Origin: Thermococcus camini
GTDB taxonomy: Archaea > Methanobacteriota_B > Thermococci > Thermococcales > Thermococcaceae
Assembly: GCF_904067545.1 (NCBI RefSeq)
Contig: NZ_LR881183.1
Span: forward strand, 248,001 to 312,000
Direction: 5' to 3'
Length of the DNA: 64,000 bases
Shown here piece by piece: positions 1 to 64,000 of the stretch. The notes beneath the pieces were generated by a model. The model saw nothing but the letters and a program-made list of their open reading frames with translations, made no database searches and was not told the origin of the DNA. Every line of letters begins with the position of its first letter. Position 1 is the first letter of the stretch. The position numbers were made by a program, and so were the translations under genes.

Positions 1-354
1 GCGGAGTTCGAAAACAAAGCCACTGTCGTCAAGTACCTCGCACCGAGGGGCTATCCAATGAACCCTGTTAAAGGCGTTAAGGTCGAGGTGGACGAGGAAG
101 CTATCGCCGAAACCGGGGCGAAGCTCTACTACGCGTCCATTGACGAGAACTTCACGCTCCTCGGCTCCCGCGCCATAGCGGTCGTTGGAATAGCCGAAAC
201 TCTGGAGGAAGCGGAGAGGATAGCGCAGAGCGCCATCGGCCACGTGAAGGGCGAGCTCTTCTACCGTAGGGACGTTGGGACGCGGAGAAGCGTGGAGAAG
301 AGAATACGCATCATGAAGGAGTTTGGAAAGGAGTTCGAGCCCAACGCTTGCTGA
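1..354 (+). CDS. purD: Phosphoribosylamine--glycine ligase, C-terminal part (gene starts before the window)
   Basis: PurD joins glycine to phosphoribosylamine in an ATP-dependent step of de novo IMP synthesis in the cytoplasm. Only the last 117 residues are in the window; the reading frame is open from base 1 and ends in TGA. The visible part has the PurD C-terminal pattern: ENKATVVKYLAPRGYP, then residues corresponding to the ATP-grasp C-lobe with ITSR-like LLGSRAIAVVG, and a helical end. The stop lies 10 bases before the start of the purP paralogue, so it is the upstream member of the purine operon. The N-terminus, start and ribosome binding site cannot be judged. Confidence 0.88.
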   Translation, partial: AEFENKATVVKYLAPRGYPMNPVKGVKVEVDEEAIAETGAKLYYASIDENFTLLGSRAIAVVGIAETLEEAERIAQSAIGHVKGELFYRRDVGTRRSVEKRIRIMKEFGKEFEPNAC

Positions 355-364
355 GGTGGTTGAG

Positions 365-1507
365 ATGATAAGCCGTGAGGAGATTTTGAGCGTTCTCGAA
401 AGCTATGATCCAGAGAAAATCACCGTTGGGGTAATCGGGAGCCACTCCGCGCTGGATATAGCAGATGGAGCAAAGGAGGAAGGCCTTCCCGTCCTGGTGG
501 TTGCCCAGCGAGGCAGGCACAGGACCTATGCGGAGTACTTCAGGCTTAGGAAGACGAAGGACAACCTCACCAAGGGCTTCATTGACGAGGTTCTTATCCT
601 AGAGAAGTTCGCCCAAATCATCGACGTTCAGGGGGAGCTGGTAAAGAGGAACGTCATCTTCGTGCCAAACCGCTCCTTCGTGGTCTACACGGGCATTGAC
701 AGGGTTGAGAACGACTTCAGAGTTCCTCTCTTCGGGAGCAGGGACCTCCTCAGGAGCGAGGAGAGGAGCGAGGAGAGGAGCTACTACTGGCTCCTTGAGA
801 GGGCCGGGCTCCCTTACCCTGAACCCGTTAAACCAGAAGAGATTGACGAGGTCGGTCTCGTCATCGTCAAGCTTCCCCATGCCAAGAAGAGGCTTGAGCG
901 CGGCTTCTTCACGGCTGCTTCCTACAGGGAGTTCCGTGAGAAGGCTGAAAAGCTCATCAAGCTCGGCGTAATCACCGGGGAAGACCTCGCCAAGGCCAGA
1001 ATCGAGCGCTACATCATCGGCCCGGTTTTCAACTTCGACTTCTTCTACTCCCCGATTGATGAAGAAATAGAACTCCTCGGTATAGACTGGCGCTTCGAGA
1101 CGAGTTTGGACGGCCACGTAAGGCTTCCCGCTTCCCAGCAGCTGACACTGCCGGAGCACCAGTTCGAGCCGGAATACACCGTAACCGGCCATGCCTCTTC
1201 AACCCTCAGGGAGTCCCTTCTCGAGAAGGTCTTCGATATGGCCGAGAGATACGTTAAGGCCACGCAGGAATACTATCCACCCGGAATCATCGGGCCCTTC
1301 ACGCTCCAGACGGCAGTGGATAAGGACCTAAACTTCTACATCTACGACGTGGCGCCGAGAACGGGCGGCGGAACCAACATCCACATGGCGGTGGGTCACC
1401 CCTACGGCAACGCCCTCTGGAGGAAGCCGATGAGCACAGGAAGGAGAATCGCCCTTGAGATTAAGCGCGCGGTTGAACTTGACGAGCTTGAGAAGGTAAT
1501 CACATGA
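365..1507 (+). CDS. PurP-family ATP-grasp paralogue (formate-dependent FAICAR synthetase-like), divergent ATP loop
   Basis: A 380-residue relative of PurP, which formylates AICAR with formate and ATP in archaeal purine synthesis. Start chosen at ATG 365, preceded by GAGGTGG with good spacing; an upstream in-frame ATG at 323 lies inside purD. It shares PurP landmarks: GSHSALDIADGAKEEG near the N-terminus (substrate-binding SHSAL pocket), a central ATP-grasp region, and a C-terminal RTGGGTN...STGRRIA segment. Compared with the second PurP at 7059, the glycine-rich loop [11 protein letters not shown] is replaced by LPHAKKRLERGFF, so ATP binding or the reaction may differ. It sits between purD and purS, which supports a purine role, possibly a later IMP step. 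A 12-base tandem repeat occurs at 754-781. Confidence 0.82.
   Translation: MISREEILSVLESYDPEKITVGVIGSHSALDIADGAKEEGLPVLVVAQRGRHRTYAEYFRLRKTKDNLTKGFIDEVLILEKFAQIIDVQGELVKRNVIFVPNRSFVVYTGIDRVENDFRVPLFGSRDLLRSEERSEERSYYWLLERAGLPYPEPVKPEEIDEVGLVIVKLPHAKKRLERGFFTAASYREFREKAEKLIKLGVITGEDLAKARIERYIIGPVFNFDFFYSPIDEEIELLGIDWRFETSLDGHVRLPASQQLTLPEHQFEPEYTVTGHASSTLRESLLEKVFDMAERYVKATQEYYPPGIIGPFTLQTAVDKDLNFYIYDVAPRTGGGTNIHMAVGHPYGNALWRKPMSTGRRIALEIKRAVELDELEKVIT
754..781 (+). repeat. 12-base in-frame tandem repeat in the purP paralogue
   Basis: The unit GAGCGAGGAGAG occurs twice in full at 754-765 and 766-777, followed by GAGC. It encodes RSEERSEERS in the PurP-like protein. The length keeps the reading frame, so gain or loss of a unit would change protein length by four residues. 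Confidence 0.8.
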
Positions 1508-1517
1508 GGTGGTGCCG

Positions 1518-1760
1518 ATGAAGTGGAGGGTTACCGTCATCGTTCGCCTCAGGGAGGGCCTCAACGACCCGGAAGGGAGGGTCATAGGAAACGCCCTCAG
1601 GAACCTCGGCTACGCGGTTGAAAACCTGCGAGTTCCCAAGTACTTTGAGTTTGAGCTGGAGAGCGAAGAGCCAGAGCAAGAGGTCGAGGAGATGTGCAGA
1701 AAGCTCCTCGCTAACCCGCTCATTCACAGCTGGGAGTACAGCATCGAGCCGGTGAGCTGA
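1518..1760 (+). CDS. purS: FGAM synthase subunit PurS
   Basis: The small structural subunit of formylglycinamidine ribonucleotide synthase, which bridges PurL and PurQ and helps channel ammonia. It has 80 residues, the usual size, with the PurS beta-alpha pattern: [20 protein letters not shown] at the start and a central [19 protein letters not shown] stretch. Start chosen at ATG 1518 because GAGGTGG at 1506-1512 lies five bases upstream; a GTG at 1509 in frame would overlap that site. It lies 10 bases after the PurP paralogue and is followed after one base by purQ, so the three are co-transcribed. Confidence 0.92.
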
Positions 1761-1761
1761 G

Positions 1762-2433
1762 ATGGTTCGCTTTGCTGTGGTGGTGTTTCCGGGAACCAAC
1801 TGCGACTTCGAGACCGAGAGGGCCATAAGAAAGGCCGGTGCCGAGGCCGAGCGCGTCTGGTATAAAACAAGCCTCAAGGATTTCGACGGCGTGGTTTTGC
1901 CTGGCGGCTTCAGCTACGCTGACTACCTAAGGGCTGGAGCGATAGCGGCGAGACAGGAGATAATGGAAGAGGTTAAGGAGTTCGCCCGCGAGGGGAGACC
2001 CGTTCTCGGGATATGCAACGGCTTTCAAATCCTCACCGAGGCAGGTCTCCTTCCGGGAGCACTGAGGCCGAACAAAAATCCAAGGTTCCTCTGCAAATGG
2101 GTTCATCTCCGCGTTGAGGACACCCAAACGCCGTTCACTTCCCTCTACGAGCCCGGCGAGGTTATCAGGATGCCGATAGCCCACGCGGAGGGCAACTACT
2201 ACGTAGACGACCCCTCGAAGGTCAGAATTGTCTTCCAGTACAGCGACGAGAGAGGAAATATCACAGAAGAAGCAAACCCCAACGGCTCTTTGGCAAACAT
2301 AGCAGCTATAACTAACGAGAGGGGCAACGTCCTCGGAACAATGCCCCACCCTGAGAGAGCCAGCGACCGCTTTTTGGGCAGTGAGGACGGATTAAAGCTC
2401 TTCAGGAGCATGGTGGAGTGGGCGAGGAGATAG
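1762..2433 (+). CDS. purQ: FGAM synthase subunit PurQ (glutamine amidotransferase)
   Basis: Class I glutamine amidotransferase subunit that supplies ammonia to PurL. It has 223 residues. The nucleophile motif [10 protein letters not shown] carries the catalytic Cys, and MPHPERAS near the C-terminus carries the catalytic His and Glu. [10 protein letters not shown] at the N-terminus and [18 protein letters not shown] are PurQ signatures. Translation starts at ATG 1762, one base after purS, with GGTGAG inside the end of purS as ribosome binding site. A T-rich stretch directly after the stop suggests that the purD-purQ transcript ends here, although purL, the catalytic partner, lies 2.5 kb further on. 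Confidence 0.95.
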
Positions 2434-2450
2434 ATTTTTTATTTTCTATA
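2434..2450 (+). terminator. T-rich terminator after purQ
   Basis: Immediately after the purQ stop comes ATTTTTTATTTTCTATA. T-tracts without a required hairpin are the usual intrinsic terminators in Thermococcales, so this is the likely end of the purD-purP-purS-purQ transcript. Confidence 0.6.
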
Positions 2451-2508
2451 GATAATGTTCGACTTCGTCATTATTTTAAAGAGCAACAAAATTACGATTT
2501 TTAACAAA

Positions 2509-2521
2509 AACTTTATATATT
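2509..2521 (+). promoter_or_regulatory. TATA box for the secreted-protein gene at 2566
   Basis: ACTTTATATATTT is a strong archaeal TATA element. Transcription would begin near 2541, leaving a short leader that contains the GGGGGAT ribosome binding site before ATG 2566. An ATG at 2455 upstream of this element is therefore unlikely to be used. Confidence 0.7.
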
Positions 2522-2565
2522 TGGATACAGCAAAAGATGTGAAAGATTACCAGGGGGATCTCGTA

Positions 2566-3579
2566 ATGGGAGAGAAGATATTATGTTTAATGCTCGGATT
2601 GCTGGTGTTAGGGGTTATGTTCAGTATTGTGAATGCTACAAGTGACGTACAGAGGTATTCCAATGTAAGCCTTGATCGTACAGAGTTGGATTTGATACAA
2701 AAAGAGCAATTTGACCCAAAGATGAGGGAGTATTACAGAATTCTTAGGCTCATGGAGTTGAATGGCATCAACACTGAAGACTTTCTCTTAATGCTGGAGA
2801 AAAGAATTAGAAAAACTCACGAGCAGATAACTACAGATGAAGCAATAACCTTAGCCAAGCAGTATTATCAACAAAAAACAGGCAGAAGATTCGATTATCG
2901 TATTTTGAAGATTCTCGAAATAGGCGAATCCCTTAAACCCATGGGTTCAACAGAAGTTGATACGATTTATGACATTTACAATCCTCCCACGAAAATATAT
3001 GTTCAAACACGTACTAAATTAAAATTTGATATCTTAGACGCTCAATATGTGGGGATGGCAACGTACGTCCACATAAAGCCTCAGTTTCAAAGTCTCCATG
3101 GATACAAGGCGCATTATGACTACACCTGGCAGAGTTATTATAGTCCAGAAGACGAAAAGAACTGGGTCATTAATGATCTGAAAAAGAAATACGGAATCCA
3201 AGAATACATGATAGAGAAGGTGCACATAAAATACTTTATCAATGCTAAAGCCAGAAAAGTGTATTATGAAGGACTAACTGTGGGGGTTAGTATGGGCACT
3301 ACAATAGCGGGATACGTTGAATATAATTACAGCTGGATTGAACTGTGGAGTGAGGCTAATTATTACCCTGACTCAAAAACTTGGAGCAATGTAGGATATC
3401 CCAACGATTGGGAAGGAGGGGTAGAGAAAATTAGAAATAACATGGAGGTACATACAAGCGCTGGATATGCAATGGTGGGTTATACTCCATATCCAGCATT
3501 TTCTTATAGAGAATTCGGAGCTGGTTCTGAGACACATATACCTCTGAAAATTTATTCCAGCATATGGCATCAGCAGTAA
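2566..3579 (+). CDS. Secreted protein of unknown function, AT-rich gene
   Basis: A 337-residue protein with an N-terminal signal sequence (MGEKILCLMLGLLVLGVMF, cleavage likely after NAT). I do not recognise a family. After the signal there is a charged helical region (about residues 30-110), then a beta-rich, Tyr/Trp-rich part containing TYVHIKPQFQSLHGYKAHYD and repeated Y/W residues, ending in SIWHQQ. Start 2566 is favoured by the TATA box at 2509 and a ribosome binding site at 2551-2558; the longer frame from 2455 lacks both. The gene is visibly AT-richer than the purine genes on both sides and uses more A/T-ending codons, which suggests recent acquisition. It is followed after 18 bases by another secreted protein. 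Confidence 0.75.
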   Translation: MGEKILCLMLGLLVLGVMFSIVNATSDVQRYSNVSLDRTELDLIQKEQFDPKMREYYRILRLMELNGINTEDFLLMLEKRIRKTHEQITTDEAITLAKQYYQQKTGRRFDYRILKILEIGESLKPMGSTEVDTIYDIYNPPTKIYVQTRTKLKFDILDAQYVGMATYVHIKPQFQSLHGYKAHYDYTWQSYYSPEDEKNWVINDLKKKYGIQEYMIEKVHIKYFINAKARKVYYEGLTVGVSMGTTIAGYVEYNYSWIELWSEANYYPDSKTWSNVGYPNDWEGGVEKIRNNMEVHTSAGYAMVGYTPYPAFSYREFGAGSETHIPLKIYSSIWHQQ

Positions 3580-3597
3580 ATTCATAGGTGAGGTATG

Positions 3598-4806
3598 ATG
3601 AAAAAAAAGTACTTGATGCTTTTATTTTTACCTTCTATCCTTATACTTGCATTGTGGCCTGTCAGCACACCTACACCTAACACGGAGCATTATGAGGGAT
3701 ACACTCTCATAGCCTATCCCTTCTCGAAGATCGATGACGTTGAGGTATCTCCCGGCGGTATAATTGTGCGTTCGGGCGGAAGTACATACCTAATAAGAAG
3801 AGGGTATGTTAAGGGGTATCGCACTGGACACGAGAAAATACTCGGAAACGTTGGGGATTATCTAGTAACCTATTTGAATTACAAAGTCCATCTAAAGCGC
3901 TCCAATGGCATCATACTAAACGATAAATGGTCCAAATCGGTGAAGTTGGGCAGTTCCGTGGCCGTAGGGAATGATTTTGTTGTTACTGCAGAACATGATG
4001 ACAGGGATCTCAAAGTTGATGTCCTCTTTTACTTCCCCGAGAACGGTGAAACCAAAAAATACTCCTTCAAGAGCGATCGGAGGGGTACGACTCCCAGGGT
4101 GGTGGCGGCCGGCGAATATGCAGTTGTCAGTGTACCCTACACCTGGAGGCTCTACTACTTCAAAGGGGGCGAACTCCTTTGGCAAGGCTCTCTTCCGGTG
4201 GAGTGTGGTTACGAGGAGTATCCGGTTTTCTCGCTTCACATTGAAGAAAACGGGGCCGGCTATGTCATCTCAAGCGAGGGCAAAGCGTTCGTGTACTTTA
4301 ATGAGAGCGGTTTTAGAAGCGTGGAAATTAACGAGAGATACTGCCTGCGATTTTCTGATGAGGAGAAGAATATAACGGTGATAAACACGGTGGAAGTTTT
4401 TAATGGTTGTTTTGCTGCCCTTGTATTGTACAGGAGTCTGGAGGGGGGTCTGTACTTTTACAACGCGAGCAACGTGCATCACATTGAAAACTACACGTTC
4501 AAAGCTGGGCCTACTTTTAATTTTGTGGTCTCCTCAAAGTACCTCTTAGCCATTTACAAGGATCATGTATCGATTTTTAACTGCAGCGGTGAAGTGATGA
4601 GGATTGATGGAAGGTACGATGAGGTGTATTCCCTGGACGAAGATTTCGTCTTGGTGAGCTATAACGGGAATGAGACCTCGTTTTACCTGCCCTTCGCGAA
4701 TAAAACCCTCAAGCTCGGCTCATTTAAGGTGGTTGGGTCTCATAACTGGGATATAGTTGGGGTAAGGGGAAGCGAGCTCGTTGTCATGAAGATAGAGAAT
4801 CCCTAA
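3598..4806 (+). CDS. Secreted beta-propeller-like protein of unknown function
   Basis: A 402-residue protein with an N-terminal hydrophobic signal (YLMLLFLPSILILALWPV) and a body of short beta-strand repeats separated by polar turns, suggestive of a beta-propeller (for example GNVGDYLVTY, GNDFVVTAEH, GEYAVVSVPY and the last blade WDIVGVRGSELVVM at about 40-50-residue spacing). No family is recognised. Two adjacent ATGs exist at 3595 and 3598; GGTGAGG at 3587-3593 is better spaced from 3598. It is probably co-transcribed with the preceding secreted-protein gene. The 5' part is AT-rich; the middle approaches the composition of the surrounding genome. A lipoprotein at 53694-54815 has the same general build. 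Confidence 0.72.
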   Translation: MKKKYLMLLFLPSILILALWPVSTPTPNTEHYEGYTLIAYPFSKIDDVEVSPGGIIVRSGGSTYLIRRGYVKGYRTGHEKILGNVGDYLVTYLNYKVHLKRSNGIILNDKWSKSVKLGSSVAVGNDFVVTAEHDDRDLKVDVLFYFPENGETKKYSFKSDRRGTTPRVVAAGEYAVVSVPYTWRLYYFKGGELLWQGSLPVECGYEEYPVFSLHIEENGAGYVISSEGKAFVYFNESGFRSVEINERYCLRFSDEEKNITVINTVEVFNGCFAALVLYRSLEGGLYFYNASNVHHIENYTFKAGPTFNFVVSSKYLLAIYKDHVSIFNCSGEVMRIDGRYDEVYSLDEDFVLVSYNGNETSFYLPFANKTLKLGSFKVVGSHNWDIVGVRGSELVVMKIENP

Positions 4807-4865
4807 TCTTCGCTGTCACTAAGAAACGCTGGGTGATTTTTGTTTGCCATTTTTCTGTCAAAATA

Positions 4866-4878
4866 AACCTTAAAAACA
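4866..4878 (+). promoter_or_regulatory. TATA-like promoter for purL
   Basis: AACCTTAAAAACA lies about 50 bases before the purL ATG, giving a predicted start near 4898 and a short leader that carries GGAGGG. This implies that purL and the second purP are transcribed separately from purD-purQ. Confidence 0.5.
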
Positions 4879-4920
4879 AAACTTTTTTACACTAATTCGT
4901 CAATTAATGGAGGGTTCACG

Positions 4921-8054
<3,134 letters not shown>

Positions 8055-8079
8055 AACTGTCTAATTCCCGCTCGGATAG

Positions 8080-8090
8080 GTTTATAAATT
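8080..8090 (+). promoter_or_regulatory. TATA box for the GMP synthetase gene
   Basis: GTTTATAAATT places the transcription start near 8110. The in-frame ATG at 8100 would lie before that point, which supports ATG 8124 as the real start of the next gene. Confidence 0.65.
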
Positions 8091-8123
8091 GACGTCCGAA
8101 TGGTTGGCAAAAAGGTGGTGCTC

Positions 8124-9047
8124 ATGTGGGAGAGGTTCATCGAGGAGAAGGTTGAGGAGATTAGGGAAACGGTCGGCGATAGTAGGGCAATAATAGCGCT
8201 CAGCGGTGGCGTTGACAGCTCGACGGCTGCAATACTCGCCCACAAAGCGATAGGCGATAAGCTCCACGCGGTTTTCGTGAACACAGGCTTCATGAGGAAG
8301 GGCGAACCTAAATTTGTTGTCAAAACATTCCGAGACGAGTTCGGCCTTAACCTGCACTACGTCGATGCCGGTGAGAGGTTCTTCAGTGAGCTTAAGGGCG
8401 TCACCGATCCCGAGGAGAAGAGGAAGATAATCGGCAGGGTCTTCATCGAGGTGTTTGAGGAAATCGCGAGGGAAATTAACGCTGATTCCCTAATCCAGGG
8501 AACGATAGCCCCGGACTGGATCGAGAGCAAGGGCAAAATCAAGAGCCACCACAACGTTGGAGGACTGCCCGAGAGACTCAACCTCAAGCTCATCGAGCCC
8601 CTCAGAGACCTCTACAAGGACGAGGTAAGGGAATTAGCCAAAGAACTCGGTTTACCTGATAAGATATACAGCAGAATGCCCTTCCCAGGGCCCGGTTTGG
8701 CAGTTAGGGTTCTCGGTGAGGTGACACCCAAGAGGATAGCGATAGTCAGGGAGGCGAACGCGATAGTCGAGGAGGAAATCGAGAAGGCCGGACTTAAGCC
8801 GTGGCAGGCCTTCGCCGTCCTGCTCGGGGTTAAGACCGTTGGTGTCCAGGGCGACATAAGGGCCTACAAGGAAACAATAGCAGTTCGCGTCGTTGAGAGC
8901 CTCGACGGAATGACCGCCAATGCCATGAACGTCCCCTTCGAGGTCCTCCAGAGGATAGCCTTCAGGATAACGAGTGAGATACCCGAGGTCGGAAGGGTGC
9001 TTTACGACGTCACCAACAAACCGCCGGCGACGATAGAGTTCGAGTGA
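8124..9047 (+). CDS. guaAB: GMP synthetase ATP-pyrophosphatase subunit (subunit B)
   Basis: Adenylates XMP and aminates it to GMP, using ammonia from the separate glutaminase subunit at 9738. It has 307 residues from ATG 8124 (GGTGG upstream; promoter position excludes 8100). The P-loop [12 protein letters not shown] is the N-type ATP pyrophosphatase signature. [12 protein letters not shown] and [13 protein letters not shown] are GuaA motifs, and the C-terminal dimerisation domain ends [10 protein letters not shown] as in other archaeal subunits. Archaea commonly split GuaA into two proteins. Here a vapBC toxin-antitoxin pair lies between the genes for the two halves. Confidence 0.96.
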
Positions 9048-9088
9048 AAGCTTATTTACCTTCACTTCCAATTTTACCCGGTGAGATC

Positions 9089-9298
9089 ATGGGAGAAATT
9101 ATCGAAGTGATTTACGAAAACGGCGTGCTGAGACCCCTCAAGCCCCTCAAGCTGAAGGAGGGCCAGAGGCTCAGGGTGAGGGTTTACAGCGATGACTTCC
9201 TCAAACTGGCAAGGGAGATGAGACGGGAAGTAACACCTGAGAAGTTCAGGGAGGATCCAACAGACTACCTGCTCCGCCTGCGGGAGGAGGAAACATGA
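9089..9298 (+). CDS. vapB: DUF104-type antitoxin (VapB-like)
   Basis: A 69-residue protein of the DUF104/AF2212-like antitoxin family: [19 protein letters not shown] followed by EGQRLRVRV is the AbrB-like beta fold that binds DNA as a dimer, and the charged C-terminal tail ([15 protein letters not shown]) would wrap the PIN toxin. Start chosen at ATG 9089 after GGTGAGATC; the upstream ATG at 9044 overlaps the end of the GMP synthetase gene and adds residues not seen in the family. The stop overlaps the toxin ATG by four bases, as is usual for vapBC pairs, which normally repress their own promoter. Confidence 0.88.
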
Positions 9299-9741
9299 GG
9301 GTTGTCATTGACACTTCAGTTGTTTTCCACTTGTTCTCGGATTTTTACCCCAAGCGAACTGAAATTGCCGAAAGGGTTATCGAGAACGCCCAGCTTGGGG
9401 TGATTGAACTCTATGCTCCAAGGCTCGGCGGGGTTGAGTTCACGGCCGTTCTGTCCAGGTATTTTGACCGAAAATCCGTTGAGAGGGCTTTAGGCCACTA
9501 CTCGGAAATTGTTATCTGGGTCCCCGAGGAGCTGATAATGGAGGATTTAAAGGAGGTGGCCTTTCAGACGCATCACAAGGCGTCTGACATATACTTCATC
9601 GCAACTGCCCGTTACCTTGATGCGGTTTTGATAACCAACGATAGAAAGATGTCTGACCTGGCCAAGTCCCTCGGTCTGAGGGCCTTCTATCTGGTTGAGG
9701 AGTATGGTGAGTTCTTCAAACTCCTGGAGGTGGATGAATGA
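9295..9741 (+). CDS. vapC: PIN-domain RNase toxin (VapC-like)
   Basis: A 148-residue PIN-domain endoribonuclease, probably the toxin partner of the preceding antitoxin. Acidic metal-binding residues expected for PIN are visible: [12 protein letters not shown] (Asp near residue 6), [11 protein letters not shown] (Glu), [11 protein letters not shown] (Asp) and VLITNDRKM (Asp). All are intact, so activity is likely. The gene overlaps the antitoxin stop at its start and the downstream glutaminase subunit ATG at its end (bases 9738-9741). The toxin pair is therefore translationally linked into the GMP synthetase operon. Confidence 0.9.
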
Positions 9742-10304
9742 TAGTTATAATGGACAACGGGGGTCAATACGTCCACAGGATTTGGAGGACTTTAAAATAC
9801 CTCGGCGTTGAGGCCAAGATAATCCCCAACACGACGCCGCTTGAGGATATAAAGGCGATGAGGCCGAAGGGCATCATCTTCTCTGGCGGTCCGGACATCG
9901 AGAAGACCGGCAACTGCTCCGCTATCTTGGAGCACTACGACGAGTTCAACGTTCCAATCCTTGGCATCTGCCTCGGTCACCAGCTCATAGCGAGGCACTT
10001 CGGCGGAAAGGTCGGAAGGGGCGAAAAGGCCGAGTACAGCCTCGTTGAGGTGGAGATACTGGAGGAAAACGACATCTTCCGCGGGCTTCCGAAGAGGCTC
10101 AAGGTCTGGGAGAGTCACATGGACGAGGTGAAGGAGTTGCCACCTAACTTTAAGCTCCTCGCGAGGAGTGAGACCTGCCCGGTCGAGGCCATGAAACACG
10201 AGAGCCTGCCGATATACGGCGTTCAGTTCCATCCAGAGGTCGCTCACACGGAGAGGGGGGCGGATATATACCGCAACTTCGCAAGGCTCTGCGGAGAGTT
10301 CTAG
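9738..10304 (+). CDS. guaAA: GMP synthetase glutamine amidotransferase subunit (subunit A)
   Basis: Class I glutaminase that hydrolyses glutamine and passes ammonia to the ATP-pyrophosphatase subunit encoded at 8124. It has 188 residues. [12 protein letters not shown] holds the catalytic Cys, and [12 protein letters not shown] the catalytic His/Glu pair. [13 protein letters not shown] and [12 protein letters not shown] are typical of the archaeal separate GuaA glutaminase. Its ATG overlaps the vapC stop by four bases, so expression depends on transcription and translation through the toxin-antitoxin genes unless an internal promoter exists; none is obvious. Confidence 0.96.
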
Positions 10305-10427
10305 TCAGCTATTCGGTCCTCTCCTCATCTTTTATCGGCAACGGGTTTACTCATCATAGCTCGCTCATTGCTTTCGGGCAATCTTGAAAATCCCTGCCTG
10401 TTACGTTCCAGGATTGCAAATTAGAAA

Positions 10428-10440
10428 ACTTTTTAAAGTT
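10428..10440 (+). promoter_or_regulatory. TATA box for the small gene at 10467
   Basis: ACTTTTTAAAGTT lies about 32 bases before the TTG start at 10467 and predicts a start near 10459, just before the GGTGAT ribosome binding site. The rest of the 160-base gap after the GMP synthetase gene shows nothing recognisable. Confidence 0.6.
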
Positions 10441-10466
10441 TAGTTCTTACTATCTTTGGTGATAGC

Positions 10467-10742
10467 TTGGGGCACACGGTCTACTACGTCACCAGGATTG
10501 ATAGGTGGGAGGAGTTCAGGGGGTTCCTGGGGAAGATCTGCGAAGGGCTTGGCTTCCGTCTTGTTGGGGGAGATGACTACGTTCTAATCCTTCCTGAATG
10601 CTACGGTGTCGAGCCCCTGAAGATAAAGAAGAACGGCGAGGGATTTGTCAAGACGAACCTCATTGAGCCCTGTCACTCGATATATCTACTCGTGCTTCAC
10701 TCGGCTTCTTCCTTTGGTTCGGTTGAGGTCTGGGAGGACTGA
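10467..10742 (+). CDS. Small protein of unknown function, TTG start
   Basis: A 91-residue soluble protein that I do not recognise. It begins at TTG 10467 with GGTGAT six bases upstream and a TATA box in the right place, so the start is well supported although unusual. The sequence has a basic/aromatic N-terminus (HTVYYVTRIDRWEEFRGFL), a central beta region with GGDDYVLILPECYG, and an end rich in hydrophobics (SIYLLVLHSASSF). Two conserved-looking Cys residues (in KICEGLG and LPECYG) plus a third in EPCHS could bind metal, which is only a guess. Its 3' end overlaps the convergent membrane-protein gene by 46 bases. Confidence 0.62.
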   Translation: MGHTVYYVTRIDRWEEFRGFLGKICEGLGFRLVGGDDYVLILPECYGVEPLKIKKNGEGFVKTNLIEPCHSIYLLVLHSASSFGSVEVWED

Positions 10743-11443
10743 TCCGTGAGGTAGACCTCTATTATCCTTACCGGAACCGCTCCCTTGAGCTTTCTGTCTT
10801 CCACCACGAGCTTCACTACCCTGCCTACTTCGAGGTCTTCAACGGCATCGACCCAGTAGTGGCCGGGCTTGACGTTCGCCGCTATATCGTCGTGCACAAA
10901 GACCCTGACGACGTCGCCCTTGATCTCCTCAACAACGCCGTAAGTGTAGTCCCTCCCGTATCTCTCCTTGAAGTACCAGCGGAACGCCATCACCGCCGCG
11001 AAGACCACCAGGAGGTAGCCATAGTAGTAGTAAACCGAGGTAGCGACCCTTCTCACGAGGGTGTAGCCAAGGAACGCGGCCAGGGTTACGGCCGAGATTC
11101 CGTAGTAGAATGTTCTGTACGGTTGGGGGTCTATGAAGAAGTCCCTGTTTTTCAGGAGGGTATACCGGAGGTATACGACGTAGGCCGCTCCAACGGCCGC
11201 TATCCATATTGGGCTCAGCCGAAGGAGTAGCATTGCCAGATTGGCAAAGAGGTAAAGGAGAAACGCCACCTGGAGCCTTAAGCTTAGGAACTCGTGAACG
11301 GTTAGCGGTTTTTTGGTGAGCCTCTTCATCAGACTGAAGTTCGGTGGTCTTTCCCCGGAAGTGGGAAAAAGAAACCCCCTGACCTTGGCACCGGCTGAGT
11401 ACACCGATTCACCAATACGGTAGAGGAAATCTTCCAGCCCCAT
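10697..11443 (-). CDS. DUF2101 family membrane protein
   Basis: A 248-residue archaeal membrane protein of the DUF2101 type. An amphipathic N-terminus (LEDFLYRIGESVYSAGAKVRGFLFP) precedes about four membrane segments between residues 55 and 155, including AFLLYLFANLAMLLLRL, IWIAAVGAAYVVYLRY and YYYYGYLLVVFAAVMAF. The C-terminal part (about 165-235) is a soluble beta domain of OB-like character (YGVVEEIKGDVVRVFVHDDI). It starts four bases after the stop of the giant pilin-like gene at 11448 and is the last gene of that operon, so it may support export or anchoring of those proteins. The end overlaps the convergent gene at 10467 by 46 bases. Confidence 0.75.
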   Translation of the reverse strand: MGLEDFLYRIGESVYSAGAKVRGFLFPTSGERPPNFSLMKRLTKKPLTVHEFLSLRLQVAFLLYLFANLAMLLLRLSPIWIAAVGAAYVVYLRYTLLKNRDFFIDPQPYRTFYYGISAVTLAAFLGYTLVRRVATSVYYYYGYLLVVFAAVMAFRWYFKERYGRDYTYGVVEEIKGDVVRVFVHDDIAANVKPGHYWVDAVEDLEVGRVVKLVVEDRKLKGAVPVRIIEVYLTDQSSQTSTEPKEEAE

Positions 11444-11447
11444 GATT

Positions 11448-13985
11448 TCACCTCTTCAGCAGGTCGTTTGCCCCTTCAGCTCCGAAGATGGCAACGGCCG
11501 TCCCATAGTCCATGAAGAACGGGACCTCTCTCGGGTTGTGCAGATTGGGATTCGGATTGTTCGGGTCTTCGTAGGAGATTCCCCACACACGATAGCCCGT
11601 ACTGGAGATAACGTCCCTCGACTTGAAGTAGTGGTTCAGGAAATTGTAGTCAGCACTGGACACTCCCTCTTCCGGGGCGATTTGGAGACTGACGAATATA
11701 TTGAACAGCTTCTCGTCGTAGACCCTGTGGGGTATCGTGAAGCTGACGAGGCCTATCGGGTAGTACTCGTTGCCATACTTTATTCCCATCTCATCCTGCA
11801 TCCTCTTCGCGAGCCGTACGTAGCCTTCGTGGTTGCGATTGCTGTTCTCCAGCCTCTCGAAGAAGGACCATCCGGAGTAAGTTCCAAAGTATCTCTGATC
11901 CATGAGGCACTCCACGAAGGGCTGGAGGTCGTAGGCCCTAGCCGGGACGGTCTTTACTGTAGTTTGGGATTGGGAGTACTGTTCTATTGTGGCATATGAA
12001 ATATCCGGATCTATAGATGGATATTTGCGAACGAAGATCCAGTCAAAGTGCGCACCGCCACCCATGTAACCGCTGACTAATCCAACGGCTCCTTGGCTGT
12101 ATGAGCTTTGTGCATCATGTTTGTCGCTTATAAGTGTGTTGTCCAAGTAATACCGGGCATATCCTGGCCGATAGAATTCGACCTTTACTATGTGCCAGTT
12201 TCCGTTTTTAGGCGTCGTTCTGGCGGTATCATCGTTGAATCTCTCTTGCCAATCTAGCGAATCCGCAACTAGTGAAGTTGATGCCCCCCACCCCGTGTCT
12301 CCATAGTCAATGAGTGCCCCATAAAATTCATCCCACTTCTGGAATGCGAATAGAACCCCAATTACATCGTTATCGAGGTCGCGGGGATTGTTTCTCATTC
12401 TGGCCTCTATAATTATAGGGGCTGCGAATGTTCGGATTGAGACCAACCCATATGCTTTGTTGGAGGTATCTGACTTTAGGATCCCGTTTTCTACTGTCCA
12501 TGTGCCCGGGCCTGTATTATGCCCGTTATCCCCAGCAACGGAAGTGTTTGTCCATTTAGTGGAATCTATAGTATCCCTGTTAAAATCTTCAAAAAATATG
12601 AAAACGTCCTCTCCATTTCCTTTTACTGGTTCTGCGCTATTCCCAAAGTACAGCTGTAACTTAGTGGAGCCTCTCCGGGGTATTGAAGTGCGTATCCAGA
12701 TTAGCGCTTTTCTATTTTGAACATCCCAATATTCTATCCAGAATGGAACTGGGTTGCAGTTTGAATCATATATCCTTATGGATGCATTTGTGGTGTATGG
12801 GTCTTCCCCTGAGGCCTGGGTATTTCTGAAGATGGCTCTTAGCAACTGGGGTGAGAATCCTTTGGCGGTGCTCAGCAGTATCGGTATCTGGTAGTCGTCA
12901 AGGTCTTCACCCGCGTTGTTGGTCACGGTTATGTTTAGCCTGTACTCAAGGCCGGAGCACCAGTTGGTTGAGCCGCTACCCGACGTTTCATCGAATGCTA
13001 GGACTCCCAAATCTCCGGTTTTAAAGACTCTGGAAGGATCGGCCAGATCTCCTCCTTCGGTCAGGCTTGTGTTCACTATCATCGGGGTGGATGGATCCGT
13101 GGGCGTTCCGCTCTTTATGACATATGCTGAGGCACCATCGCCGGGGTATACGTTTCCGAAGAAGATGTTCCCGAGATCGGTGGTCTTGGAATAGACACCT
13201 GGGTAATGGTACACGTTGCTGGCCCCATCTCCGTAGAGAACTTTTATAGGTCTGTCTATTAGCTCGGGATATGTGTAGTTGCACGGCCTTATGGATCTGA
13301 AGTACCTCCCACCGGTTAAGGCCGAGAACATTGGGTCCTCCAGTTCCTCTATCGACACGATAGAGTACACGTAACCGTCCCTCGGAATCGTGCCCTGATA
13401 AACGACGTTATTCGCCGAGTCATATATCTTGACGTTGTTTATTCTGGCCTTCACAACTATCCTGAACGAGTCCAGGGGGGCGACGGTTATATCAACGTTC
13501 TTTCGAAGGAATTCTTTTCTACTCTCGCGGCTCATGCCGGCCACGTCTGAAATGGCGGTATCGTCTACCTCCAGTGTGTATCCCTGCTTGTCAAGTTCGG
13601 AGGAGATATTGAGCAGCCATCTAAATACTGTCTGATCCTTCATCAGCTTGTCCGCGTACTGCTGACTCACACCCTGTGCCTCTTCGACCAGCATCAGGTC
13701 CCGTATGGTGATGTTGGCAGGGCTGCTGGAGGCGCTCAGGAAGTTCCCGGTGCTTGCTATGTAATCGACTACTGTTACCACCGCCCTCTTCCCGGATATC
13801 TCCAGGGTTCTCTGGAAGTCCATCTCGATGTATGATACTACCCTGTACGTCCTCTCGACCTGCATCCTCTCGCTCTGATAGAAGACTATTTGGGAGGATA
13901 CGTCCTCATAAGTAGCCAGGAGGAGTATGAGGGGTATGATTAGGAGTATGACCGTGGAGTTTATGATGTAGGCTCTCCTTCTCAT
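11448..13985 (-). CDS. Giant secreted protein with pilin-like N-terminus, DUF2341 and LamG-like domains
   Basis: An 845-residue surface protein. RRR then a hydrophobic helix (INSTVILLIIPLILLLA, residues 8-24) resembles the prepilin N-terminus of its upstream neighbours but lacks a clear Q-x-S-x-E motif. A coiled or helical stalk runs to about residue 160. A DUF2341 domain (about 345-430, with FWIEYWDVQNRKALIWIR and LQLYFGN) is followed by a concanavalin/LamG-like beta-sandwich (about 435-665; FFEDFNRDTIDSTKW, VRKYP at the end) expected to bind sugar or another surface ligand. Its ATG overlaps the preceding gene stop by four bases. The stretch about 11.95-12.85 kb that encodes these domains looks AT-richer than the rest of the gene. 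Confidence 0.8.
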   Translation of the reverse strand: MRRRAYIINSTVILLIIPLILLLATYEDVSSQIVFYQSERMQVERTYRVVSYIEMDFQRTLEISGKRAVVTVVDYIASTGNFLSASSSPANITIRDLMLVEEAQGVSQQYADKLMKDQTVFRWLLNISSELDKQGYTLEVDDTAISDVAGMSRESRKEFLRKNVDITVAPLDSFRIVVKARINNVKIYDSANNVVYQGTIPRDGYVYSIVSIEELEDPMFSALTGGRYFRSIRPCNYTYPELIDRPIKVLYGDGASNVYHYPGVYSKTTDLGNIFFGNVYPGDGASAYVIKSGTPTDPSTPMIVNTSLTEGGDLADPSRVFKTGDLGVLAFDETSGSGSTNWCSGLEYRLNITVTNNAGEDLDDYQIPILLSTAKGFSPQLLRAIFRNTQASGEDPYTTNASIRIYDSNCNPVPFWIEYWDVQNRKALIWIRTSIPRRGSTKLQLYFGNSAEPVKGNGEDVFIFFEDFNRDTIDSTKWTNTSVAGDNGHNTGPGTWTVENGILKSDTSNKAYGLVSIRTFAAPIIIEARMRNNPRDLDNDVIGVLFAFQKWDEFYGALIDYGDTGWGASTSLVADSLDWQERFNDDTARTTPKNGNWHIVKVEFYRPGYARYYLDNTLISDKHDAQSSYSQGAVGLVSGYMGGGAHFDWIFVRKYPSIDPDISYATIEQYSQSQTTVKTVPARAYDLQPFVECLMDQRYFGTYSGWSFFERLENSNRNHEGYVRLAKRMQDEMGIKYGNEYYPIGLVSFTIPHRVYDEKLFNIFVSLQIAPEEGVSSADYNFLNHYFKSRDVISSTGYRVWGISYEDPNNPNPNLHNPREVPFFMDYGTAVAIFGAEGANDLLKR

Positions 13986-16126
13986 CCGCCTTCCCTCCAG
14001 ACGCGAAGGGTTATCGATATCGGCTCAAAGAGTCCAGGTATGTTCCCCATGGAGACGAAGTCTATCCTAACGCTCTCCGGCAGGTCAACGTCTATCGGGT
14101 TGTTCTGGGAGCCGTCGAAGGGCTGGCTCTTCCACCCGTTGGGGTCTGTGTCTGCCAGGAAGTTGAGGTTGTTGAACAGCCGAAGTATGGCATCATCGAC
14201 CGCGTATCTGGTTGGGTCGAGGTCGTCCACAGTTATGTCAAGGTAGGGGGAGTCGCCTATCAGTATTGTGCGCTCGTACGTACCGCCTCCCTTGGAGTAG
14301 TAGTACGTAAGCCGGTACCCATTGTAGCCGGGATATCCCTGGAGGGGCTTTGGAAAGACGTCTCCGTAACCCGCATAGCCCTCTATGAAGTAGTTGATTA
14401 TTGCCCTGCTCTCACCATTTCTGAATCCGTACTGGTATGAGTCCGAGCTTTCAGCCACGTAGGTGTTTGACTGGCCTGGCACCATCATGTTATCGTTCAG
14501 CTGGGAGTATCCGACCCTTATCATGTAGATATCGGAATAGTCATCGTAGAATACCTGGCCGTTTTCGGACAGCGTCGTCGTTGCGGTGGGGGTAAAGGTT
14601 GTGAACTGGATGGCCGTCCATACGTCAACGTACCAGGGGATGGACTTGGGGGGCAGGTTGTATGAGAAGCTCATCCTTTGGCATCTTATTCCATAACAGG
14701 TACCACCGTAGCTTATCTGGTTGTAGTCCTTGAATATGGAAAGAGGTATCGCGTACCTGCTGACTACAGTCCTTGGAACGTAATCTATCCGTATCCACGA
14801 CTGTCCGTTTCCGTAGAGGCGCCTTTCCTTGCCAGTGGTATTGTATATGAAATACCTGTGTTGCGCATCCCATTCGGCGTCAAGGGCGATTACGATCTTG
14901 AAGTACGTCTTGGACAGGTCGTTGAGGCTGAACCCCCACTCGGTCAGGTTCTGCTCAATTTCCTGTGCGCTTATATCTACTGTCTGTACTCCCGTGGGAG
15001 AAACATTCCTATATGCAATCCAATAGTTGTTTGAACCGTATGAGTAGTAGATGTTGATATTTCTGACCCCTTCTGTGACGAGATGTAGTGATATTCCCGT
15101 GATGTTTCCTGGTGCAAAGAGGGCATTGAGGTAGTATATTCCTGTGTGGCTTGTAACGTCGTACAGTTCCCCGTAACGTCTCACCGGATCAAAGAGCTGA
15201 AAGCTTGTAGTGTTGGTGGAGTATTTTACGTACATCAAGGAACCGCTACCGTATCCCAGCTCGTAGCAGTACCTGGTACTGTAACGGGTTGAAAATGTGG
15301 CCGTTAGAACGTTATCTCCGCCCTGCAGGTATCCTTTGATGTTGTTATAGTAACCAGTGCTCAGGGAATGTCCGTTTAGGTCAAAGGATGATGTCTGATA
15401 TCCTGTTCTTGCTACAAGCCTAATGTCAGCTTTTTCTATGTCTGCATCGTTTGGAAGTCTGAAGTGACTCTGGACCGTTAGCGTGTTAGCCCGGGCCCTT
15501 CCGTATTCATCAGCATAATGGCATCTTGCCAGAACCCTCTGTATGCCGAAGATGTCCTGCCTTGTGTACTCCGCCTTTGTCAGAAACGCCCTCGCCATGT
15601 AGCCTCTCGGGGTCTGGTTGTAGGCGTAGCCGCTTATGAGAAGAGTGGCAGGGATGACATCCGGGGCGGTTGAGGAGTCGGAACCGGTCTTCTTAAGGTA
15701 CGGGCTGGTGTAGTCGTTTATCATCATCTCGTAGTTGTATCCCTTCAGGGTGTTGTTGAGGACATAGCCCATTATTATCTCGGCCTTGTGTTTGAGATCG
15801 ACGCCGGGGTAGAGCGGGTCCGTGGCCCAGTAGGTTGAGACTATGTCTATCGGCGACATGTCCGGCGTTACTAGCGTCGTGTTGAGGATTGGATCAGAAC
15901 CGCTCGTCCACTCCTCCAGCTTCTCCGGCGGCACGAGCTCCCTCAGCGGCACGGTTCTCAGCATCGTTAGGGTGTCCTCGGCCAGGTACTTGCTCTGGGA
16001 GCGCATGTAGGTCGAGTACACCTGACTTGATGTGCTGGTCACCTGCACCATGCTTACCACGAACATAGTGACCAGAAGTATGGCAAGGACCGCGTCAAGG
16101 GTGAACACGAAACCCCGTCTCCTCAT
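13982..16126 (-). CDS. Large secreted protein with class III pilin-like N-terminus
   Basis: A 714-residue protein of unknown function. MRRRGFVFTLDAVLAILLV is a short basic head followed by a hydrophobic helix, matching a class III (type IV pilin-like) signal. The predicted processing point before FVFTLDA lacks the usual Gln. The remaining 680 residues are beta-rich, Tyr/Ser/Thr-rich, with many possible N-glycosylation sites (NTT, NLT, NIT, NVS) and no family I can name. About 15.0-15.45 kb is visibly AT-richer than the flanks. It overlaps both neighbours by four bases (ATGA), as expected for translationally coupled members of one assembly. Likely role: a tip or minor subunit of a surface filament (inference). 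Confidence 0.78.
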   Translation of the reverse strand: MRRRGFVFTLDAVLAILLVTMFVVSMVQVTSTSSQVYSTYMRSQSKYLAEDTLTMLRTVPLRELVPPEKLEEWTSGSDPILNTTLVTPDMSPIDIVSTYWATDPLYPGVDLKHKAEIIMGYVLNNTLKGYNYEMMINDYTSPYLKKTGSDSSTAPDVIPATLLISGYAYNQTPRGYMARAFLTKAEYTRQDIFGIQRVLARCHYADEYGRARANTLTVQSHFRLPNDADIEKADIRLVARTGYQTSSFDLNGHSLSTGYYNNIKGYLQGGDNVLTATFSTRYSTRYCYELGYGSGSLMYVKYSTNTTSFQLFDPVRRYGELYDVTSHTGIYYLNALFAPGNITGISLHLVTEGVRNINIYYSYGSNNYWIAYRNVSPTGVQTVDISAQEIEQNLTEWGFSLNDLSKTYFKIVIALDAEWDAQHRYFIYNTTGKERRLYGNGQSWIRIDYVPRTVVSRYAIPLSIFKDYNQISYGGTCYGIRCQRMSFSYNLPPKSIPWYVDVWTAIQFTTFTPTATTTLSENGQVFYDDYSDIYMIRVGYSQLNDNMMVPGQSNTYVAESSDSYQYGFRNGESRAIINYFIEGYAGYGDVFPKPLQGYPGYNGYRLTYYYSKGGGTYERTILIGDSPYLDITVDDLDPTRYAVDDAILRLFNNLNFLADTDPNGWKSQPFDGSQNNPIDVDLPESVRIDFVSMGNIPGLFEPISITLRVWREGG

Positions 16127-17610
16127 GGCTCATCCCACACGCGAAGTCTTAATACCGCCAGACTCGTCTGGGGTTTCATCAGGGTGTTTAGGCCGCTGAG
16201 GTCGGTTACGGTTAGGGAATCAACGTTGCTCATCTTGTACACCCACACGTACACGTCGAGGTTCTCACCGGGTTTAATCGTGGTCAGGAAGTCCTTCCAG
16301 GGTATGATGATGTAGTCCGGACTCTGAGATGAGTAGTACTTCACTATGGTGTTCCCGTTTATGGTCTGATTTATAATTGCCCTCATGATGGGGTCGGATT
16401 GACCGCGGTACGCCGCCATAACGGAGTAGCCCGAGACGTTCGTGCCCCTCAGCCAGGCCACCATTACTATGTAGCCGGGATTATCGAACTGGACCTTGAG
16501 GCTCATGTATTCAGGTATTGGATTGTATATTGTTCCAACGTACAGCTCCTCTGGAAGGCTGGAAGGCGCTACTGTGTACTGGCTGGAGTACACGAGCTTG
16601 CTTATAGGAACGCGCCTCTCGGAGTAGGTCACCCAGGGCGACCTGTCCATCGAGGCCTTTATCTCGTCCGCGTCGTTCACGAACTCGCCGTTAATCAGGG
16701 TGATGTTGTAGTCTGCGTGGGTTACCTCGGTTGCGTACACATACCTTATGTTGAGGTCCGAAGATGATACTCCTCCCTGCTGACCCCACCAGATCGTGCC
16801 GGACCACGTTGTCCAGACCGGGTTTCCGGGTTTGTATGGTATCCAGATCTTGTACGTTCCGTCACTCAGCTTCGTCCACCCTATTAGGAGATATCCTGTA
16901 TCCACATCGATATGGACGACAACCCCTGAGGGTATATCGTACCTGCTGGGCTGGCCTGATCCGGGTTCATGTACTATAACCCTGACGTTGGTGTTGTCGC
17001 TGGTCAGCTTGAACACAAAGCTCTCCCCGGCAGTTATGTTTATTACGTGGTCTATATTTCCGGTTCCCTCTTCATCTGACCTCTCCGGGTTCATCCACTC
17101 CGCTATCACAGGCCTACCAAAGGCGAAGCCGTTTGTCTGGGATATTGAAACCTGGCTTTCCGCTTCTACGTCCACGGAGCCCTCTGTGTTGGGTGGAATG
17201 ACCGTTACATCACCGCTGATCTCAATCTTCGTAAGGAAAAGGCCGAGGCTGAAGTCTCTCCCCATGCTGAGGTTGATCAGTGCCCCTTTGAGGGCGTCGT
17301 CGTTGTCCAGGTAGGCGTTGTTGAGAGCCTCCACCTTCTTGAAATCAATTGTGTCGGGATAGGACGGATTTTCAAGACCCAGATGGATGAGAGTGGAGGG
17401 ATCAGCCTCCCAGTCCTCCGGGTCCCCGGGAGTTTTTACCAGGATATCCAGAATGTCGTCTCCAACGTTGCTCCTCTCGTACCAGCCCACCATCGTGGTT
17501 ATCTCGCCCTTTAACGCGGTTGAGGTTGTACTGACCATACCAAGGATCATTACCACCATTACGAGAGACAGCATCGCGTCCAGTGAGAACATCTGACCCC
17601 TTCTTCTCAT
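16123..17610 (-). CDS. Large secreted protein with class III pilin-like N-terminus
   Basis: A 495-residue protein. Start chosen at ATG 17610 (MRRRGQMFSLDAMLSLVMVV), which overlaps the stop of the preceding gene (bases 17607-17610); the longer open frame to 17730 has no support. RRRGQ followed by a hydrophobic helix is the class III prepilin pattern, with Gln present and Asp in place of the usual Glu. After a helical region (about 25-130) the protein becomes beta-rich (for example NIDHVINITAGESFVFKLTS and NPVWTTWSGTIWWGQQGG). No named domain is recognised. It is the third largest member of the filament-like operon and shares its head-group layout with genes on either side. Confidence 0.8.
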   Translation of the reverse strand: MRRRGQMFSLDAMLSLVMVVMILGMVSTTSTALKGEITTMVGWYERSNVGDDILDILVKTPGDPEDWEADPSTLIHLGLENPSYPDTIDFKKVEALNNAYLDNDDALKGALINLSMGRDFSLGLFLTKIEISGDVTVIPPNTEGSVDVEAESQVSISQTNGFAFGRPVIAEWMNPERSDEEGTGNIDHVINITAGESFVFKLTSDNTNVRVIVHEPGSGQPSRYDIPSGVVVHIDVDTGYLLIGWTKLSDGTYKIWIPYKPGNPVWTTWSGTIWWGQQGGVSSSDLNIRYVYATEVTHADYNITLINGEFVNDADEIKASMDRSPWVTYSERRVPISKLVYSSQYTVAPSSLPEELYVGTIYNPIPEYMSLKVQFDNPGYIVMVAWLRGTNVSGYSVMAAYRGQSDPIMRAIINQTINGNTIVKYYSSQSPDYIIIPWKDFLTTIKPGENLDVYVWVYKMSNVDSLTVTDLSGLNTLMKPQTSLAVLRLRVWDEP

Positions 17611-18089
17611 GCTCTCACCACTTTTACTTTGATAACAACCTTCTTGTCCCCGTAGTAGAGGGTTCCCCCGCTTAGCTTTGCGTCGCTGTGGGCAACTAAG
17701 TCGCGGGTTATGAAGGTTTTTATTCGCCACGCAATCCCGCCATTCTTCAGGTCGATCTTTCCCGAGTACTCTATCCTGACGTTTATCGTTATGGTATCTC
17801 CGCTTTCGCTTGACTTGACGGAAACAACGCGGAAAGATTTGGAGGTGTAGTTTGAGGCCGTGATAATCCTATTGAGAACGCGGTACTGGTTGTCGTTTGT
17901 TATGGCCCCGGAGTTGAGGTATGCGCATGCACTCGTGGCGGAGTTCCTGACGTACGTTACCAGGGATGCACTTCTGTTTTCGTCAAGATAGGAGGGGGTT
18001 ATAATAACTATCCCTGTTAGAATTATCCCTATTATGAAGAGAACTTCCACCGAGGTCTGACCCCTACGGCGATGTCTGGAGCTCGACAT
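17607..18089 (-). CDS. Class III signal peptide protein (type IV pilin-like)
   Basis: A 160-residue pilin-like protein. The N-terminus SSRHRRRGQTSVEVLFIIGI carries the class III signal Q-T-S-V-E-x-x-x, processed after RRRG by a FlaK/EppA-type peptidase, followed by a hydrophobic assembly helix. The rest is a beta-rich head (SGDTITINVRIEYSGKIDL, GTLYYGDKKVVIKVKV). Start ATG 18089 overlaps the end of the preceding gene by 26 bases; it is the only start that retains the basic head. Of the operon proteins this and the two upstream neighbours are the closest to ordinary archaeal type IV pilins. Confidence 0.85.
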   Translation of the reverse strand: MSSSRHRRRGQTSVEVLFIIGIILTGIVIITPSYLDENRSASLVTYVRNSATSACAYLNSGAITNDNQYRVLNRIITASNYTSKSFRVVSVKSSESGDTITINVRIEYSGKIDLKNGGIAWRIKTFITRDLVAHSDAKLSGGTLYYGDKKVVIKVKVVRA

Positions 18090-18513
18090 ACGTCTTTCCC
18101 TCCTCCTCTCTGGCCACTATCCATATCTCGTCCCTGGTTGGGTTGAGCTGTATCGAATCGTCCTGGTATATCGGGACGGGGCTTTTCTGGACTACCGTAT
18201 ACCGTTTTCCCCCGATTACTCCAATCACCGTTATCGTATTGTCCTCGGCTTTTAGTCTCACCACTATCCTCTCTCCACTCTTGAGGGGGAACGGTGAGGT
18301 TTTCCTCACGCTGAATCCATTCCCGCTTGCATAGACCTTGGCCACGGTGTCCCTGATGTCCACCGAGAACACCTTGAGCCTCGCGGTCACGTCAAAGGTT
18401 TCGGCGTTGCCCTTCTCGCTCGTGGCTATGTAGACCACGTTGAGCATCGTTATCATCACAAGCGTAACCGCGAACAGAAAGTCAAGGCTTATCTGGCCCT
18501 TTCTCATCTTCAC
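18064..18513 (-). CDS. Class III signal peptide protein (type IV pilin-like)
   Basis: A 149-residue pilin-like protein. MKMRKGQISLDFLFAVTLVM matches a class III signal (KG cleavage point, Q-I-S-L-D, then hydrophobic helix). The head domain is short and beta-rich (SGERIVVRLKAEDNTITVIG, EEGKTYVELQTSP). Its ATG overlaps the preceding gene stop by four bases, and its 3' end overlaps the next pilin gene by 26 bases. The tight packing suggests that these subunits are made in fixed ratios. Confidence 0.84.
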   Translation of the reverse strand: MKMRKGQISLDFLFAVTLVMITMLNVVYIATSEKGNAETFDVTARLKVFSVDIRDTVAKVYASGNGFSVRKTSPFPLKSGERIVVRLKAEDNTITVIGVIGGKRYTVVQKSPVPIYQDDSIQLNPTRDEIWIVAREEEGKTYVELQTSP

Positions 18514-19067
18514 CCACCGGGGTTGATGTTTATCGTGATTTCCAGGTAGCTGCCGACGACCCTAGCATTCCAGTCCTCGTCCCTGCTCGGGTCCCACTCA
18601 ACGATTATCCTGACGGACTTCGCCGGAAGGCCGTCTGGGAACACTATGCCCTTCCCCACAGAGGTGTACGGCATCTCGGTCAGAACGGTGTTCTTTTCCT
18701 CGTTACCTACGTCTGCTGTTCTTAGCTGATCCCCGACGCCAACGAACACAAAGCTGTTCGAGGCCCCGACGCTCACCTTGGCCGAGCCAGAGGCCTTCTG
18801 GAGGTAATCAGGCTCGGCGAGGTAGGTGACCTTCACGTATGTGGTCGATTTTGCCCCAGGTCCCTGGGCGTAGACCTGGGCTATCGTACCCGCTATCGCG
18901 TTGGCGAGGCTCTTTTCCTCTAGGAGGATCTGCATTTTAAGGGTCTCCGTTGAAGTCGAACCCTGCTGGAACGTGATGCTGTTGACTGAGTAGAGCAAAA
19001 GTATGAGCATTATTCCGAACACAAGCATGAATTCCAGTGACACCTGGCCGCGTCTCGCAATCTTCAT
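18510..19067 (-). CDS. Class III signal peptide protein (type IV pilin-like), first pilin of the operon
   Basis: A 185-residue pilin-like protein starting at ATG 19067 after GGGGAGAAAAC; an in-frame ATG at 19103 would add residues before the basic head and has no ribosome binding site. KIARRGQVSLEFMLVFGIM is a textbook class III signal, with processing between Gly and Gln, Glu at +5 and an uninterrupted hydrophobic helix. The head contains EKSLANAIAGTIAQVYAQG and beta strands ending in LEITININPGG. A possible internal promoter lies just upstream (19103-19114). It is a good candidate for the major subunit of the structure encoded by this operon. Confidence 0.86.
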   Translation of the reverse strand: MKIARRGQVSLEFMLVFGIMLILLLYSVNSITFQQGSTSTETLKMQILLEEKSLANAIAGTIAQVYAQGPGAKSTTYVKVTYLAEPDYLQKASGSAKVSVGASNSFVFVGVGDQLRTADVGNEEKNTVLTEMPYTSVGKGIVFPDGLPAKSVRIIVEWDPSRDEDWNARVVGSYLEITININPGG

Positions 19068-19102
19068 GTTTTCTCCCCTCACTACTGGTATATCTTTGAA
19101 CA

Positions 19103-19114
19103 TCTATTTAATGG
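19103..19114 (-). promoter_or_regulatory. Possible internal promoter ahead of the pilin genes
   Basis: Read on the minus strand, ACCATTAAATAG resembles a TATA element about 38-48 bases before ATG 19067. It would give a start near 19083 and a leader of about 16 bases containing GGGGAG. It coincides with the stop of the upstream gene, so chance resemblance is possible. Confidence 0.4.
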
Positions 19115-19737
19115 TTGCCCTTGGATTTTTCGGCCGTTACTACTGCGAAAAGGCCCGTTCCGAGTTTTCTGGCCTCGATACCGAAGTAATCACCGCTAAA
19201 TATTTTGAACTTGTAGCGCTCGGGCTGGAGGTTGTGTTTTCTGACGAGTTCACCCAGCTCGTCGATGAAAAACTGCGTGAGTTCGTAGTATATCAGGTCG
19301 GACCTATCCCTGCTGCGGTCGCGGATGAGAACCGCCAGCGGCAGCAGTGCCATGCCGAGAAGGACATAGGCCTGGCCGGTCATAACTGAAGCCGCGCCTG
19401 TGAGGACGAGTACCGCTGCGAGCAGAGCGTAGCCGAGTTTCTCTCTCTTTTTGAGCTCCTTCAGCTCCCTAACCTTTGCCTCCCAGATGTCGAGTAAAGC
19501 CGGGTTGTAGAAGTCAAAGGCGGTGTGACGCTTTCCCTTTGCCATCCTCTCCCTGATGAGGTCGTCCCAGTCGTCCTTGTAGTAGATAACTTCCCCGTGG
19601 AGCTTCGCCCTCTCGGCGTCAAGGGAGGAGATAATTCTGATTATGTCCTCGGCACTCTCGTGGGCAATATGGGAGTAGACCTCCTTCTCGTCAAGGTCGA
19701 GGGCCACTTCGACGGAGTCCTTCACAGGGTCAGTCAT
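19108..19737 (-). CDS. Membrane protein of unknown function between tubulin and pilin genes
   Basis: A 209-residue protein, not recognised. The first 95 residues are charged and helical (LDLDEKEVYSHIAHESAEDI, KVRELKELKKREK), then two adjacent membrane helices (LGYALLAAVLVLTGAASV and AYVLLGMALLPLAVLI, about residues 101-140), then a cytoplasmic C-terminal domain with SDLIYYELTQFFIDELGELV. Both soluble parts are likely on the inner face. It overlaps the tubulin-like gene by eight bases and precedes the pilins, so it could link the cytoskeletal protein to membrane-embedded pilin-like subunits. That role is inference from position and topology. Confidence 0.7.
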   Translation of the reverse strand: MTDPVKDSVEVALDLDEKEVYSHIAHESAEDIIRIISSLDAERAKLHGEVIYYKDDWDDLIRERMAKGKRHTAFDFYNPALLDIWEAKVRELKELKKREKLGYALLAAVLVLTGAASVMTGQAYVLLGMALLPLAVLIRDRSRDRSDLIYYELTQFFIDELGELVRKHNLQPERYKFKIFSGDYFGIEARKLGTGLFAVVTAEKSKGNH

Positions 19738-20884
19738 CCTTTTCCCTCCTCAGCCTCTTTGCCACCTCGTCCACGTCGGGGAACGTTCCCTCGTATACGT
19801 CACCGGCAGGATAAACATCGTCGAAATCCGGCAGGCCGCTCAGAAGCTCTCTCTTCCGGCTTTCCGCTTCCTCCTTTGCCCTCATAAACGACTGGGCGTA
19901 GTTTCTGGCGGTGATTATGATGTCCTCTATGCTCTTGCTGTCGTAGATGCCGCTGAGGAGGGTGACGACCTCGACGTCCCTCTCGCGGGGGTCCGGGTAG
20001 AAGCCGCGGAATATCTGCTTTCCCTTTATTTTGTTGGTGAGGTAGTCGAGCGCTTCAAAGATATCGCCGGCCTTCAGGACCTCAGGGGGGCCGTGAACCG
20101 CCACGAGGCCGTAGAGTGCGGACTCTATGTTGGCGTCGAGGTATAGTCCCTCGTTTTCGAACGATTTTATGATGAGGCGCGAGAGGCTCTTGACCCTGCC
20201 TGCCTCGGCCTTTGCGTACCCCACTGTGGCGAAGCTGCCGAATGCCTTGAGGACGAACTTCAGGTCGCTCGCGTCGAGGGTCTGCTCGCCGGGAACATCG
20301 ACGAGCGCCAGGAGGGAAGCTATGCGCTCGACTATTGTATAGTTTATCCGCTCATAGGCGTGGGTTATATCGTCGCCGCTCCCGCGGAGCTTGTTGTTGT
20401 CTATGGCGATTATCGAGTCCGCTATCTTGGAGAGCTTATCTATCGTTATAGCGGCGTTGATTGTTGGTCTGATGCCCTCCTCCCTGAGGGGAAGGGCCCC
20501 TATTGCGACGACGAGGGAGTCGGGATACTCCTCCTTCAGGGCCTCCGCGAGGATGGGCGTCCCCCCGGCCCCGGTTCCGCCGCCGAAGCCAAAGGTGAGG
20601 AAGAATATGTCCACGTCCTCGTAGCCTATTATGGACCCTATCTTGCGCATCACAACGGGCAGGTCGCGCTTCATGGCCTCCCTGCCGAGTATGGGGTTGG
20701 CGTTGACGCCCTTTCCTCCGGTTATGCCCTCACCGATGAGTATCCTGCGCTCGTGGGGAACGTGCTTGAGGTATTCAAGGTCCCCACGGGAAGTGTTTAT
20801 CGCAAGGGTTTCAAAATCAACAAGAGAAAAGAGGTCGGCGATTTTAGTTCCGCACTGACCGATCCCGATGATTAGAGCCCTCAC
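19730..20884 (-). CDS. cetZ: CetZ/FtsZ-superfamily tubulin-like GTPase
   Basis: A 384-residue tubulin/FtsZ-superfamily protein of the archaeal CetZ type. IGIGQCGTKIAD is the first nucleotide loop; FGFGGGTGAGGTP (glycines 101-108) is the tubulin signature; GIRPTINAAITIDKLSKIAD and the T7 loop region LDASDLKFVL (Asp 204 and 207) supply residues needed for polymer-coupled GTP hydrolysis, so it is probably active. The C-terminus ends in a proline/acidic tail (GLPDFDDVYPAGDVYEGTFP) suited to partner binding. In haloarchaea CetZ controls cell shape and motility rather than division. Here it is embedded in an operon of secreted and pilin-like proteins, seven bases after the first gene. Confidence 0.92.
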   Translation of the reverse strand: MRALIIGIGQCGTKIADLFSLVDFETLAINTSRGDLEYLKHVPHERRILIGEGITGGKGVNANPILGREAMKRDLPVVMRKIGSIIGYEDVDIFFLTFGFGGGTGAGGTPILAEALKEEYPDSLVVAIGALPLREEGIRPTINAAITIDKLSKIADSIIAIDNNKLRGSGDDITHAYERINYTIVERIASLLALVDVPGEQTLDASDLKFVLKAFGSFATVGYAKAEAGRVKSLSRLIIKSFENEGLYLDANIESALYGLVAVHGPPEVLKAGDIFEALDYLTNKIKGKQIFRGFYPDPRERDVEVVTLLSGIYDSKSIEDIIITARNYAQSFMRAKEEAESRKRELLSGLPDFDDVYPAGDVYEGTFPDVDEVAKRLRREKDD

Positions 20885-20891
20885 TTCCCTA

Positions 20892-23117
20892 TCACCCCAC
20901 CGCTATTACTTCTATTCTTCCGTTCTCGATGACGAGCACCATTGCGCTTCCGCCGATGTACTTGATGAAACCTGTGGTGAAGACTTCCTTCGCTATCTCC
21001 CCGTTCTCAGGCTCGTAGAATACGAAGAGCACCACCCCTTCCGGCGTCTTGCCGGGTATGAGGACAACTGACTTGTTCAGCGGAACGGTGACGTTGCCGA
21101 CGGTAACGTTATCGCCGTCTATGTGGAAGGGCAGGTACGGGTTGTAGGCCCTTATACTGTAGCCACTGAAGTTTGAGAGAACAATGTAGCTTCCCTCGCC
21201 GATTCCGGTGCCGTTGGCCGCGATGAAGCCGCCGCTGAACGTGTCGCTCAGGCGGTTCACTATTTCAGCCACGCTCTCGTTGTCCATATCCGGTGCGATG
21301 ACCTCAAAGATGTCCCTGTCGAGCGCTGCCCTCACGTCGTTGAGGCTGACTGGGGGTATGTACTGGAAGCGGCAGAGGTAGAGCACAGCGTTCGCGGTCT
21401 CGATGGGCTTGTTCCTTATCAGCCCGCTGTCCCTGGCGTTCATCACGAAGTCGAGGGTCTCGGAGGTGTAGTTGTAGCCGTGCCTGAGGAGCAGGTCAGT
21501 GGCGCGTACGGTCAGCTCAACGCTCGGGGTTCCGGGGTACTCCCTGTTCTTCTGCCAGATGTAGTATGCCTTCCAGTAGGCCCAGCCGCCGTTTATTCTC
21601 TGGTCCATGAGCCACTGGAGATGGGGTTCAAGCTCTTCGGGGGTGGCCACATTCTCCAGGGCTTCAAGAACCGTTATGGTAGTCAGTACGTCCGGCTTGA
21701 GCATGTATGAGAAGTGATGGGTTGTGACATGGGTTCCCCAGCCGCCGTTGCTTATGCTGAGAAGCCACTCCTTGGCGGCCTGGATGAGAGGGTCGTTCGC
21801 GGGGACACCGAGGTCGAGGAGGGCCTTGACTGCCAGAGCCGTTTCGTAGGGCTGTGGGCCTAGGACGGTGTTGCCCCAGAGGCCGTAGTCAAGCTGGGCG
21901 TTTCTTATCAGTTCAACGGCACTGACCTTCTCCTCCTCGCTCAGCAGGCCGTAGTGGAGCAGGGTCTCGAGTGCATAGTAATAGCCGACGGACATTCTTC
22001 CGTTTTCCTTGACCCAGAGGGCGTCCTTCTCGAAGGCGTTTCTGGCCCACTTGAGGGCCTTATTGATGCTCTCGTTGGTGGGATAGCACTTTTCCAGCCC
22101 TAGGAGGGCGTAGTAGGTGGCCTTCTCGTTGCTCGGTTCATTGAGAACGAGCCCCCAGCCACCGTCGAGGTTTTGCATGTACTTGAGCTCCCTGCAGGGC
22201 ATGGTGTACGGGTTGGTAACCTCACTTGGGATGGTGACCTTCAGAGGGTGAGACAGCGCCATCAGTGCGAAGGCGGTTGAGGATATGATCTCCGTCTGGG
22301 ACATGAGGCTCGGGGTGTTCATCCAGTAGAAGATGTCGTCCGAGGACCTGCCCTCGTTTTCGAGCATTTTGAGCGCCCTTGCGACATCGAGATCTATGGG
22401 AGAGACCAGAACGAGGGCGTAGGTGAGCATAGCTCTCTCCTTGGTCTCAGGGGTCTCCTTGAGGAGGATGTCCTTGAGCTGATCTGCTACATCGCTCCCG
22501 AGGGGGTAGCCGGTGCTGTGGTAAGCTATGACCCTGAGGGCCAGGAATTCGTAATTTGAAATCTCGCAGGAGGAGGCGTTGACGCTCTCAAGGTATCTAA
22601 TGGCGTCCCGGACGGTTCTGCTGTTGTAAGTGTAACCGTTTTCGCCAAGGGCCCAGAGGGCCACGACAGTTGGATAGCACGAGACTGGGGTTCCGGGGAT
22701 GTACCCCCAGCCGTTCTCTTCTTTGGAGGCGAGGAGGTAGTCGATTCCAGAATCAATTGCCCCCTTGACGTCTCTCGCCTTCCAGACGTCCATCAGGGGG
22801 TACGCCCTGGTGAGTGCTATCACGGCGTAGGCGGTGTCAAGGACGTTGCTGGGTTCGTTGAAGTAGTGGCCCCAGCCCCCGTCCTCGTTCTGCTCCTTTA
22901 GAAGCTCGTCCACGAGGGCCTCGATGTCGGGAGTTACGTCCCAGTTCACATCATCGCGTGCCGAGATCAGGGCCATCAGTGCCAGGCTTACTTCCCTCGT
23001 CTCCTTTGTGCTCTGGGAAGCCCCGCTGAGAAACGTCACGGAGCCGTCTATCTTTCCGGCGCCAACGGCTGGAATCAGCATGAGAACAATCATTATCGTG
23101 GCCAGAACCTTCTTCAT
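20892..23117 (-). CDS. Secreted prenyltransferase/squalene-cyclase-fold repeat protein
   Basis: A 741-residue exported protein, first gene of the tubulin-pilin operon. Signal peptide MKKVLATIMIVLMLIPAVGAG. The body has repeats resembling the QW motifs of squalene/terpene cyclases and prenyltransferase beta subunits: QNEDGGWGHYF, KEENGWGYIPG, QNLDGGWGLVL, YGLWGNTVLG, SNGGWGTHV and RINGGWAYW, expected to form an alpha/alpha barrel (about residues 50-600). A DxDD catalytic motif is absent, so it is more likely a binding or structural protein. About residues 620-741 form a beta-rich C-terminal domain. ATG 23117 is preferred to GTG 23120 because of GGGGTG spacing. Its stop is seven bases before cetZ. 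Confidence 0.82.
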   Translation of the reverse strand: MKKVLATIMIVLMLIPAVGAGKIDGSVTFLSGASQSTKETREVSLALMALISARDDVNWDVTPDIEALVDELLKEQNEDGGWGHYFNEPSNVLDTAYAVIALTRAYPLMDVWKARDVKGAIDSGIDYLLASKEENGWGYIPGTPVSCYPTVVALWALGENGYTYNSRTVRDAIRYLESVNASSCEISNYEFLALRVIAYHSTGYPLGSDVADQLKDILLKETPETKERAMLTYALVLVSPIDLDVARALKMLENEGRSSDDIFYWMNTPSLMSQTEIISSTAFALMALSHPLKVTIPSEVTNPYTMPCRELKYMQNLDGGWGLVLNEPSNEKATYYALLGLEKCYPTNESINKALKWARNAFEKDALWVKENGRMSVGYYYALETLLHYGLLSEEEKVSAVELIRNAQLDYGLWGNTVLGPQPYETALAVKALLDLGVPANDPLIQAAKEWLLSISNGGWGTHVTTHHFSYMLKPDVLTTITVLEALENVATPEELEPHLQWLMDQRINGGWAYWKAYYIWQKNREYPGTPSVELTVRATDLLLRHGYNYTSETLDFVMNARDSGLIRNKPIETANAVLYLCRFQYIPPVSLNDVRAALDRDIFEVIAPDMDNESVAEIVNRLSDTFSGGFIAANGTGIGEGSYIVLSNFSGYSIRAYNPYLPFHIDGDNVTVGNVTVPLNKSVVLIPGKTPEGVVLFVFYEPENGEIAKEVFTTGFIKYIGGSAMVLVIENGRIEVIAVG

Positions 23118-23151
23118 CACCTTACACCCCTAAGCAGATTCTAAGCGCCGA

Positions 23152-23164
23152 GAATAAATAAACT
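23152..23164 (-). promoter_or_regulatory. Promoter of the tubulin-pilin operon
   Basis: On the minus strand GTTTATTTATTCT forms a good TATA element about 40 bases before ATG 23117, predicting a start near 23132 and a leader of about 15 bases with GGGGTG. No other strong promoter was seen between here and the pilin genes. Confidence 0.6.
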
Positions 23165-23200
23165 TTTTCCATATTCCTGCGGAGTAAAAAGAAAGAGCGG

Positions 23201-24202
23201 TCAGTGCTTTATGAATCTGCCGCCGATTCCGGTTCCGTGGGGATCAACGTCGTCGCGCATTATGAGCACGACCCTGCTCGGCTCGTATTCATCTTCGATG
23301 TGGTAGCCGGGCAGGTGCTTCACCAGCTCCTCGGCGAAGGCCTTAATCTCCTCGTGCCTCGGCATGTTGTTGATGGTGAGCCTGTTGCGCGAGAATCCGA
23401 CGAACATGTAGGCTTTTGCCTCGACGAACATCGGGTTGGCGAGCTTTATCAGCTTCGCGTAGCCCTCCGGGTTGTGCATGTTCTCGCCCCTGACGAGGGT
23501 CAGCCTTACCACCGTCCTGGTCTGGGCATCATTCATGAGCCCCAGCGTCTCCTTTATCTTCTCCCATCCGTCCGGAATCATGGGGACGTTCACGCGGTTG
23601 TAGGTCCCGATGTCCGGAGCGGTGAGTGAGACATAGAGCTGGCTCGGCAGCTTGTCCTCTCCCTTCATCTCCTCGAGCCTCTCCGGAACGGTTCCGTTGG
23701 TGACTATGAACGTGGTAAAGCCTCTCTTGTGGAACTCCTCCACCAGGTCGCCCATGTAGGGGTACAGCATCGGCTCGCCGGATAGGCTTATGGCGGCGTG
23801 CTTTGGATTCCACGCCTCCTCGAACTTCTTCATGTTTATGCCGGGCATTCCCTTGTAGCCGACGAGGAGCTTGCGCTGGGCCTTTATGCTCTCCTCAACG
23901 ATGAATGCCGGGTCGTCCCAGGGTTCTGGAAGCTCGGTCCCCAGGAAGCCCTCCATCGGGCGCCAGCAGAATATGCAGTTGTGGGTGCACCATGCCGTAA
24001 CCGGCGTCATCTGCAGACAGCGGTGGGAGTGTATGTTGTAGAACTTCTGCTTGTAGCAGAAGCGGTCGTGCTTTATGCTCTCCTTGAGCCAGTGGCAGAG
24101 CTTCACACTGCTGTGCCTTCCTACTAAAGCGTAGTGCTGCTTCCTGAAGAGACTCGCTATCTCCTCCGGCATGTTAGGGTTGGACTTGAACGTTAACGCC
24201 AT
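23201..24202 (-). CDS. taw1: tRNA 4-demethylwyosine synthase (radical SAM)
   Basis: Archaeal TYW1: adds a two-carbon unit from pyruvate to N1-methylguanosine 37 of tRNA-Phe to form the tricyclic imidazopurine of wyosine. It has 333 residues from ATG 24202 (GGTGAGG three bases upstream; GTG 24211 is the alternative). The radical SAM cluster motif C-x3-C-x2-C is in VTAWCTHNCIFCWRP (Cys 72, 76, 79). A second iron-sulfur cluster is indicated by Cys 36, 49 and 62 (KLCHWLK, RFCYKQK, SHRCLQM). SLSGEPMLYPYM and FIVTNGTVPERL are typical core motifs. It is a single transcription unit, divergent from the small gene at 24348. Confidence 0.95.
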   Translation of the reverse strand: MALTFKSNPNMPEEIASLFRKQHYALVGRHSSVKLCHWLKESIKHDRFCYKQKFYNIHSHRCLQMTPVTAWCTHNCIFCWRPMEGFLGTELPEPWDDPAFIVEESIKAQRKLLVGYKGMPGINMKKFEEAWNPKHAAISLSGEPMLYPYMGDLVEEFHKRGFTTFIVTNGTVPERLEEMKGEDKLPSQLYVSLTAPDIGTYNRVNVPMIPDGWEKIKETLGLMNDAQTRTVVRLTLVRGENMHNPEGYAKLIKLANPMFVEAKAYMFVGFSRNRLTINNMPRHEEIKAFAEELVKHLPGYHIEDEYEPSRVVLIMRDDVDPHGTGIGGRFIKH

Positions 24203-24245
24203 TAGCCTCACCTAATTCATCTCTCTGGGTTGGCTTTGGGAGAGC

Positions 24246-24257
24246 CTTTTAAAAAGG
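24246..24257 (-). promoter_or_regulatory. TATA box for taw1
   Basis: CTTTTTAAAAGG on the minus strand lies about 45 bases before ATG 24202, giving a predicted start near 24227. Confidence 0.6.
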
Positions 24258-24316
24258 TGATGGGTCGGGTGTGTGGAATATTTTATCGTCGAAAAATACT
24301 TCGGCAATATGCGAAA

Positions 24317-24326
24317 ACTTTAAAAG
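24317..24326 (+). promoter_or_regulatory. TATA box for a leaderless small gene
   Basis: ACTTTAAAAG ends 22 bases before ATG 24348, so transcription should begin at or next to the start codon. No ribosome binding site precedes the ATG, consistent with leaderless initiation. Confidence 0.6.
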
Positions 24327-24347
24327 CCGCCCGTTGATTCTACCTCC

Positions 24348-24485
24348 ATGTTTGGAAACATAAAACCGCGCCAGGAGATCAAGGCAAGGGAGATTGAAAT
24401 AGACTTCTTTGAGGAGGACGTGGACTTCCCCGAGAGGCCGAAGGTGAAGCTCCTATTTGAGATCAAACGTCACCGCCTTGCGTAG
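24348..24485 (+). CDS. Small 45-residue protein of unknown function, probably leaderless
   Basis: ATG 24348 opens a 45-codon frame ending TAG at 24485. The product is rich in charged residues: MFGNIKPRQEIKAREIEID, FFEEDVDFPERPKVK and a short LLFEIKRHRLA end. The promoter at 24317-24326 sits exactly where a leaderless start would be. The codon use looks like that of neighbouring genes. The last 23 bases overlap the convergent methyltransferase gene. No family is recognised. It could be a true small protein or the remnant of a longer gene whose 3' end was lost; the abrupt end inside a neighbouring gene allows either. Confidence 0.5.
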   Translation: MFGNIKPRQEIKAREIEIDFFEEDVDFPERPKVKLLFEIKRHRLA

Positions 24486-25053
24486 TGGCGTTTATCAGCA
24501 CTATGTCCTCAAAAAAGACGTGCACCCTAGCGGCTATTTTTCCCCTCAATCCCGCTTTCTCCAGCCTTCCCAGCGTTTCTTCCACCCCGGTTATCGAGCT
24601 CTGGACTATCTGGACGGTTCCGCCGGGTTTGAGGTAATCCCGCACCTCCCGAATAAACCTGTCGAGGACCTCCCTGCCGCCCTCGCCGCCAACCAGCGCC
24701 AGGTCTATCGGCTCCTCCGGCTCGCCGGGCAGGTATGGGGCGTTAAAGGTTATCACGTCGAACTTTCCGGAAACGTTCTCAAAGAGGTCGCTCATGCGAA
24801 ACTCGACGTTTTTGATGCCATTCAGCTCTGCGTTCTCCCCCGCCAGCTCAACGGCCAGCGGATTGATGTCCACTCCCAGAACAAAGCGGGCTTTTCTTGC
24901 CATCAGGAGTGCTATAAGCCCAGTTCCAGTTCCAACGTCGAGGGCCAGGTCACCTTCCCTAACCGCGAGGTTCTCCGCCAGAAGGAACGTATCCTCCGCC
25001 GGCTCGTAGACCTGAGGGTGGAGCTTGAGCTCGATGCCGTAGTAGGTGGGCAT
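24463..25053 (-). CDS. HemK2/Mtq2-type methyltransferase (release factor glutamine methyltransferase)
   Basis: A 196-residue SAM-dependent methyltransferase of the HemK2/MTQ2 type, which in eukaryotes and archaea methylates the GGQ glutamine of class I release factor. VYEPAEDTFLLAENL near the N-terminus is the family hallmark; DVGTGTGLIALLMA is the SAM-binding motif I; FNAPYLPG is a variant of the catalytic NPPY motif, with Ala for the first Pro. FEDIVLINAT is near the end. The Trm112 activator, if used, is not in this window. Start ATG 25053 follows GGTAGATGG. The 3' end overlaps the small convergent gene. Confidence 0.85.
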   Translation of the reverse strand: MPTYYGIELKLHPQVYEPAEDTFLLAENLAVREGDLALDVGTGTGLIALLMARKARFVLGVDINPLAVELAGENAELNGIKNVEFRMSDLFENVSGKFDVITFNAPYLPGEPEEPIDLALVGGEGGREVLDRFIREVRDYLKPGGTVQIVQSSITGVEETLGRLEKAGLRGKIAARVHVFFEDIVLINATTQGGDV

Positions 25054-25127
25054 GGTACCATCTACCGCAATGTCATCTTGAGTTTAACCCTTAGGGGGTT
25101 GTAGAAAAGCCTGAGAAAGGAGAGGAA

Positions 25128-25301
25128 TCACTTCCTCTTCCACTCGGTGTAGCCGCAGCGGCCGCAGCTCCAGCGGTCCTTGTGCTCGGCCATAAACACT
25201 CCTGGACCGCAGCGCGGGCAGAACTTACCCTTCCTCTTGACCTTCCCGCCCTGGACCTCGTAGAGCTTCCACTTCTGGCTGGTCTTCTTGCCCTTAGCCA
25301 T
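25128..25301 (-). CDS. rps27ae: 30S ribosomal protein S27ae
   Basis: A 57-residue zinc-ribbon ribosomal protein. It begins [19 protein letters not shown]; the zinc site is C-x2-C (KFCPRCGPG) and C-x2-C ([11 protein letters not shown]). Archaea encode it alone, without the ubiquitin fusion of eukaryotes. It follows S24e by ten bases, in the usual archaeal order rpoE-spt4-S24e-S27ae. It is too short for most gene finders, but the match is unambiguous. Confidence 0.95.
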
Positions 25302-25311
25302 CTAAACCACC

Positions 25312-25608
25312 TCACTCCTCCTCCTTCTGAATGAGGCCGTCCCTGATGAGGATATACTCCGGCTCGATGTAGAGCATCCTCTCCCTGCTCTCATAAGCTT
25401 TCGCGTAGCCCCTGCTGACGCGGCTACCGAAGTAGCTCCTTATGTACTGGAGAACCACGGTCTCCGGGTTGAGGTCGAGCATGGCAACGAGCTTGCCCTT
25501 GACGTCGGCCCTGCTCGGGGTCGGCTCACCCTCGTGGATGACGTCAAAGTATATCTCCTTCCTTCCGAGGAGCTTGTTCTCCCTTATCTCGGTAACCTTA
25601 ATCTCCAT
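25312..25608 (-). CDS. rps24e: 30S ribosomal protein S24e
   Basis: A 98-residue small-subunit ribosomal protein. [19 protein letters not shown] opens the typical S24e fold; the signature [20 protein letters not shown] and [17 protein letters not shown] are present. The start overlaps the end of the dephospho-CoA kinase gene by 11 bases, so the ribosomal protein genes are coupled to the upstream RNA polymerase and kinase genes. Confidence 0.97.
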
Positions 25609-26131
25609 CGTGAATCACCTCCATCTTCGACATGAGCTTTCCACACTTGAGCTTGCATTCGGGGGTTACCTTTATAAGCACTACTCCCTCGTCCGGCTGG
25701 CCGTAGAGCACGAGGCTCCCGTAAGGGGCGTAGAGCACGGCGGGAATCGCCGCCAGGTCCTCCTCTCCATACACCTTTATGTAAACACGCCTGCCCCTCG
25801 CGGCCAGTCCAAAGCCCTTTCTGATTGCGTTTAATAAAGCTTTCGTTATGGTTCCGGGGGGGTTCTGGACGGTCATCACGACTGAACCCGTCTCGATATC
25901 CGGGTTGTACTCGTGTCTTTTGGTTCTGTGGTCGTATATGGCTATGCTCGGCCTTATCCCGAGCTTGAGGACATTCTCCGTTACGACATCGCCTACCGTA
26001 ACGACGTACCCGGCCCTCTCAAGCTCACCCTTGAGCCTGAGGTAAGGCTCGGGAATCTTCCCCCGGATGAGCTCCCCGAGGGGGTCTTTGAGTTCCCTTC
26101 TAAGCTCGGGGGTGAGTACGAACCTCATCAT
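25598..26131 (-). CDS. GTP-dependent dephospho-CoA kinase
   Basis: A 177-residue enzyme of the DUF359 family, which phosphorylates dephospho-CoA with GTP in the last step of archaeal CoA synthesis and is unrelated to bacterial CoaE. Hallmarks: [52 protein letters not shown] and [20 protein letters not shown]. Two adjacent ATGs (26131, 26128) are possible; 26131 gives the common ATGA overlap with the spt4 stop. The long upstream frame to 26350 is only read-through of the spt4 region. Operon with rpoE, spt4, S24e and S27ae. Confidence 0.92.
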
Positions 26132-26316
26132 CTGACCCTTATGGCGTACTTTCCTGGGACCTCGACGCCCAGCTTCTGCGCTATCCTCGACTTCTCGGGC
26201 TCGGTGATTATGACGAGGTCGAACCACTCGTCGCTGAGGTCCCTGCTGCCGCAGACCGGGCAGCGGTCCTCGGTCGTTATGTAGTGACAGTGCCTGCAGG
26301 CGCGCTCCTTCGCCAT
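26128..26316 (-). CDS. spt4: Transcription elongation factor Spt4 (RNA polymerase subunit E'')
   Basis: A 62-residue zinc protein that pairs with Spt5 on the RNA polymerase clamp and promotes elongation. The zinc site is C-x2-C ... C-x2-C (ACRHCHYITTEDRCPVCGS). SDEWFDLVIITEPEKSRIAQ and the end [10 protein letters not shown] are typical of archaeal Spt4. Its ATG shares one base with the rpoE stop. Confidence 0.96.
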   Translation of the reverse strand: MAKERACRHCHYITTEDRCPVCGSRDLSDEWFDLVIITEPEKSRIAQKLGVEVPGKYAIRVR

Positions 26317-26876
26317 TACTCCTCAGCCTCCCTGCGCTTTTCCTTCTCAACCCAGTCCCTCTTTCCGAGGCCCGGCTGACGCATGGTGAGGCCTATCTTG
26401 TTCTCCCTGATAACGCGGCTCTTGACGCTTACCGCTATTATCCTCGCCCTCGCCTCGTCGCCGAGCTTGAGTATCCTGTTGGTCTCCTTACCGATGAACT
26501 GCTTGTTCTTCTCGTCGAAGACGACGTAGTCATCCATGAGCTGACTGATGTGGACGAGACCGTCCATCGGGCCTATCCTGATGAAGGCACCGTACGGGGC
26601 TACATCGATAACCTCGCCCTCGACGACCTCGTGCATCTCGGGCTTCCAAACCAGGACGTCGAAGACCACCTCGTGGTAGGTTGCACCGTCTCCAGGAACA
26701 ATGACACCCTGCCCGATGTCCTCAACGTCCATTACCGCCAGAACAACGCCCTCGTCTCTATCGTAGATGCCCTCGTAGGTCTCGCGGAGGACGAGCTTTG
26801 CGGCCTCCTTGGGGTCCATCGTGAACATCCTGGGTGGAATCCTAACGACGTCTTTAATCTTGAGGAGCTTGTACAT
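26316..26876 (-). CDS. rpoE: DNA-directed RNA polymerase subunit E' (Rpo7)
   Basis: Rpo7 forms, with Rpo4, the stalk of archaeal RNA polymerase that binds RNA and aids initiation and termination. It has 186 residues: N-terminal tip domain (MYKLLKIKDVVRIPPRMFTM, residues 1-80) and C-terminal S1 domain (VVEGEVIDVAPYGAFIRIGP, GLVHISQL), with a basic tail. ATG 26876 is preceded by GGAGGTTAAGGC. First gene of the rpoE-spt4-kinase-S24e-S27ae group, 37 bases downstream of pyrophosphatase. Confidence 0.97.
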   Translation of the reverse strand: MYKLLKIKDVVRIPPRMFTMDPKEAAKLVLRETYEGIYDRDEGVVLAVMDVEDIGQGVIVPGDGATYHEVVFDVLVWKPEMHEVVEGEVIDVAPYGAFIRIGPMDGLVHISQLMDDYVVFDEKNKQFIGKETNRILKLGDEARARIIAVSVKSRVIRENKIGLTMRQPGLGKRDWVEKEKRREAEE

Positions 26877-26913
26877 GCCTTAACCTCCTTGGGGGAATAA
26901 GAGGGAAAAGAAA

Positions 26914-27450
26914 TCACTCCTTCTTTCCGAACTTCTCCTTGTAGAGCTCGATGGCCCTGAGGATCTCCCTCTTGGCCTCCTCGGCGTTGCCCCAGCCCTC
27001 TATCTGGGTGGTCTTTCCTTGTAGCTCTTTGTACCTCTGGAAGAAGTGGGCAACCTCGTCGAGGAAGGCCTTCGGGACGTCGTCTATGTCATTCCAGTCC
27101 TCGAAGTAGGGGTCCTCAACAGGAACCGCGAGAACCTTCCAGTCTTTATCGCCAGAGTCCTCCATCTTCATGATGCCTATCGGTCTCGCCTCTATGAGGG
27201 TGAGCGGGTAAACCGGCTCGCGCATGATGACCATGATGTCGAAGGGGTCGCCGTCGTCGTACCAGGTCTGCGGGATTATTCCGTAGTCGACCGGATAGAA
27301 GAACGGGCTGTAGAGCACTCTATCGAGCTTTATAAGGCCGGTCTTCTTGTCGAGCTCGTACTTGTTCCTGCTTCCCTTCGGAATCTCTATGAGAGCGTAA
27401 ACGACCTCTGGAACCTCCGGTCCGGGCTCAAGCTCGTGGAACGGGTTCAT
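26914..27450 (-). CDS. ppa: Inorganic pyrophosphatase
   Basis: Family I soluble pyrophosphatase, which hydrolyses PPi and drives biosynthetic reactions. It has 178 residues, a normal length. Motifs: [40 protein letters not shown] with the metal-binding DxDPxD-type acidic residues, and [20 protein letters not shown] 27450 follows GGTGG. It may be transcribed together with rpoE, which begins 37 bases on, although a T-rich stretch in that gap could end part of the transcripts. Confidence 0.97.
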
Positions 27451-27504
27451 CTCTAACCACCTCTTACCTCTTTAAGAACCTCTAGCTTAGGCTTTCGAAT
27501 AGGG

Positions 27505-27514
27505 CTTTTAAAGT
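27505..27514 (-). promoter_or_regulatory. TATA box for pyrophosphatase
   Basis: ACTTTAAAAG on the minus strand, about 55-65 bases before ATG 27450, predicts a start near 27485 and a leader of about 35 bases. Confidence 0.6.
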
Positions 27515-27530
27515 TTTGGTTAAGGAAACT

Positions 27531-27557
27531 GGAAAAAAAGCGGGAAAAGGGGATGCC
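27531..27557 (-). terminator. T-tract terminator of the fibre-like locus
   Basis: On the minus strand the DUF5305 gene is followed by CCCCTTTTCCCGCTTTTTTTCC, with a run of seven T (27533-27539). This is a typical archaeal T-tract terminator and probably closes the operon that starts upstream of 33613 or 32766. Confidence 0.6.
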
Positions 27558-28580
27558 TCAGTTGGCCCCTTTCCCTTCTCCTGGCAGGGGTTTCCTGTAC
27601 TCGTATGACACCCCATCGTCGATTATTGCGTAGACTTCCTCGTCTCCCTCTATGTAGTGCAGGATAGGTTTGTCTATGAGCTCAAAGGTTGTCTCCAGGT
27701 CTTTGGGGGTCTTAAGCTCAACGACCTTCTCAACGGGGCCTGGAGCTCCTTTAACCACGTAGGGCCTTATCTTTGACAGCTCGTCCTTTGGAGCCCTTGA
27801 TGTGTAAACGTAGCCGAGCAGGGGTATCAGCATCAGGAGTGCCAGTACCGTGGTGACGGTCTGGGCCGTTCCAAGGTCGCTTGTTATGCCAAGAACGCTT
27901 GCATCCTTCTCCGTCCTTACCGTCTCGGTGAGCGCTCTCTTCTCTGCCTTGCTGGTGTCCGTGAAGTAGTAAAGCTCTGCCGTTGAGTCCCTAACGAGTT
28001 CGATGGTGTGGTCGAAGTTCTCCCTTATCTCCCTGCCGCCGACGCTTCCGGTGCCCGTCACTGTGGTCTCAATGGTTATCCTGTTCTTCAGCCTCTTCAC
28101 ACCGAGTTCGCTGGAGATCCTTTTGCTCGTGTTCTCGAAGCTCTTCATGTCCAGAACGTACTCCGCGCTGAATCTGCCGTCCGTCAGGTTTCCACTCTCA
28201 TCGAAGAGCGGTTCCTCCCAGAGGACGATCTCCTCGCTGCCTTTGTTCACGTAGTACTCGGCCTTCACGGCGATGTGGTACGACCCCTCGTTCAGGGGCG
28301 GTTGCGACCTGTATGTGTACGTCAGCAGGAACCTATCCACCAGGGGTATCGGGTAGTTATCCATTGTCAATCTGTACCCGTAGAGATCGTTGGGTTCGAG
28401 GTATGCCTCGTGTTTCAGCGTTCCCTCTTCCCGGTACGTCCCTATCTTATGCGTGGTGACCATGTACGGGCTTGCGCTCATGAGCTTCACGGAATAAAAC
28501 CCGAAAACTATGAAGAGCACCAGGAATATCCCCAGCACTTCCTTCCTTCTGATAAATTTTGTAATGCCTTCTTTATTCAT
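27558..28580 (-). CDS. DUF5305 family membrane-anchored protein
   Basis: A 340-residue protein of the archaeal DUF5305 type. An N-terminal membrane helix (VLGIFLVLFIVFGFYSVKL, about 14-32) is followed by a long extracellular beta-rich region (about 40-230; ITIETTVTGTGSVGGREI), a second membrane helix (TVTTVLALLMLIPLLGYVY, about 240-262) and a cytoplasmic tail of about 75 residues. Its ATG overlaps the stop of the preceding gene by four bases. DUF5305 genes commonly lie beside archaeal signal peptidase genes, which fits here. Likely role: membrane anchor or assembly factor for the surface proteins of this locus (inference). Confidence 0.82.
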   Translation of the reverse strand: MNKEGITKFIRRKEVLGIFLVLFIVFGFYSVKLMSASPYMVTTHKIGTYREEGTLKHEAYLEPNDLYGYRLTMDNYPIPLVDRFLLTYTYRSQPPLNEGSYHIAVKAEYYVNKGSEEIVLWEEPLFDESGNLTDGRFSAEYVLDMKSFENTSKRISSELGVKRLKNRITIETTVTGTGSVGGREIRENFDHTIELVRDSTAELYYFTDTSKAEKRALTETVRTEKDASVLGITSDLGTAQTVTTVLALLMLIPLLGYVYTSRAPKDELSKIRPYVVKGAPGPVEKVVELKTPKDLETTFELIDKPILHYIEGDEEVYAIIDDGVSYEYRKPLPGEGKGAN

Positions 28581-29953
28581 CCTTCACATGCCTCCGTGCA
28601 ACAGTCAGATTCGATTTCAGTGTCTTCGTAGACGTCCGGTGCCTCCGGAGCGTCCCTGCCGGCGTGGCAGCCGCACGCGTAGACGTAAACGTACTTGGCG
28701 CAGCCATGACATTCACATCCTGCAACGCAGGGGGTGCTGACCAGCATAACGTACCTGTGTGAGCTTGTGTAGATTCCGTCCGTGTGTTCGTAGAGGTTGA
28801 GTCTGGCGACCTCGTTGTGGGCCAGGTGGAGTGTCCAGGTAACGCGCGTCCTCCCGTCCTCCATGACCTCAGTGGAAACCGTCCCCTTTGTCGGTATGTT
28901 GTTCACCAGGGTGAACTGGGAACCAACGTACTGGGTCACGACCAGGTCCCTCTCGTCGCCCCCGTTTTTCACTACGGTTCTTGTGTTGTAATCCGCGGCA
29001 GTGTCCCGGGGTAGGTGCTTAACCCCGCTGATCCAGCGGTTCATTATGCACAGGTCGCAGTCTCCTCCCCCATCACAGGTTGCGTGGACGGTTATGCTCT
29101 CACTTGTGATGCCGTATTCCACCAGCTCGGCCCCTTCGTTCAGGATGTAGTCCCCGCAGGACGTGAACTCCTGCTTGCCCGCAGGGTTGAGTTTGGTGTA
29201 TATCGTCACGTTCATGTGGGCGCTCTCACCCGCCCCGAGGTGAACCTCCCAGGTGATGTGATGCGCCGCCCCGGTCTGTGTTACCGTGTACGTTCCAGCG
29301 CTCGGGTCTATGGACTCAATCTCGAACTCCCCCGGAATCACGTCCTTTATCGTAAGCGTCTGCTCCTCTCCTGGGTTCGTCACGGTGATTCTGAACGTCC
29401 ACTCCGCGTATGTGTGCGTTGGAAGCTCAAGCGGTCCGCTCAGGAGCTCCTTCTCTATGGTGGGTCCTCCATTGATGATCAGCTTTATCGGGCAGGTGGA
29501 TATCGATGCATCCCCGCCGTTCCATGTTGCGTACATCTCAACCGGGATTATGTACTCACCCGGTTCCGCGTTCCCCACGGTCACGTTTCCGAAGAACGTG
29601 TATTCCTCCTCGGACGCAAGGGTTCTCACCGCACCGTCCTCCGTCTCTATGAACATCGTGACCCCCGCTGGAAGCCCCGAGTAGTCGGGATGGAGCGTGA
29701 TAGTGACGTCCTTCATGTCGTTGAGGTAGTTTCTAACGGTCAGTGCGTCGAAGTCAAGCTCCGAATTGGTGTTGACCTCAATGACCGCGGCATAGCCGTC
29801 TTCGCAGTCGAAGCCGAGATACTCCTGTTCGTGCGGTACCACCTGGACTTTTACCTCCCTGGTGGCGCCGAAGCTTACGAAAGTCCCGCTCGAGCTGACG
29901 ATAACCAGTGACGCTAGTGCGATTGTTATCAGTACTGCAATGGTCCCTCTCAT
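28577..29953 (-). CDS. Secreted TasA-like/DUF11-like protein with cysteine-rich C-terminus
   Basis: A 458-residue exported protein. The N-terminus IALASLVIVSSSGTFVSFG followed by REVKVQVVPHEQEYLGFD matches the processing region and first strand of the three DUF1102 proteins upstream, so it is probably cut by the same signal peptidase. Middle: two or three Ig-like/DUF11 beta-sandwich domains (WTFRITVTNPGEEQTLTI; HITWEVHLGAGESAHMNVTI; RVTWTLHLAHNEVARLNL). The last 70 residues hold many cysteines (PCVAGCECHGCAKYVYVYAC, ESDCCTEACEG), which could form disulfides or bind metal. Four-base overlaps link it to the signal peptidase gene before and the DUF5305 gene after. Confidence 0.78.
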   Translation of the reverse strand: MRGTIAVLITIALASLVIVSSSGTFVSFGATREVKVQVVPHEQEYLGFDCEDGYAAVIEVNTNSELDFDALTVRNYLNDMKDVTITLHPDYSGLPAGVTMFIETEDGAVRTLASEEEYTFFGNVTVGNAEPGEYIIPVEMYATWNGGDASISTCPIKLIINGGPTIEKELLSGPLELPTHTYAEWTFRITVTNPGEEQTLTIKDVIPGEFEIESIDPSAGTYTVTQTGAAHHITWEVHLGAGESAHMNVTIYTKLNPAGKQEFTSCGDYILNEGAELVEYGITSESITVHATCDGGGDCDLCIMNRWISGVKHLPRDTAADYNTRTVVKNGGDERDLVVTQYVGSQFTLVNNIPTKGTVSTEVMEDGRTRVTWTLHLAHNEVARLNLYEHTDGIYTSSHRYVMLVSTPCVAGCECHGCAKYVYVYACGCHAGRDAPEAPDVYEDTEIESDCCTEACEG

Positions 29954-31014
29954 ACCTTAAACACCTCCGGTATTCCCCTGTGTTTGGAATGCCTCCTCCT
30001 TCTGATTCTAACCACGTCTTCGTTCCCTATCCCCGAGAGTACGTACATCGCTCCGAGGAAAGCCGAAATGACTGCAAGGATCGCCAGCAGGGGTACCATC
30101 GGGTGTACCCGGTAGAGGGTGTCCATCACTGAGTCGGGAAGTACAGGGGGGTACGCATTAACCTTGACCTTGGTGGAGTACACCGACGTTTTCTGTGGCG
30201 CCAATATGGTGATGGTAAAGTCCTCTTCTCCGCCCCTGGATAGGCCGAACTCCTCGCTTGAGACTCCGGTTACGGGCTCTTGGACTGAGACGTAGTACCT
30301 CATCGGGTACAGGTTGTTGTTCTTCACCGTAATTTCGGTCTGGAACTCTTCCCCTGGCTGGTACCAGCCCTCCCTTGCCCCGCCGGCGGACGTTACCGAG
30401 TACTCTATAGGTATTACTTCCCAGGAGACGAAGATTGAGATGGCCACCATCAACAGCAGGAATGCGGAGGCAAGCATGAAGAGCGTTCTGAACTTCAGGG
30501 TGAAAAACCGCTTTCTTTTTCCTCCTCTCACCGCTTCACTGCTCCCGAAGGCCAGTATCCCGACGACTATCAGGATGGCCCCGAGGAGTATCTTGCCCCT
30601 GTCCGAGAGGCCGCTCTCGATGTAGTTGCCGACCTTCGGCACGGTTATCACGTGGCCGCCTGGCGCTATTACAGTCCCTCCAATCTGATCTTTCTTTATT
30701 GGGGGTATGTTGTGGCTCTGCTGGTCGCTGGCCACGTTGTTATCGCCCCTAGTTATGTACCCGTCTTCGGTTATCGCGACCACCCTGTGGACGGTCCACG
30801 TGCTCCCTACCTTGAACACTATGACGTCCCCGACGTCGGGGTTTCTCGCTAGGGGGTTGATGAAGAACAGGTCGCCCTTATCTATGGTGGGCGTCATGCT
30901 CCCCGAGTAAGCGTAGGACATGAAAACCGGCCTGTCAAGAAGGGCTCCTGCGAGAGAACCTATGACCAGCACTCCGAGAACCGCGAGGACCGCGTACTCC
31001 ACGAGGGTATTCAT
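29950..31014 (-). CDS. Signal peptidase I, SipW/ER type, with extra extracellular domain
   Basis: A 354-residue membrane signal peptidase. The catalytic Ser is in MSYAYSGSMTPTIDKGD, and the general base is a His (TWTVHRVVAI) rather than Lys, with Asp residues in TRGDNNVASD, which is the ER/SipW-type centre. This catalytic part ends near residue 125. Beyond it are a membrane helix (ILLGAILIVVGILAFG), another (FMLASAFLLLMVAISIFV), an extracellular beta domain (about 205-305) and a final helix (LLAILAVISAFLGAMYV). Its position among DUF1102 proteins parallels bacterial sipW-tasA loci, so it is likely dedicated to them. ATG overlaps the preceding stop by four bases. Confidence 0.88.
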   Translation of the reverse strand: MNTLVEYAVLAVLGVLVIGSLAGALLDRPVFMSYAYSGSMTPTIDKGDLFFINPLARNPDVGDVIVFKVGSTWTVHRVVAITEDGYITRGDNNVASDQQSHNIPPIKKDQIGGTVIAPGGHVITVPKVGNYIESGLSDRGKILLGAILIVVGILAFGSSEAVRGGKRKRFFTLKFRTLFMLASAFLLLMVAISIFVSWEVIPIEYSVTSAGGAREGWYQPGEEFQTEITVKNNNLYPMRYYVSVQEPVTGVSSEEFGLSRGGEEDFTITILAPQKTSVYSTKVKVNAYPPVLPDSVMDTLYRVHPMVPLLAILAVISAFLGAMYVLSGIGNEDVVRIRRRRHSKHRGIPEVFKV

Positions 31015-31520
31015 CCGCAGCTTCCTCCCCAGGCCTCTATTGTTATTTCACTCAAGTAATCCCCGAGCTGAAGCCCGGTGGTGTTCACCATCATGCCTAT
31101 CTCGGCGCTCTCTTCCGCCCCGAGGGTGACCTCAATGACGTCCGCCCAGCTTCCGCCGAACGCGCCCTCAAAGAACCCCAGGTTCGAGGAGTCCGAGCTT
31201 ACCCTCACGCATATTGTATCGTAACCTGTCTCGCTCTGGTTGTTCTCTATTATGAATACCCCATCAAAAACGTAAGTACTGTTAACGCTCAGTCCCTCTC
31301 CATCGCCCGGATAGAACGGGCTGTCAGGGGATATATCAACGACAAGAACACCGTTATCCAGGTATGAATACGGGGGGGCGGGGGAATCCAAAGAGAACTC
31401 TTCCCCATCTGGGGTTGCGTAAACTACCGTAATCGGGCCGGAGGAATGGAGTCCCCCGACTCCTATGAGCAGAATTACCATGATTCCAATGCCTGCAATG
31501 ACTTCTGTTTTTGTTCCCAT
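31011..31520 (-). CDS. DUF1102 family secreted protein (TasA/camelysin-like)
   Basis: A 169-residue exported protein, third DUF1102 paralogue of the locus. N-terminal hydrophobic segment VIAGIGIMVILLIGVGG, then a beta-sandwich with the shared motifs PPYSYLDNGVLVVDIS, LSVNSTYVFDGVF and NTTGLQLGDY. It ends in an acidic/Gly-rich AWGGSCG with one Cys. It is more diverged than the two upstream paralogues and lies beyond a hairpin/T-tract, so it is probably a minor subunit made together with the signal peptidase, whose ATG overlaps its stop. Confidence 0.82.
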   Translation of the reverse strand: MGTKTEVIAGIGIMVILLIGVGGLHSSGPITVVYATPDGEEFSLDSPAPPYSYLDNGVLVVDISPDSPFYPGDGEGLSVNSTYVFDGVFIIENNQSETGYDTICVRVSSDSSNLGFFEGAFGGSWADVIEVTLGAEESAEIGMMVNTTGLQLGDYLSEITIEAWGGSCG

Positions 31521-31541
31521 CTCTCTTCCCCCTCGAAGAAT

Positions 31542-31564
31542 CTAAAAAGGGGAGCAAACGCTCC
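31542..31564 (-). terminator. Hairpin plus T-tract between DUF1102 genes (partial terminator or processing site)
   Basis: On the minus strand a perfect GGAGC-GTTT-GCTCC stem-loop (31551-31564) is followed directly by CCTTTTTAG. It lies in the 68-base gap after the second DUF1102 gene. It could end most transcripts or protect the 3' end of the two upstream genes, giving more of those proteins than of the downstream minor subunit and peptidase. Confidence 0.55.
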
Positions 31565-31588
31565 ATAATGAAATGTCTACCCGTCTAA

Positions 31589-32125
31589 TCAGCTCTGGCA
31601 CTCACCGGCAACGGCGTAGAACTGAATCTGGCCGTCCAGTGAGTCGGGTGCGCTGATTCCGGTGGTGTTGATGATCATACCGATCGTGACAACATCGCCG
31701 GGCATTATGGTAACAAACAGGTGGTCGCTGCCAACGGTCTGGCCGGGCATGTAGTCGCCCTCAAAGAACGTAACCTCGTCGCCACCGCTGTAGGTGATCT
31801 CCATACATATCGGGGTCTGCTCCCAGAGGTCGTTGCTCACGCCGAAGACTTCCTCAAAGACGTAGGTGCTGTTCGGGCTGACGCCCTCTCCAAAGCCCTC
31901 TTCCCAGTTGGGGTTGTTGTGGCTGAGGTCTATGACGAGCATCCCGTTGTCGGTTATGTACGCGTAGGGCTGGATCGGCCTGAGGTCAATGAGCTCGTTG
32001 TCGTCGGGGACGATCTGAATGTGAACGTTCCTGTCCGCCTCAAAGTAGGCGAAGTTTGCGCTGCTCGCGGTTACTGCTATTAGCAATCCTGCTATAAGGA
32101 CGAAGAGTCCGATTATCTTTTTCAT
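31589..32125 (-). CDS. DUF1102 family secreted protein (TasA/camelysin-like)
   Basis: A 178-residue exported protein. Signal region MKKIIGLFVLIAGLLIAVTA is followed by SSANFAYFEADRN, close to the SipW-type G/A-x-x-AYF-S/D pattern. The mature beta-sandwich has VHIQIVPDDNELIDLRPIQP, PYAYITDNGMLVIDLSHNNP, GVSPNSTYVFEEVFGVSN and VTIGMIINTTGI. Strongly similar to the upstream paralogue. ATG 32125 is chosen over GTG 32134 because GAGGTGATC precedes it properly. By analogy with TasA and archaeal bundling pili, it may polymerise into surface fibres. Confidence 0.86.
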   Translation of the reverse strand: MKKIIGLFVLIAGLLIAVTASSANFAYFEADRNVHIQIVPDDNELIDLRPIQPYAYITDNGMLVIDLSHNNPNWEEGFGEGVSPNSTYVFEEVFGVSNDLWEQTPICMEITYSGGDEVTFFEGDYMPGQTVGSDHLFVTIMPGDVVTIGMIINTTGISAPDSLDGQIQFYAVAGECQS

Positions 32126-32130
32126 TTTGA

Positions 32131-32766
32131 TCACCTCGCGCCTCCGCAGTCAATGGGTGCGTCGTCAGCCGGCCAGGCTTTGATGGTCACGGTCACGTCG
32201 TAGTCTCCCAGGCTGTTTCCAGCCGCAAGCTCCATGCCAACACCGAGGGCCTCTCCGGGCTCAAGGTAAAAGCAGACGTCTCCGGCCGCTGTGTCCGAGT
32301 TGTACGGGATAGCGTTGCCGTTGGTTATGTACATGTTCTCACCGGGGTCGTAGAATGAGACCTTGCCGGGATCCGAGGAGATTACCTCGACGACTATAAC
32401 CTTGTTCTCCCAGAGGTGGTTGCTCACGTTGAAAACGTGGTCGAAGTTGTACCTGCTCTGCGGGCTCAGGCCAATTCCCCTGCCTGTGTATCCCTCGAGC
32501 TCCCCCTGGTACTCAGCCCAGTCCGGGTTGTCGTGTCCGGGCCAGTTCGGGTTGTTCTCAGAGAAGTCAATAACAAGTTGCCCCCCATCGTTGATGTACG
32601 CGTAGGGCTGGACGGGCGTCAGGTCGATGAGCTCTGTGTCGTCGGGAACGACGGCAATGTGTGAGCTCCTCTGGACGCGGTAGTCCCTGAAGGTCGCGCT
32701 CGTACCCAAAGCAAAGGCCGCCGCGATCATCAGCCCCAGCATACCGAGGGCCAAAATTTTCTTCAT
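32131..32766 (-). CDS. DUF1102 family secreted protein (TasA/camelysin-like), first of three
   Basis: A 211-residue exported protein with signal MKKILALGMLGLMIAAAFAL followed by GTSATFRDYRVQRSS, a SipW-like processing region. The mature part has AVVPDDTELIDLTPVQPY, AYINDGGQLVIDFSENNPNW, a longer insert with EGYTGRGIGLSPQSRYNFDH, and an end with YDVTVTIKAWPAD and one Cys. ATG 32766 follows GGGAGGAAAACACC; the longer frame to 32901 covers the promoter. The next DUF1102 gene begins five bases after its stop, so the two are co-translated. Likely a major subunit because it is first and has its own promoter. Confidence 0.87.
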   Translation of the reverse strand: MKKILALGMLGLMIAAAFALGTSATFRDYRVQRSSHIAVVPDDTELIDLTPVQPYAYINDGGQLVIDFSENNPNWPGHDNPDWAEYQGELEGYTGRGIGLSPQSRYNFDHVFNVSNHLWENKVIVVEVISSDPGKVSFYDPGENMYITNGNAIPYNSDTAAGDVCFYLEPGEALGVGMELAAGNSLGDYDVTVTIKAWPADDAPIDCGGAR

Positions 32767-32859
32767 GGTGTTTTCCTCCCAAATATCAAATTGGCATCCC
32801 TCGGCACCGTCACTTGGCGGCACGTCACCGAGACACTTGTACCTTATTAGGACGCTTCT

Positions 32860-32872
32860 GCTATATAGTAAA
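32860..32872 (-). promoter_or_regulatory. TATA box for the DUF1102 genes
   Basis: ATTTACTATATAG on the minus strand predicts a start near 32840 and a leader of about 75 bases, longer than usual here. Two inverted repeats lie just upstream (32889-32923), in a position suited to an operator. Confidence 0.65.
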
Positions 32873-32888
32873 TTCCGGATTACTGCGT

Positions 32889-32923
32889 GGTAATGCCCCA
32901 TTACCTGAAGCAGAACCGCTTCA
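32889..32923. repeat. Two adjacent inverted repeats upstream of the DUF1102 promoter
   Basis: GGTAATG-CCC-CATTACC (32889-32905) is a perfect 7-base inverted repeat, followed at once by TGAAGC-AGAACC-GCTTCA (32906-32923). They lie about 20-50 bases upstream of the TATA box of the fibre-protein genes and after the terminator of the regulator genes. This is a plausible operator for the two winged-helix proteins encoded next door. Confidence 0.6.
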
Positions 32924-32932
32924 ACTGATTAG

Positions 32933-32958
32933 AAAAACCCAATTAGAGCCTTATTGGG
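32933..32958 (-). terminator. Hairpin and T-tract terminator after the regulator genes
   Basis: On the minus strand CCCAAT-AAGGCTCTA-ATTGGG can pair and is followed by TTTTT (32933-32937), directly after the stop at 32959. It separates the regulator transcript from the DUF1102 promoter. Confidence 0.6.
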
Positions 32959-33393
32959 CTAGATCAGCCTGCTGATCTTTCTATGGTGCACCACACTTAT
33001 GACCAGGTACACGATGGCCGCGAGGAGCAGGGGCGGGTTCCCCAGATACCAGCCTGCAGCTATGAATATCAGCGAGGTGCCCATATAGAAGGCGCTCCAG
33101 CTGATGTCGTGCTTGTTCACGACCTCCATGTAAACGGTAACATCGTCCGGTATCTTCAGGAGCGTAACGACGCCGTGATTGAAGGTTACGACGCCCTCCC
33201 TCTCAAGTTTGGGGATGTGCGTCTGCATCAGGCTGACGTACACGCTTTTCCTGTGTTTTCGGTCGGTGTCACCTTCCATCTCGGCTATGTACTCGACTAT
33301 GTCCCTGAGCTCCGCCCGCCCATCGCTCTTCTGAAGGAACTCCACCATGAGCATCCTTCTATCGTTGCCAAGTATTGCAGTCGTTGCACCCAT
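32959..33393 (-). CDS. Membrane-associated winged-helix regulator (DUF7344-like)
   Basis: A 144-residue protein. The first 85 residues form a winged helix of the DUF7344 type known from archaeal regulators (AILGNDRRMLMVEFLQKSDG, RAELRDIVEYIAEMEGD, HIPKLEREGVVTFNHG). The last 50 form two membrane helices (WSAFYMGTSLIFIAAGWYLG, LLLAAIVYLVISVV), so it could sense membrane or surface state while bound to DNA. It follows the small winged-helix gene by four bases and lies directly upstream of the DUF1102 operon on the same strand. Likely regulator of that operon (inference). Confidence 0.8.
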   Translation of the reverse strand: MGATTAILGNDRRMLMVEFLQKSDGRAELRDIVEYIAEMEGDTDRKHRKSVYVSLMQTHIPKLEREGVVTFNHGVVTLLKIPDDVTVYMEVVNKHDISWSAFYMGTSLIFIAAGWYLGNPPLLLAAIVYLVISVVHHRKISRLI

Positions 33394-33397
33394 GATA

Positions 33398-33613
33398 TCA
33401 CCGCAAGCGATAATGTTTGCGCTTATTTCCGTTGGTATAAAATGCCTCCACCTTCCTTTGCTGAATCATCCTTCTTAGGGTTCTTTCAACCTTCTGTCTG
33501 GTGCATTCTAACCCCATCTCGTTGAGGAACCTCGTCAGAAACGCGACGCTCAATGAGCCGTGTACTCTGAGCAGGTTTGTGATTTCACTTTCCAAACTGA
33601 TGGTGCTGTCCAT
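33398..33613 (-). CDS. Small winged-helix DNA-binding protein
   Basis: A 71-residue single-domain winged-helix protein: ESEITNLLRVHGSLSVAFLT and FLNEMGLECTRQKVERTLRR (recognition helix) then KVEAFYTNGNKRKHYRLR (wing). ATG 33613 is preceded by GAGGTGAGGGC. It forms a two-gene operon with the membrane-bound regulator four bases downstream. Target unknown; the fibre-protein promoter next door is the obvious candidate. Confidence 0.78.
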   Translation of the reverse strand: MDSTISLESEITNLLRVHGSLSVAFLTRFLNEMGLECTRQKVERTLRRMIQQRKVEAFYTNGNKRKHYRLR

Positions 33614-33672
33614 GCCCTCACCTCCATGTTAGGCAATCCGTGTGTAACATCACTTTAGAAGTCCACGGCATA

Positions 33673-33684
33673 CTATTTAAAAGT
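33673..33684 (-). promoter_or_regulatory. TATA box for the regulator operon
   Basis: ACTTTTAAATAG on the minus strand, about 60-70 bases before ATG 33613, predicts a start near 33653. Confidence 0.55.
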
Positions 33685-33692
33685 TCCTAAAA

Positions 33693-34019
33693 AGTCTGAT
33701 TTTTGAATTTTCGGCATTTTAATACAGTATCCAGATTAATTGGGGCCTATGAGTTGTTGGAACCTTCAGAAGCATTCTCTCCTTTCGTTTTTAACTGTCG
33801 CTTCCTCAAGATATTTTGGATATTATCCAAGGCTCAGGGATATATTCAATAATGTGTGGCTGCTTTCACGTATATTTTCGCAGAACTGCACCGGCCACAA
33901 GATCGAACATGATGCCCGACAACGGCACGTGGTACGATCTGTGGTGTAATTTGAGGTTCGATAATGGAACTTAGAAGTGGAAGGGAAGGTGGGGTTCGAA
34001 TGTCTGGAGCCCAGTTGAA
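33693..34019. other. AT-rich intergenic stretch without a convincing gene
   Basis: About 330 bases between the regulator promoter and tRNA-Gln. Open frames here are short, lack ribosome binding sites and have no recognisable product. An 11-base match to the tRNA T-arm (GGGGTTCGAAT, at about 33992) occurs in opposite orientation to the tRNA; without pairing arms it is probably chance. No sRNA box motifs were found. Confidence 0.5.
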
Positions 34020-34095
34020 TGGTAGCCCCGCGGGGATTCGAACCCCGGTCAAGGGATCCAGAGTCCCCTATGCTTGGCCGCTACACCACGGGGCT
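34020..34095 (-). tRNA. tRNA-Gln (CUG)
   Basis: On the minus strand the acceptor arms AGCCCCG and CGGGGCT pair fully, followed by A and an encoded CCA. The T-arm is CGGGG-TTCGAAT-CCCCG. The anticodon loop CTCTGGA gives anticodon CUG within the GGGGA/TCCCT stem. No intron. A TATA element (GGATTTATAAATT, about 34122-34134) lies at the expected distance upstream. Confidence 0.94.
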
Positions 34096-34160
34096 GTACC
34101 CGTTGATAGGTTCAGGGATGGATTTATAAATTTTATCCTTCCACCGGTCCTGTTCGCAAA

Positions 34161-34172
34161 GTTTATAATTTT
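34161..34172 (+). promoter_or_regulatory. TATA box for the small membrane protein gene
   Basis: GTTTATAATTTT lies about 35 bases before ATG 34203; predicted start near 34190, ahead of the GGTGG ribosome binding site. Confidence 0.6.
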
Positions 34173-34202
34173 CATTCATTTAAATGGTAACGGGTGGAAC
34201 CA

Positions 34203-34460
34203 ATGGACTTCGCCATCTTCATGGAGCGGTACGGCTACAGGATCCTGGTGCTGGTTTTTGGTGCCGCCATACTTGGAATAATACTCGCCCCCTTCGTGAT
34301 GACCTTCTGGGCTTTCAGCAGTGGCGGCATTGCGGCCGCAGTCATAGCGGTGCTGGTGCTGGCTGTGGGCATTGCATTGATGGTCGTTCCGAAGTTCTGG
34401 AATTTCGCCGAAAAGATGAGGCAGACGCATGTTATCGAGGACTGGAACGATGAAAAGTAG
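34203..34460 (+). CDS. Small two-helix membrane protein of unknown function
   Basis: An 85-residue protein with two hydrophobic helices: ILVLVFGAAILGIILAPFVM (about 13-32) and IAAAVIAVLVLAVGIALMVV (about 43-62), then a charged cytoplasmic tail (KFWNFAEKMRQTHVIEDWND). Start ATG 34203 is preferred over GTG 34194 because GGTGG then lies five bases upstream. It is a single gene between two convergent tRNA genes. No family is recognised. Confidence 0.68.
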   Translation: MDFAIFMERYGYRILVLVFGAAILGIILAPFVMTFWAFSSGGIAAAVIAVLVLAVGIALMVVPKFWNFAEKMRQTHVIEDWNDEK

Positions 34461-34463
34461 CAC

Positions 34464-34537
34464 CAAACTTTGCGAAGGAAGCTTTTAGAAAAGCCTTACC
34501 AAAGAAACTTTGCTTGGTAAAGTTTCATCAAAGTTTG
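34464..34537. repeat. Nested inverted repeats of CAAACTTTG type
   Basis: CAAACTTTG (34464-34472) pairs with CAAAGTTTG (34529-34537). Inside lie GCTTTT-AG-AAAAGC (34481-34494) and GAAACTTT-GCTTGGT-AAAGTTTC (34504-34526). All arms are perfect. The nested symmetry would allow a branched structure in RNA or single-stranded DNA. Confidence 0.65.
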
Positions 34538-34644
34538 TGATTCTTCTCCCAAAAGTGTAGCCGAAAATGGTTTGCACTACCAAACTGCCATTTTAAGCTG
34601 GAATTCACATTTCACAAGCATCAAACGCGGGTTTGACTCTTAAA

Positions 34645-34661
34645 GCGCTCCGAAGGAGCGC
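34645..34661. repeat. GC-rich hairpin GCGCTCC-GAA-GGAGCGC
   Basis: A perfect 7-base inverted repeat with a three-base loop in otherwise AT-rich sequence. It is not followed by a T-tract on either strand, so it is not an obvious terminator. Confidence 0.6.
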
Positions 34662-34792
34662 GGGGAAAGTAAACTCACTCAAACAAGGTAACTTGAACAA
34701 GGAATTGCCTCATTAAACTCCCACTCAAAAAGACAAGTCCTCTCAAAAGAGCACCAACCTTCCGCCAGCGCTTTCGTCAGAAAGGGCTGTTA

Positions 34793-34870
34793 TGGTGGGG
34801 CCGCCGAGATTCGAACTCGGGTCCCCGGCTCCCGAAGCCGGAAGGATAGGCCAAGCTACCCCACGGCCCC
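34793..34870 (-). tRNA. tRNA-Pro (CGG)
   Basis: On the minus strand GGGGCCG pairs with CGGCCCC, followed by A and an encoded CCA. The anticodon stem CCGGC/GCCGG encloses loop TTCGGGA, giving anticodon CGG. The T-arm is CCGAG-TTCGAAT-CTCGG. No intron. The TATA element at 34900-34909 lies upstream. Confidence 0.94.
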
Positions 34871-34899
34871 ACTGCCCGCTGTTAAGGGACTTTGAAAGA

Positions 34900-34909
34900 C
34901 TTATAAAGT
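34900..34909. promoter_or_regulatory. Near-symmetric TATA element between tRNA-Pro and the glycosyltransferase gene
   Basis: CTTATAAAGT reads as a TATA box on both strands. It lies about 33 bases from the tRNA-Pro 5' end and about 40 from the GTG start of the glycosyltransferase, distances suited to both. No second TATA element is seen in the 75-base gap. Confidence 0.55.
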
Positions 34910-34945
34910 TTACGGATTTATTCAGGTGCACCGGAGGGAAGGACA

Positions 34946-36004
34946 GTGAAGGTTTCTGTAATCATCCCAACATACAATGAGAGGGACAACCTGGAGGAGC
35001 TCTTTGAGCGGATAGACGGGGCTCTAAAGGGTTATGACTACGAAATCGTCGTCGTCGATGATGATTCCCCCGATGGGACCTGGGAGTTCGCCAGGAGCCT
35101 GGCGGGGGAGTACCCTGTGAAAGTTATCCGCAGGACTGAGGAAAAAGGGCTCTCCTCTGCGGTCATCAGGGGTTTCAAAGAAGCCGCCGGCACCGTCTTT
35201 GTCGTTATGGACGCCGATCTGCAGCACCCCCCAGAGGTTGTTCCTGAACTCCTGAACGCCATTGAAAAAGGCGCCGACATTGCCATAGCGAGCAGGTACG
35301 TTCCCGGCGGGGGTGTTAAGAACTGGTACTGGTACAGAAAGCTCATATCGAAGGGCGCGATAATGATAGGCCGCCTGGCGCTTCCAAAGATACGGGACGT
35401 CAAGGATCCTGTGAGCGGCTTTTTTGCCCTCCGGAGGGATGTTGTTGAAGGAGCCAAGCTCAACCCGATAGGCTTCAAAATACTCATGGAAATTCTCATA
35501 AAGGGCAGATACAAGGAAGTCACGGAGGTTCCCTTCACCTTCGGCCTGAGGCACGCCGGCGAGAGCAAACTGGGAACGAAGACCATGGTGAACTACCTCA
35601 AGCATGTTTACAGGCTCATGCGCTGGGAGGGCGAGCTTGACAGGCTCATCAAGTTCACCCTCGTCGGCCTCTCGGGCGTCGTGGTGAACGAGGGCTTTCT
35701 GTGGGCCTTTGTGAACTTCCTTGGCTGGGACAAGATACTCGCCAACATCCCGGCGACCGAGCTGGCGATACTCAACAACTTCACCTGGAACGACCTCTGG
35801 ACTTTCAGGGACCTCCAGAGAAAGCCCCTCTGGAAGCGCATTGCCACCTTCCACGTCGCCGCCCTCACAGGAGCGCTCGTCCAGTGGGTTATCTACGTGG
35901 GTCTTGTCTATCTCGGCATGAACTACCTCGTCGCAAACCTCATCGGTATAGTGGTTTCCTTCGTCGTCCGCTTCCTCGTTAACCGGCACGTCACGTGGGG
36001 ATGA
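34946..36004 (+). CDS. Dolichol-phosphate mannosyltransferase with GtrA-type membrane domain
   Basis: Transfers mannose from GDP-mannose to dolichol phosphate, supplying lipid-linked sugar for glycosylation at the outer face of the membrane. It has 352 residues, like the structurally studied Pyrococcus enzyme. The GT2 catalytic domain (1-225) has SVIIPTYNERDNLEEL, VVVDDDSPDGTWE, VMDADLQHPPEVVPELL (metal-binding DAD) and HAGESKLG. The C-terminal GtrA-like part has four membrane helices (about 230-345), for example FTLVGLSGVVVNEGFLWAF and LVANLIGIVVSFVVRFLVN. The start is GTG 34946 after GGAGGGAAGGACA; an upstream ATG is not available in frame. Confidence 0.93.
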   Translation: MKVSVIIPTYNERDNLEELFERIDGALKGYDYEIVVVDDDSPDGTWEFARSLAGEYPVKVIRRTEEKGLSSAVIRGFKEAAGTVFVVMDADLQHPPEVVPELLNAIEKGADIAIASRYVPGGGVKNWYWYRKLISKGAIMIGRLALPKIRDVKDPVSGFFALRRDVVEGAKLNPIGFKILMEILIKGRYKEVTEVPFTFGLRHAGESKLGTKTMVNYLKHVYRLMRWEGELDRLIKFTLVGLSGVVVNEGFLWAFVNFLGWDKILANIPATELAILNNFTWNDLWTFRDLQRKPLWKRIATFHVAALTGALVQWVIYVGLVYLGMNYLVANLIGIVVSFVVRFLVNRHVTWG

Positions 36005-36126
36005 TCCTGGTGGGATTTGGGCACCCTTTCTGTTCATTTGAATTTCTGAATGATGCGAAAGTAATTTATTGACTTGACATGCTGTTATACTTGTTAGGGG
36101 CATCTCTGCTCCATCAGTCCGCTTAA

Positions 36127-36137
36127 CTTTAAATACA
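36127..36137 (+). promoter_or_regulatory. TATA box for the KaiC-like operon
   Basis: CTTTAAATACA lies about 35 bases before ATG 36166; predicted start near 36157, just ahead of the GGGGGGAAAG ribosome binding site. Confidence 0.6.
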
Positions 36138-36165
36138 ATGGCGATGGAATACTGGGGGGAAAGCT

Positions 36166-36879
36166 ATGTACGTTGGGGAGTTCCTCAAGAGCCTCGACAG
36201 GACATCCACCGGTGTCGCGGGGCTTGACAATCTTATCGGGGGAGGTTTTGTTCCGGGCAGGGTTTATCTCGTCGTTGGCCCTCCCGGAAGCGGTAAGACG
36301 ACCCTTGGGGTTCAGTTTCTGGTCGAGGGTGCAAGAAACGATGAGAAGGGAGTGTACATCTCAATAGTCCAGCATCCCAGAATAGTCACGCAGGACATGC
36401 TCCGCTACAACTTCGGTCTTCTGGCCCACGTGCAGGCAAAGAGGATAGTACTCCACGACCTGGGTGAGGCGATATTCGGAGCGGGCAGGAGATTTTCCTG
36501 GAACGAGATCCTTGAGATGCTCCTCCACATAATCAAAGCGGAGAACGCCAGCCGCGTTGTGATCGATTCATTTACCTCCTTGGAGTACGCAGTGGTCGAT
36601 CCGGAGAATAAAAGAATGGCCGTTGGAAGGTTCATCAGAAAGCTCCACGACATGGGGGTCACCTGTGTGATAATCTCCGAGATGCTCAGTTCGGAGGCCT
36701 ATACTGACGAGTACTACCTGGCCGATGGGGTCATTGTAATGCACCACTTCATGAGGAACTATCAGATGGTTCGCGCGATCCAGGTTCTCAAGATGCACGG
36801 CGTCCCCCACGACAGCAACCTCAAGAAGATACGCTTCACGGATGAGGGGCTTGTGGTTTACCCTGAGGCCCCGTTCTGA
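36166..36879 (+). CDS. KaiC-like RecA-superfamily ATPase (single domain)
   Basis: A 237-residue KaiC/RadA-superfamily ATPase. STGVAGLDNLIGGGFVPGRV is the KaiC-type entry; VVGPPGSGKTTLGVQFL is Walker A; RVVIDSFTSLEYAV is Walker B; GVTCVIISEM and YYLADGVIVMHHF follow as in the family. A single domain like this often acts as a regulatory or assembly ATPase in archaea (the archaellum factor FlaH is one relative), but no archaellum genes are near. It is the first gene of a three-gene operon with a small unknown protein and an M28-type peptidase, so the function may be linked to them. Confidence 0.86.
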   Translation: MYVGEFLKSLDRTSTGVAGLDNLIGGGFVPGRVYLVVGPPGSGKTTLGVQFLVEGARNDEKGVYISIVQHPRIVTQDMLRYNFGLLAHVQAKRIVLHDLGEAIFGAGRRFSWNEILEMLLHIIKAENASRVVIDSFTSLEYAVVDPENKRMAVGRFIRKLHDMGVTCVIISEMLSSEAYTDEYYLADGVIVMHHFMRNYQMVRAIQVLKMHGVPHDSNLKKIRFTDEGLVVYPEAPF

Positions 36880-36889
36880 GGTGTCTGAG

Positions 36890-37303
36890 ATGGAAGATGA
36901 GATCCGGCGGCTCGTCAGAAGGGCCTATGAGTTCGGCTACTTCGTCGGCTACAAAGGGCACAGCGAATGGGCCGAATGGGTGAGGAAGCGGCGGGACGAG
37001 CTCTATAAGGCAGCCGGTGATCTCGGTGCCTACGAGGCAGTTAGGGATGCCTACCTCCGGGGGAGAACTGCCGGCGCCAAGAAGCGCGAGGAGGATATTA
37101 GACGGGGCCTTCTCGTGGCGGGCGGCCGGGAGGGCTCCACACAGGAAGAGGTACCGCCCGGAGAAATGGGGGAGGAGTCCGCCGTGGAGGTTGAATTCAC
37201 AAGGTTTGTTGAAACCGTTGGACTCCTCATGCCCCCAGACCTGCTTGACAGCCTGAGGCTCATGAGGCCTCCCAGGATGCTCCATCTGGGTGATAAGGAA
37301 TGA
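36890..37303 (+). CDS. Helical protein of unknown function, KaiC operon
   Basis: A 137-residue soluble, highly charged, helical protein: EIRRLVRRAYEFGYFVGYKG, WAEWVRKRRDELYKAAGDLG and YEAVRDAYLRGRTAGAKKRE, then an acidic linker and VGLLMPPDLLDSLRLMRPPR. I do not recognise a family. ATG 36890 has GAGGTG six bases upstream and lies ten bases after the KaiC-like stop. Its end overlaps the peptidase ATG. A partner or adaptor of the ATPase is the simplest reading (inference). Confidence 0.72.
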   Translation: MEDEIRRLVRRAYEFGYFVGYKGHSEWAEWVRKRRDELYKAAGDLGAYEAVRDAYLRGRTAGAKKREEDIRRGLLVAGGREGSTQEEVPPGEMGEESAVEVEFTRFVETVGLLMPPDLLDSLRLMRPPRMLHLGDKE

Positions 37304-38988
37304 GACGTTTCCTGAAGGAAGCCGAGGTTTTTGATCCGAACAACGTGCTGCACTACATCGCTGAGATAAGCCAGTTCCACCGCATACAGGGCTCGAAGGA
37401 GCTCCCCGAGGCGGTCCGCTTCATACTGGAGGAGCTCCGCATCTGGGGGATCGGCGCTAACCTCTACGAGGAGACCTACGACGGGAAAAGCCTGTACCTG
37501 ACGCTCAAGTCGCCGATAGCCTGGGACTTGGTTCACGGAAAGGTCGAGGTTCTTGGTAAAACACTGACCACCGCTTTAAGCCCCCTTGTGGTCATGGCCC
37601 ACTCCCCAAGCGGGAGTGCTGAGGGGGAGGTCGTTCACGTTGCCCGGGAGGAGGACTGGGAAAAAGCACGGGGCAGGATAGTCCTTGCTGGACGCGAGTG
37701 GAGGAAAGCATACCTCAGGGCCAACGAGATGGGGGCGGTCGGCTTCATGGCCTACCGTGAGAGCACCGGGGAGGAGGTGCCCTACATAGGGCTCTTCCTC
37801 ACAAAGGACGACCTTGAATGGGCCAGGATTCCCGCGGTGGCCGTCCCAGAGACCCTGGCCAGGAAAATCATTGGAAAGCTGAACTCGGGGGAGAGCGTGA
37901 GTGCGAGGATTGAGGTTGAGACGGTGATAAACGAGCGCCAGGTTCTTCCGATTCTCTACGCTGAGGTGGGTAAACCCCCGTTCCTTCTGCTCACCGCCCA
38001 CATCTGCCATCCGAAGCCTGGAGCTAACGACAACGCGAGTGGAAGTGCGATGCTGATGGAGCTGGCGCGCGTTCTGTCCCGTCTCTACGACGATTCGTTC
38101 CGCTTTGGCTTCGCGTTTCTCTGGGTTCCCGAATACTACGGAACGCAGGCCTTCATCGAGCGCCACGTCGAGCTTGAGAAGTACTATGCGGCCATAAACC
38201 TTGACATGGTGGCGGGCAGTCCGGACAGGGCCGGCTCGACGATAATGCTGGTGAGAACGCCCGCCTCCCGCTTCTCGGTGGTCTCGGGGATCCTCGAATA
38301 CTACCTCGACCTGGCGAACGGGGCCGGAAAAAGCTTCTCCGGGAGCCCCCTGCCCAGGCTCAGAGTGAAGAGCTTCCCGTACGAGATGGGCAGCGACCAC
38401 GATGTCTTCAACTTCTTCGGAATCCCCACTGTAATGCCCATAACCTGGCCGGACCGCTTCTACCACTCCAGCGGCGACACCATCGACAAGGTGGGCAGGG
38501 AGAGTGTTGAGGTCATTGGAAGGGCCGTCCTCGCGACCGCCCTGGCCCTTGCGAAGGGTGATGGGCAGGAGCTCCAGCGCTTTGCCCGTGGATACGCGAT
38601 GAAATACCTCGGTGAGCTATCGAGGGAGAGAAAAACGGACGAGGTTGAGCGCCTTGTGATGACGGGCCTCGCCAGGGACTCACGTTTCCTGGGCATTGAG
38701 AGCGGCCACAGGTTTGAGCCGGAGCCCTGGCTGCGGTGGAAGGTCAGGGGCTTACTGTCGGAGCGCCTCATAAGGGAGGCAGATGAAAAGCTCGCCGAGG
38801 AGTTCGGTTCGCTGACCCGGGACCGGCGGGTTCTGGTGCATCTCCATGAACTGCTGATGCTCGCGGAACTCCTTCCCATGGAGCGGGCCTTTAAGGCGCT
38901 CGGGGAAGAGTACGGGGAAATCGATGAAGAAAAGCTGGAAAGGCTTGTGGGAATCCTGGAGGCCCTGGGAATCGTGGAGCGGGCTTAA
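37300..38988 (+). CDS. M28-type metallopeptidase with PA domain (DUF4910-like)
   Basis: A 562-residue zinc aminopeptidase-like protein without a signal peptide, so cytoplasmic. A PA domain (about 95-190; VVMAHSPSGSAEGEVVHVA) is inserted before the M28 core. The five expected metal-site residues are visible: LLTAHICHPKPGANDNASG (His, Asp), WVPEYYGTQAF (Glu pair), AAINLDMVAGS (Asp) and FYHSSGDTID (His). The last 120 residues are helical (DEVERLVMTGLARDSRFLG) and may form a winged-helix-like extra domain. ATG 37300 overlaps the preceding stop. Substrate unknown; co-expression with the KaiC-like ATPase is unusual. The 3' end overlaps the convergent regulator gene by four bases. Confidence 0.84.
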   Translation: MRRFLKEAEVFDPNNVLHYIAEISQFHRIQGSKELPEAVRFILEELRIWGIGANLYEETYDGKSLYLTLKSPIAWDLVHGKVEVLGKTLTTALSPLVVMAHSPSGSAEGEVVHVAREEDWEKARGRIVLAGREWRKAYLRANEMGAVGFMAYRESTGEEVPYIGLFLTKDDLEWARIPAVAVPETLARKIIGKLNSGESVSARIEVETVINERQVLPILYAEVGKPPFLLLTAHICHPKPGANDNASGSAMLMELARVLSRLYDDSFRFGFAFLWVPEYYGTQAFIERHVELEKYYAAINLDMVAGSPDRAGSTIMLVRTPASRFSVVSGILEYYLDLANGAGKSFSGSPLPRLRVKSFPYEMGSDHDVFNFFGIPTVMPITWPDRFYHSSGDTIDKVGRESVEVIGRAVLATALALAKGDGQELQRFARGYAMKYLGELSRERKTDEVERLVMTGLARDSRFLGIESGHRFEPEPWLRWKVRGLLSERLIREADEKLAEEFGSLTRDRRVLVHLHELLMLAELLPMERAFKALGEEYGEIDEEKLERLVGILEALGIVERA

Positions 38989-39329
38989 TTCCTGCTGGAT
39001 TTGGAGCCGCTTTTCAGCTCCTGCTCCAGCTCGTTTATTCTCTTTACAAGGCTCTGCTTGATGTTTTCAAGAACTTCGCTAGGAGAAACGGCGCTGTACG
39101 TGTAGCCGAGCCAGCCCTGCTCGATTAGGGTTCTCCTCAGAATGCCCCTCCTGTAGAGGCTGAGCACGTGCTCCCTGACCGAGCGTTCGCTTATCCCGAG
39201 CTCCCTCTGTATCTCTGTTATCCTCATCGGCTCCTTCTTGTCAAGCAGAAGCCGATAAATCCTCAGCTCGGTCTTTTTGACCCCCAGGGAACGAAGCAGC
39301 GCCTCAAGCTTTTCGTAGACATCACTCAT
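38985..39329 (-). CDS. TrmB-like winged-helix transcription regulator
   Basis: A 114-residue DNA-binding protein. KLEALLRSLGVKKTELRIYR and ITEIQRELGISERSVREHVL (recognition helix) then LYRRGILRRTLIEQGWLGY (wing) match the DNA-binding half of TrmB-type regulators; a short coiled-coil tail (NIKQSLVKRINELEQELKSG) would dimerise it. The sugar-binding half of TrmB is absent. ATG 39329 follows GGTGAGCGGG; an in-frame upstream start at 39359 is less likely. Target unknown. Confidence 0.8.
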   Translation of the reverse strand: MSDVYEKLEALLRSLGVKKTELRIYRLLLDKKEPMRITEIQRELGISERSVREHVLSLYRRGILRRTLIEQGWLGYTYSAVSPSEVLENIKQSLVKRINELEQELKSGSKSSRN

Positions 39330-39383
39330 CCCGCTCACCTGATACCCCCATTTTCCCACCTATGAAAGATTATTTTCATACGG

Positions 39384-39393
39384 GTTATAAACT
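39384..39393 (-). promoter_or_regulatory. TATA box for the TrmB-like gene
   Basis: GTTTATAACC on the minus strand predicts a start near 39363 and a leader of about 35 bases before ATG 39329. Confidence 0.6.
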
Positions 39394-39454
39394 TTGCCCG
39401 CAGTGTTTGGAACCATTCCGTTTTCCCATGAATCCTCGTCGGGGAAAATGCCGG

Positions 39455-40105
39455 TCATCGGAGGTTCACCCTGCCCAGGTAAATTCCCTCCGGGAGGAAC
39501 AGCTCCACCGAGCCAACCCCTTTCAGAAACGGCACCATTCTTATTCCGTCCACCACGTTAAAGCCCTCTATGAACGGGTTTATTGTTGGCAGTATGAGGA
39601 ACCTTCCGGAGCGGACGAAGACCTTCACCTTCCTCGAAACGCCGCCCCTTTTGAGGGTGTACGCGGGATGGATGTGGCCCAGGTAAGCTTCCTCGAACTC
39701 CAGCCCGGGCAGGCCGGTATGGCCGTGGAGGAAGAGCCTGTCGTCCACCAGCAGGTGGTCGGTCACCTCGACGTGGGGGAACTTCCCGGCGACCTCCTCT
39801 ATCCTCCCGTCATGGTTTCCCTTCGTTACTGCCGTTGGGATCCCCCTGAGGCTCGAGAAAAAGCCCATAATGAGGCGTTTCATCGTGAAGCTCAGCCCTA
39901 TCGGCTCCTTCAGGTCGCCGAGGAGGATGAGGAAGTCAGGATCCATTCCGGCGATGAACTCCGCCAGGTGCTCCTCGAAGCGTGTTCTTACCCTCAGCCC
40001 GCGCGACAGCTCGAAACCTATATGTGGGTCTGCAATAAGAAGCGTCCTCCCGCGGGAGGTCTCAATCTCCAGTGAGAGGCTCTCGAAGTCCTTAAAAGAA
40101 TTCAT
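39455..40105 (-). CDS. Metallophosphoesterase (archaeal SbcD/Mre11-related phosphoesterase)
   Basis: A 216-residue calcineurin-like phosphoesterase of the small archaeal SbcD-related type. Metal-site motifs: LIADPHIGFE (Asp-His), LILLGDLKEP (Gly-Asp), TKGNHDGR (Gly-Asn-His-Asp), LHGHTG and LGHIHPAYT. Substrate is not known from sequence. ATG 40105 follows GGTGGTTCC; the longer frame to 40234 runs through the L41e gene. It starts 35 bases after the L41e stop and is probably co-transcribed with it. Confidence 0.87.
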   Translation of the reverse strand: MNSFKDFESLSLEIETSRGRTLLIADPHIGFELSRGLRVRTRFEEHLAEFIAGMDPDFLILLGDLKEPIGLSFTMKRLIMGFFSSLRGIPTAVTKGNHDGRIEEVAGKFPHVEVTDHLLVDDRLFLHGHTGLPGLEFEEAYLGHIHPAYTLKRGGVSRKVKVFVRSGRFLILPTINPFIEGFNVVDGIRMVPFLKGVGSVELFLPEGIYLGRVNLR

Positions 40106-40140
40106 GGAACCACCGAAAACGGTGGAGAAAAGGAGGAGCA

Positions 40141-40254
40141 TCAGATGAGTCCGCGCTCCTTCCTGCGCTGCCTCTTGAGTCTCCTGACCCTCTTCTTGAT
40201 CCACTTCCATCTCATTCTTCCCTTCTTCTTCCACTTCCTCGGGCGCCTCTTCAT
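40141..40254 (-). CDS. rpl41e: 50S ribosomal protein L41e
   Basis: A 37-residue extremely basic protein: [18 protein letters not shown] followed by [19 protein letters not shown], the archaeal L41e pattern. It has an ATG start at 40254 with GGGGTGAT upstream. The ribosome binding site is part of an inverted repeat (40263-40283). The gene is far below usual gene-finder limits, but the match is clear, and the phosphoesterase gene follows 35 bases on. Confidence 0.9.
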
Positions 40255-40262
40255 GATCATCA

Positions 40263-40283
40263 CCCCTGAGTTTCTCTCAGGGG
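40263..40283 (-). promoter_or_regulatory. Inverted repeat over the L41e transcript start and ribosome binding site
   Basis: CCCCTGAG-AGAAA-CTCAGGGG (minus strand) is a perfect 8-base inverted repeat. Its 3' arm supplies the GGGG of the GGGGTGAT ribosome binding site, and the predicted transcription start (near 40279, from the TATA element at 40300) falls inside it. It could be an RNA hairpin that hides the ribosome binding site or a DNA operator. Confidence 0.55.
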
Positions 40284-40299
40284 TTAGCTCCGGAGGTTC

Positions 40300-40309
40300 C
40301 TTTTTAAGC
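40300..40309 (-). promoter_or_regulatory. TATA box for rpl41e
   Basis: AGCTTAAAAA on the minus strand, 46-55 bases before ATG 40254. Confidence 0.55.
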
Positions 40310-40609
40310 TTTTCCTTGGGAAAGGGCCGGTACTTTTCGTACGGCTAAAAAGGTTCATGGACACCCGCAAGCGGGGAAAACGGCACGGGAGAGCGGGTTT
40401 CCAGTTCTTCAATTTCTCGCCGGCTTGTGTCCTTGTTATGGCAAGTAGGGAGTCTAAAATGGGCATTGGCATGTATGCGTTGCTTCCGATATTGCAATCA
40501 TATTTTGGTGCTGTTTTGGATGTTTAATACTCTGTTTCTGCTGTATACTTCCTGGAAATTCCTCCGCTAACCTTATCAACTCTTCAGCCCAACACCGAAC
40601 GGTGATGGC
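40310..40609. other. Intergenic region between rpl41e and the nitrilase gene
   Basis: About 300 bases. The last 40 hold a TATA-like CCTTATCAAC (40571-40580) and the GGTGAT ribosome binding site of the nitrilase gene. The rest has no supported gene; a 62-codon minus-strand frame has no ribosome binding site and no recognisable product. Confidence 0.5.
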
Positions 40610-41404
40610 ATGAAGGTGGCTTACGTTCAGATGGAACCCGTTTTTCTTGAGCCTGAGGCGAACTATTCCAAGGCGGAGGAGCTGATACGTACCGCCGCCG
40701 ATGAAGGCGCGGAACTCATCGTCCTTCCGGAGCTCTTTGACACGGGCTACAACTTCAGAAGCAGGGAGGAAGTTCTGGAAGTCGCGGGTCAGATACCCGA
40801 CGGACCCACAACCCAGTTCCTCATGGAGCTCTCCAGAGAGCTCGGTGTCTTCATAGTCGCGGGAACCGCGGAGAAGGACGAGGGGGGAAGGCTGTACAAT
40901 TCCGCGGTCGTTACCGGCCCAATAGGTAGCGGCTACATAGGCAAATACCGCAAGGTTCACCTCTTCTACCGTGAGAAGCTATTCTTTGAACCGGGGGATC
41001 TGGGCTTCCATGTTTTCAACATCGGGATCGCAAAGGTCGGCGTCATGATATGCTTCGACTGGTTCTTCCCTGAAAGCGCGAGAACGCTCGCCCTCAAAGG
41101 GGCCGACATCATAGCCCATCCTAGCAACCTGGTGATGCCCTACGCCCCCAGGGCGATGCCGATCAGAGCTTTGGAGAACCGTGTCTACACGATAACCGCC
41201 AACAGGATCGGCGAGGAGTTTGGATTGAGGTTCATCGGTAAGAGCACGATAGCATCGCCGAGGGCCGAAGTGCTGGCGGTGGGGAGCGAGGATGAGGAGG
41301 AGGTGGCCGTTGTCGAGATAGACCTCGGGATGGCGAGAAACAAGAAGCTCAACGAGATGAACGACGTCTTCGGGGACAGGCGCCCCGAGCACTACGCCCT
41401 GTGA
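40610..41404 (+). CDS. Carbon-nitrogen hydrolase (nitrilase superfamily)
   Basis: A 264-residue nitrilase-superfamily enzyme, very close to the structurally known Pyrococcus horikoshii protein PH0642 and the P. abyssi nitrilase. The catalytic triad is Glu 41 (IVLPELFDTGYNF), Lys 115 (IGKYRKVHLFYREK) and Cys 148 (VGVMICFDWFFPE). RAMPIRALENRVYTITANR is also conserved. It hydrolyses small nitriles or amides in the cytoplasm; the natural substrate is unknown. ATG 40610 follows GGTGATGGC. Single gene. Confidence 0.93.
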   Translation: MKVAYVQMEPVFLEPEANYSKAEELIRTAADEGAELIVLPELFDTGYNFRSREEVLEVAGQIPDGPTTQFLMELSRELGVFIVAGTAEKDEGGRLYNSAVVTGPIGSGYIGKYRKVHLFYREKLFFEPGDLGFHVFNIGIAKVGVMICFDWFFPESARTLALKGADIIAHPSNLVMPYAPRAMPIRALENRVYTITANRIGEEFGLRFIGKSTIASPRAEVLAVGSEDEEEVAVVEIDLGMARNKKLNEMNDVFGDRRPEHYAL

Positions 41405-41607
41405 TTGGGTCTCCCTATTTCTCTTTATGTTTGTATGCTGCATCATCGTACTGTCATGGTCACAAAAACCCCATTCCTTTGGAAAGTGACCAATACCACT
41501 GTTGGCTGGTTCCAGATTTTCCAGTGGTGGAGCGGTGTATGTTGGAGATTTTACATCAATGGGGCTCCGTGGGGGCTCCGCTTTCTGTTTAGGGATCGGT
41601 TTCGAAA

Positions 41608-41619
41608 GGGTTTTAAGAA
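41608..41619 (+). promoter_or_regulatory. TATA-like element for a leaderless gene
   Basis: GGGTTTTAAGAA lies about 25 bases before ATG 41639, so the transcript should begin close to the start codon. The 230 bases between the nitrilase stop and this point contain an AT-rich open frame without promoter or ribosome binding site and no recognisable gene. Confidence 0.45.
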
Positions 41620-41638
41620 TAAAAGCCGTAGAATGTTA

Positions 41639-42028
41639 ATGGTGACAAAAATCAGGGGTTACATCCTTTTGGGGGGTCTTCTGCTGGTAGCACTGGGCGT
41701 GGGCCTGGCCGCCAATGCCGCGGGTTTTCTGCCCAGCACATCGTATCAGAGGGGCTACTTTGGAGCGGGCGCCCTTCAGGCCGAGCTGCTTCCCGCGGGC
41801 TCCCACGTGACGGGGCACGTGAGGGCGGAGCACCCGTTCTCCGTCTACATCGTCACCTCTGAATCGGGCTACTTTGAGAACGTCACTTGCGGCAGCGTCA
41901 TCCTCCGGTGGGAGAACGTGACGGAGGTTAACCTGAACCTCCTCACCTCGGAGGGGGTCCAGTATCTCGTCGTAAAGAATGGGAACACGGGGCAGGAGAT
42001 AGAGATAGCGTTCAGCGCGGACCGCTGA
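41639..42028 (+). CDS. Small secreted or membrane-anchored protein of unknown function
   Basis: A 129-residue protein with a hydrophobic N-terminus (GYILLGGLLLVALGVGLAANA, about 8-28) and a beta-rich extracellular part with SYQRGYFGAGALQAELLPAG, PFSVYIVTSESGYFENV and an NVT site. No family is recognised. No ribosome binding site is visible; start ATG 41639 (or 41633) fits leaderless initiation from the TATA-like element at 41608. The frame is open far upstream, but that part looks non-coding. The 3' end overlaps the convergent methyltransferase gene by 17 bases. Confidence 0.62.
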   Translation: MVTKIRGYILLGGLLLVALGVGLAANAAGFLPSTSYQRGYFGAGALQAELLPAGSHVTGHVRAEHPFSVYIVTSESGYFENVTCGSVILRWENVTEVNLNLLTSEGVQYLVVKNGNTGQEIEIAFSADR

Positions 42029-42812
42029 AGTCGTCGAGAACAAGCGCGGCGATGTCCTTTCTTGGACGTTTGAAGTAGAGTACATCCCCCACGCGCGTGA
42101 ATCCGTGCTCCCCCGGCCTTATGAGCCTGGCCTCCCCGAAGAATATCCGCCCGATCGCCAGCTGGGTCGCCAGGTCCCAGTGGTGGAAGTCAACCGTGCC
42201 AATCTTTTTGAAGCCCGGGAGGAGGTAGTAGCCCCGCCTAAAAGTCCCCCTGACGAAGTCATAACCCTCGTGCATGGAGGCGATGGTGTGGTCCTCCCTG
42301 CGCCCCTCTATGAGGAACTCCCTGTAGCCCGCCCTGTAGAGTATGCCGTAGACCCTGTCCATGTCCTCTATTATGAAGACCCCGTCGTCGCTCAGGACTA
42401 GGGCAACGTTCGCGAACAGTTTTACTGCATCAAACGGGTCGAAATGTGGCATCGTGTAGCCCCAGAGGACGGCTACATCGTGCTCCCCGACGAGGCTTGC
42501 AACCTCCCTCGCATCGCCCTGAACGGTTCTGAGCTCTGGGCTTAGTCCACCTATGTCAAGCCAATCCCCTGCTAGTTCAAGGTCGTCTTTCCTTGCATCG
42601 AGGAGTGTTAGGAGTCTGGCATTGGTCACCTTCGCAAGGGCAACTCCGGCTATACCCGTCCCGGCGCAGAGGTCAAGGACTCTCTCTCCGTGCGGGAGCT
42701 CTTCCCTGATTGATTCAAAGAACTCCACTATTTTCCCGAACCTCTCCCTCGCCCTCTCATCTTTTGGGTTCATCCGCCAGTTGATGTGGCGGTAGAGCTC
42801 CTCCAGGGACAT
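42012..42812 (-). CDS. SAM-dependent methyltransferase
   Basis: A 266-residue class I methyltransferase. GERVLDLCAGTGIAGVALAK is SAM motif I; LLTLLDARKDDLELAGDW, VQGDAREVASLVGE (motif III) and VLWGYTMPHFDPFDAV follow. The C-terminal half has GVFIIEDMDRVYGILYRAGY and KKIGTVDFHHWDLA. The substrate is not evident; a small-molecule acceptor is as likely as RNA. ATG 42812, weak GGTGATG ribosome binding site. Single gene on the minus strand. Confidence 0.8.
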   Translation of the reverse strand: MSLEELYRHINWRMNPKDERARERFGKIVEFFESIREELPHGERVLDLCAGTGIAGVALAKVTNARLLTLLDARKDDLELAGDWLDIGGLSPELRTVQGDAREVASLVGEHDVAVLWGYTMPHFDPFDAVKLFANVALVLSDDGVFIIEDMDRVYGILYRAGYREFLIEGRREDHTIASMHEGYDFVRGTFRRGYYLLPGFKKIGTVDFHHWDLATQLAIGRIFFGEARLIRPGEHGFTRVGDVLYFKRPRKDIAALVLDDFSGPR

Positions 42813-42888
42813 GGCATCACCACGGTAAAGAATGTGTGAAATTATTTAAATCCATCGGAATATGGGATGCCGATAAATCCCCTGGGGG

Positions 42889-43629
42889 CTAGTAGTAACC
42901 TTCCTCGTAGGCTCCCGTTAAGGCGATGAATGCCGCATAGAAGATAACGCCGAGCGAAGCCATGAGAAGCAAAACGACGCCAAGCGGCCCGGGTTCATAG
43001 CCGAGTGCCGCTAAGGCAATCTCAGCCGTCGTCAATCCCGAGACGAGGGTCAGCGCCCTTGCGAAGCTCATAGCCATCTTCCCCTTGAACTTGGGAGCAA
43101 GCTGGAAAACCAGCGGACGGGAAACTAAAAACGTCAGTGCGAGGAGCAGAATGAGCGCTCCGCCGAGAACGATGGCGGTTTCCCGGGGAACTCTTCCAGC
43201 TATACAAAGGCCGGTGAAGATGGCCAGAAAAGCTGTCTGGAGGGCGATGTACTTCTTTAAATTTGGGGGTTTTATCACTTTTCCAGGTTTCTCGGGCGCT
43301 TTCTCCGAGAGCTCCTCCAGCTCGTACTCGCGCTTCGCAACAAGATATGCAATCAGCATCGTTGTTCCGAGGCCGAGGAGCAGGAGGACGGCAAGCCATG
43401 GGAAGCTCAGAAGCGGGGAGAGGATTATTAGAAGAAACCCGGTGAGAACCGTCCCGATTCCAGAGACGCGGTTGGCTTTCCTCCTCGCGCGCTCGGAGAG
43501 GTAGATGTAGCCTATCCTGAAGCCGATTCCCGGCTCGCCCTTCGAGGTAAATGTAATGACTCCAGCGGCAATCATGCCGAGGCCGAGGAAGGCCGCCCAG
43601 ATGATTCTGAGGAGCGTATATGGTTCCAT
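42889..43629 (-). CDS. SdpI-like multi-pass membrane protein
   Basis: A 246-residue membrane protein with about seven helices (for example LLRIIWAAFLGLGMIAAGVI, GTVLTGFLLIILSPLLSF, WLAVLLLLGLGTTMLIAYLV). The first third resembles SdpI-family proteins: GIGFRIGYIYLSERARRKAN followed by RVSGIGTVLTG is like the SdpI G-x-R-x-P...H-x-x-A segment. SdpI in Bacillus is both an immunity protein and a signal transducer. It starts 15 bases after the PadR-type regulator gene, so it is the last gene of a four-gene operon. The family call is tentative beyond the first 100 residues. Confidence 0.62.
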   Translation of the reverse strand: MEPYTLLRIIWAAFLGLGMIAAGVITFTSKGEPGIGFRIGYIYLSERARRKANRVSGIGTVLTGFLLIILSPLLSFPWLAVLLLLGLGTTMLIAYLVAKREYELEELSEKAPEKPGKVIKPPNLKKYIALQTAFLAIFTGLCIAGRVPRETAIVLGGALILLLALTFLVSRPLVFQLAPKFKGKMAMSFARALTLVSGLTTAEIALAALGYEPGPLGVVLLLMASLGVIFYAAFIALTGAYEEGYY

Positions 43630-43644
43630 GGTGACTCCCTTGGA

Positions 43645-44010
43645 CTACTTTTCCTCCATCCTCTCAAGCGTCTCCATTATCGCCCCTATCTCCATCTTCA
43701 GCTCGCTCAGGACTTCCCTGCCCAGCTTCGTCAGGGAGTAGTACTTCCTCGGCCTTCCGCCAACTTCAGCCCAGGTGTCCTGAACCAGCCCGGTCTTCTT
43801 CAGGCTCTTGAGGATGTCGTAGAGTGCCCCTTCACTTGGGACTATCCTGCCGTCGCTGAGCTCCTCCAGTCTCTTCCGTATCGCGTAGCCGTGGAGCTCT
43901 TCCTCCCGCTCCAGGAGCAGGAGCACCAGGTACGAGTAGAGCCCGGAGCGGAGGTCTTTTCTCAGCTTCTTGAGGGCTTTCTCCTTTCTGTCCACCAGCA
44001 CGTCGCTCAC
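43645..44010 (-). CDS. PadR-family transcription regulator
   Basis: A 121-residue winged-helix regulator. LRSGLYSYLVLLLLEREEEL, HGYAIRKRLEELSDGRIVPS, EGALYDILKSLKKTGLVQDT and GGRPRKYYSLTKLGREVLSE are PadR hallmarks, followed by a C-terminal dimerisation helix. Start at GTG 44010 overlaps the preceding stop (GTGA); GTG 44001 is an alternative. The long frame to 44781 is an artefact. It is surrounded by three membrane or binding proteins in one operon, so it probably controls that operon. Confidence 0.85.
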   Translation of the reverse strand: MSDVLVDRKEKALKKLRKDLRSGLYSYLVLLLLEREEELHGYAIRKRLEELSDGRIVPSEGALYDILKSLKKTGLVQDTWAEVGGRPRKYYSLTKLGREVLSELKMEIGAIMETLERMEEK

Positions 44011-44711
44011 CACAGGGCTTCCTCTTCCTTCGGGAGCTCGACCTTTGCCTTTGGAATCATGTAATAGAGCAGCCCCAGTGCGGCGAGGGCGGTTATAAAC
44101 TCTACCGCGTATATGGCCGGCTCGCTTTTCGTGAGCTGGGAATAAGCTGCCAGGGAATCGATGACCGCGTGGATTCCTATCATCGCGATTAGTCCTTCCT
44201 TCCCGTAGCCTTCCCTGTAAGCATAAGCCAGGTATATCCCCGTTCCGACGTGGAAGAGCACCACGAAGTAGCGCTCCACCATCGAGAGGAGCGCCGTGCT
44301 TAACGGTACGTCGAGCGGTTTTCCAGTTGCCATAGCTCCTGCGAGGGCCGCTCCTGCTATAACGAAGACCTCCGTTATTCCGAAGCCCAGCCCCATGAAC
44401 AGGCCGGTGTTCAGGCTCTTCCCCTTTACCAGGAGGTACTTTGCCCCCTCCTGAACTATGCCGGCGATAAGTCCGAACCATATCGAGACACCCACGACGA
44501 AGGCCGTCCCCCTGGCTATGACGTCTGCGTTGGACTTTATCCCCATTCCGAGGAGCGGGAGCTGCTGGACGGGGTTCTGGATTATCATCGCAATGAAGAA
44601 GGCCGCCAAGCCTAAGAGAAACTCGCCCCACCTCTGCTTTTCGAAGCCTATAAAGTACAGCGTTGCCCACGCTAAGAGACCGCCTATTATGGGGAACGGA
44701 AGGAGGTACAT
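44007..44711 (-). CDS. YhfC/PrsW-type intramembrane protease-like membrane protein
   Basis: A 234-residue membrane protein with about seven helices, of the YhfC type related to PrsW/CPBP intramembrane proteases. Candidate catalytic residues: GIVQEGAKYLLVK (Glu), GFGITEVFVIAGAA (Glu), RYFVVLFHVGTGIYLAYAY (His) and IGIHAVIDSLAAY (His). Active enzymes of this type cut membrane-bound partners; the substrate here may be the SdpI-like protein or a regulator (inference). ATG 44711 is favoured by GGAGGAG five bases upstream; GTG 44717 would overlap the preceding stop. Confidence 0.78.
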   Translation of the reverse strand: MYLLPFPIIGGLLAWATLYFIGFEKQRWGEFLLGLAAFFIAMIIQNPVQQLPLLGMGIKSNADVIARGTAFVVGVSIWFGLIAGIVQEGAKYLLVKGKSLNTGLFMGLGFGITEVFVIAGAALAGAMATGKPLDVPLSTALLSMVERYFVVLFHVGTGIYLAYAYREGYGKEGLIAMIGIHAVIDSLAAYSQLTKSEPAIYAVEFITALAALGLLYYMIPKAKVELPKEEEALW

Positions 44712-44713
44712 GC

Positions 44714-45049
44714 TCACTCCTCCAGCTTTTCAACGACCACCGCCGTGCCGTAGGCGTATATCTCCGCCATGCCCGAGGCAACAGCTGAAGTCATGAAGCG
44801 GACCCCTATGACGGCATTGGCCCCCATGTCCTCGGCGTGGAGCTTCATTCTCCTCAGGGCTTCCTCCCGGGCCTCGGCGAGCATCTGGGTGTACTCCTGA
44901 ACCTCTCCGCCCTTCAGGTTCTTGAAGAAGGCCATTATGTCCCTGCCAACGTGGGTTGCCCTGACGATACCGCCCCTCGCGAGGCCCTTTACCGCGACCA
45001 CCCTGTACCCCGGAATTTTCTCGGTGGTCGTTATGATGAACTCATCCAT
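44714..45049 (-). CDS. YbjQ/UPF0145-type putative heavy-metal-binding protein
   Basis: A 111-residue protein of the YbjQ (UPF0145) family, which forms pentamers of dodecin-like fold and is annotated as putative heavy-metal-binding. Signature: TTTEKIPGYRVVAVKGLARG, IVRATHVGRDIMAFFKNL, EAREEALRRMKLHAEDMGAN and AVIGVRFMTSAVASGMAEIY. No metal-binding cysteines are seen, so the annotation as metal-binding should be taken lightly. ATG 45049 follows GGTGATGAGT; ATG 45055 is an alternative. First gene of the four-gene operon with YhfC-like, PadR and SdpI-like proteins. Confidence 0.86.
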   Translation of the reverse strand: MDEFIITTTEKIPGYRVVAVKGLARGGIVRATHVGRDIMAFFKNLKGGEVQEYTQMLAEAREEALRRMKLHAEDMGANAVIGVRFMTSAVASGMAEIYAYGTAVVVEKLEE

Positions 45050-45146
45050 ACTCATCACCCCGATGCATCGAACTTCGAGGTATTGTTGGGTCAGGAAGTA
45101 TAAAAGGCTTTTGTTGAGGGGGAATGGAAAGAAAGGAGAAGAGGGC

Positions 45147-45761
45147 TCAGGCGGAGTGGTAGTAGATGGTGTAAGTCATCGGGTCGTCGTAAACTTCCTG
45201 CGGGGCGACTGAGTAGAAGTACGTCCAGCTCCAGGCGCCGTCGTTCTCGTCCAGGTCCACCTGGAAGTTGCTGGCGACGAGGTACGCGGCCCAGATAAGC
45301 TGGGAGCAGTAGTACTCGTCATCGTAGACCTTCGGCTTACCGATGTAGTTGTAGTTGTAGGGCTTTCCGAGCTGCTGGTAGGCGAACTGAATGGCCCTCT
45401 GCTTGGTGGCGTCATCGACCATGACCCTCTGGAGGGCGACCACGTCGTACCTGCTGAGGAACTCGCTGAGCGGGCTGATGATGACGCCCTTGCCTATCTT
45501 GGCCTCTATGACCATCCAGTCGTTGATGCTCTCGTTGTACCAGGCGACGATGGCAACGTGTATCCAGTAGCCGGGGATTATGGCGTTGAAGAGATCCGGG
45601 CTGTGGCCGTAGACGAGGTCTCCCGGCTGAACGTCGGTCGGGTACGGGTGCTGGTAGGTCCTGGTGTCCCAGATGTAGTTGAGCAGGTCGCCGGCGCTGG
45701 CACCTGGGACGGTGGCGCCGAGAAGGAGGAACACCACGGCTATTATTCCAAGCTTCCTCAT
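45147..45761 (-). CDS. Secreted YiiX/permuted NlpC-P60-like cysteine hydrolase, copy 1
   Basis: A 204-residue exported protein with signal MRKLGIIAVVFLLLGATVPG (cleavage near ASA). The fold is a circularly permuted papain-like hydrolase of the YiiX/YebB type: QPGDLVYGHSPDL, then IIPGYWIHVAIVAWYN (catalytic His), MVIEAKIGKGV, FAYQQLGKPYNYNY and DDEYYCSQLIWAAYL (catalytic Cys). His before Cys is the permuted order. Substrates could be peptides, lipids or cell-surface amides. Its paralogue lies 170 bases upstream, sharing a 30-base identical stretch. Confidence 0.85.
   Translation of the reverse strand: MRKLGIIAVVFLLLGATVPGASAGDLLNYIWDTRTYQHPYPTDVQPGDLVYGHSPDLFNAIIPGYWIHVAIVAWYNESINDWMVIEAKIGKGVIISPLSEFLSRYDVVALQRVMVDDATKQRAIQFAYQQLGKPYNYNYIGKPKVYDDEYYCSQLIWAAYLVASNFQVDLDENDGAWSWTYFYSVAPQEVYDDPMTYTIYYHSA
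45357..45386. repeat. 30-base stretch identical to 46127-46156
   Basis: GTAGGGCTTTCCGAGCTGCT followed by GGTAGGCGAA occurs in the same place in both YiiX-like genes (encoding FAYQQLGKPY). Identity at DNA level points to recent duplication or gene conversion. Confidence 0.8.
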
Positions 45762-45910
45762 TTCATCACCCCCAGTGTTGGGCGGAACAAAAATAGGCCG
45801 GCAGGTTAATAAGTTTTATTCTCGTTCGTTGTTTACATTGGACTTGATATTCATGGCTTCGTGCTACCTTCTGGAAGAATACGTTGATGAAATATTCCTT
45901 TCCGGTCAGC

Positions 45911-45928
45911 AAAAAAGAAATGGGGTGG
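45911..45928 (-). terminator. T-tract after the second YiiX-like gene
   Basis: On the minus strand the stop at 45929 is followed by CATTTCTTTTTTGC (run of six T, 45911-45916), a likely terminator, so the two YiiX-like genes are separate transcription units. Confidence 0.45.
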
Positions 45929-46513
45929 TCAGGCCGAGTGGTAGTAGATCACATAGGTGTCGCCGTCGTAGTAGACCTCGTCGGGGGCCACACCGTTTGC
46001 GAAACTCCATGACCAGCCGGGGTTCTGGTCGATGTCCGGGCCGCCCGCAGCGATGTACGCCGCCCACACGAGTTCTGAGCAGTAATAGGAATCACCGTAA
46101 ACCTGCTTCGTCCACCAGCCGTAGTCGTAGGGCTTTCCGAGCTGCTGGTAGGCGAAGTAAACCGCGTTCTGCCTCACGTAGTCGCTGGTGGCGACGCGAA
46201 GAACTGCCACGGTGTCGTACCTGCTCATAAACTCACTCAGCGTGGACCAGGTTACGCCGTGGCTCATCGTGGCTTCAACGACTATCCACTCGTTGTAGGT
46301 TGAGCTCCAGCCGATTATTATACCCGTATGTGTCCAGTAGCCGGGGATTATCTTGTCGCTGGTTGGGTTGTGGCCGATCACTATGTCGCCGGGCACCAGG
46401 TTGTACGGGTATGGGTGCCAGTAGTTCCCGCCGCCTTTACTGCTCGAAGCAGCCACCGGGTTTAGCATGGTGGCCAGGAGGAGAAGCCCAACTATTGCAG
46501 CGACCTTCTTCAT
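45929..46513 (-). CDS. Secreted YiiX/permuted NlpC-P60-like cysteine hydrolase, copy 2
   Basis: A 194-residue exported protein, paralogue of 45147-45761. Signal MKKVAAIVGLLLLATMLNPV (cleavage near AAS). Motifs in the same order: VPGDIVIGHNPTSDK, IIPGYWTHTGIIIGWS (His), IVVEATMSHGV, FAYQQLGKPYDYGW and GDSYYCSELVWAAYI (Cys). Both end in a matching YYHSA. All presumed catalytic residues are intact in both copies. ATG 46513 is preceded by GGAGGTG; an upstream start at 46528 lies inside that site. Confidence 0.85.
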   Translation of the reverse strand: MKKVAAIVGLLLLATMLNPVAASSSKGGGNYWHPYPYNLVPGDIVIGHNPTSDKIIPGYWTHTGIIIGWSSTYNEWIVVEATMSHGVTWSTLSEFMSRYDTVAVLRVATSDYVRQNAVYFAYQQLGKPYDYGWWTKQVYGDSYYCSELVWAAYIAAGGPDIDQNPGWSWSFANGVAPDEVYYDGDTYVIYYHSA

Positions 46514-46683
46514 TTGGAACACCTCCAATGCATTGCAGAAAATTTAGTGCAGCAATGTTTAATAAGGGTTTCGGTTGCACTTCTATGGTTGATAATGTGC
46601 TTTTAAGTTCATCAAAGTGCTGTACAACTCTGCGAATCGATGGTGATTTAAAGGGTTCCATCTAAACGCCGTCGGTGGGCAAG

Positions 46684-47718
46684 ATGCATGAGGTTTCGAT
46701 GGGTGAGATATTGGAGAGGCTGCGAGAGCTCGGCGCGGAAAGGGTGCTCATTCAGACTCCGGAGGGCCTGAAGAGCGAGGCCCAGGCCCTGGCAGACTTT
46801 CTTGAGGGGAACGGGATAGAGGCCATAATAAGCGGCGACATCAACTACGGCGCCTGCGACCCTGCGGACCGGGAGGCGAGGCTCCTCGGCTGCGACGCGC
46901 TGATACACCTGGGACACTCGTACATGATGCTCCATCTGGAGGTTCCAACGATATTCGTCCCTGCCTTTGCGAATGTTGATGTGGTTCCTTCACTCGAGAA
47001 GAACCTTGACGAGGTACGAAAGCTGGGGAAGAGGATAGCCCTCGTCACGACCGCCCAGCACATCCACCAGCTTGAGCGGGCGAGGGCGTTTTTGGAAAAA
47101 CATAGCTTTGAGGTTATCACCGGGAAAGGGGACTCCCGCGTCAGCTGGCCGGGCCAGGTTCTCGGCTGCAACTTCACCGCGGCGAAGGTCGATGCGGAAG
47201 GGGTTCTCTTCATAGGGGCCGGTTACTTCCACCCCCTCGGCGTCGCGGTCGCAACGGGTAAACCAACCTTGGCAGTCAATCCCTACTCGGGCGACGCCAT
47301 CTGGATGGATAACGAGGCCGAAAGGCTCATCAGGAGGCGCTGGGCCCAGATAGCAAAGGCGATTGATGCCGAGCGCTTCGGTGTGATAACGAGCACCAAG
47401 AAGGGCCAGCTCCGCTTAGCTGAGGCGAAGCGCGTGGTTAGGCTCCTCCGCGAGCACGGCAAGTACGCGAGGCTCATAGCTATGAACCACATCAGCTACC
47501 CCGCGCTGGAGGGCTTCGACTTCGATGCGTACGTCGTAGTCGCCTGCCCGCGCGTCCCGATAGACGACTACGAGAACTGGAGGAAGCCGGTGCTGACGCC
47601 TCCGGAGGTCGAGATACTCCTGGGCCTGCGTGAGGACTACGCCTTCGACGAAATACTCGGGGTGGGGCGGAAGGAAGACGAGCCGATTGGCATCACGCTC
47701 CATGGTGGTGGGAAGTGA
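46684..47718 (+). CDS. dph2: Diphthamide synthase Dph2 (2-(3-amino-3-carboxypropyl)histidine synthase)
   Basis: First enzyme of diphthamide synthesis: transfers a 3-amino-3-carboxypropyl radical from SAM to a His of elongation factor 2. It has 344 residues. Three cysteines that hold the non-classical iron-sulfur cluster are at 58 (SGDINYGACDPADRE), 162 (PGQVLGCNFTAAKVD) and 288 (AYVVVACPRVPIDDY). ATG 46684 follows GGTGG; GTG 46675 is less likely. The stop overlaps the start of the methyltransferase gene. Confidence 0.96.
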   Translation: MHEVSMGEILERLRELGAERVLIQTPEGLKSEAQALADFLEGNGIEAIISGDINYGACDPADREARLLGCDALIHLGHSYMMLHLEVPTIFVPAFANVDVVPSLEKNLDEVRKLGKRIALVTTAQHIHQLERARAFLEKHSFEVITGKGDSRVSWPGQVLGCNFTAAKVDAEGVLFIGAGYFHPLGVAVATGKPTLAVNPYSGDAIWMDNEAERLIRRRWAQIAKAIDAERFGVITSTKKGQLRLAEAKRVVRLLREHGKYARLIAMNHISYPALEGFDFDAYVVVACPRVPIDDYENWRKPVLTPPEVEILLGLREDYAFDEILGVGRKEDEPIGITLHGGGK

Positions 47719-48326
47719 AGAAGAAGCACCTCGCGATTGCCCTCTCCCGTCTCGAGGGTTTCAGAAATCCCAAACCTGAGCTCGAGCAATACAGGACTCC
47801 AGGGAACGTTGCCGCGGAGCTCCTCTGGCTCGCCCATTCACTGGGAGACATTGATGGAAGGGTCGTGGGGGACCTGGGTGCGGGAACCGGTGTTCTCTCC
47901 ATCGGTGCTTGCCTCCTTGGTGCCGCGGGGGTTTATGCCGTTGAGGTGGACGAAACCGCGCTTGAGATTGCGAGAGAAAACGCCCGCTCCCTTGGTATGG
48001 AGGAGTGCATCGAGTTCATTCACTCCGAGGTCTCCCGTTTTGGGCGGAAGGTGGACACGGTTGTGATGAACCCCCCCTTCGGCAGCCAGAACCCCCACGC
48101 GGACAGGCCTTTTCTGCTCAAAGCTTTTGAGGTGAGCGATGTTGTTTATTCCATACACCTGGCCAAACCTGAGGTAAGGCGTTTCATAGAGGCTTTTGTT
48201 GGGGACGCCGGTTTTGAGATAACCCACAGGGTAACGCTCCCCTTTGAGATTCCAGCCCAGTTCTTCTTCCACAGGAAGAGACTGGAAAGGGTTCTGGTGG
48301 ACATCTATAGACTTGAGAGAACATAA
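47715..48326 (+). CDS. METTL5-like RNA methyltransferase
   Basis: A 203-residue methyltransferase of the archaeal METTL5-like family (human METTL5 makes m6A in 18S rRNA). LEQYRTPGNVAAELLWLAHS is the family entry; VGDLGAGTGVLSIGACLLGA is SAM motif I; VVMNPPFGSQNPHADRPFLL carries the NPPF catalytic motif. FFFHRKRLERVLVDIYRLE is near the end. Starts at GTG 47715, overlapping the dph2 stop (GTGA) with GGTGGTGGG upstream. Likely an rRNA adenine methyltransferase; the exact site is inference. Confidence 0.9.
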   Translation: MKKKHLAIALSRLEGFRNPKPELEQYRTPGNVAAELLWLAHSLGDIDGRVVGDLGAGTGVLSIGACLLGAAGVYAVEVDETALEIARENARSLGMEECIEFIHSEVSRFGRKVDTVVMNPPFGSQNPHADRPFLLKAFEVSDVVYSIHLAKPEVRRFIEAFVGDAGFEITHRVTLPFEIPAQFFFHRKRLERVLVDIYRLERT

Positions 48327-48386
48327 AGCGAAAACGATATATTGGATGACGTTCAATTTATTGTGGGTAGAATAGGGGGTGGGTGT

Positions 48387-49337
48387 ATGGATCAAATTAG
48401 GGAGATGCTCACGTCTTGGCAGGCGATGGATGTAATCAATATCGCAAACGATGACGATCATGTGCTCATGTCACTTCTTGGATTGCTGGAGGATGATGAC
48501 AGCACCGTCCGCCTTCGAGCCCTTATGGCCATTGGAAAACTTCTTGAGGACTCGGATACGGGTGTTAGGACGCTCATACTGAGTCAGGGTTTCATGTCCC
48601 TGGCCGGCAGGCTCACCGACGAGGATCCCAGGGTCGTTTACAGGGCGCTGGAGGTTCTCACGCCGCTTCTTGAGAACACCCCCCTCGACGAGGAGCGGTT
48701 CCTTGTGCTTCTGGACGCAGCAGCTCAGGTGATGGCGGGGGGAGACACCCTGACCTGCCTCTCAATACTCGACCTTTTTGAGAGGGTGCGGGTGCCGCCC
48801 CTCGGAAAAGATGGGCTCTCAAAGATTCGTTCCCTCGTGTTCTCGGACTCCCTGTGGACCAGGCTCCTGGGTCTCCGCGTTCTCCTCAACATGGGCACGA
48901 TTGCGGGCTACTGGGAGTTCCTGACGGCCAGTATGGCGTCGCTGATCTCGAGCGGCAACGCCCTGATGATTGAGCTCGGAATCGATCTCCTGGAGGAGGT
49001 TCTGGAATTCCACGCGACACCGGAGATGATGAGACGGCTCGTCCGCTTCACCTCCCTGCTCCGGGCGGTTGAGACCGGGGAGGAAAATGTTTTCCTGCGT
49101 ACAAGGGCTGGGGAAGTCAGGAAAGACCTGGAGAACGTGTTGTTCTCTTACTACACTTCCAGACATGAGGAGGCCCTGGATGCAGTCAGATCGCTCCTGA
49201 GTGATGGACGTGGCGAGGATGCCCTCTTTCTCCTGTTCATTATCGGGAAAACCGACCTCCTTCTTCGCATGTGGGAGGAGAACGGCGGCATTGAACCCGA
49301 TCTCGTAGAGGCCCTCCGGCCCAGCGGGTCTGTGTAA
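48387..49337 (+). CDS. HEAT-repeat-like helical protein of unknown function
   Basis: A 316-residue all-helical protein with HEAT/armadillo-like repeats: LLGLLEDDDSTVRLRALMAI, AGRLTDEDPRVVYRALEVLT and IRSLVFSDSLWTRLLGLRVL, at 40-60-residue spacing. It probably acts as a protein- or nucleic-acid-binding scaffold. No signal or membrane helix. ATG 48387 follows GGGGTGGGTGT; the in-frame ATG 48342 overlaps the promoter area. It lies between two RNA methyltransferase genes, without clear operon coupling (gaps of 60 bases on each side). Confidence 0.7.
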   Translation: MDQIREMLTSWQAMDVINIANDDDHVLMSLLGLLEDDDSTVRLRALMAIGKLLEDSDTGVRTLILSQGFMSLAGRLTDEDPRVVYRALEVLTPLLENTPLDEERFLVLLDAAAQVMAGGDTLTCLSILDLFERVRVPPLGKDGLSKIRSLVFSDSLWTRLLGLRVLLNMGTIAGYWEFLTASMASLISSGNALMIELGIDLLEEVLEFHATPEMMRRLVRFTSLLRAVETGEENVFLRTRAGEVRKDLENVLFSYYTSRHEEALDAVRSLLSDGRGEDALFLLFIIGKTDLLLRMWEENGGIEPDLVEALRPSGSV

Positions 49338-49398
49338 TTCTTTACCCACTTTTCGGGCGAAAGCGATATATGTCGGTCTCCCCAGATAATGGTGGAGG

Positions 49399-50733
49399 AT
49401 GAATGTGGCCAAGTTAAAACTAAGTGACAGACAGCTGTATGCACTTATAGAGGCGGTTAAGCTCGGAGAGGAAGTCAAGCCCAGCCAGAGCGCCAAGAGA
49501 AAGGCCTTTGCCAGGTACAAAATCGATGGCTGGGAGAACTCGAAGCTGACGGGCATATTCTACTCCATCCAGCGCAGGCTCGGTCTGATAGACGAGATAA
49601 TCGAGGAGCTTGTCGGAGTTTCTCCGCTCATCCTTGACCCCTGGCTGAGGGCAACGCTGAGGGTTGCGATTGAGGTGGCCGTCTTCAGGGATCCCAGCGA
49701 AAAAACGCGGGGGCATCTGAAGGGCCTCGCTCAGTTTTTATCGAGGAGGACCCACCCCTATGTTGGCTATTATTACTACGACCTCCTTCCGCGTCTCTTT
49801 GAATACGTGCCGGTCATCGACACTGAGGAGAAGCGTCTGAAGTGGGACTATCTCTTTCCAGAGTGGTTCATAGTGAAGATGAGGGAACTTGTTGGAAACG
49901 AGGCCGAAGACCTCCTGAGGGCCCTCAACGAAACGTTGCCGACGAGCATCAGGGTTAACCTGCTGAAGAGCAGCGTTGAGGAGGTTGAGGGCTATCTCCG
50001 GAAAAAGAACGTCCGCTTTGAGAGGAGCGAGAGGGTCGACACTCTCATCAGGGTTCTTGACCCGTTCAACCCGGAATGGCTCTTCAACAAGGGCTTCGCC
50101 ATCGCGCAGGAGGAGGCGGCAGCCGTTGCATCGCTTGTACTAAACCCAAAACCCGGCGAAACGGTCGTTGATTTAGCAGCGGCTCCGGGTGGAAAAACCG
50201 CCCACATGGCGGAGCTGATGCACAATGAGGGTAAAATATATGCCCTTGATGTTGACAAGACCAGAATAAAGCGCATGAACGAGGTTCTCAGGAGGACGGG
50301 CGTTAAGATAGCCGAGACGATAAGGGCAGACGGCAGAAAGGCCCCGGATATGCTGGGAGTGGGAATCGCCGACAGGGTGATGCTCGATGCGCCCTGCACC
50401 AGCGATGGGACGATAGCCAAGAATCCCGAGCTGAGGTGGCGCCTCCGCGAGAAGAACATTCAGAAGGTGGTGGCCCTTCAGAGGGAGCTCATAGAGAGCG
50501 CGTGGAAGCTTTTAAAGCCCGAAGGAAGGCTTCTCTACTCGACGTGCTCGATGCTCAGGGAGGAAAACGAGGGGGTTGTGGAGTGGTTCCTCGGGAGGCA
50601 CAGTGATGCCAGACTCGTCCCACTGAGCGGGCCCTACAGCGAGGGTTTCTTGCCGGGAACCATGAGAGCCTGGCCCCACAGGCACGGCACTATCGGATTC
50701 TTCTACGCGCTGATTGAAAAGAAAGGGGACTAA
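49399..50733 (+). CDS. RNA cytosine C5-methyltransferase (NOL1/NOP2/Sun, RsmB-like) with NusB domain
   Basis: A 444-residue m5C methyltransferase. The NusB-like N-terminal domain (1-150; KLSDRQLYALIEAVKLGEEV) precedes the catalytic domain. VVDLAAAPGGKTAHMAELM is SAM motif I; MLDAPCTSDGTIAKNP carries the motif IV Cys and LLYSTCSMLREENEGVVEWF the catalytic Cys of motif VI. It is close to the Pyrococcus horikoshii protein of known structure. The target may be tRNA or 16S rRNA; sequence alone does not decide. The 3' end overlaps the convergent MscS gene by four bases. Confidence 0.92.
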   Translation: MNVAKLKLSDRQLYALIEAVKLGEEVKPSQSAKRKAFARYKIDGWENSKLTGIFYSIQRRLGLIDEIIEELVGVSPLILDPWLRATLRVAIEVAVFRDPSEKTRGHLKGLAQFLSRRTHPYVGYYYYDLLPRLFEYVPVIDTEEKRLKWDYLFPEWFIVKMRELVGNEAEDLLRALNETLPTSIRVNLLKSSVEEVEGYLRKKNVRFERSERVDTLIRVLDPFNPEWLFNKGFAIAQEEAAAVASLVLNPKPGETVVDLAAAPGGKTAHMAELMHNEGKIYALDVDKTRIKRMNEVLRRTGVKIAETIRADGRKAPDMLGVGIADRVMLDAPCTSDGTIAKNPELRWRLREKNIQKVVALQRELIESAWKLLKPEGRLLYSTCSMLREENEGVVEWFLGRHSDARLVPLSGPYSEGFLPGTMRAWPHRHGTIGFFYALIEKKGD

Positions 50734-51812
50734 GCCTGTCCTTTCTCATTTTCCTCTTCCGGCGGCTCCTCTATCTTAACCCTCAGTTCGTTGGCGAACC
50801 AGTTCACCCTCTGCGGGAACGGTATCTCTATTCCGGCCTCGTCAAGAGCTTTCTTGACGTCGTGGATTATCCTTATTCTGACGTCGAACCACTTCTCGCT
50901 GGGTGCCCAGGCGCGTATGGCAATAACCACCGCGCTGTCATCGAGCCTGTCAACGTAAGCCAGAGGCTCGGGCTCGACCAGGACCAGGGGGATATCATCA
51001 AGAACGCGCTTTATTATCTCCACCGCCCTTTCGGCATCGGCAGCGTAGGCTATTCCAACCTCCAGGTCGACCCTTCTCACGGGATAGCGCATGAAGTTGA
51101 CTATGTTGCTGTTGAACAGCCTCTCGTTTGGAATCCTGATGAGCGTGCCGTCCCAGGCCCTTATCCTCGTGGAAAGTATTCTTATGTCTTCAACGACGCC
51201 CGTGATGTCCTCCACCTTCACGGCGTCCCCTATCTGGAGGGGCTTGTCGAAGTACATGAAGACTCCCGAGATAAAGTTTGAAACAACCGTCTGTGCGGAG
51301 AAACCAAGGACGATACCAGTTATCCCCGCCGCCGCAAGGAGTGCGCTGAGTTCAGTGCTTACTCCAGCGAAGCTAAGGGTCATGAAGAAGGCTATCGTTA
51401 TGAAAACGTAGTAAAAGATCTTTGCCTTCACGATGACCTCAGGCTTGGCCTTCTTGCCGGAGCTTATTATCATGTAGTCCCTGGACTTCTTTGCTATCAG
51501 GTACGAGAAGTAGAAGAAGCCCATCGCGAAGGCTATGTTGCCCACGGTGGTCGGTCCCAGCCCGTAGCTCATTATGCCGAGCAGGTACAGGGCCCATATG
51601 ATGCCCCCGAGCACGAACATTCGGAACACTATATCCGCTGTGTCCTCGTTGATTATCCATGTCAGGCTCGTTTCCTTTGATTTTCTGATGATTATCTTCC
51701 TGACTATCCTCCCTAGGACGAGCATTCCGAACACTATCAGGGCCGCTTCCACGATTGTCAGCAGGCTGAGGTCTATCTGGATGGGGGTCGTTGTGGTACT
51801 GTTAGCTGCCAT
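50730..51812 (-). CDS. mscS: Small-conductance mechanosensitive channel (MscS family)
   Basis: A 360-residue MscS-type channel. About five membrane helices (LLTIVEAALIVFGMLVLGRI, MFVLGGIIWALYLLGIMSYG, FYYVFITIAFFMTLSFAGVS) end in the pore helix LSALLAAAGITGIVLGFSAQ followed by TVVSNFISGVFMYFDKPLQI. The beta domain has GDAVKVEDITGVVEDIRILS and IRIPNERLFNSNIVNFMR; a C-terminal alpha/beta part closes the cage. It releases solutes on hypo-osmotic shock. ATG 51812 overlaps the stop of the DUF432 gene (TGATG), so the two are translationally coupled. Confidence 0.95.
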   Translation of the reverse strand: MAANSTTTTPIQIDLSLLTIVEAALIVFGMLVLGRIVRKIIIRKSKETSLTWIINEDTADIVFRMFVLGGIIWALYLLGIMSYGLGPTTVGNIAFAMGFFYFSYLIAKKSRDYMIISSGKKAKPEVIVKAKIFYYVFITIAFFMTLSFAGVSTELSALLAAAGITGIVLGFSAQTVVSNFISGVFMYFDKPLQIGDAVKVEDITGVVEDIRILSTRIRAWDGTLIRIPNERLFNSNIVNFMRYPVRRVDLEVGIAYAADAERAVEIIKRVLDDIPLVLVEPEPLAYVDRLDDSAVVIAIRAWAPSEKWFDVRIRIIHDVKKALDEAGIEIPFPQRVNWFANELRVKIEEPPEEENEKGQA

Positions 51813-52453
51813 CACGACCACCTCATTCTGAAGTTGGGGAGCGGTTCCGCCTCATGGGTGGGCTTCAGCGTCCCGTCAGGGGGGTTTCCGGTGTTGTTGA
51901 CCTCGTAAATCTCCTTCGTCAGCAGAATTATGAGGGGATAGTACGCTCTGTTTTCCTCGTAGAACATCACGCTGTTCCTTATCGGAAACACTATCCTCTC
52001 CACCAGCTTCCAGCTTTCTGTGGGGTTGCTGATGACGAGCTTCACTATCCCAGGAGAATCGGGGGGCTTTTCATAAAAATCGCTCTCGTGGTATCTCGCT
52101 ATCACTCCCACCGTCTTCTCGCCGTAGAGGGTGTACTTCTCCCTTCCGACCACAAAGCGGTCTATCTCCAGGTCGCCGCTCATAACGGAGACGTCTATCG
52201 GGGCGGAGAGGTATCCCACCAGTCGTTCCTTGGGGGGAATGGCGATCCTCTCGGAGAGTCTTATGAACAGAAACTTCACACCATAGCCCTCGGCTGGGGC
52301 TGGGAGGATGAGGAACTTTCCCTTTCCCCTTTTTATCAGAACCCTCGTCTCATCCCGGCGGTAGAGGATTTTGTCTCCTGGCTCCTCAACGAGATGAATT
52401 TTTTTGTCCATGATTTTGATGAACTGGGTCTTGAGCTCGTGCTCACCAAACAT
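51812..52453 (-). CDS. DUF432 family protein, partner gene of MscS
   Basis: A 213-residue soluble, beta-rich protein of the archaeal DUF432 family: IDKFVVGREK-like IDRFVVGREKYTLYGEKTVG, RLVGYLSAPIDVSVMSGD and IPIRNSVMFYEENRAYYPLI-like VFPIRNSVMFYEENRAYYP. Function unknown. It sits immediately upstream of the channel gene, with stop and start sharing bases, so a role in channel gating or regulation is plausible (inference). Start ATG 52453 has no obvious ribosome binding site; an in-frame ATG at 52411 is another option. Confidence 0.8.
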   Translation of the reverse strand: MFGEHELKTQFIKIMDKKIHLVEEPGDKILYRRDETRVLIKRGKGKFLILPAPAEGYGVKFLFIRLSERIAIPPKERLVGYLSAPIDVSVMSGDLEIDRFVVGREKYTLYGEKTVGVIARYHESDFYEKPPDSPGIVKLVISNPTESWKLVERIVFPIRNSVMFYEENRAYYPLIILLTKEIYEVNNTGNPPDGTLKPTHEAEPLPNFRMRWS

Positions 52454-52512
52454 GAAGAAACATATTCCTTGAAAGATTTAAAGTTTGCCTGAAAAGTGAA
52501 AGGGTTGAGGGC

Positions 52513-53631
52513 TCAGACCTTCTCGAACCCGATGCCCTCTATTTTGACGTGGGTGAAGACGTTGGCCCCTCCCTGCTCGATGAAGATTCCTTTGGCCTCT
52601 ATCGGCACCGGAAGGTTGGCCGCGAGGACCGCCTCACCCTGGCCGGTGATGCTCCCGAGGGTGTAAGTCCATGAGACATGGGACACCTTGAAATTTTTGC
52701 CTCCAAGGGTCATTGTCCCGTCCGGCTTCACCTCGTAGTTGTACTGGTAGCCCATCACTCCCCAGCTGCCCGTGGTTTCCTGGTAGATGTTCTCATCCTC
52801 AAGGGCGGTCCAGAAGCCGAAGTTGTAGAACCCGTACCAGCTCATGTATATGGACTCTATGTCGGCGATGTTCGAGAGCATGTTTATGTCCCCTTCCTGG
52901 TAGGGGGCCACGCTCATCTCACCGACGGCTCCGGGGTTGTAGAACTCAAAAACCTGGTCCCCGTACTTCATCCATACCCCGACGGTGTTGCCTGCGCCGG
53001 AGTAAAGGGAAGCGTAGAGGGTCAGGAAGTCCAGTGACGGGAACAGGAAGAACGTGTCAGTGTCGGAAGTTCTTTCGGTTACCCAGAGGCGGTACTCGAA
53101 GGTGCTGTTCATATCCTCTGCGTTTATCGGGGTAATCTTTCCGTAGTACTCGTAAACCTCAAACTCTCCCAGGTCCGCCTTCTCCTGCTCTCCGGTCTCC
53201 ATGTCTATCTTATTGCCGTAAACGTGTATCTTCGTCGGCCCCCTGCTCTTCTCGATCTCGTACTCGTAAATCGGGCCGCCTTCCTCGGTCCTTATCCTGA
53301 GCTTGTACTTTATGGAGGTTATGAGGTACTGCTCTCCGTCTATCTGGATCGGGTTGTATGCGTCCCACGGGTTCATCCATGATGCGTACTCCGATGTACC
53401 AGTTTCCGTTTCGGTTTCAGTTGTGGTTCCAGGCGTGGTGGTTCCGCCCGGGCTCTCCGTCGTGCTATATCCTCCCCCGCCAGTTCCCGCGCTGGTGGTT
53501 TGGCTTCCCGTACCGGTGGGGGACTCGGATGTTGTGGGGCTCTCCTCTCCCCCGCCTCCGAGGCATCCACTAACGCTGACAAAAACCAAAAATACTAGAA
53601 AAACTGCAAGAACTGTTCTAAATTTCTTCAT
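52513..53631 (-). CDS. Lipoprotein of unknown function with Thr/Ser/Gly-rich linker
   Basis: A 372-residue surface lipoprotein. Signal and lipobox VFLVFLVFVSVSGCLGGGGE (lipidated Cys about 23), then a low-complexity linker of Ser/Thr/Gly/Pro (about 28-85), expected to be O-glycosylated. The globular part (about 90-372) is beta-rich with EYASWMNPWDAYNPIQIDGE and FLFPSLDFLTLYASLYSGAG. It resembles none of the families I know. The linker is typical of substrate-binding or sensor lipoproteins in Thermococcales. Next to another lipoprotein gene on the same strand (62-base gap). Confidence 0.75.
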   Translation of the reverse strand: MKKFRTVLAVFLVFLVFVSVSGCLGGGGEESPTTSESPTGTGSQTTSAGTGGGGYSTTESPGGTTTPGTTTETETETGTSEYASWMNPWDAYNPIQIDGEQYLITSIKYKLRIRTEEGGPIYEYEIEKSRGPTKIHVYGNKIDMETGEQEKADLGEFEVYEYYGKITPINAEDMNSTFEYRLWVTERTSDTDTFFLFPSLDFLTLYASLYSGAGNTVGVWMKYGDQVFEFYNPGAVGEMSVAPYQEGDINMLSNIADIESIYMSWYGFYNFGFWTALEDENIYQETTGSWGVMGYQYNYEVKPDGTMTLGGKNFKVSHVSWTYTLGSITGQGEAVLAANLPVPIEAKGIFIEQGGANVFTHVKIEGIGFEKV

Positions 53632-53693
53632 ATCTATCCAACTCCTTTCTTTCTTGTATTAAATACATGTTTGGACTATTTAAATTTTGGGTG

Positions 53694-54815
53694 TTAATCT
53701 TTGGCATAGAGCCAAAATCCCCCCGTTTCCCCGGAGATCAGCATGACCTTCCCGTCGTCGCTCAGCTTTATGTAGCCGAGTGAATCGCCTGGAATCTTCA
53801 CGCTGAAGACCTCGTGGAAGTCGCCTAGAGAGTAGCAGTGAATAACTCCGTCTTTGGCAGTGACGGCGAAGTTCTCGTTTGCGAAGTACGGGAACCCAGG
53901 CAGGACTTTGACTTCAGTAAGGTTCCAGGTGAGTACGTGGGTGTCCCCCAAGGGCTCGTGCCAGAGCAGGTATCTTCCGGTGGGGATCAGAGTCCACTTG
54001 AGCAGTACCGTCTGGTCGAATGGATAGCTCCCCTCTGCCAGCAACTTCCCGTCCCTGGAGAAAACCTTCAGCTTCCCGTCCTCGCTTACCAGCAGTTTAT
54101 CGCGGTAGGCGATTACCCTGCTCGTGTTGAACGTCAGGATTCTTTCCCCGTCCTTGAAGACGAACGCCCTCTCTTTTTCCGACAGAACGACGAGCCCGGA
54201 GTCCGAGATGGACTTGAGATCGTAGTCATCGGGTGTGAGCGTGATTTTTTCCCCGTCGCAGTGGAGCTCCTGCTCCGTGGGAGAGACTGTCACCAGGTAG
54301 CAGATATGGTTTCCGCTCGGAGAGCGGAGCATGTAGTCGGCAACAGCACCGGCTCCCCCGTGTCTCTCCTCGCCGACAAAGCCATTCCAGGAAAAGATTC
54401 TTATCCCCGCGAACCCTCCGTACGACGCCAGAACCCAAGCCTGGTCTCCAACCACGGCGACGCTCGAAACCACGGGCCCTATTTCACCCCCGTTCCTTCG
54501 GAGGTTCAGGGTTGTGTTACTCCCGTCCGGCTTGACCAGGTACAAAAGACCGCGGTTCCAGTCTATGGCCGCCGAGAGGCTTCCGTCCGGACTCATGTCC
54601 ATGAATGGTATTCCCGTGGTGTCAGCGCTCCAGACCGCTTTCATCTCCCAGGTTGAGGGCTCCTGTGTTGTAGTGGTTTCGGGCTGAGTTGTCGATGGCT
54701 GGCTTGAGGTCGTGGGGGAGGGAGAGCCCGAGGTGATCCCTTCGCCCATACAGCCGCTGGCGAGGACCATGCCGGCTATCAGAAGTGCCAGCAGGATCGC
54801 TTTGGTTTTTCTCAT
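53694..54815 (-). CDS. Lipoprotein with beta-propeller-like repeats
   Basis: A 373-residue surface lipoprotein. Signal and lipobox LLALLIAGMVLASGCMGEG, a Ser/Thr/Pro-rich linker (SPSPTTSSQPSTTQPETTTT) and then WD/YVTN-like propeller repeats: MSPDGSLSAAIDWNRGLLYL, VVGDQAWVLASYGGFAGIRI, SEDGKLKVFSRDGKLLAEGS, TAKDGVIHCYSLGDFHEVFS and LSDDGKVMLISGETGGFWLY. ATG 54815 follows GGAGGTTTGC; the longer frame to 54914 runs into the promoter. Similar in build to the secreted protein at 3598-4806. Confidence 0.76.
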   Translation of the reverse strand: MRKTKAILLALLIAGMVLASGCMGEGITSGSPSPTTSSQPSTTQPETTTTQEPSTWEMKAVWSADTTGIPFMDMSPDGSLSAAIDWNRGLLYLVKPDGSNTTLNLRRNGGEIGPVVSSVAVVGDQAWVLASYGGFAGIRIFSWNGFVGEERHGGAGAVADYMLRSPSGNHICYLVTVSPTEQELHCDGEKITLTPDDYDLKSISDSGLVVLSEKERAFVFKDGERILTFNTSRVIAYRDKLLVSEDGKLKVFSRDGKLLAEGSYPFDQTVLLKWTLIPTGRYLLWHEPLGDTHVLTWNLTEVKVLPGFPYFANENFAVTAKDGVIHCYSLGDFHEVFSVKIPGDSLGYIKLSDDGKVMLISGETGGFWLYAKD

Positions 54816-54948
54816 GCAAACCTCCTCCATCACCCGCCAAGAAAGAAAAGCGGGTACTGCGAAATATACAGTTGCCTTGTACACGGATGTATTAAAAATT
54901 TTCCAAGACTTCAAACGTCTTTACAGCTCTAAAACAGTCATCTGAATG

Positions 54949-55611
54949 TTAGTATTCCATTGAATACGTTTTTTCCAGGAGTTTAAAGAGGTCGCCCGCC
55001 TCCCACCCGGCGAGCATGCCCACGTATGCGGCCAGGTCGAAGACGTGGGGAACCTTTGATATGATTCCGATGTCGGCAGTTGCGACGGTTTCGAAGGCCT
55101 TGAGCTCAAAGTCGGGGCTTCTGACGAGCCTCACTTCGGATTTGACCCCCTCCCGAATGAGGGCTTCCTCGGTCAGCCCCTTTATCTCCCCGCTCCTTGG
55201 AACCGCCGAGCCGTAGAAGAACACGGCCTTTTTAAGGCCCAGCTCTCCGAGGGCACGGGCAAGGTTGCCGAGGAGCCGCTCCGTACCTTCGTTGAGCCTG
55301 TACTTTCCCTGGTACTTCAAATCCCTCACGAGCCCATCCTCGCAGAGTATTGCCTTCCCTTCGAGGAGCGACTCAAGGGTTATGAGCACGTTGAAGCCGT
55401 CTATAGCCAAAACCCTGCCCATGAGCTCTTCCGGTCTGAGGAGTTTTTTCCGAACCTCGACTATCCATTCGTCCGGGAAAACGCACCTCGCCAGGAGATG
55501 TCTCTCGGCCTTTCTCAGTCTGTAATGGTCGGCGACAAAGTTGAGAGCAACGCTTTTCCGGTAGCCCCTGTTGAGAAGGTACTTGAGGTCACGGTAGGCT
55601 TCGATCAGCAT
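54949..55611 (-). CDS. DUF434 family protein
   Basis: A 220-residue protein of the archaeal DUF434 family. The N-terminal helical part (AYRDLKYLLNRGYRKSVALN, FVADHYRLRKAERHLLARC) is followed by an alpha/beta domain with VLAIDGFNVLITLESLLEGK, which looks like a PIN/NYN-type nuclease core, and SAVPRSGEIKGLTEEALIRE, then ATADIGIISKVPHVFDLA. Conserved Asp residues in the core (AIDGFN; LCEDGLVRD; TADIGI) are consistent with a metal-dependent nuclease, but activity is not established. Start ATG 55611; followed downstream by nothing closely linked. Confidence 0.82.
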   Translation of the reverse strand: MLIEAYRDLKYLLNRGYRKSVALNFVADHYRLRKAERHLLARCVFPDEWIVEVRKKLLRPEELMGRVLAIDGFNVLITLESLLEGKAILCEDGLVRDLKYQGKYRLNEGTERLLGNLARALGELGLKKAVFFYGSAVPRSGEIKGLTEEALIREGVKSEVRLVRSPDFELKAFETVATADIGIISKVPHVFDLAAYVGMLAGWEAGDLFKLLEKTYSMEY

Positions 55612-55632
55612 GGATAAAGAAACGGTGGGGGG

Positions 55633-56403
55633 TTAAATAACCTTCTCCATGACCTCCGTGCCGGTGTGTATCCTGAGCCTGACCCTTCCGCCCAGGAGGG
55701 AACTCTTGACCTTCTTCGTCAGTATCTCGTCCACCTGGAATATCCCCGCGGGGTGCTTCATCCATATCTCAATGAGTATCGGCTGTTCCTCGTCCCCTTC
55801 CCTGATCTCAACCTTCTCGATGGCCAGAGCTGAAACCGCGTGTATGTCCACCTTGTCCTTCTTGTGGACGAGCCTGCTTCTCCCGGCCTCCATGTCGCAG
55901 CCGTCCGCTATCGTAACGAGCGAGCCCTCGATGGTGGTGCACGGAACGGCCTCATCGTGGGTGTAGATGGCATTGAGGGTGAGTGCCTTGAGGAGGAGTG
56001 GGTCGTCCGTCCCGAACTCCCTCACGAGCTTCTCTATTATCGGCTCGGCCAGGAGAACGCTGAACTGGTAGTGGTTTATCCTGTGTATCATGTTCCCGGT
56101 GTCGTGGAACAGCGCTCCGAAGGCCACTATGAACTTGCTCCAGCGGAAGGGCTTGCCGAGCTTTTCCGCGGTGGTCTGGATTCCGAACTTCCTGATGATG
56201 TTCAGAAGCTCCAGCGCGCGTCTGGTCGTGAGCAGGACGTGGATAGGCCCGTGGTCGTTGAAGCCGTAGACGTTCAGAACGATGTAGTTGGTGGTCTCGA
56301 AGTAGTAGTGGTACTCTCTGAATGCCCTCTCGTATAGCCCGTAGAGCTCCTCATCGCCGAGGAGTTCCCTAATCTCACCCAGCAGTTTTTCCTCCGTGTA
56401 CAT
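55633..56403 (-). CDS. HD-domain phosphohydrolase-like protein
   Basis: A 256-residue metal-dependent phosphohydrolase of the HD superfamily. Metal residues: GFNDHGPIHVLLTTRRALEL (His), VAFGALFHDTGNMIHRINHY (His-Asp), AIYTHDEAVPC (His) and TIADGCDMEAGRS (Asp). A C-terminal beta domain (about 200-256) has ILIEIWMKHPAGIFQVDEIL. Substrate unknown, probably a nucleotide. ATG 56403 follows GGTGGAAAAG; the longer frame to 56526 lies in the promoter area shared with the divergent antitoxin gene. Confidence 0.85.
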   Translation of the reverse strand: MYTEEKLLGEIRELLGDEELYGLYERAFREYHYYFETTNYIVLNVYGFNDHGPIHVLLTTRRALELLNIIRKFGIQTTAEKLGKPFRWSKFIVAFGALFHDTGNMIHRINHYQFSVLLAEPIIEKLVREFGTDDPLLLKALTLNAIYTHDEAVPCTTIEGSLVTIADGCDMEAGRSRLVHKKDKVDIHAVSALAIEKVEIREGDEEQPILIEIWMKHPAGIFQVDEILTKKVKSSLLGGRVRLRIHTGTEVMEKVI

Positions 56404-56496
56404 CTTTTCCACCCAAGGACGTGGAGGAGAGGGTGTTTTAAGAATTGTGTCGAAATGGATAAATATGAGGTCACTGAAATAATAGCTGTGGTAGGT

Positions 56497-56685
56497 ATGG
56501 AAAGTGTGAGGGCAGTTTACAGGCATGGGGTGCTGGTTCCTGAGAAGAGGCTTGATTTAAAAGAAGGTGAAGAGGTAATCATCGTCCTTAAAAAGCCGGG
56601 TAGGATTGACAGGTACTTTGGCATATTTAAAAAGGAGGACGTTGAAGAGGTCATAGAGGAGATAGAGAATGAGGGTGTTCTTTGA
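56497..56685 (+). CDS. vapB: DUF104-type antitoxin (VapB-like)
   Basis: A 62-residue antitoxin of the same DUF104 family as the one at 9089: VRAVYRHGVLVPEKRLDLKE then GEEVIIVLKKPGRID, followed by a short acidic toxin-binding tail (EDVEEVIEEIENEG). ATG 56497 follows GGTAG closely; the longer frame from 56455 starts before the TATA-like GGATAAATATG (56457-56467). Its toxin partner overlaps by 17 bases but is frameshifted. An intact antitoxin beside a broken toxin can persist as a regulator or as protection against related toxins. Confidence 0.82.
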   Translation: MESVRAVYRHGVLVPEKRLDLKEGEEVIIVLKKPGRIDRYFGIFKKEDVEEVIEEIENEGVL

Positions 56686-57086
56686 CAGCAACTTGTTCCT
56701 GAAGTTCCTTGGAGGCGAGGAAAAAGCCCGCAGTCTTATTGAACTCGTTGAGTTGGGAGAAATTGAAGGTGTCATTAATCCTGTTGTTCTCTCTGAAGTG
56801 AGTTATGGGTATCTACGGTTGACAACAGGTTTGAGCCCGTACAACTTAAAGAAAAAGTTCCCGAAGATTAGCATGGATTTGTCACCCGTTAGGGAGCTTT
56901 TGTCAGATTTTACGCTTGTGAACCCAGCGTATTCCGTGAACGACCTTCTTGGGGTAATCTCATTATCGACTCCTCCCAAACGACGCTTCCATAGCATTGA
57001 CGTGCAGGATTGAAGGTATCAAAAAGATAGCTACCTTCGATTCTGACTTTGAACGAGTTGACTTCCTTGAAATAATGGACGTTTAG
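56669..57086 (+). pseudogene. vapC: PIN-domain toxin (VapC-like), frameshifted
   Basis: The frame from ATG 56669 encodes MRVFFDSNLFLKFLGGEEKA and NPVVLSEVSYGYLRLTTG, a normal PIN N-terminus with Asp and Glu, but stops at 57013 after a spurious SIDVQD end. The missing C-terminal PIN part is found in another frame from about 56969 to 57086: NDASIALTCRIEGIKKIATF then DSDFERVDFLEIMDV, including Asp residues of the active site. Restoring RLLPNDA requires two extra bases near 56966-56970. The toxin is therefore inactivated, or two bases were lost in sequencing. Confidence 0.8.
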
Positions 57087-57503
57087 TTACTCCAGCATTC
57101 CCTCAAGCTCTAGAATCTTCTTCGAGCGGAGATAAACGACCGGAACGCCCTTCTCCCTCAGCCTTCTCTTTAATCCCTTGTCGTTGGTGCACACTATAAC
57201 GTGCTCGTTCTTCACAGCGAAGTCGAATATCTGGTCGTCTATAGGCTTTTCACCAAAGCGGCCTATCTCAACGACCTCGAACCTCTCCGCGAGCTTTTTG
57301 GCCATCCTGATGGCGAGCAAATCCTTCCCGCGGGACTTCCTCTCTATGACCTCCAGCTCCTGAAGGACGACGTTGGGAACGGCTATTCTAAACTTCACGT
57401 CGAGAACCCTATTCAGTTCGCCGATTATGTCAACGCCGAACTGCCCCGGAACCAGCAGAAAGTTCGTGTCCGGAATCACCAGCCATTCCCGCCTCTCTGG
57501 CAT
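57087..57503 (-). CDS. PIN-domain protein (Fcf1/Utp24-like), aIF2 gamma operon
   Basis: A 138-residue PIN-domain protein of the archaeal Fcf1/Utp24-like type, related to rRNA-processing nucleases rather than toxins. VIPDTNFLLVPGQFGVDI (Asp), VVLQELEVIERKSRGKDLLA (Glu), KPIDDQIFDFAVKNE (Asp pair) and VIVCTNDKGLKRRLREKG (Asp) hold all acidic residues needed. It follows aIF2 gamma by 35 bases in an S6e-aIF2 gamma-PIN order typical of Thermococcales, which supports a role in ribosome or tRNA maturation. ATG 57503 follows GGTGAGG; GTG 57512 is less likely. Confidence 0.85.
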   Translation of the reverse strand: MPERREWLVIPDTNFLLVPGQFGVDIIGELNRVLDVKFRIAVPNVVLQELEVIERKSRGKDLLAIRMAKKLAERFEVVEIGRFGEKPIDDQIFDFAVKNEHVIVCTNDKGLKRRLREKGVPVVYLRSKKILELEGMLE

Positions 57504-57538
57504 CTGCCTCACCGAAAGTTAGTGAAAAAGAAGAGGGC

Positions 57539-58771
57539 TCACTCCCTTATGAAGCCGTAGCCGATGAGGCGCCACCTTGAGCCGACCTGTCTGCTGATGG
57601 CGACCCTGTCGCCGACCTCGGCACAGATGGGTATCTGGAGCTTGAGCTCGACCTCGTCCTTCCCGAGGCCGGTGACGAGGCCCATAGTTCTCGCGGTTCC
57701 GACGTTGAGGAGGAGCACTTCTCTCCTCTTTATCGGCTCGACCTTAAGCTCCTCCTCGGTTCCGACGACGCGCTCAAGGAGGTGAACCTCAAGCCTGAGG
57801 TCGTCCCAGACCGGCGGCAGCTGGCCGGGCTTTCCGACGACGTTTCCGGCCATCAGGTCGCCCTTGGTGAGGTACGGGTCGAGCTTGGTGCCGACACCGA
57901 CAAGACCGCCGGGGTAGGCTTCGTCCACGAACCTTCCGCCGGCCTGGAGGGAGACTATCTCGGTGGTTATCGGCTCGTACTTTATTCTGCCGTGGTCCTC
58001 GTAGGGGACGCCGGGGCGAATCTCTATCTCGTCGCCGACCTTGAGCTTGCCCTGGATTATCGAACCTCCAATGACGCCGCCGACGAGCTTCTCGGGCTTG
58101 GTTCCCGGCTTGTTGACGTCGAAGCTCCTGAGCACCAGCATCTTGGGCGGCTTCTTGAGGTCGTGCTTCGGGGTTGGTATGAACTCCTCTATCGCCGCGA
58201 GGAGAACGTCGACGTTCGCGCCGTGAAGGGCAGAGATCGGGATTATCGGGGCGTTCTCGGCAACCGTGCCCTTGACGAACTCCTTTATCTCGTTGTAGCG
58301 CTGGATAACCTTCTCCCTGTCAACCAGCTCGATCTTGTTGAGGGCTATCACTATGTTCTGGTTCCCGACTATCTGGAGGGCCATGAGGTGCTCCCTGGTC
58401 TGGGGCATTATTCCCTCGTTGGCCGCTATGACGAGAACGGCACCATCCATGAGGGAGGCACCGGCGAGCATCGTTGTCATCAGCGCCTCGTGACCGGGGG
58501 CGTCTATGAAGGAAATGCGCCTCTCGAACTCGGTCTCATGGCCGCAGTACGGGCACACCGGTGAGCTTGAATACCTTCCGCAGTTCGGGCACTTCCTCAT
58601 CTCCGCATCGGCAAAACCTATCTTGATTGTGATGCCCCTTCTCATCTCTTCGCTGTGGGTGTCGGTCCAGATGCCGGTCAGGGCCCTTGTGAGTGTCGTT
58701 TTACCGTGATCAACGTGACCAACCATTCCGATGTTAACTTCCGCCTGTCTAAACTCCTTCTTCTTTGTCAT
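57539..58771 (-). CDS. eif2g: Translation initiation factor aIF2 subunit gamma
   Basis: GTP-binding subunit of aIF2, which brings initiator tRNA to the ribosome. It has 410 residues. G1 [16 protein letters not shown], switch region [15 protein letters not shown], a zinc knuckle with two C-x2-C pairs ([20 protein letters not shown]), G3 DAPGHE, G4 ALNKIELVD and G5 SALHGANVD are all present, followed by domains 2 and 3. ATG 58771 is preceded by AGGGGTGAG. It is downstream of S6e by 107 bases and upstream of a PIN protein gene, a normal archaeal arrangement. Confidence 0.97.
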
Positions 58772-58878
58772 CTTCTCTCACCCCTAAGATTAGACCGCGG
58801 GGACATTTATTAAGGTTACCTCGATAGGGAGAACTTGAGCCGAATAGAAAAGCGATAAGTTTGGGGGAAGGAGGAAGC

Positions 58879-59256
58879 TCAGAAGACGAGCTTCATGTTG
58901 ATCTGGACGATCTCGGGGCTGATGGTGTTTCCACGAACGGTCTTCTTCCTCCTCTCACCCCTCTCCTTGGGCCTGAAGCCGGGCCCCCTGGAGACGAGGA
59001 TCTTGACCCTCCTCGGGCCGTGGACATCTGGCCTCATTGCGAAGCCGTCCTTGTCGGTTCCACCGGTTATCCTGAGCTTAACATCGCCCGGGATCTCCTC
59101 GCCGAATATCTCGGTGAGGTTGAGTCCGAGCTCGCTCGCCGGTATCTCCTCTCCAATCCTCTTTCCTATGAGCCTCTCGGCCTCTTCGCCGCTTATCTCG
59201 ACCTGCCTGGCTATGCCGTTCTTCGGGTTGGATATAACGAGCTTAAAGGTCGCCAT
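58879..59256 (-). CDS. rps6e: 30S ribosomal protein S6e
   Basis: A 125-residue small-subunit ribosomal protein, archaeal length (no eukaryotic C-terminal extension). [80 protein letters not shown] and [20 protein letters not shown] are standard. ATG 59256 follows GGAGG. Likely co-transcribed with aIF2 gamma. Confidence 0.97.
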
Positions 59257-59329
59257 TTCCTCCCACCTCCTATGTCATTAGCGGGATTCATTGGGTAAAC
59301 CCCTTATCCAGTGAGCGCTGTGGTTTGGT

Positions 59330-59340
59330 ATTTAAAAAGT
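59330..59340 (-). promoter_or_regulatory. TATA box for S6e
   Basis: ACTTTTTAAAT on the minus strand predicts a start near 59310. The divergent secG promoter lies 40 bases away. Confidence 0.55.
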
Positions 59341-59379
59341 TTCCTCTGAACAGGCGAGGGATGGTGCCGATCACAACTT

Positions 59380-59390
59380 TTTTATATATT
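59380..59390 (+). promoter_or_regulatory. TATA box for secG
   Basis: TTTTATATATT, a strong archaeal TATA element, predicts a start near 59411 and a 13-base leader with GAGGTGAG. Confidence 0.65.
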
Positions 59391-59423
59391 GGAGAACCCT
59401 ACCCCTTTAAGAGGTGAGAGAAA

Positions 59424-59594
59424 ATGGCAAAGGAGAAGACCACACTTCCCCCGACCGGCGCCGGTCTCATGAGGTTCTTCGACGAGGACACCAAGGCGAT
59501 AAAGATAAGCCCGAGGGGCGTCATCGCGGTGACGCTCATACTCGTGGCCCTGGAGATACTCCTGCACGCCTTTGGCCCGCAACTCTTCAGCTAA
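59424..59594 (+). CDS. secG: Preprotein translocase subunit Sec61 beta (SecG)
   Basis: A 56-residue tail-anchored subunit of the SecYEG channel. MAKEKTTLPPTGAGLMRFFD then EDTKAIKISPRGVIAVTLIL (SPRGV is the family mark) and one membrane helix (VIAVTLILVALEILLHAF). It was recognised by eye because it is very short. ATG 59424 has GAGGTGAG upstream and a strong promoter. Its stop overlaps the convergent gene by four bases. Confidence 0.95.
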   Translation: MAKEKTTLPPTGAGLMRFFDEDTKAIKISPRGVIAVTLILVALEILLHAFGPQLFS

Positions 59595-60247
59595 ATGAAG
59601 CTCGTCTTCTTTAATCCCCTTGCGTTCAGTTCTTCGTTGATTATTCCCCTAACAACTTCCTCCAGCTGGGTCTGCAGGAGCCTGTCAACGTCCTCTTTTA
59701 TCTTGTCTATGTCGTGCCTGAGGCCCTCCAGGAGCCGTATGTAGTCCTTGGCCATCTCAAGCTGACCCTCCTGTCTCACCAGCTGCTCCTTGAGATGCTC
59801 AAAGTCCTCCTTCATGACCTGGAGCTTTCTCAGCTCGCGCTGGAGCTCATCCAGCTGCTTGGTCTGGCCATAGTTTTCCTCCTTGAGCTTCTCTATGAGC
59901 CTTTCCTTGGCTTCAAGCTCCCTCACCAGGGCGTTGTACTCCTCGGCTATCTGGTTGAGCCTCTCTATCTCCCTGAGGGGCGGGACTTTACCGTTCCCAA
60001 GGATTATAACGTCCGGCCCAACGTTGACTATATCGTTTGGCCTTATCTTGAGCTTCCTCTCGCTGGAGAACATGCTCTGGCCCTTTCCAAGGTTCTCCAC
60101 TTCCTTCATTTTGAGGATGAAGTAGAACTGGTCGCCTTCAACCTCAACGTTTATATCGGTAACGTAGCCCAGTATCTTCCCATCCGTCAGGGATATGACG
60201 AATTTGTTGATGAGCTGGTTGGCCTTGGTTTCGCCGCCCTCTACCAT
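59591..60247 (-). CDS. PRC-barrel plus coiled-coil protein (CdvA-like architecture)
   Basis: A 218-residue protein. Residues about 8-85 form a PRC-barrel-like beta domain (NQLINKFVISLTDGKILGYV, TDINVEVEGDQFYFILKM, RPNDIVNVGPDVIILGN). Residues about 95-200 form one long coiled coil (REIERLNQIAEEYNALVREL, DELQRELRKLQVMKEDFEHL). A short basic tail follows (RGLKKTSFI). Such PRC-barrel/coiled-coil order is that of CdvA, the membrane-binding division protein of Sulfolobales; PRC-barrel proteins also assist FtsZ in haloarchaea (CdpB). No ESCRT-III gene is in the window, so a division role is an inference. ATG 60247 follows GGTGGTG. Confidence 0.75.
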   Translation of the reverse strand: MVEGGETKANQLINKFVISLTDGKILGYVTDINVEVEGDQFYFILKMKEVENLGKGQSMFSSERKLKIRPNDIVNVGPDVIILGNGKVPPLREIERLNQIAEEYNALVRELEAKERLIEKLKEENYGQTKQLDELQRELRKLQVMKEDFEHLKEQLVRQEGQLEMAKDYIRLLEGLRHDIDKIKEDVDRLLQTQLEEVVRGIINEELNARGLKKTSFI

Positions 60248-60338
60248 AACACCACCGGTGTGACTTGTACCTTGGCATACTTAACTTTTCCGCCAAGGCT
60301 TATAAGGCGAAAAAGCTTCATCGCTTACGGTGAGATGG

Positions 60339-60968
60339 ATGATAATATTCGTGGGACGTTCGAACGTTGGCAAAAGCACGCTCATCTTCCGCCTGACCGG
60401 CAAGTGGGTCAAGAGGGGCAAGAGGCCAGGGGTTACCAGAAAGCCGGTGGAGATAAACTGGCGCGGGAAGCTGGTGGTGGACATGCCGGGCTTCGGCTTC
60501 ATGAGCGGCGTTCCAAAGGCGAAGCAGGAGCGCATAAAGGACGAGATAGTCCACTTCATCGAGGACAATGCCGGTGACATCGAGCTGGCTGTTCTGGTTG
60601 TCGACGGCAAAGCCGCCCCGGAGATAATAGAGCGCTGGGAGAAGCGCGGGGAGATACCTATCGACGTGGAGTTCTACGCCTTCCTCCGAGAGCTGGGGAT
60701 TCCGGTGATAGTCGCGGTCAACAAGATGGACAAGGTAAGGAACCTTCAGAAAACCATAAACTTTCTCGCCGAGAAGTTCGGCGTTCCCTACAGCGAGGTA
60801 CCCGAGACCTTCATACCTATATCCGCCAAGTTCGGGAAGAACCTCCTTGAGTTAAGGAAGCTCATGGAGAAGAAGATTGAGGAGGGAAGGGAAAAGCCCT
60901 CCGCGGAAACGGAGTCAGAGGACTTCGAGGACGATGTGGGTGATGGTCTCCTTGACGCCGTCGAGTGA
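60339..60968 (+). CDS. engB: GTPase EngB (YihA family)
   Basis: A 209-residue GTPase involved in ribosome assembly. G1 FVGRSNVGKSTLIFRLTGK, switch RPGVTRKPVEINW, G3 VVDMPGFGFMSGVPK, G4 VAVNKMDKV and G5 PISAKFGKNL are intact. ATG 60339 follows GGTGAG; GTG 60330 lies inside that site. The acidic C-terminal tail (ETESEDFEDDVGDGLLDAVE) is antisense to the end of the Lrp gene, with an overlap of 54 bases. A TATA-like GCTTATAAGGC lies about 35 bases upstream (60297-60307). Confidence 0.93.
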   Translation: MIIFVGRSNVGKSTLIFRLTGKWVKRGKRPGVTRKPVEINWRGKLVVDMPGFGFMSGVPKAKQERIKDEIVHFIEDNAGDIELAVLVVDGKAAPEIIERWEKRGEIPIDVEFYAFLRELGIPVIVAVNKMDKVRNLQKTINFLAEKFGVPYSEVPETFIPISAKFGKNLLELRKLMEKKIEEGREKPSAETESEDFEDDVGDGLLDAVE

Positions 60969-61379
60969 GGATATCTCCTCGAGTATCTCGTCGAGGCGGG
61001 TCTTGTCCGCCTCAATGATGAGGTCTATGTCACCGGTGACGCGGTATATCTTCTTTATTTTGAGCCTCTTTATCGCCTCGTAAACCTGCCTTCTCTTCGT
61101 GGGCTCTATTCTCACGAACACAAACACATCGCCCTTCTTCTCGCCAAGAAGGTCAAGGGCCCTGTCGGTTAGGTCTATGAAGCCCCTTCCGGTTCTTATG
61201 TAGCCCAGCTCCTTGAGAACCTTGAGGTGATTGCTGAGAGCCTGTCTGGTTATACCGAGCTCTTCCGCAAGCTCATCCTGGGTCTTCTCAACGGTGTGAA
61301 CCTCTATGGTCTTGCCCTCTTCGTGGAACTTCCTGAGCAGTTTGATCTGCCTCGGGGTAAGGGTGGCCTTCTCCTCCAT
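60915..61379 (-). CDS. Lrp/AsnC-family transcription regulator
   Basis: A 154-residue feast/famine-type regulator. The winged helix (TLTPRQIKLLRKFHEEGKTI, TQDELAEELGITRQALSNHL as recognition helix, YIRTGRGFIDLTDRALDLL) is followed by the RAM-type ligand-binding domain (GDVFVFVRIEPTKRRQVYEA, IKRLKIKKIYRVTGDIDLII, LDEILEEISSLDGVKETITH). It probably forms octamers and responds to an amino acid or other metabolite. ATG 61379 has an ideal AAAGGAGGTTTAAAA leader. Its 3' end overlaps engB by 54 bases; antisense transcripts may influence both. Confidence 0.9.
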   Translation of the reverse strand: MEEKATLTPRQIKLLRKFHEEGKTIEVHTVEKTQDELAEELGITRQALSNHLKVLKELGYIRTGRGFIDLTDRALDLLGEKKGDVFVFVRIEPTKRRQVYEAIKRLKIKKIYRVTGDIDLIIEADKTRLDEILEEISSLDGVKETITHIVLEVL

Positions 61380-61413
61380 TTTTAAACCTCCTTTTGCATG
61401 ATTCTTATTTACA

Positions 61414-61425
61414 TGTTTATTAAAC
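61414..61425 (-). promoter_or_regulatory. TATA box for the Lrp-family gene
   Basis: GGTTTAATAAAC on the minus strand, about 35-46 bases before ATG 61379; predicted start near 61394 with the ribosome binding site right after. Confidence 0.55.
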
Positions 61426-61601
61426 CAACGATTTTCCGGGCCAATGTCAAATTTTTGTTGGCCTATATTCTGTGGCATATAACATATCTTATAAGTCTTT
61501 TCATCGTATATGTTCCGACCTCCATGTCTTGAGCTTCTTATCCCGGCCGGGGTCGCTGGCTCCACATTTGGGTTCCGAGTCTTTCCGGTTGTGCTGCAGT
61601 T

Positions 61602-61613
61602 ATCTTTTTAATT
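61602..61613 (+). promoter_or_regulatory. TATA element for the Clp1 gene (leaderless)
   Basis: ATCTTTTTAATT centres about 25 bases before ATG 61634, and no ribosome binding site precedes that ATG, so initiation is probably leaderless. The long upstream open frame from 61472 is not expressed from this promoter. Confidence 0.55.
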
Positions 61614-61633
61614 TCTCTTTCCAATGTGCTCCC

Positions 61634-62701
61634 ATGAACAAGGCGGGATACACCACGGATGTCCCCGAGGATCGTTTTGTCCTTCTCGATGAACTGTCCT
61701 CCAGAGACCGGCCCCTTCGGGTTATGCTCGTTGGGGGAACCGACAGCGGCAAGACTACTCTCCTCACGTTCCTGGCCAACGGCCTGGCTGAGAGGGGTCT
61801 TCGGGTCGCGATTGTGGACAGCGACGTTGGTCAGAAGGGAATCCTCCCGCCCGCAACGGTCAGCCTTGCCTTCGTGGACGGGCCGTTCTCCAGCCCAAGC
61901 GAACTCAGGGGACACGCCCACTACTTCATAGGAACAACCACCCCGGGCCAGTACGTCGGTGAGATGGCGGTGGGGGTTAAGAGGCTCACGGACATCGCCG
62001 CTGAAAAGGCGGACGTTGTGCTGATAGACACCACCGGCTTCGTCACGGGAACGGGGGTTGAGCTGAAGCGCCTCAAAGCCGAACTCGTTAGGCCGGACAT
62101 CATCGTTCTGCTTGAGCGGGCAGGGGAGATGGAATACCTGCGAAAGGTCCTCGCCCCGTACGGTGAAATCGTCACGCTCTCGGTCAGCCCCGCCGCGAGG
62201 GAACACTCGCGCCGGGAACGCAGGGAAGTCCGGAAGGAGAAGTGGAAGGCGTACTTTTCAAACTCCAGGACTGTTGAGGTGGATCTGACGAAGGTGATTC
62301 CTGGGGGTACGGAGCTCTTCCGCGGCAGACCCCTGAGGGAGGAGGAGCGCGAACTGCTCTCCACGCTCTTCAAATGGCTTGTGGTGGCCGGGTGGAAGGG
62401 GGAGCACTACACCGTCGTCAAGGTCGATGCGGAGGGCTTTTCGAGGCAGTACGGCCGCCCAGCCATCCACACCGTTGATTTTGAGAGGCTGAGCAACCTC
62501 CTCGTGGGTTTCATGGACGGAGAGGGTCTATGTATGGGTGTTGGCATACTGAAGTGGATAAACTTCAGCGGAATGAAGGCTCAGGTCCTCACCCCCCTCT
62601 CTGAGGAAGAGGTTGAGAATGCAGTGGAACTGCGCTTTGGCCGTATACAGGTGCTTGAAAATGGCGAGGAACTTGGTCTCCTCAGGCGGGAGGAGCTGTA
62701 G
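61634..62701 (+). CDS. Polynucleotide 5'-hydroxyl kinase (Clp1/Grc3 family)
   Basis: A 355-residue RNA kinase homologous to the characterised Pyrococcus horikoshii enzyme PH0197, which phosphorylates 5'-OH RNA ends. RVMLVGGTDSGKTTLLTFLA is Walker A; AIVDSDVGQKGILPPATVSL and FIGTTTPGQY are Clp1/Grc3 motifs; ADVVLIDTTGFVTGTGVELK is Walker B with the TTG loop; LERAGEMEYLRKVL follows. The C-terminal domain (about 265-355) is beta-rich. Start ATG 61634 matches a leaderless promoter. It may act on tRNA exons or other RNA ends. Confidence 0.92.
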   Translation: MNKAGYTTDVPEDRFVLLDELSSRDRPLRVMLVGGTDSGKTTLLTFLANGLAERGLRVAIVDSDVGQKGILPPATVSLAFVDGPFSSPSELRGHAHYFIGTTTPGQYVGEMAVGVKRLTDIAAEKADVVLIDTTGFVTGTGVELKRLKAELVRPDIIVLLERAGEMEYLRKVLAPYGEIVTLSVSPAAREHSRRERREVRKEKWKAYFSNSRTVEVDLTKVIPGGTELFRGRPLREEERELLSTLFKWLVVAGWKGEHYTVVKVDAEGFSRQYGRPAIHTVDFERLSNLLVGFMDGEGLCMGVGILKWINFSGMKAQVLTPLSEEEVENAVELRFGRIQVLENGEELGLLRREEL

Positions 62702-62745
62702 CAAAGATTTTTAAGTTAATAACCTAATCGAATTAGGTGAGCCTA

Positions 62746-63576
62746 ATGGAATTCAAGGCCTTCATCGAGATAACCCGGCCCCACAACTGCGCCCTGGCCG
62801 GAGTGGTGGGTATCCTCGGGTCGATCGTGGCGGTTGGTCACCTCCCCGACGCCCTGACGACGGCCCTCGTCTTCCTGGTGGTCACCCTGGGGTGCGCCGG
62901 GGGCAACACCATAAACGACTACTTTGACTACGAGATAGATAAAATAAACCGTCCTGACAGACCGCTCCCCAGGGGTGCCATGGACAGGAGAACGGCGCTC
63001 TACTACTCCCTGCTGCTATTCGCGGTGGGGCTGGTGTTAGCGTACATGATAAACGTCTACGCCTTCTTGCTGGCCATTATAGCGTACGCCGCCATGTTCC
63101 TCTACGCCTGGAAGCTCAAACCTCTGCCCTTCGTCGGTAACCTCGTCGTTGCTGGCCTGACCGGTGCGACGCCGCTCTATGGTGCGGTCTCCGTTGAGCA
63201 CCTTGGCCTGGCCGGCTACCTGGCGGTGTGTGCCTTCCTGGTCAACGTGGCGCGCGAGGTTATAAAGGATATAGAGGATGTTGAAGGTGACCTTGCGAAG
63301 GGTGCCAGAACCCTGCCCATAGTGTGGGGGAAGAGGAACGCGGCCTACCTTGGTGCGGCCTTCGCGGTGCTGACGGTGGTGGCGTCTTTCCTCCCGATAA
63401 CGGCGGGGGTCGGTCTCGGCTACTACGCGATGGTGCCGGTTGACCTTATAATCCTCTACGCGGCATACCTCATACTCCGCTCCCAGGATAGGGAAGCGGC
63501 CCACAGCTCCCAGAAGCTGCTGAAGGTGAGCATATTCCTCGCTGTGATGGCTTTCCTGGTTGCGGCGCTGGTCTGA
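62746..63576 (+). CDS. Digeranylgeranylglyceryl phosphate synthase (UbiA family)
   Basis: Membrane prenyltransferase that adds the second geranylgeranyl ether chain in archaeal lipid synthesis. It has 276 residues and about eight to nine membrane helices. The two Asp-rich motifs are NTINDYFDYEIDKINRPDRP and VIKDIEDVEGDLAKGARTLP. IEITRPHNCALAGVVGILGS is the typical N-terminus. ATG 62746 follows GGTGAG; GTG 62737 overlaps that site. A TATA-like TTTTTAAGTT lies near 62706-62716. Confidence 0.95.
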   Translation: MEFKAFIEITRPHNCALAGVVGILGSIVAVGHLPDALTTALVFLVVTLGCAGGNTINDYFDYEIDKINRPDRPLPRGAMDRRTALYYSLLLFAVGLVLAYMINVYAFLLAIIAYAAMFLYAWKLKPLPFVGNLVVAGLTGATPLYGAVSVEHLGLAGYLAVCAFLVNVAREVIKDIEDVEGDLAKGARTLPIVWGKRNAAYLGAAFAVLTVVASFLPITAGVGLGYYAMVPVDLIILYAAYLILRSQDREAAHSSQKLLKVSIFLAVMAFLVAALV

Positions 63577-63608
63577 ACCCTGAGAAACTAGAACCGGAGG
63601 TGAAGTTC

Positions 63609-63989
63609 ATGGAGTTTAAGGATGAACTTGCGCGTGCGCTTGAGGGGGACGGTCTCTGGACCGTCGTTACGTTCAAAACACCCTACGGGCCCGGCATGAC
63701 CATTGAGAAACTCGCTGAGGCCGTGGAGAACGCCGGTTGGAGCGTTACGTTCAGGGCCAACTGGTGGACCGCGGACATACCCTACGGCCTCGCCAGGCTG
63801 GACCTCAGAAAAGGGGACAGGGAAAAGATACTCCTGGGCAAGTGGATTCTCGGAAGCGGCTGCGAGCTGATACGGCTGGAGAACATGCCCCTTGAGAAGG
63901 GCCGCGACGAGTTCTTCCGGATGGTGGACAGCATAACCTCTACGCTCATCCACGACCCGGTCATAAGAACGATGAGGGAGCAGTACTGA
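63609..63989 (+). CDS. Protein of unknown function after the lipid synthase gene
   Basis: A 126-residue soluble protein, not recognised. Helix-strand pattern: FKDELARALEGDGLWTVVTF, MTIEKLAEAVENAGWSVTFR, ANWWTADIPYGLARLDLRKG, then EKILLGKWILGSGCELIRLE and a C-terminal helix. ATG 63609 has an ideal GGAGGTGA upstream; GTG 63600 lies within that site. It lies 32 bases after the lipid synthase stop on the same strand and may be co-transcribed. Confidence 0.7.
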   Translation: MEFKDELARALEGDGLWTVVTFKTPYGPGMTIEKLAEAVENAGWSVTFRANWWTADIPYGLARLDLRKGDREKILLGKWILGSGCELIRLENMPLEKGRDEFFRMVDSITSTLIHDPVIRTMREQY

Positions 63990-64000
63990 GCTTCCTTACC

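Follow-up and report, generated by a model that had tools for sequence, protein, structure and literature searches.

A candidate donor-strand fimbria operon with a SipW-type signal peptidase in Thermococcus camini, and the two diverged alleles of its structural cassette

Introduction

Which kind of surface structure would be built by a run of DUF1102 proteins encoded next to a signal peptidase and to regulators is the question raised by a locus of Thermococcus camini, which was analysed within a window of 64,000 nucleotides. The initial annotation had taken it for a TasA/AbpA-like fibre locus, the Thermococcales counterpart of such systems, with a dedicated SipW-type peptidase. The most likely answer is a donor-strand fimbria, related to the Taf fimbriae and AbpA-like in fold, and the complete reading, that is, a SipW-type donor-strand fimbria operon working by the mechanism proposed below, is given a probability of about 0.8. 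If it is true, the Thermococcales, widely used hyperthermophile models, gain a fimbria that is not of type IV, is nearly universal among them and has a protease dedicated to it, and AbpA, TasA and the haloarchaeal Taf fibres can be joined in a single scheme open to testing, built on the motif, the ectodomain-bearing peptidase and DUF5305.

Gene content and conservation of the locus

Eight genes between positions 27558 and 33613, all on the minus strand, form one conserved module in the window (Table 1), comprising HTH and DUF7344 regulators, the subunits DUF1102-A, -B and -C, a Ser/His signal peptidase, a Cys-rich Ig-array protein (X) and a DUF5305 protein. They had been described as adjacent on one strand, and all the genes named are present with agreeing coordinates and strand. 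The assignments of an ER/SipW-type Ser/His peptidase, of a large Cys-rich protein with the N-terminal pattern of the subunits and of a DUF5305 protein stood as well, while of the two winged-helix regulators only the DUF7344 protein matched a family, the HTH protein (HTH71) having no significant match in Pfam or NCBIfam.

The order A-B-(C)-peptidase-X-DUF5305 was the same in every complete locus read; it is kept in 59 Thermococcales loci besides the window, and likewise throughout the complete loci of another set, 13 Archaeoglobi among them, and this recurrence indicates that the module is not due to chance. DUF1102 was found in 87 of 94 Thermococcales genomes and also in Archaeoglobi. The system is therefore widespread in the order to which it had been ascribed but not restricted to it, the same operon occurring in Archaeoglobi and related Taf loci in haloarchaea. 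A search of viral contigs returned no relatives, and thus no sign of a viral element.

Table 1. Features of the locus, in window coordinates
Feature	Position	Strand	Basis
TATA-like element 5' of the regulator pair, candidate promoter	33669..33686	-	Sequence reading
HTH71, 71-aa helix-turn-helix-like regulator, first of the pair	33398..33613	-	No Pfam/NCBIfam family
DUF7344 winged-helix regulator, 144 aa	32959..33393	-	PF24035, 67 bits
Terminator-like hairpin and T-run directly 3' of the regulator pair, CCCAAT...ATTGGGTTTTT	32933..32958	-	Sequence reading
Candidate palindromic operator GGTAATGGGGCATTACC, then GTAA half site	32889..32905	.	Alignment of both alleles, scans
BRE/TATA element AATTTACTATATA of the structural operon	32862..32874	-	Conservation across the two allele types
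DUF1102-A, putative main subunit of the fimbria, with SATFRDYRVQR motif after the signal peptide	32131..32766	-	PF06510, 132.3 bits
DUF1102-B, putative main subunit of the fimbria, with SANFAYFEADR motif after the signal peptide	31589..32134	-	PF06510, 145.5 bits
Intercistronic hairpin GGAGC-GTTT-GCTCC with T-rich tail, 3' of B	31551..31564	-	Loci versus shuffles
DUF1102-C, divergent subunit without donor/processing motif	31011..31520	-	PF06510, 105.2 bits
SipW/ER-type signal peptidase I; Ig-like ectodomain at the C-terminus (about 200-295), additional transmembrane segments	29950..31014	-	TIGR02228, alignment, hydropathy
Cys-rich protein X, 458 aa, proposed tip/adhesin subunit	28577..29953	-	AF2, Foldseek, DUF11
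DUF5305 membrane protein with large ectodomain, proposed assembly/anchor partner	27558..28580	-	PF17231, 44.1 bits (cut-off 29)
Exchanged allelic cassette	27701..32846	-	No alignment, or DNA identity under about 75%, against the type-II allele of L046

The subunits and their predicted fold

All three DUF1102 proteins score above the PF06510 gathering cut-off of 22.2 bits, and all had been credited with SipW-like processing regions. This held for A and B, which carry the motif in 95 of 95 and 96 of 97 proteins, but not for C (0 of 38). Within the operon, the processing/donor motif is otherwise found only in X (66 of 88 proteins, several Archaeoglobi having an X without it), and it is absent from the PPA, RPB7, signal peptidase, DUF7344 and DUF5305 proteins. 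It is located exactly at the predicted mature N-terminus of the subunits, as in TasA, whose donor strand is formed by the N-terminal residues 28-38, with F29 and I32 spaced like the F and Y of the motif (PMC9674648). Since DUF1102-C never has the motif, its consideration as a plain third major subunit was dropped, and an acceptor-only terminal or anchor subunit is proposed instead. For DUF1102-A, a start at 32901 was replaced by the ATG at 32766. In a second Archaeoglobi operon, the motif and DUF1102 are together fused to a VWA domain.

The AF2 model of DUF1102-B (pLDDT 84) is all-beta, with residues 1-7 unstructured and without an N-terminal pilin helix. In a fold search against 350,542 PDB chains, its sole match at E<=1e-3 was the AbpA pilus 7ueg (E 6.8e-5, probability 1.00), followed by self-complemented FimA, with FimG also among the donor-strand pilins ranked first, and the archaeal thread 7pnb appearing at rank 31 (E 0.085). 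The global TM-score to 7ueg is only 0.38 (rmsd 9.9 Å), owing to strand placement or divergence; such a value is as expected for a differently placed donor strand, and the match is not proof of homology. The AbpA half of the initial proposal is thus supported by the predicted fold, whereas TasA was not among the top 50 matches, and at E<=1 none of A, B and C matched the camelysin/Peptidase_M73 Pfam family. At the sequence level, a profile of 63 DUF1102 proteins retrieved no AbpA chain at E<=10 and no TasA, and neither B nor X nor the DUF1102 profile found relatives in sequence searches of the PDB. Among the papers searched, none uses the term DUF1102 or reports a fibre for these proteins.

Signal peptidase, protein X and DUF5305

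The peptidase reaches 61.5 bits with TIGR02228 (cut-off 51.85), and 30 homologues all keep its S39, H76, D91 and D97, which identifies it as a Ser/His enzyme. It stays below the cut-off of the SipW equivalog NF046067 (35.7 versus 190 bits). Its description as dedicated is favoured by the fact that the gene lies inside the operon in every complete locus read, while the genome encodes two further signal peptidases I.

Protein X has 15 Cys and shares its N-terminal motif with A and B. Its AF2 model (pLDDT 85.9) consists of a signal helix (2-21), a disordered donor-motif region (24-35) and three Ig-like domains, with Foldseek matches to integrin legs, PrgB and BspA and a DUF11 match of 30.2 bits. 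This Ig array resembles adhesins and suggests that X may act as a tip adhesin. The DUF5305 protein has hydrophobic segments at 9-27 and 241-259 and could serve as an assembly or anchor partner; the last 140 bp or so of its gene are common to both alleles described below.

Regulatory elements

The DUF7344 protein is probably membrane-bound, judging from a hydrophobic C-terminal segment (117-135) in its hydropathy profile, and HTH71 is missing from some loci, such as all the g3 loci read. A palindrome with the consensus GGTAAY-N5-RTTACC lies 5' of DUF1102-A; its exact form occurs nowhere else in the 2.02-Mb genome, and it was present in 56 of 95 loci, an order-wide scan being also carried out. 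Through this candidate operator, DUF7344, together with HTH71 where present, would bind and control the single promoter of the structural genes. Plain sigma-70 promoter scans were uninformative for an archaeon. Furthermore, the hairpin 3' of B was found in 75 of 95 loci, as against 25 of 1900 shuffles, and its stem covaries; it is proposed to control stoichiometry, and would let A and B outnumber the products of the genes further downstream. The operator, this hairpin, the odd nature of DUF1102-C and the exchange of alleles all go beyond the initial annotation.

Proposed mechanism and alternatives

According to the proposed mechanism, A and B would be exported as precursors and cut by the Ser/His signal peptidase of the operon before the xFxx[YF]xAxR motif. 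The N-terminal segment released in this way would then enter the beta-sandwich of the next subunit as its missing strand and so give a thin fibre. X, with the same N-terminal strand and extra Ig domains, would cap the donor end, C, having the fold and no donor motif, would end or anchor the opposite one, and DUF5305 and the peptidase ectodomain would form a membrane platform.

It is unlikely that A and B are instead S-layer-associated or secreted matrix proteins, processed by the peptidase but monomeric or coat-forming, with X and DUF5305 as surface glycoproteins belonging to it. A coat would likewise be compatible with DUF1102 and Ig arrays, and the camelysin-type proteins of B. cereus were first described as surface proteins. 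Nevertheless, the fold search places donor-strand pilins first and not S-layer proteins, the position of the motif is that of TasA, and the related loci of haloarchaea carry fimbrial annotations. An appendage of the type IV pilus kind with an unusual peptidase would agree with type IV pili being the most frequent appendages of archaea, as also with a weak match of X to UpsA (13 bits); it is highly improbable, being already contradicted by all-beta subunits lacking the pilin helix, and an ATPase, a platform and a PibD-type peptidase are not encoded in the module.

Relation to known fibres

The donor-strand fimbria proposed here shares several features with the haloarchaeal Taf fimbriae, which were compared through a locus with TafA, TafC, TafE, TafF and DUF7344 and through the NCBIfam families NF052520 (TafA), NF052521 (TafC), NF052522 (TafE) and NF052523 (TafF). 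The peptidases are homologous over their full length, ectodomain included (hhalign probability 99.9, E 1.3e-32), a DUF7344 regulator adjoins the subunits, these have the same N-terminal GxFxxxxAxR motif, and DUF5305 is present in a Haloferax larsenii plasmid locus. However, the DUF1102 subunits fall below every Taf cut-off (TafA 15.9/190, TafE 16.7/155, TafF 12.7/420 bits), X has DUF11/Ig domains where haloarchaea have LamG, and a strict single operon order is found here, with alleles exchanged en bloc. A literature search on archaeal TafA fimbriae gave nothing relevant.

With the AbpA bundling pili of Pyrobaculum, the likeness is one of fold, without detectable sequence similarity. The TasA/camelysin operons with SipW (tapA-sipW-tasA, sipW-calY) also combine a dedicated Ser/His signal peptidase with fibre subunits, and mature TasA begins with a comparable small-residue/Phe/hydrophobic strand (PMC9674648); they differ in Pfam family and fold rank, and SipW differs from the present peptidase in lacking the added ectodomain. 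Finally, the crenarchaeal threads (Saci_0406, PDB 7pnb) are, according to the relevant passages of PMC9715654, fibres in which beta-sandwich subunits cleaved by signal peptidase I are joined through donor strands, a combination also proposed here; their fold match is weaker, and those passages report no peptidase gene dedicated to the threads in their cluster and no definite assembly protein.

Exchange of the structural cassette

In Thermococcus, the structural cassette is found in either of two deeply diverged alleles, both of which occupy one site, bounded by the conserved regulators and by ppa-rpoE'. L046, a relative with near-identical flanks (82% identical 5' and 93.4% 3'), carries the type-II allele, and the breakpoints of the cassette could be placed to about 100 bp. 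Both alleles have a homologous promoter and DUF5305 tail, and the flank tree needs 9 allele switches, at least 5 of them forced (AU p 1.7e-5).

Both allele clades are deep (stems of 1.2 and 1.55 changes per site) and both types occur in Thermococcales and Archaeoglobi, as would be seen if they were ancient paralogous operons, both ancestral, which were differentially lost and never exchanged between species. This is improbable, since both types occupy the same site with homologous ends, the flanking DNA is 92-95% identical in the best pair, the flank tree requires the switches given above, and no Thermococcus genome searched had more than one locus's worth of DUF1102 matches. We lean, with some reserve, towards a fimbrial 'serotype' locus between the resident regulators/operator and ppa-rpoE', where complete cassettes of two ancient lineages would be swapped between Thermococcus species, and also between Thermococcales and Archaeoglobi, through homologous recombination within the conserved promoter and the DUF5305 tail, under selection by viruses or for cell-cell recognition. 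With such narrow breakpoints, the exchange provides a well-defined system in which to study why entire surface fibres are replaced in archaea. In the same order, the VARTIG modules, which encode surface Ig proteins, are likewise diversified in situ by inter-species recombination (PMC8416519); there, other genes and another site are concerned and the C-terminal Ig domain varies, whereas here a complete fimbrial cassette is replaced.

Gene organization and distribution

The locus most likely belongs to a kind already known, that of SipW-type donor-strand fibres and the haloarchaeal Taf loci, of which it is a distinct variant; the surprising part of this variant is the exchange of complete cassettes. 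The same-strand gene cluster proposed in the initial annotation was confirmed as an eight-gene array, several members of which are joined by ATGA overlaps, followed downstream by ppa (pyrophosphatase) and an RPB7-like RNA polymerase subunit gene; the reading of it as a TasA/AbpA-like fibre locus found partial support. The DUF7344 product has a winged helix and ends in a hydrophobic C-terminal segment, while X (458 aa) contains 15 cysteines and a DUF11 match.

Main features of the DUF1102 locus (window positions, except for the last row)
Feature	Position	Strand	Location or basis
Eight-gene head-to-tail array	27558-33613	-	gene calls
Transcription order: HTH71, an HTH-like regulator (71 aa), DUF7344 (144 aa), DUF1102-A, -B, -C, signal peptidase I, X, DUF5305		-	profile searches
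Terminator-like hairpin	32933-32958		regulators/A interval
Palindrome GGTAATGGGGCATTACC and a further GTAA half site	32889-32905		regulators/A interval
TATA element AATTTACTATATA	32862-32874		regulators/A interval
Second DUF1102 operon: DUF1102 genes (three), a DUF1102-VWA fusion joined by a Pro/Thr-rich linker, DUF11 protein, SipW-like peptidase	4112-9400 of L159		Archaeoglobi genome G131

DUF1102 is present in 87 of 94 Thermococcales genomes (72 of the 74 good ones) and also in Archaeoglobi. Reading of 59 Thermococcales loci plus that of the window, and then of 36 more including 13 from Archaeoglobi, showed that the order A-B-(C)-peptidase-X-DUF5305 is kept in all complete loci, with X ranging from 119 to 481 aa. 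A set of genomes of 3-4 Mb, from the phylum to which Archaeoglobi belong, gave weak DUF1102 matches and also contains loci of the fimbrial Taf families. As side observations, the regulators are closely preceded, on their own strand, by tRNA-Gln and tRNA-Pro genes (34020-34095 and 34793-34870), a possible integration or recombination landmark, and additional DNA separates DUF7344 from DUF1102-A in locus L069 (about 5 kb, 3655-9372), splitting regulators from structural operon, and DUF7344 from the operator in the type-II locus L046 (about 400 bp, 4991-5524).

Subunits and fold

SipW-like processing regions had been attributed to all three DUF1102 proteins and to the cysteine-rich X. Past the signal peptide, 95/95 A, 96/97 B and 66/88 X proteins carry the motif [AGS]xFxx[YF]x[ASV]xR, which none of the 38 C proteins and none of five other gene families taken as controls has, so that the attribution held for A, B and X and failed for C. 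The spacing of the motif parallels that of TasA, in which the mature N-terminus (A28, F29, ... I32) serves as donor strand (PMC9674648). AlphaFold models mature B as all-beta (pLDDT 84) and leaves its first seven residues, which are the motif, unstructured. In a Foldseek search of the PDB, AbpA of Pyrobaculum calidifontis was the single match at E<=1e-3, with self-complemented FimA next and a Sulfolobus thread at rank 31. Since the global TM-score is 0.38 and sequence profiles reveal no relation, the proposed TasA/AbpA likeness stands, on the predicted model, as a common architecture of B and AbpA, homology being unproven.

C has a DUF1102 domain but another initial strand (PIPVVYA-like); as it could receive a donor strand without supplying one itself, it would be a terminal or anchor subunit. 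In its model, X has a signal helix, then a disordered stretch that carries the motif (24-35), then three Ig-like domains, and it matches integrin legs and the PrgB and BspA adhesin domains. In the Archaeoglobi operon with three DUF1102 genes, a fourth encodes a signal peptide, the motif ATFTEYTAKR and DUF1102 fused to VWA; this operon resembles one for a fimbria whose tip adhesin is a VWA protein. The Ig array and this fusion suggest that the fibre, whose processing, assembly and function we infer, has its final motif-bearing subunit as an adhesin at the donor end.

Signal peptidase

The peptidase is, as had been proposed, a Ser/His enzyme of the SipW and ER kind, since 30 homologues all retain S39, H76, D91 and D97. 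Its ectodomain (about 200-295) is flanked by further transmembrane segments. A haloarchaeal Taf locus, which also encodes TafA, TafC, TafE, TafF and DUF7344, has a peptidase that matches that of the window over 336 aligned columns, ectodomain included (probability 99.9, E 1.3e-32). A Haloferax larsenii plasmid likewise groups peptidase, LamG protein, small hypothetical proteins, DUF5305 and an HTH protein; the named plasmid matches of TafE and of the window-type peptidase are haloarchaeal without exception. As the genome encodes two other signal peptidases I, that of the operon need not serve general export. Outside the window, another short signal peptidase I-like gene (189 aa) was noted at G000:C1:1902068-1902469 (L148, L158). 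In L050 (genome G073, 4272-5338) the peptidase gene is broken into two overlapping ORFs of 147 and 228 aa, through frameshift, sequencing error or inactivation.

Control elements

The true DUF1102-A start is ATG 32766, the longer ORF start (32901) falling within the promoter region. The palindrome has one exact match in the 2.02-Mb genome, at the operon, and its strict form occurs in 56/95 loci; across the order, about 49 genomes carry it at the operon versus about 20 sites elsewhere, the level of a reversed-pattern control. Because it persists in g3 loci, which lack HTH71, DUF7344 would be the likelier binder. A hairpin GGNGC-NTTT-GCNCC lies directly 3' of B in 75/95 loci, with covarying stems (GGGGC/GCCCC, GGAGC/GCTCC), compared with 25/1900 shuffles and 1-8% of other gene junctions; it divides A and B from the genes needed in smaller amounts and may have a role in stoichiometry.

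Exchange of structural cassettes

Between the window and G022 (locus L046), PPA and RPB7 are 97-99% identical and the regulators about 90%, while the structural proteins reach only 32-47%; L127 and L129 resemble L046 in this pattern. The structural-gene tree of 42 Thermococcus loci has exactly two clades (types I and II), whose stems measure 1.2 and 1.55 changes per site. On the flank tree, built on two genes (ppa and rpoE') and with allele groups named after the identity table had been seen, 9 type switches are required (8-10 in bootstraps), at least 5 being forced by supported branches, and the AU test rejects a single clade (p 1.7e-5, with a log-likelihood 284 lower).

Breakpoint pairs, one of them between the near-complete genomes of the window and G022, are independent support for exchange. 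L107 and L127 share 92.9% DNA identity on the 5' side as far as 97 bp beyond the DUF7344 stop, then about 5 kb are unalignable except for short 71-80% pieces, and 94.7% identity resumes 128 bp before the DUF5305 stop. The other three pairs have nearly the same breakpoints, a pair of the same type being 92.6% identical throughout. In the alignments, the promoter and the DUF5305 tail are the ends that the two alleles have in common. In the cassette tree Archaeoglobi are not one clade, and two Archaeoglobus MAGs fall inside type-I Thermococcales (AU p 5e-6), so exchange seems to have taken place between orders as well, although the MAG status of some genomes calls for caution. In the VARTIG modules of Thermococcales, surface proteins are reported to recombine in situ between species (PMC8416519), but at a site different from that of the fimbrial cassette.
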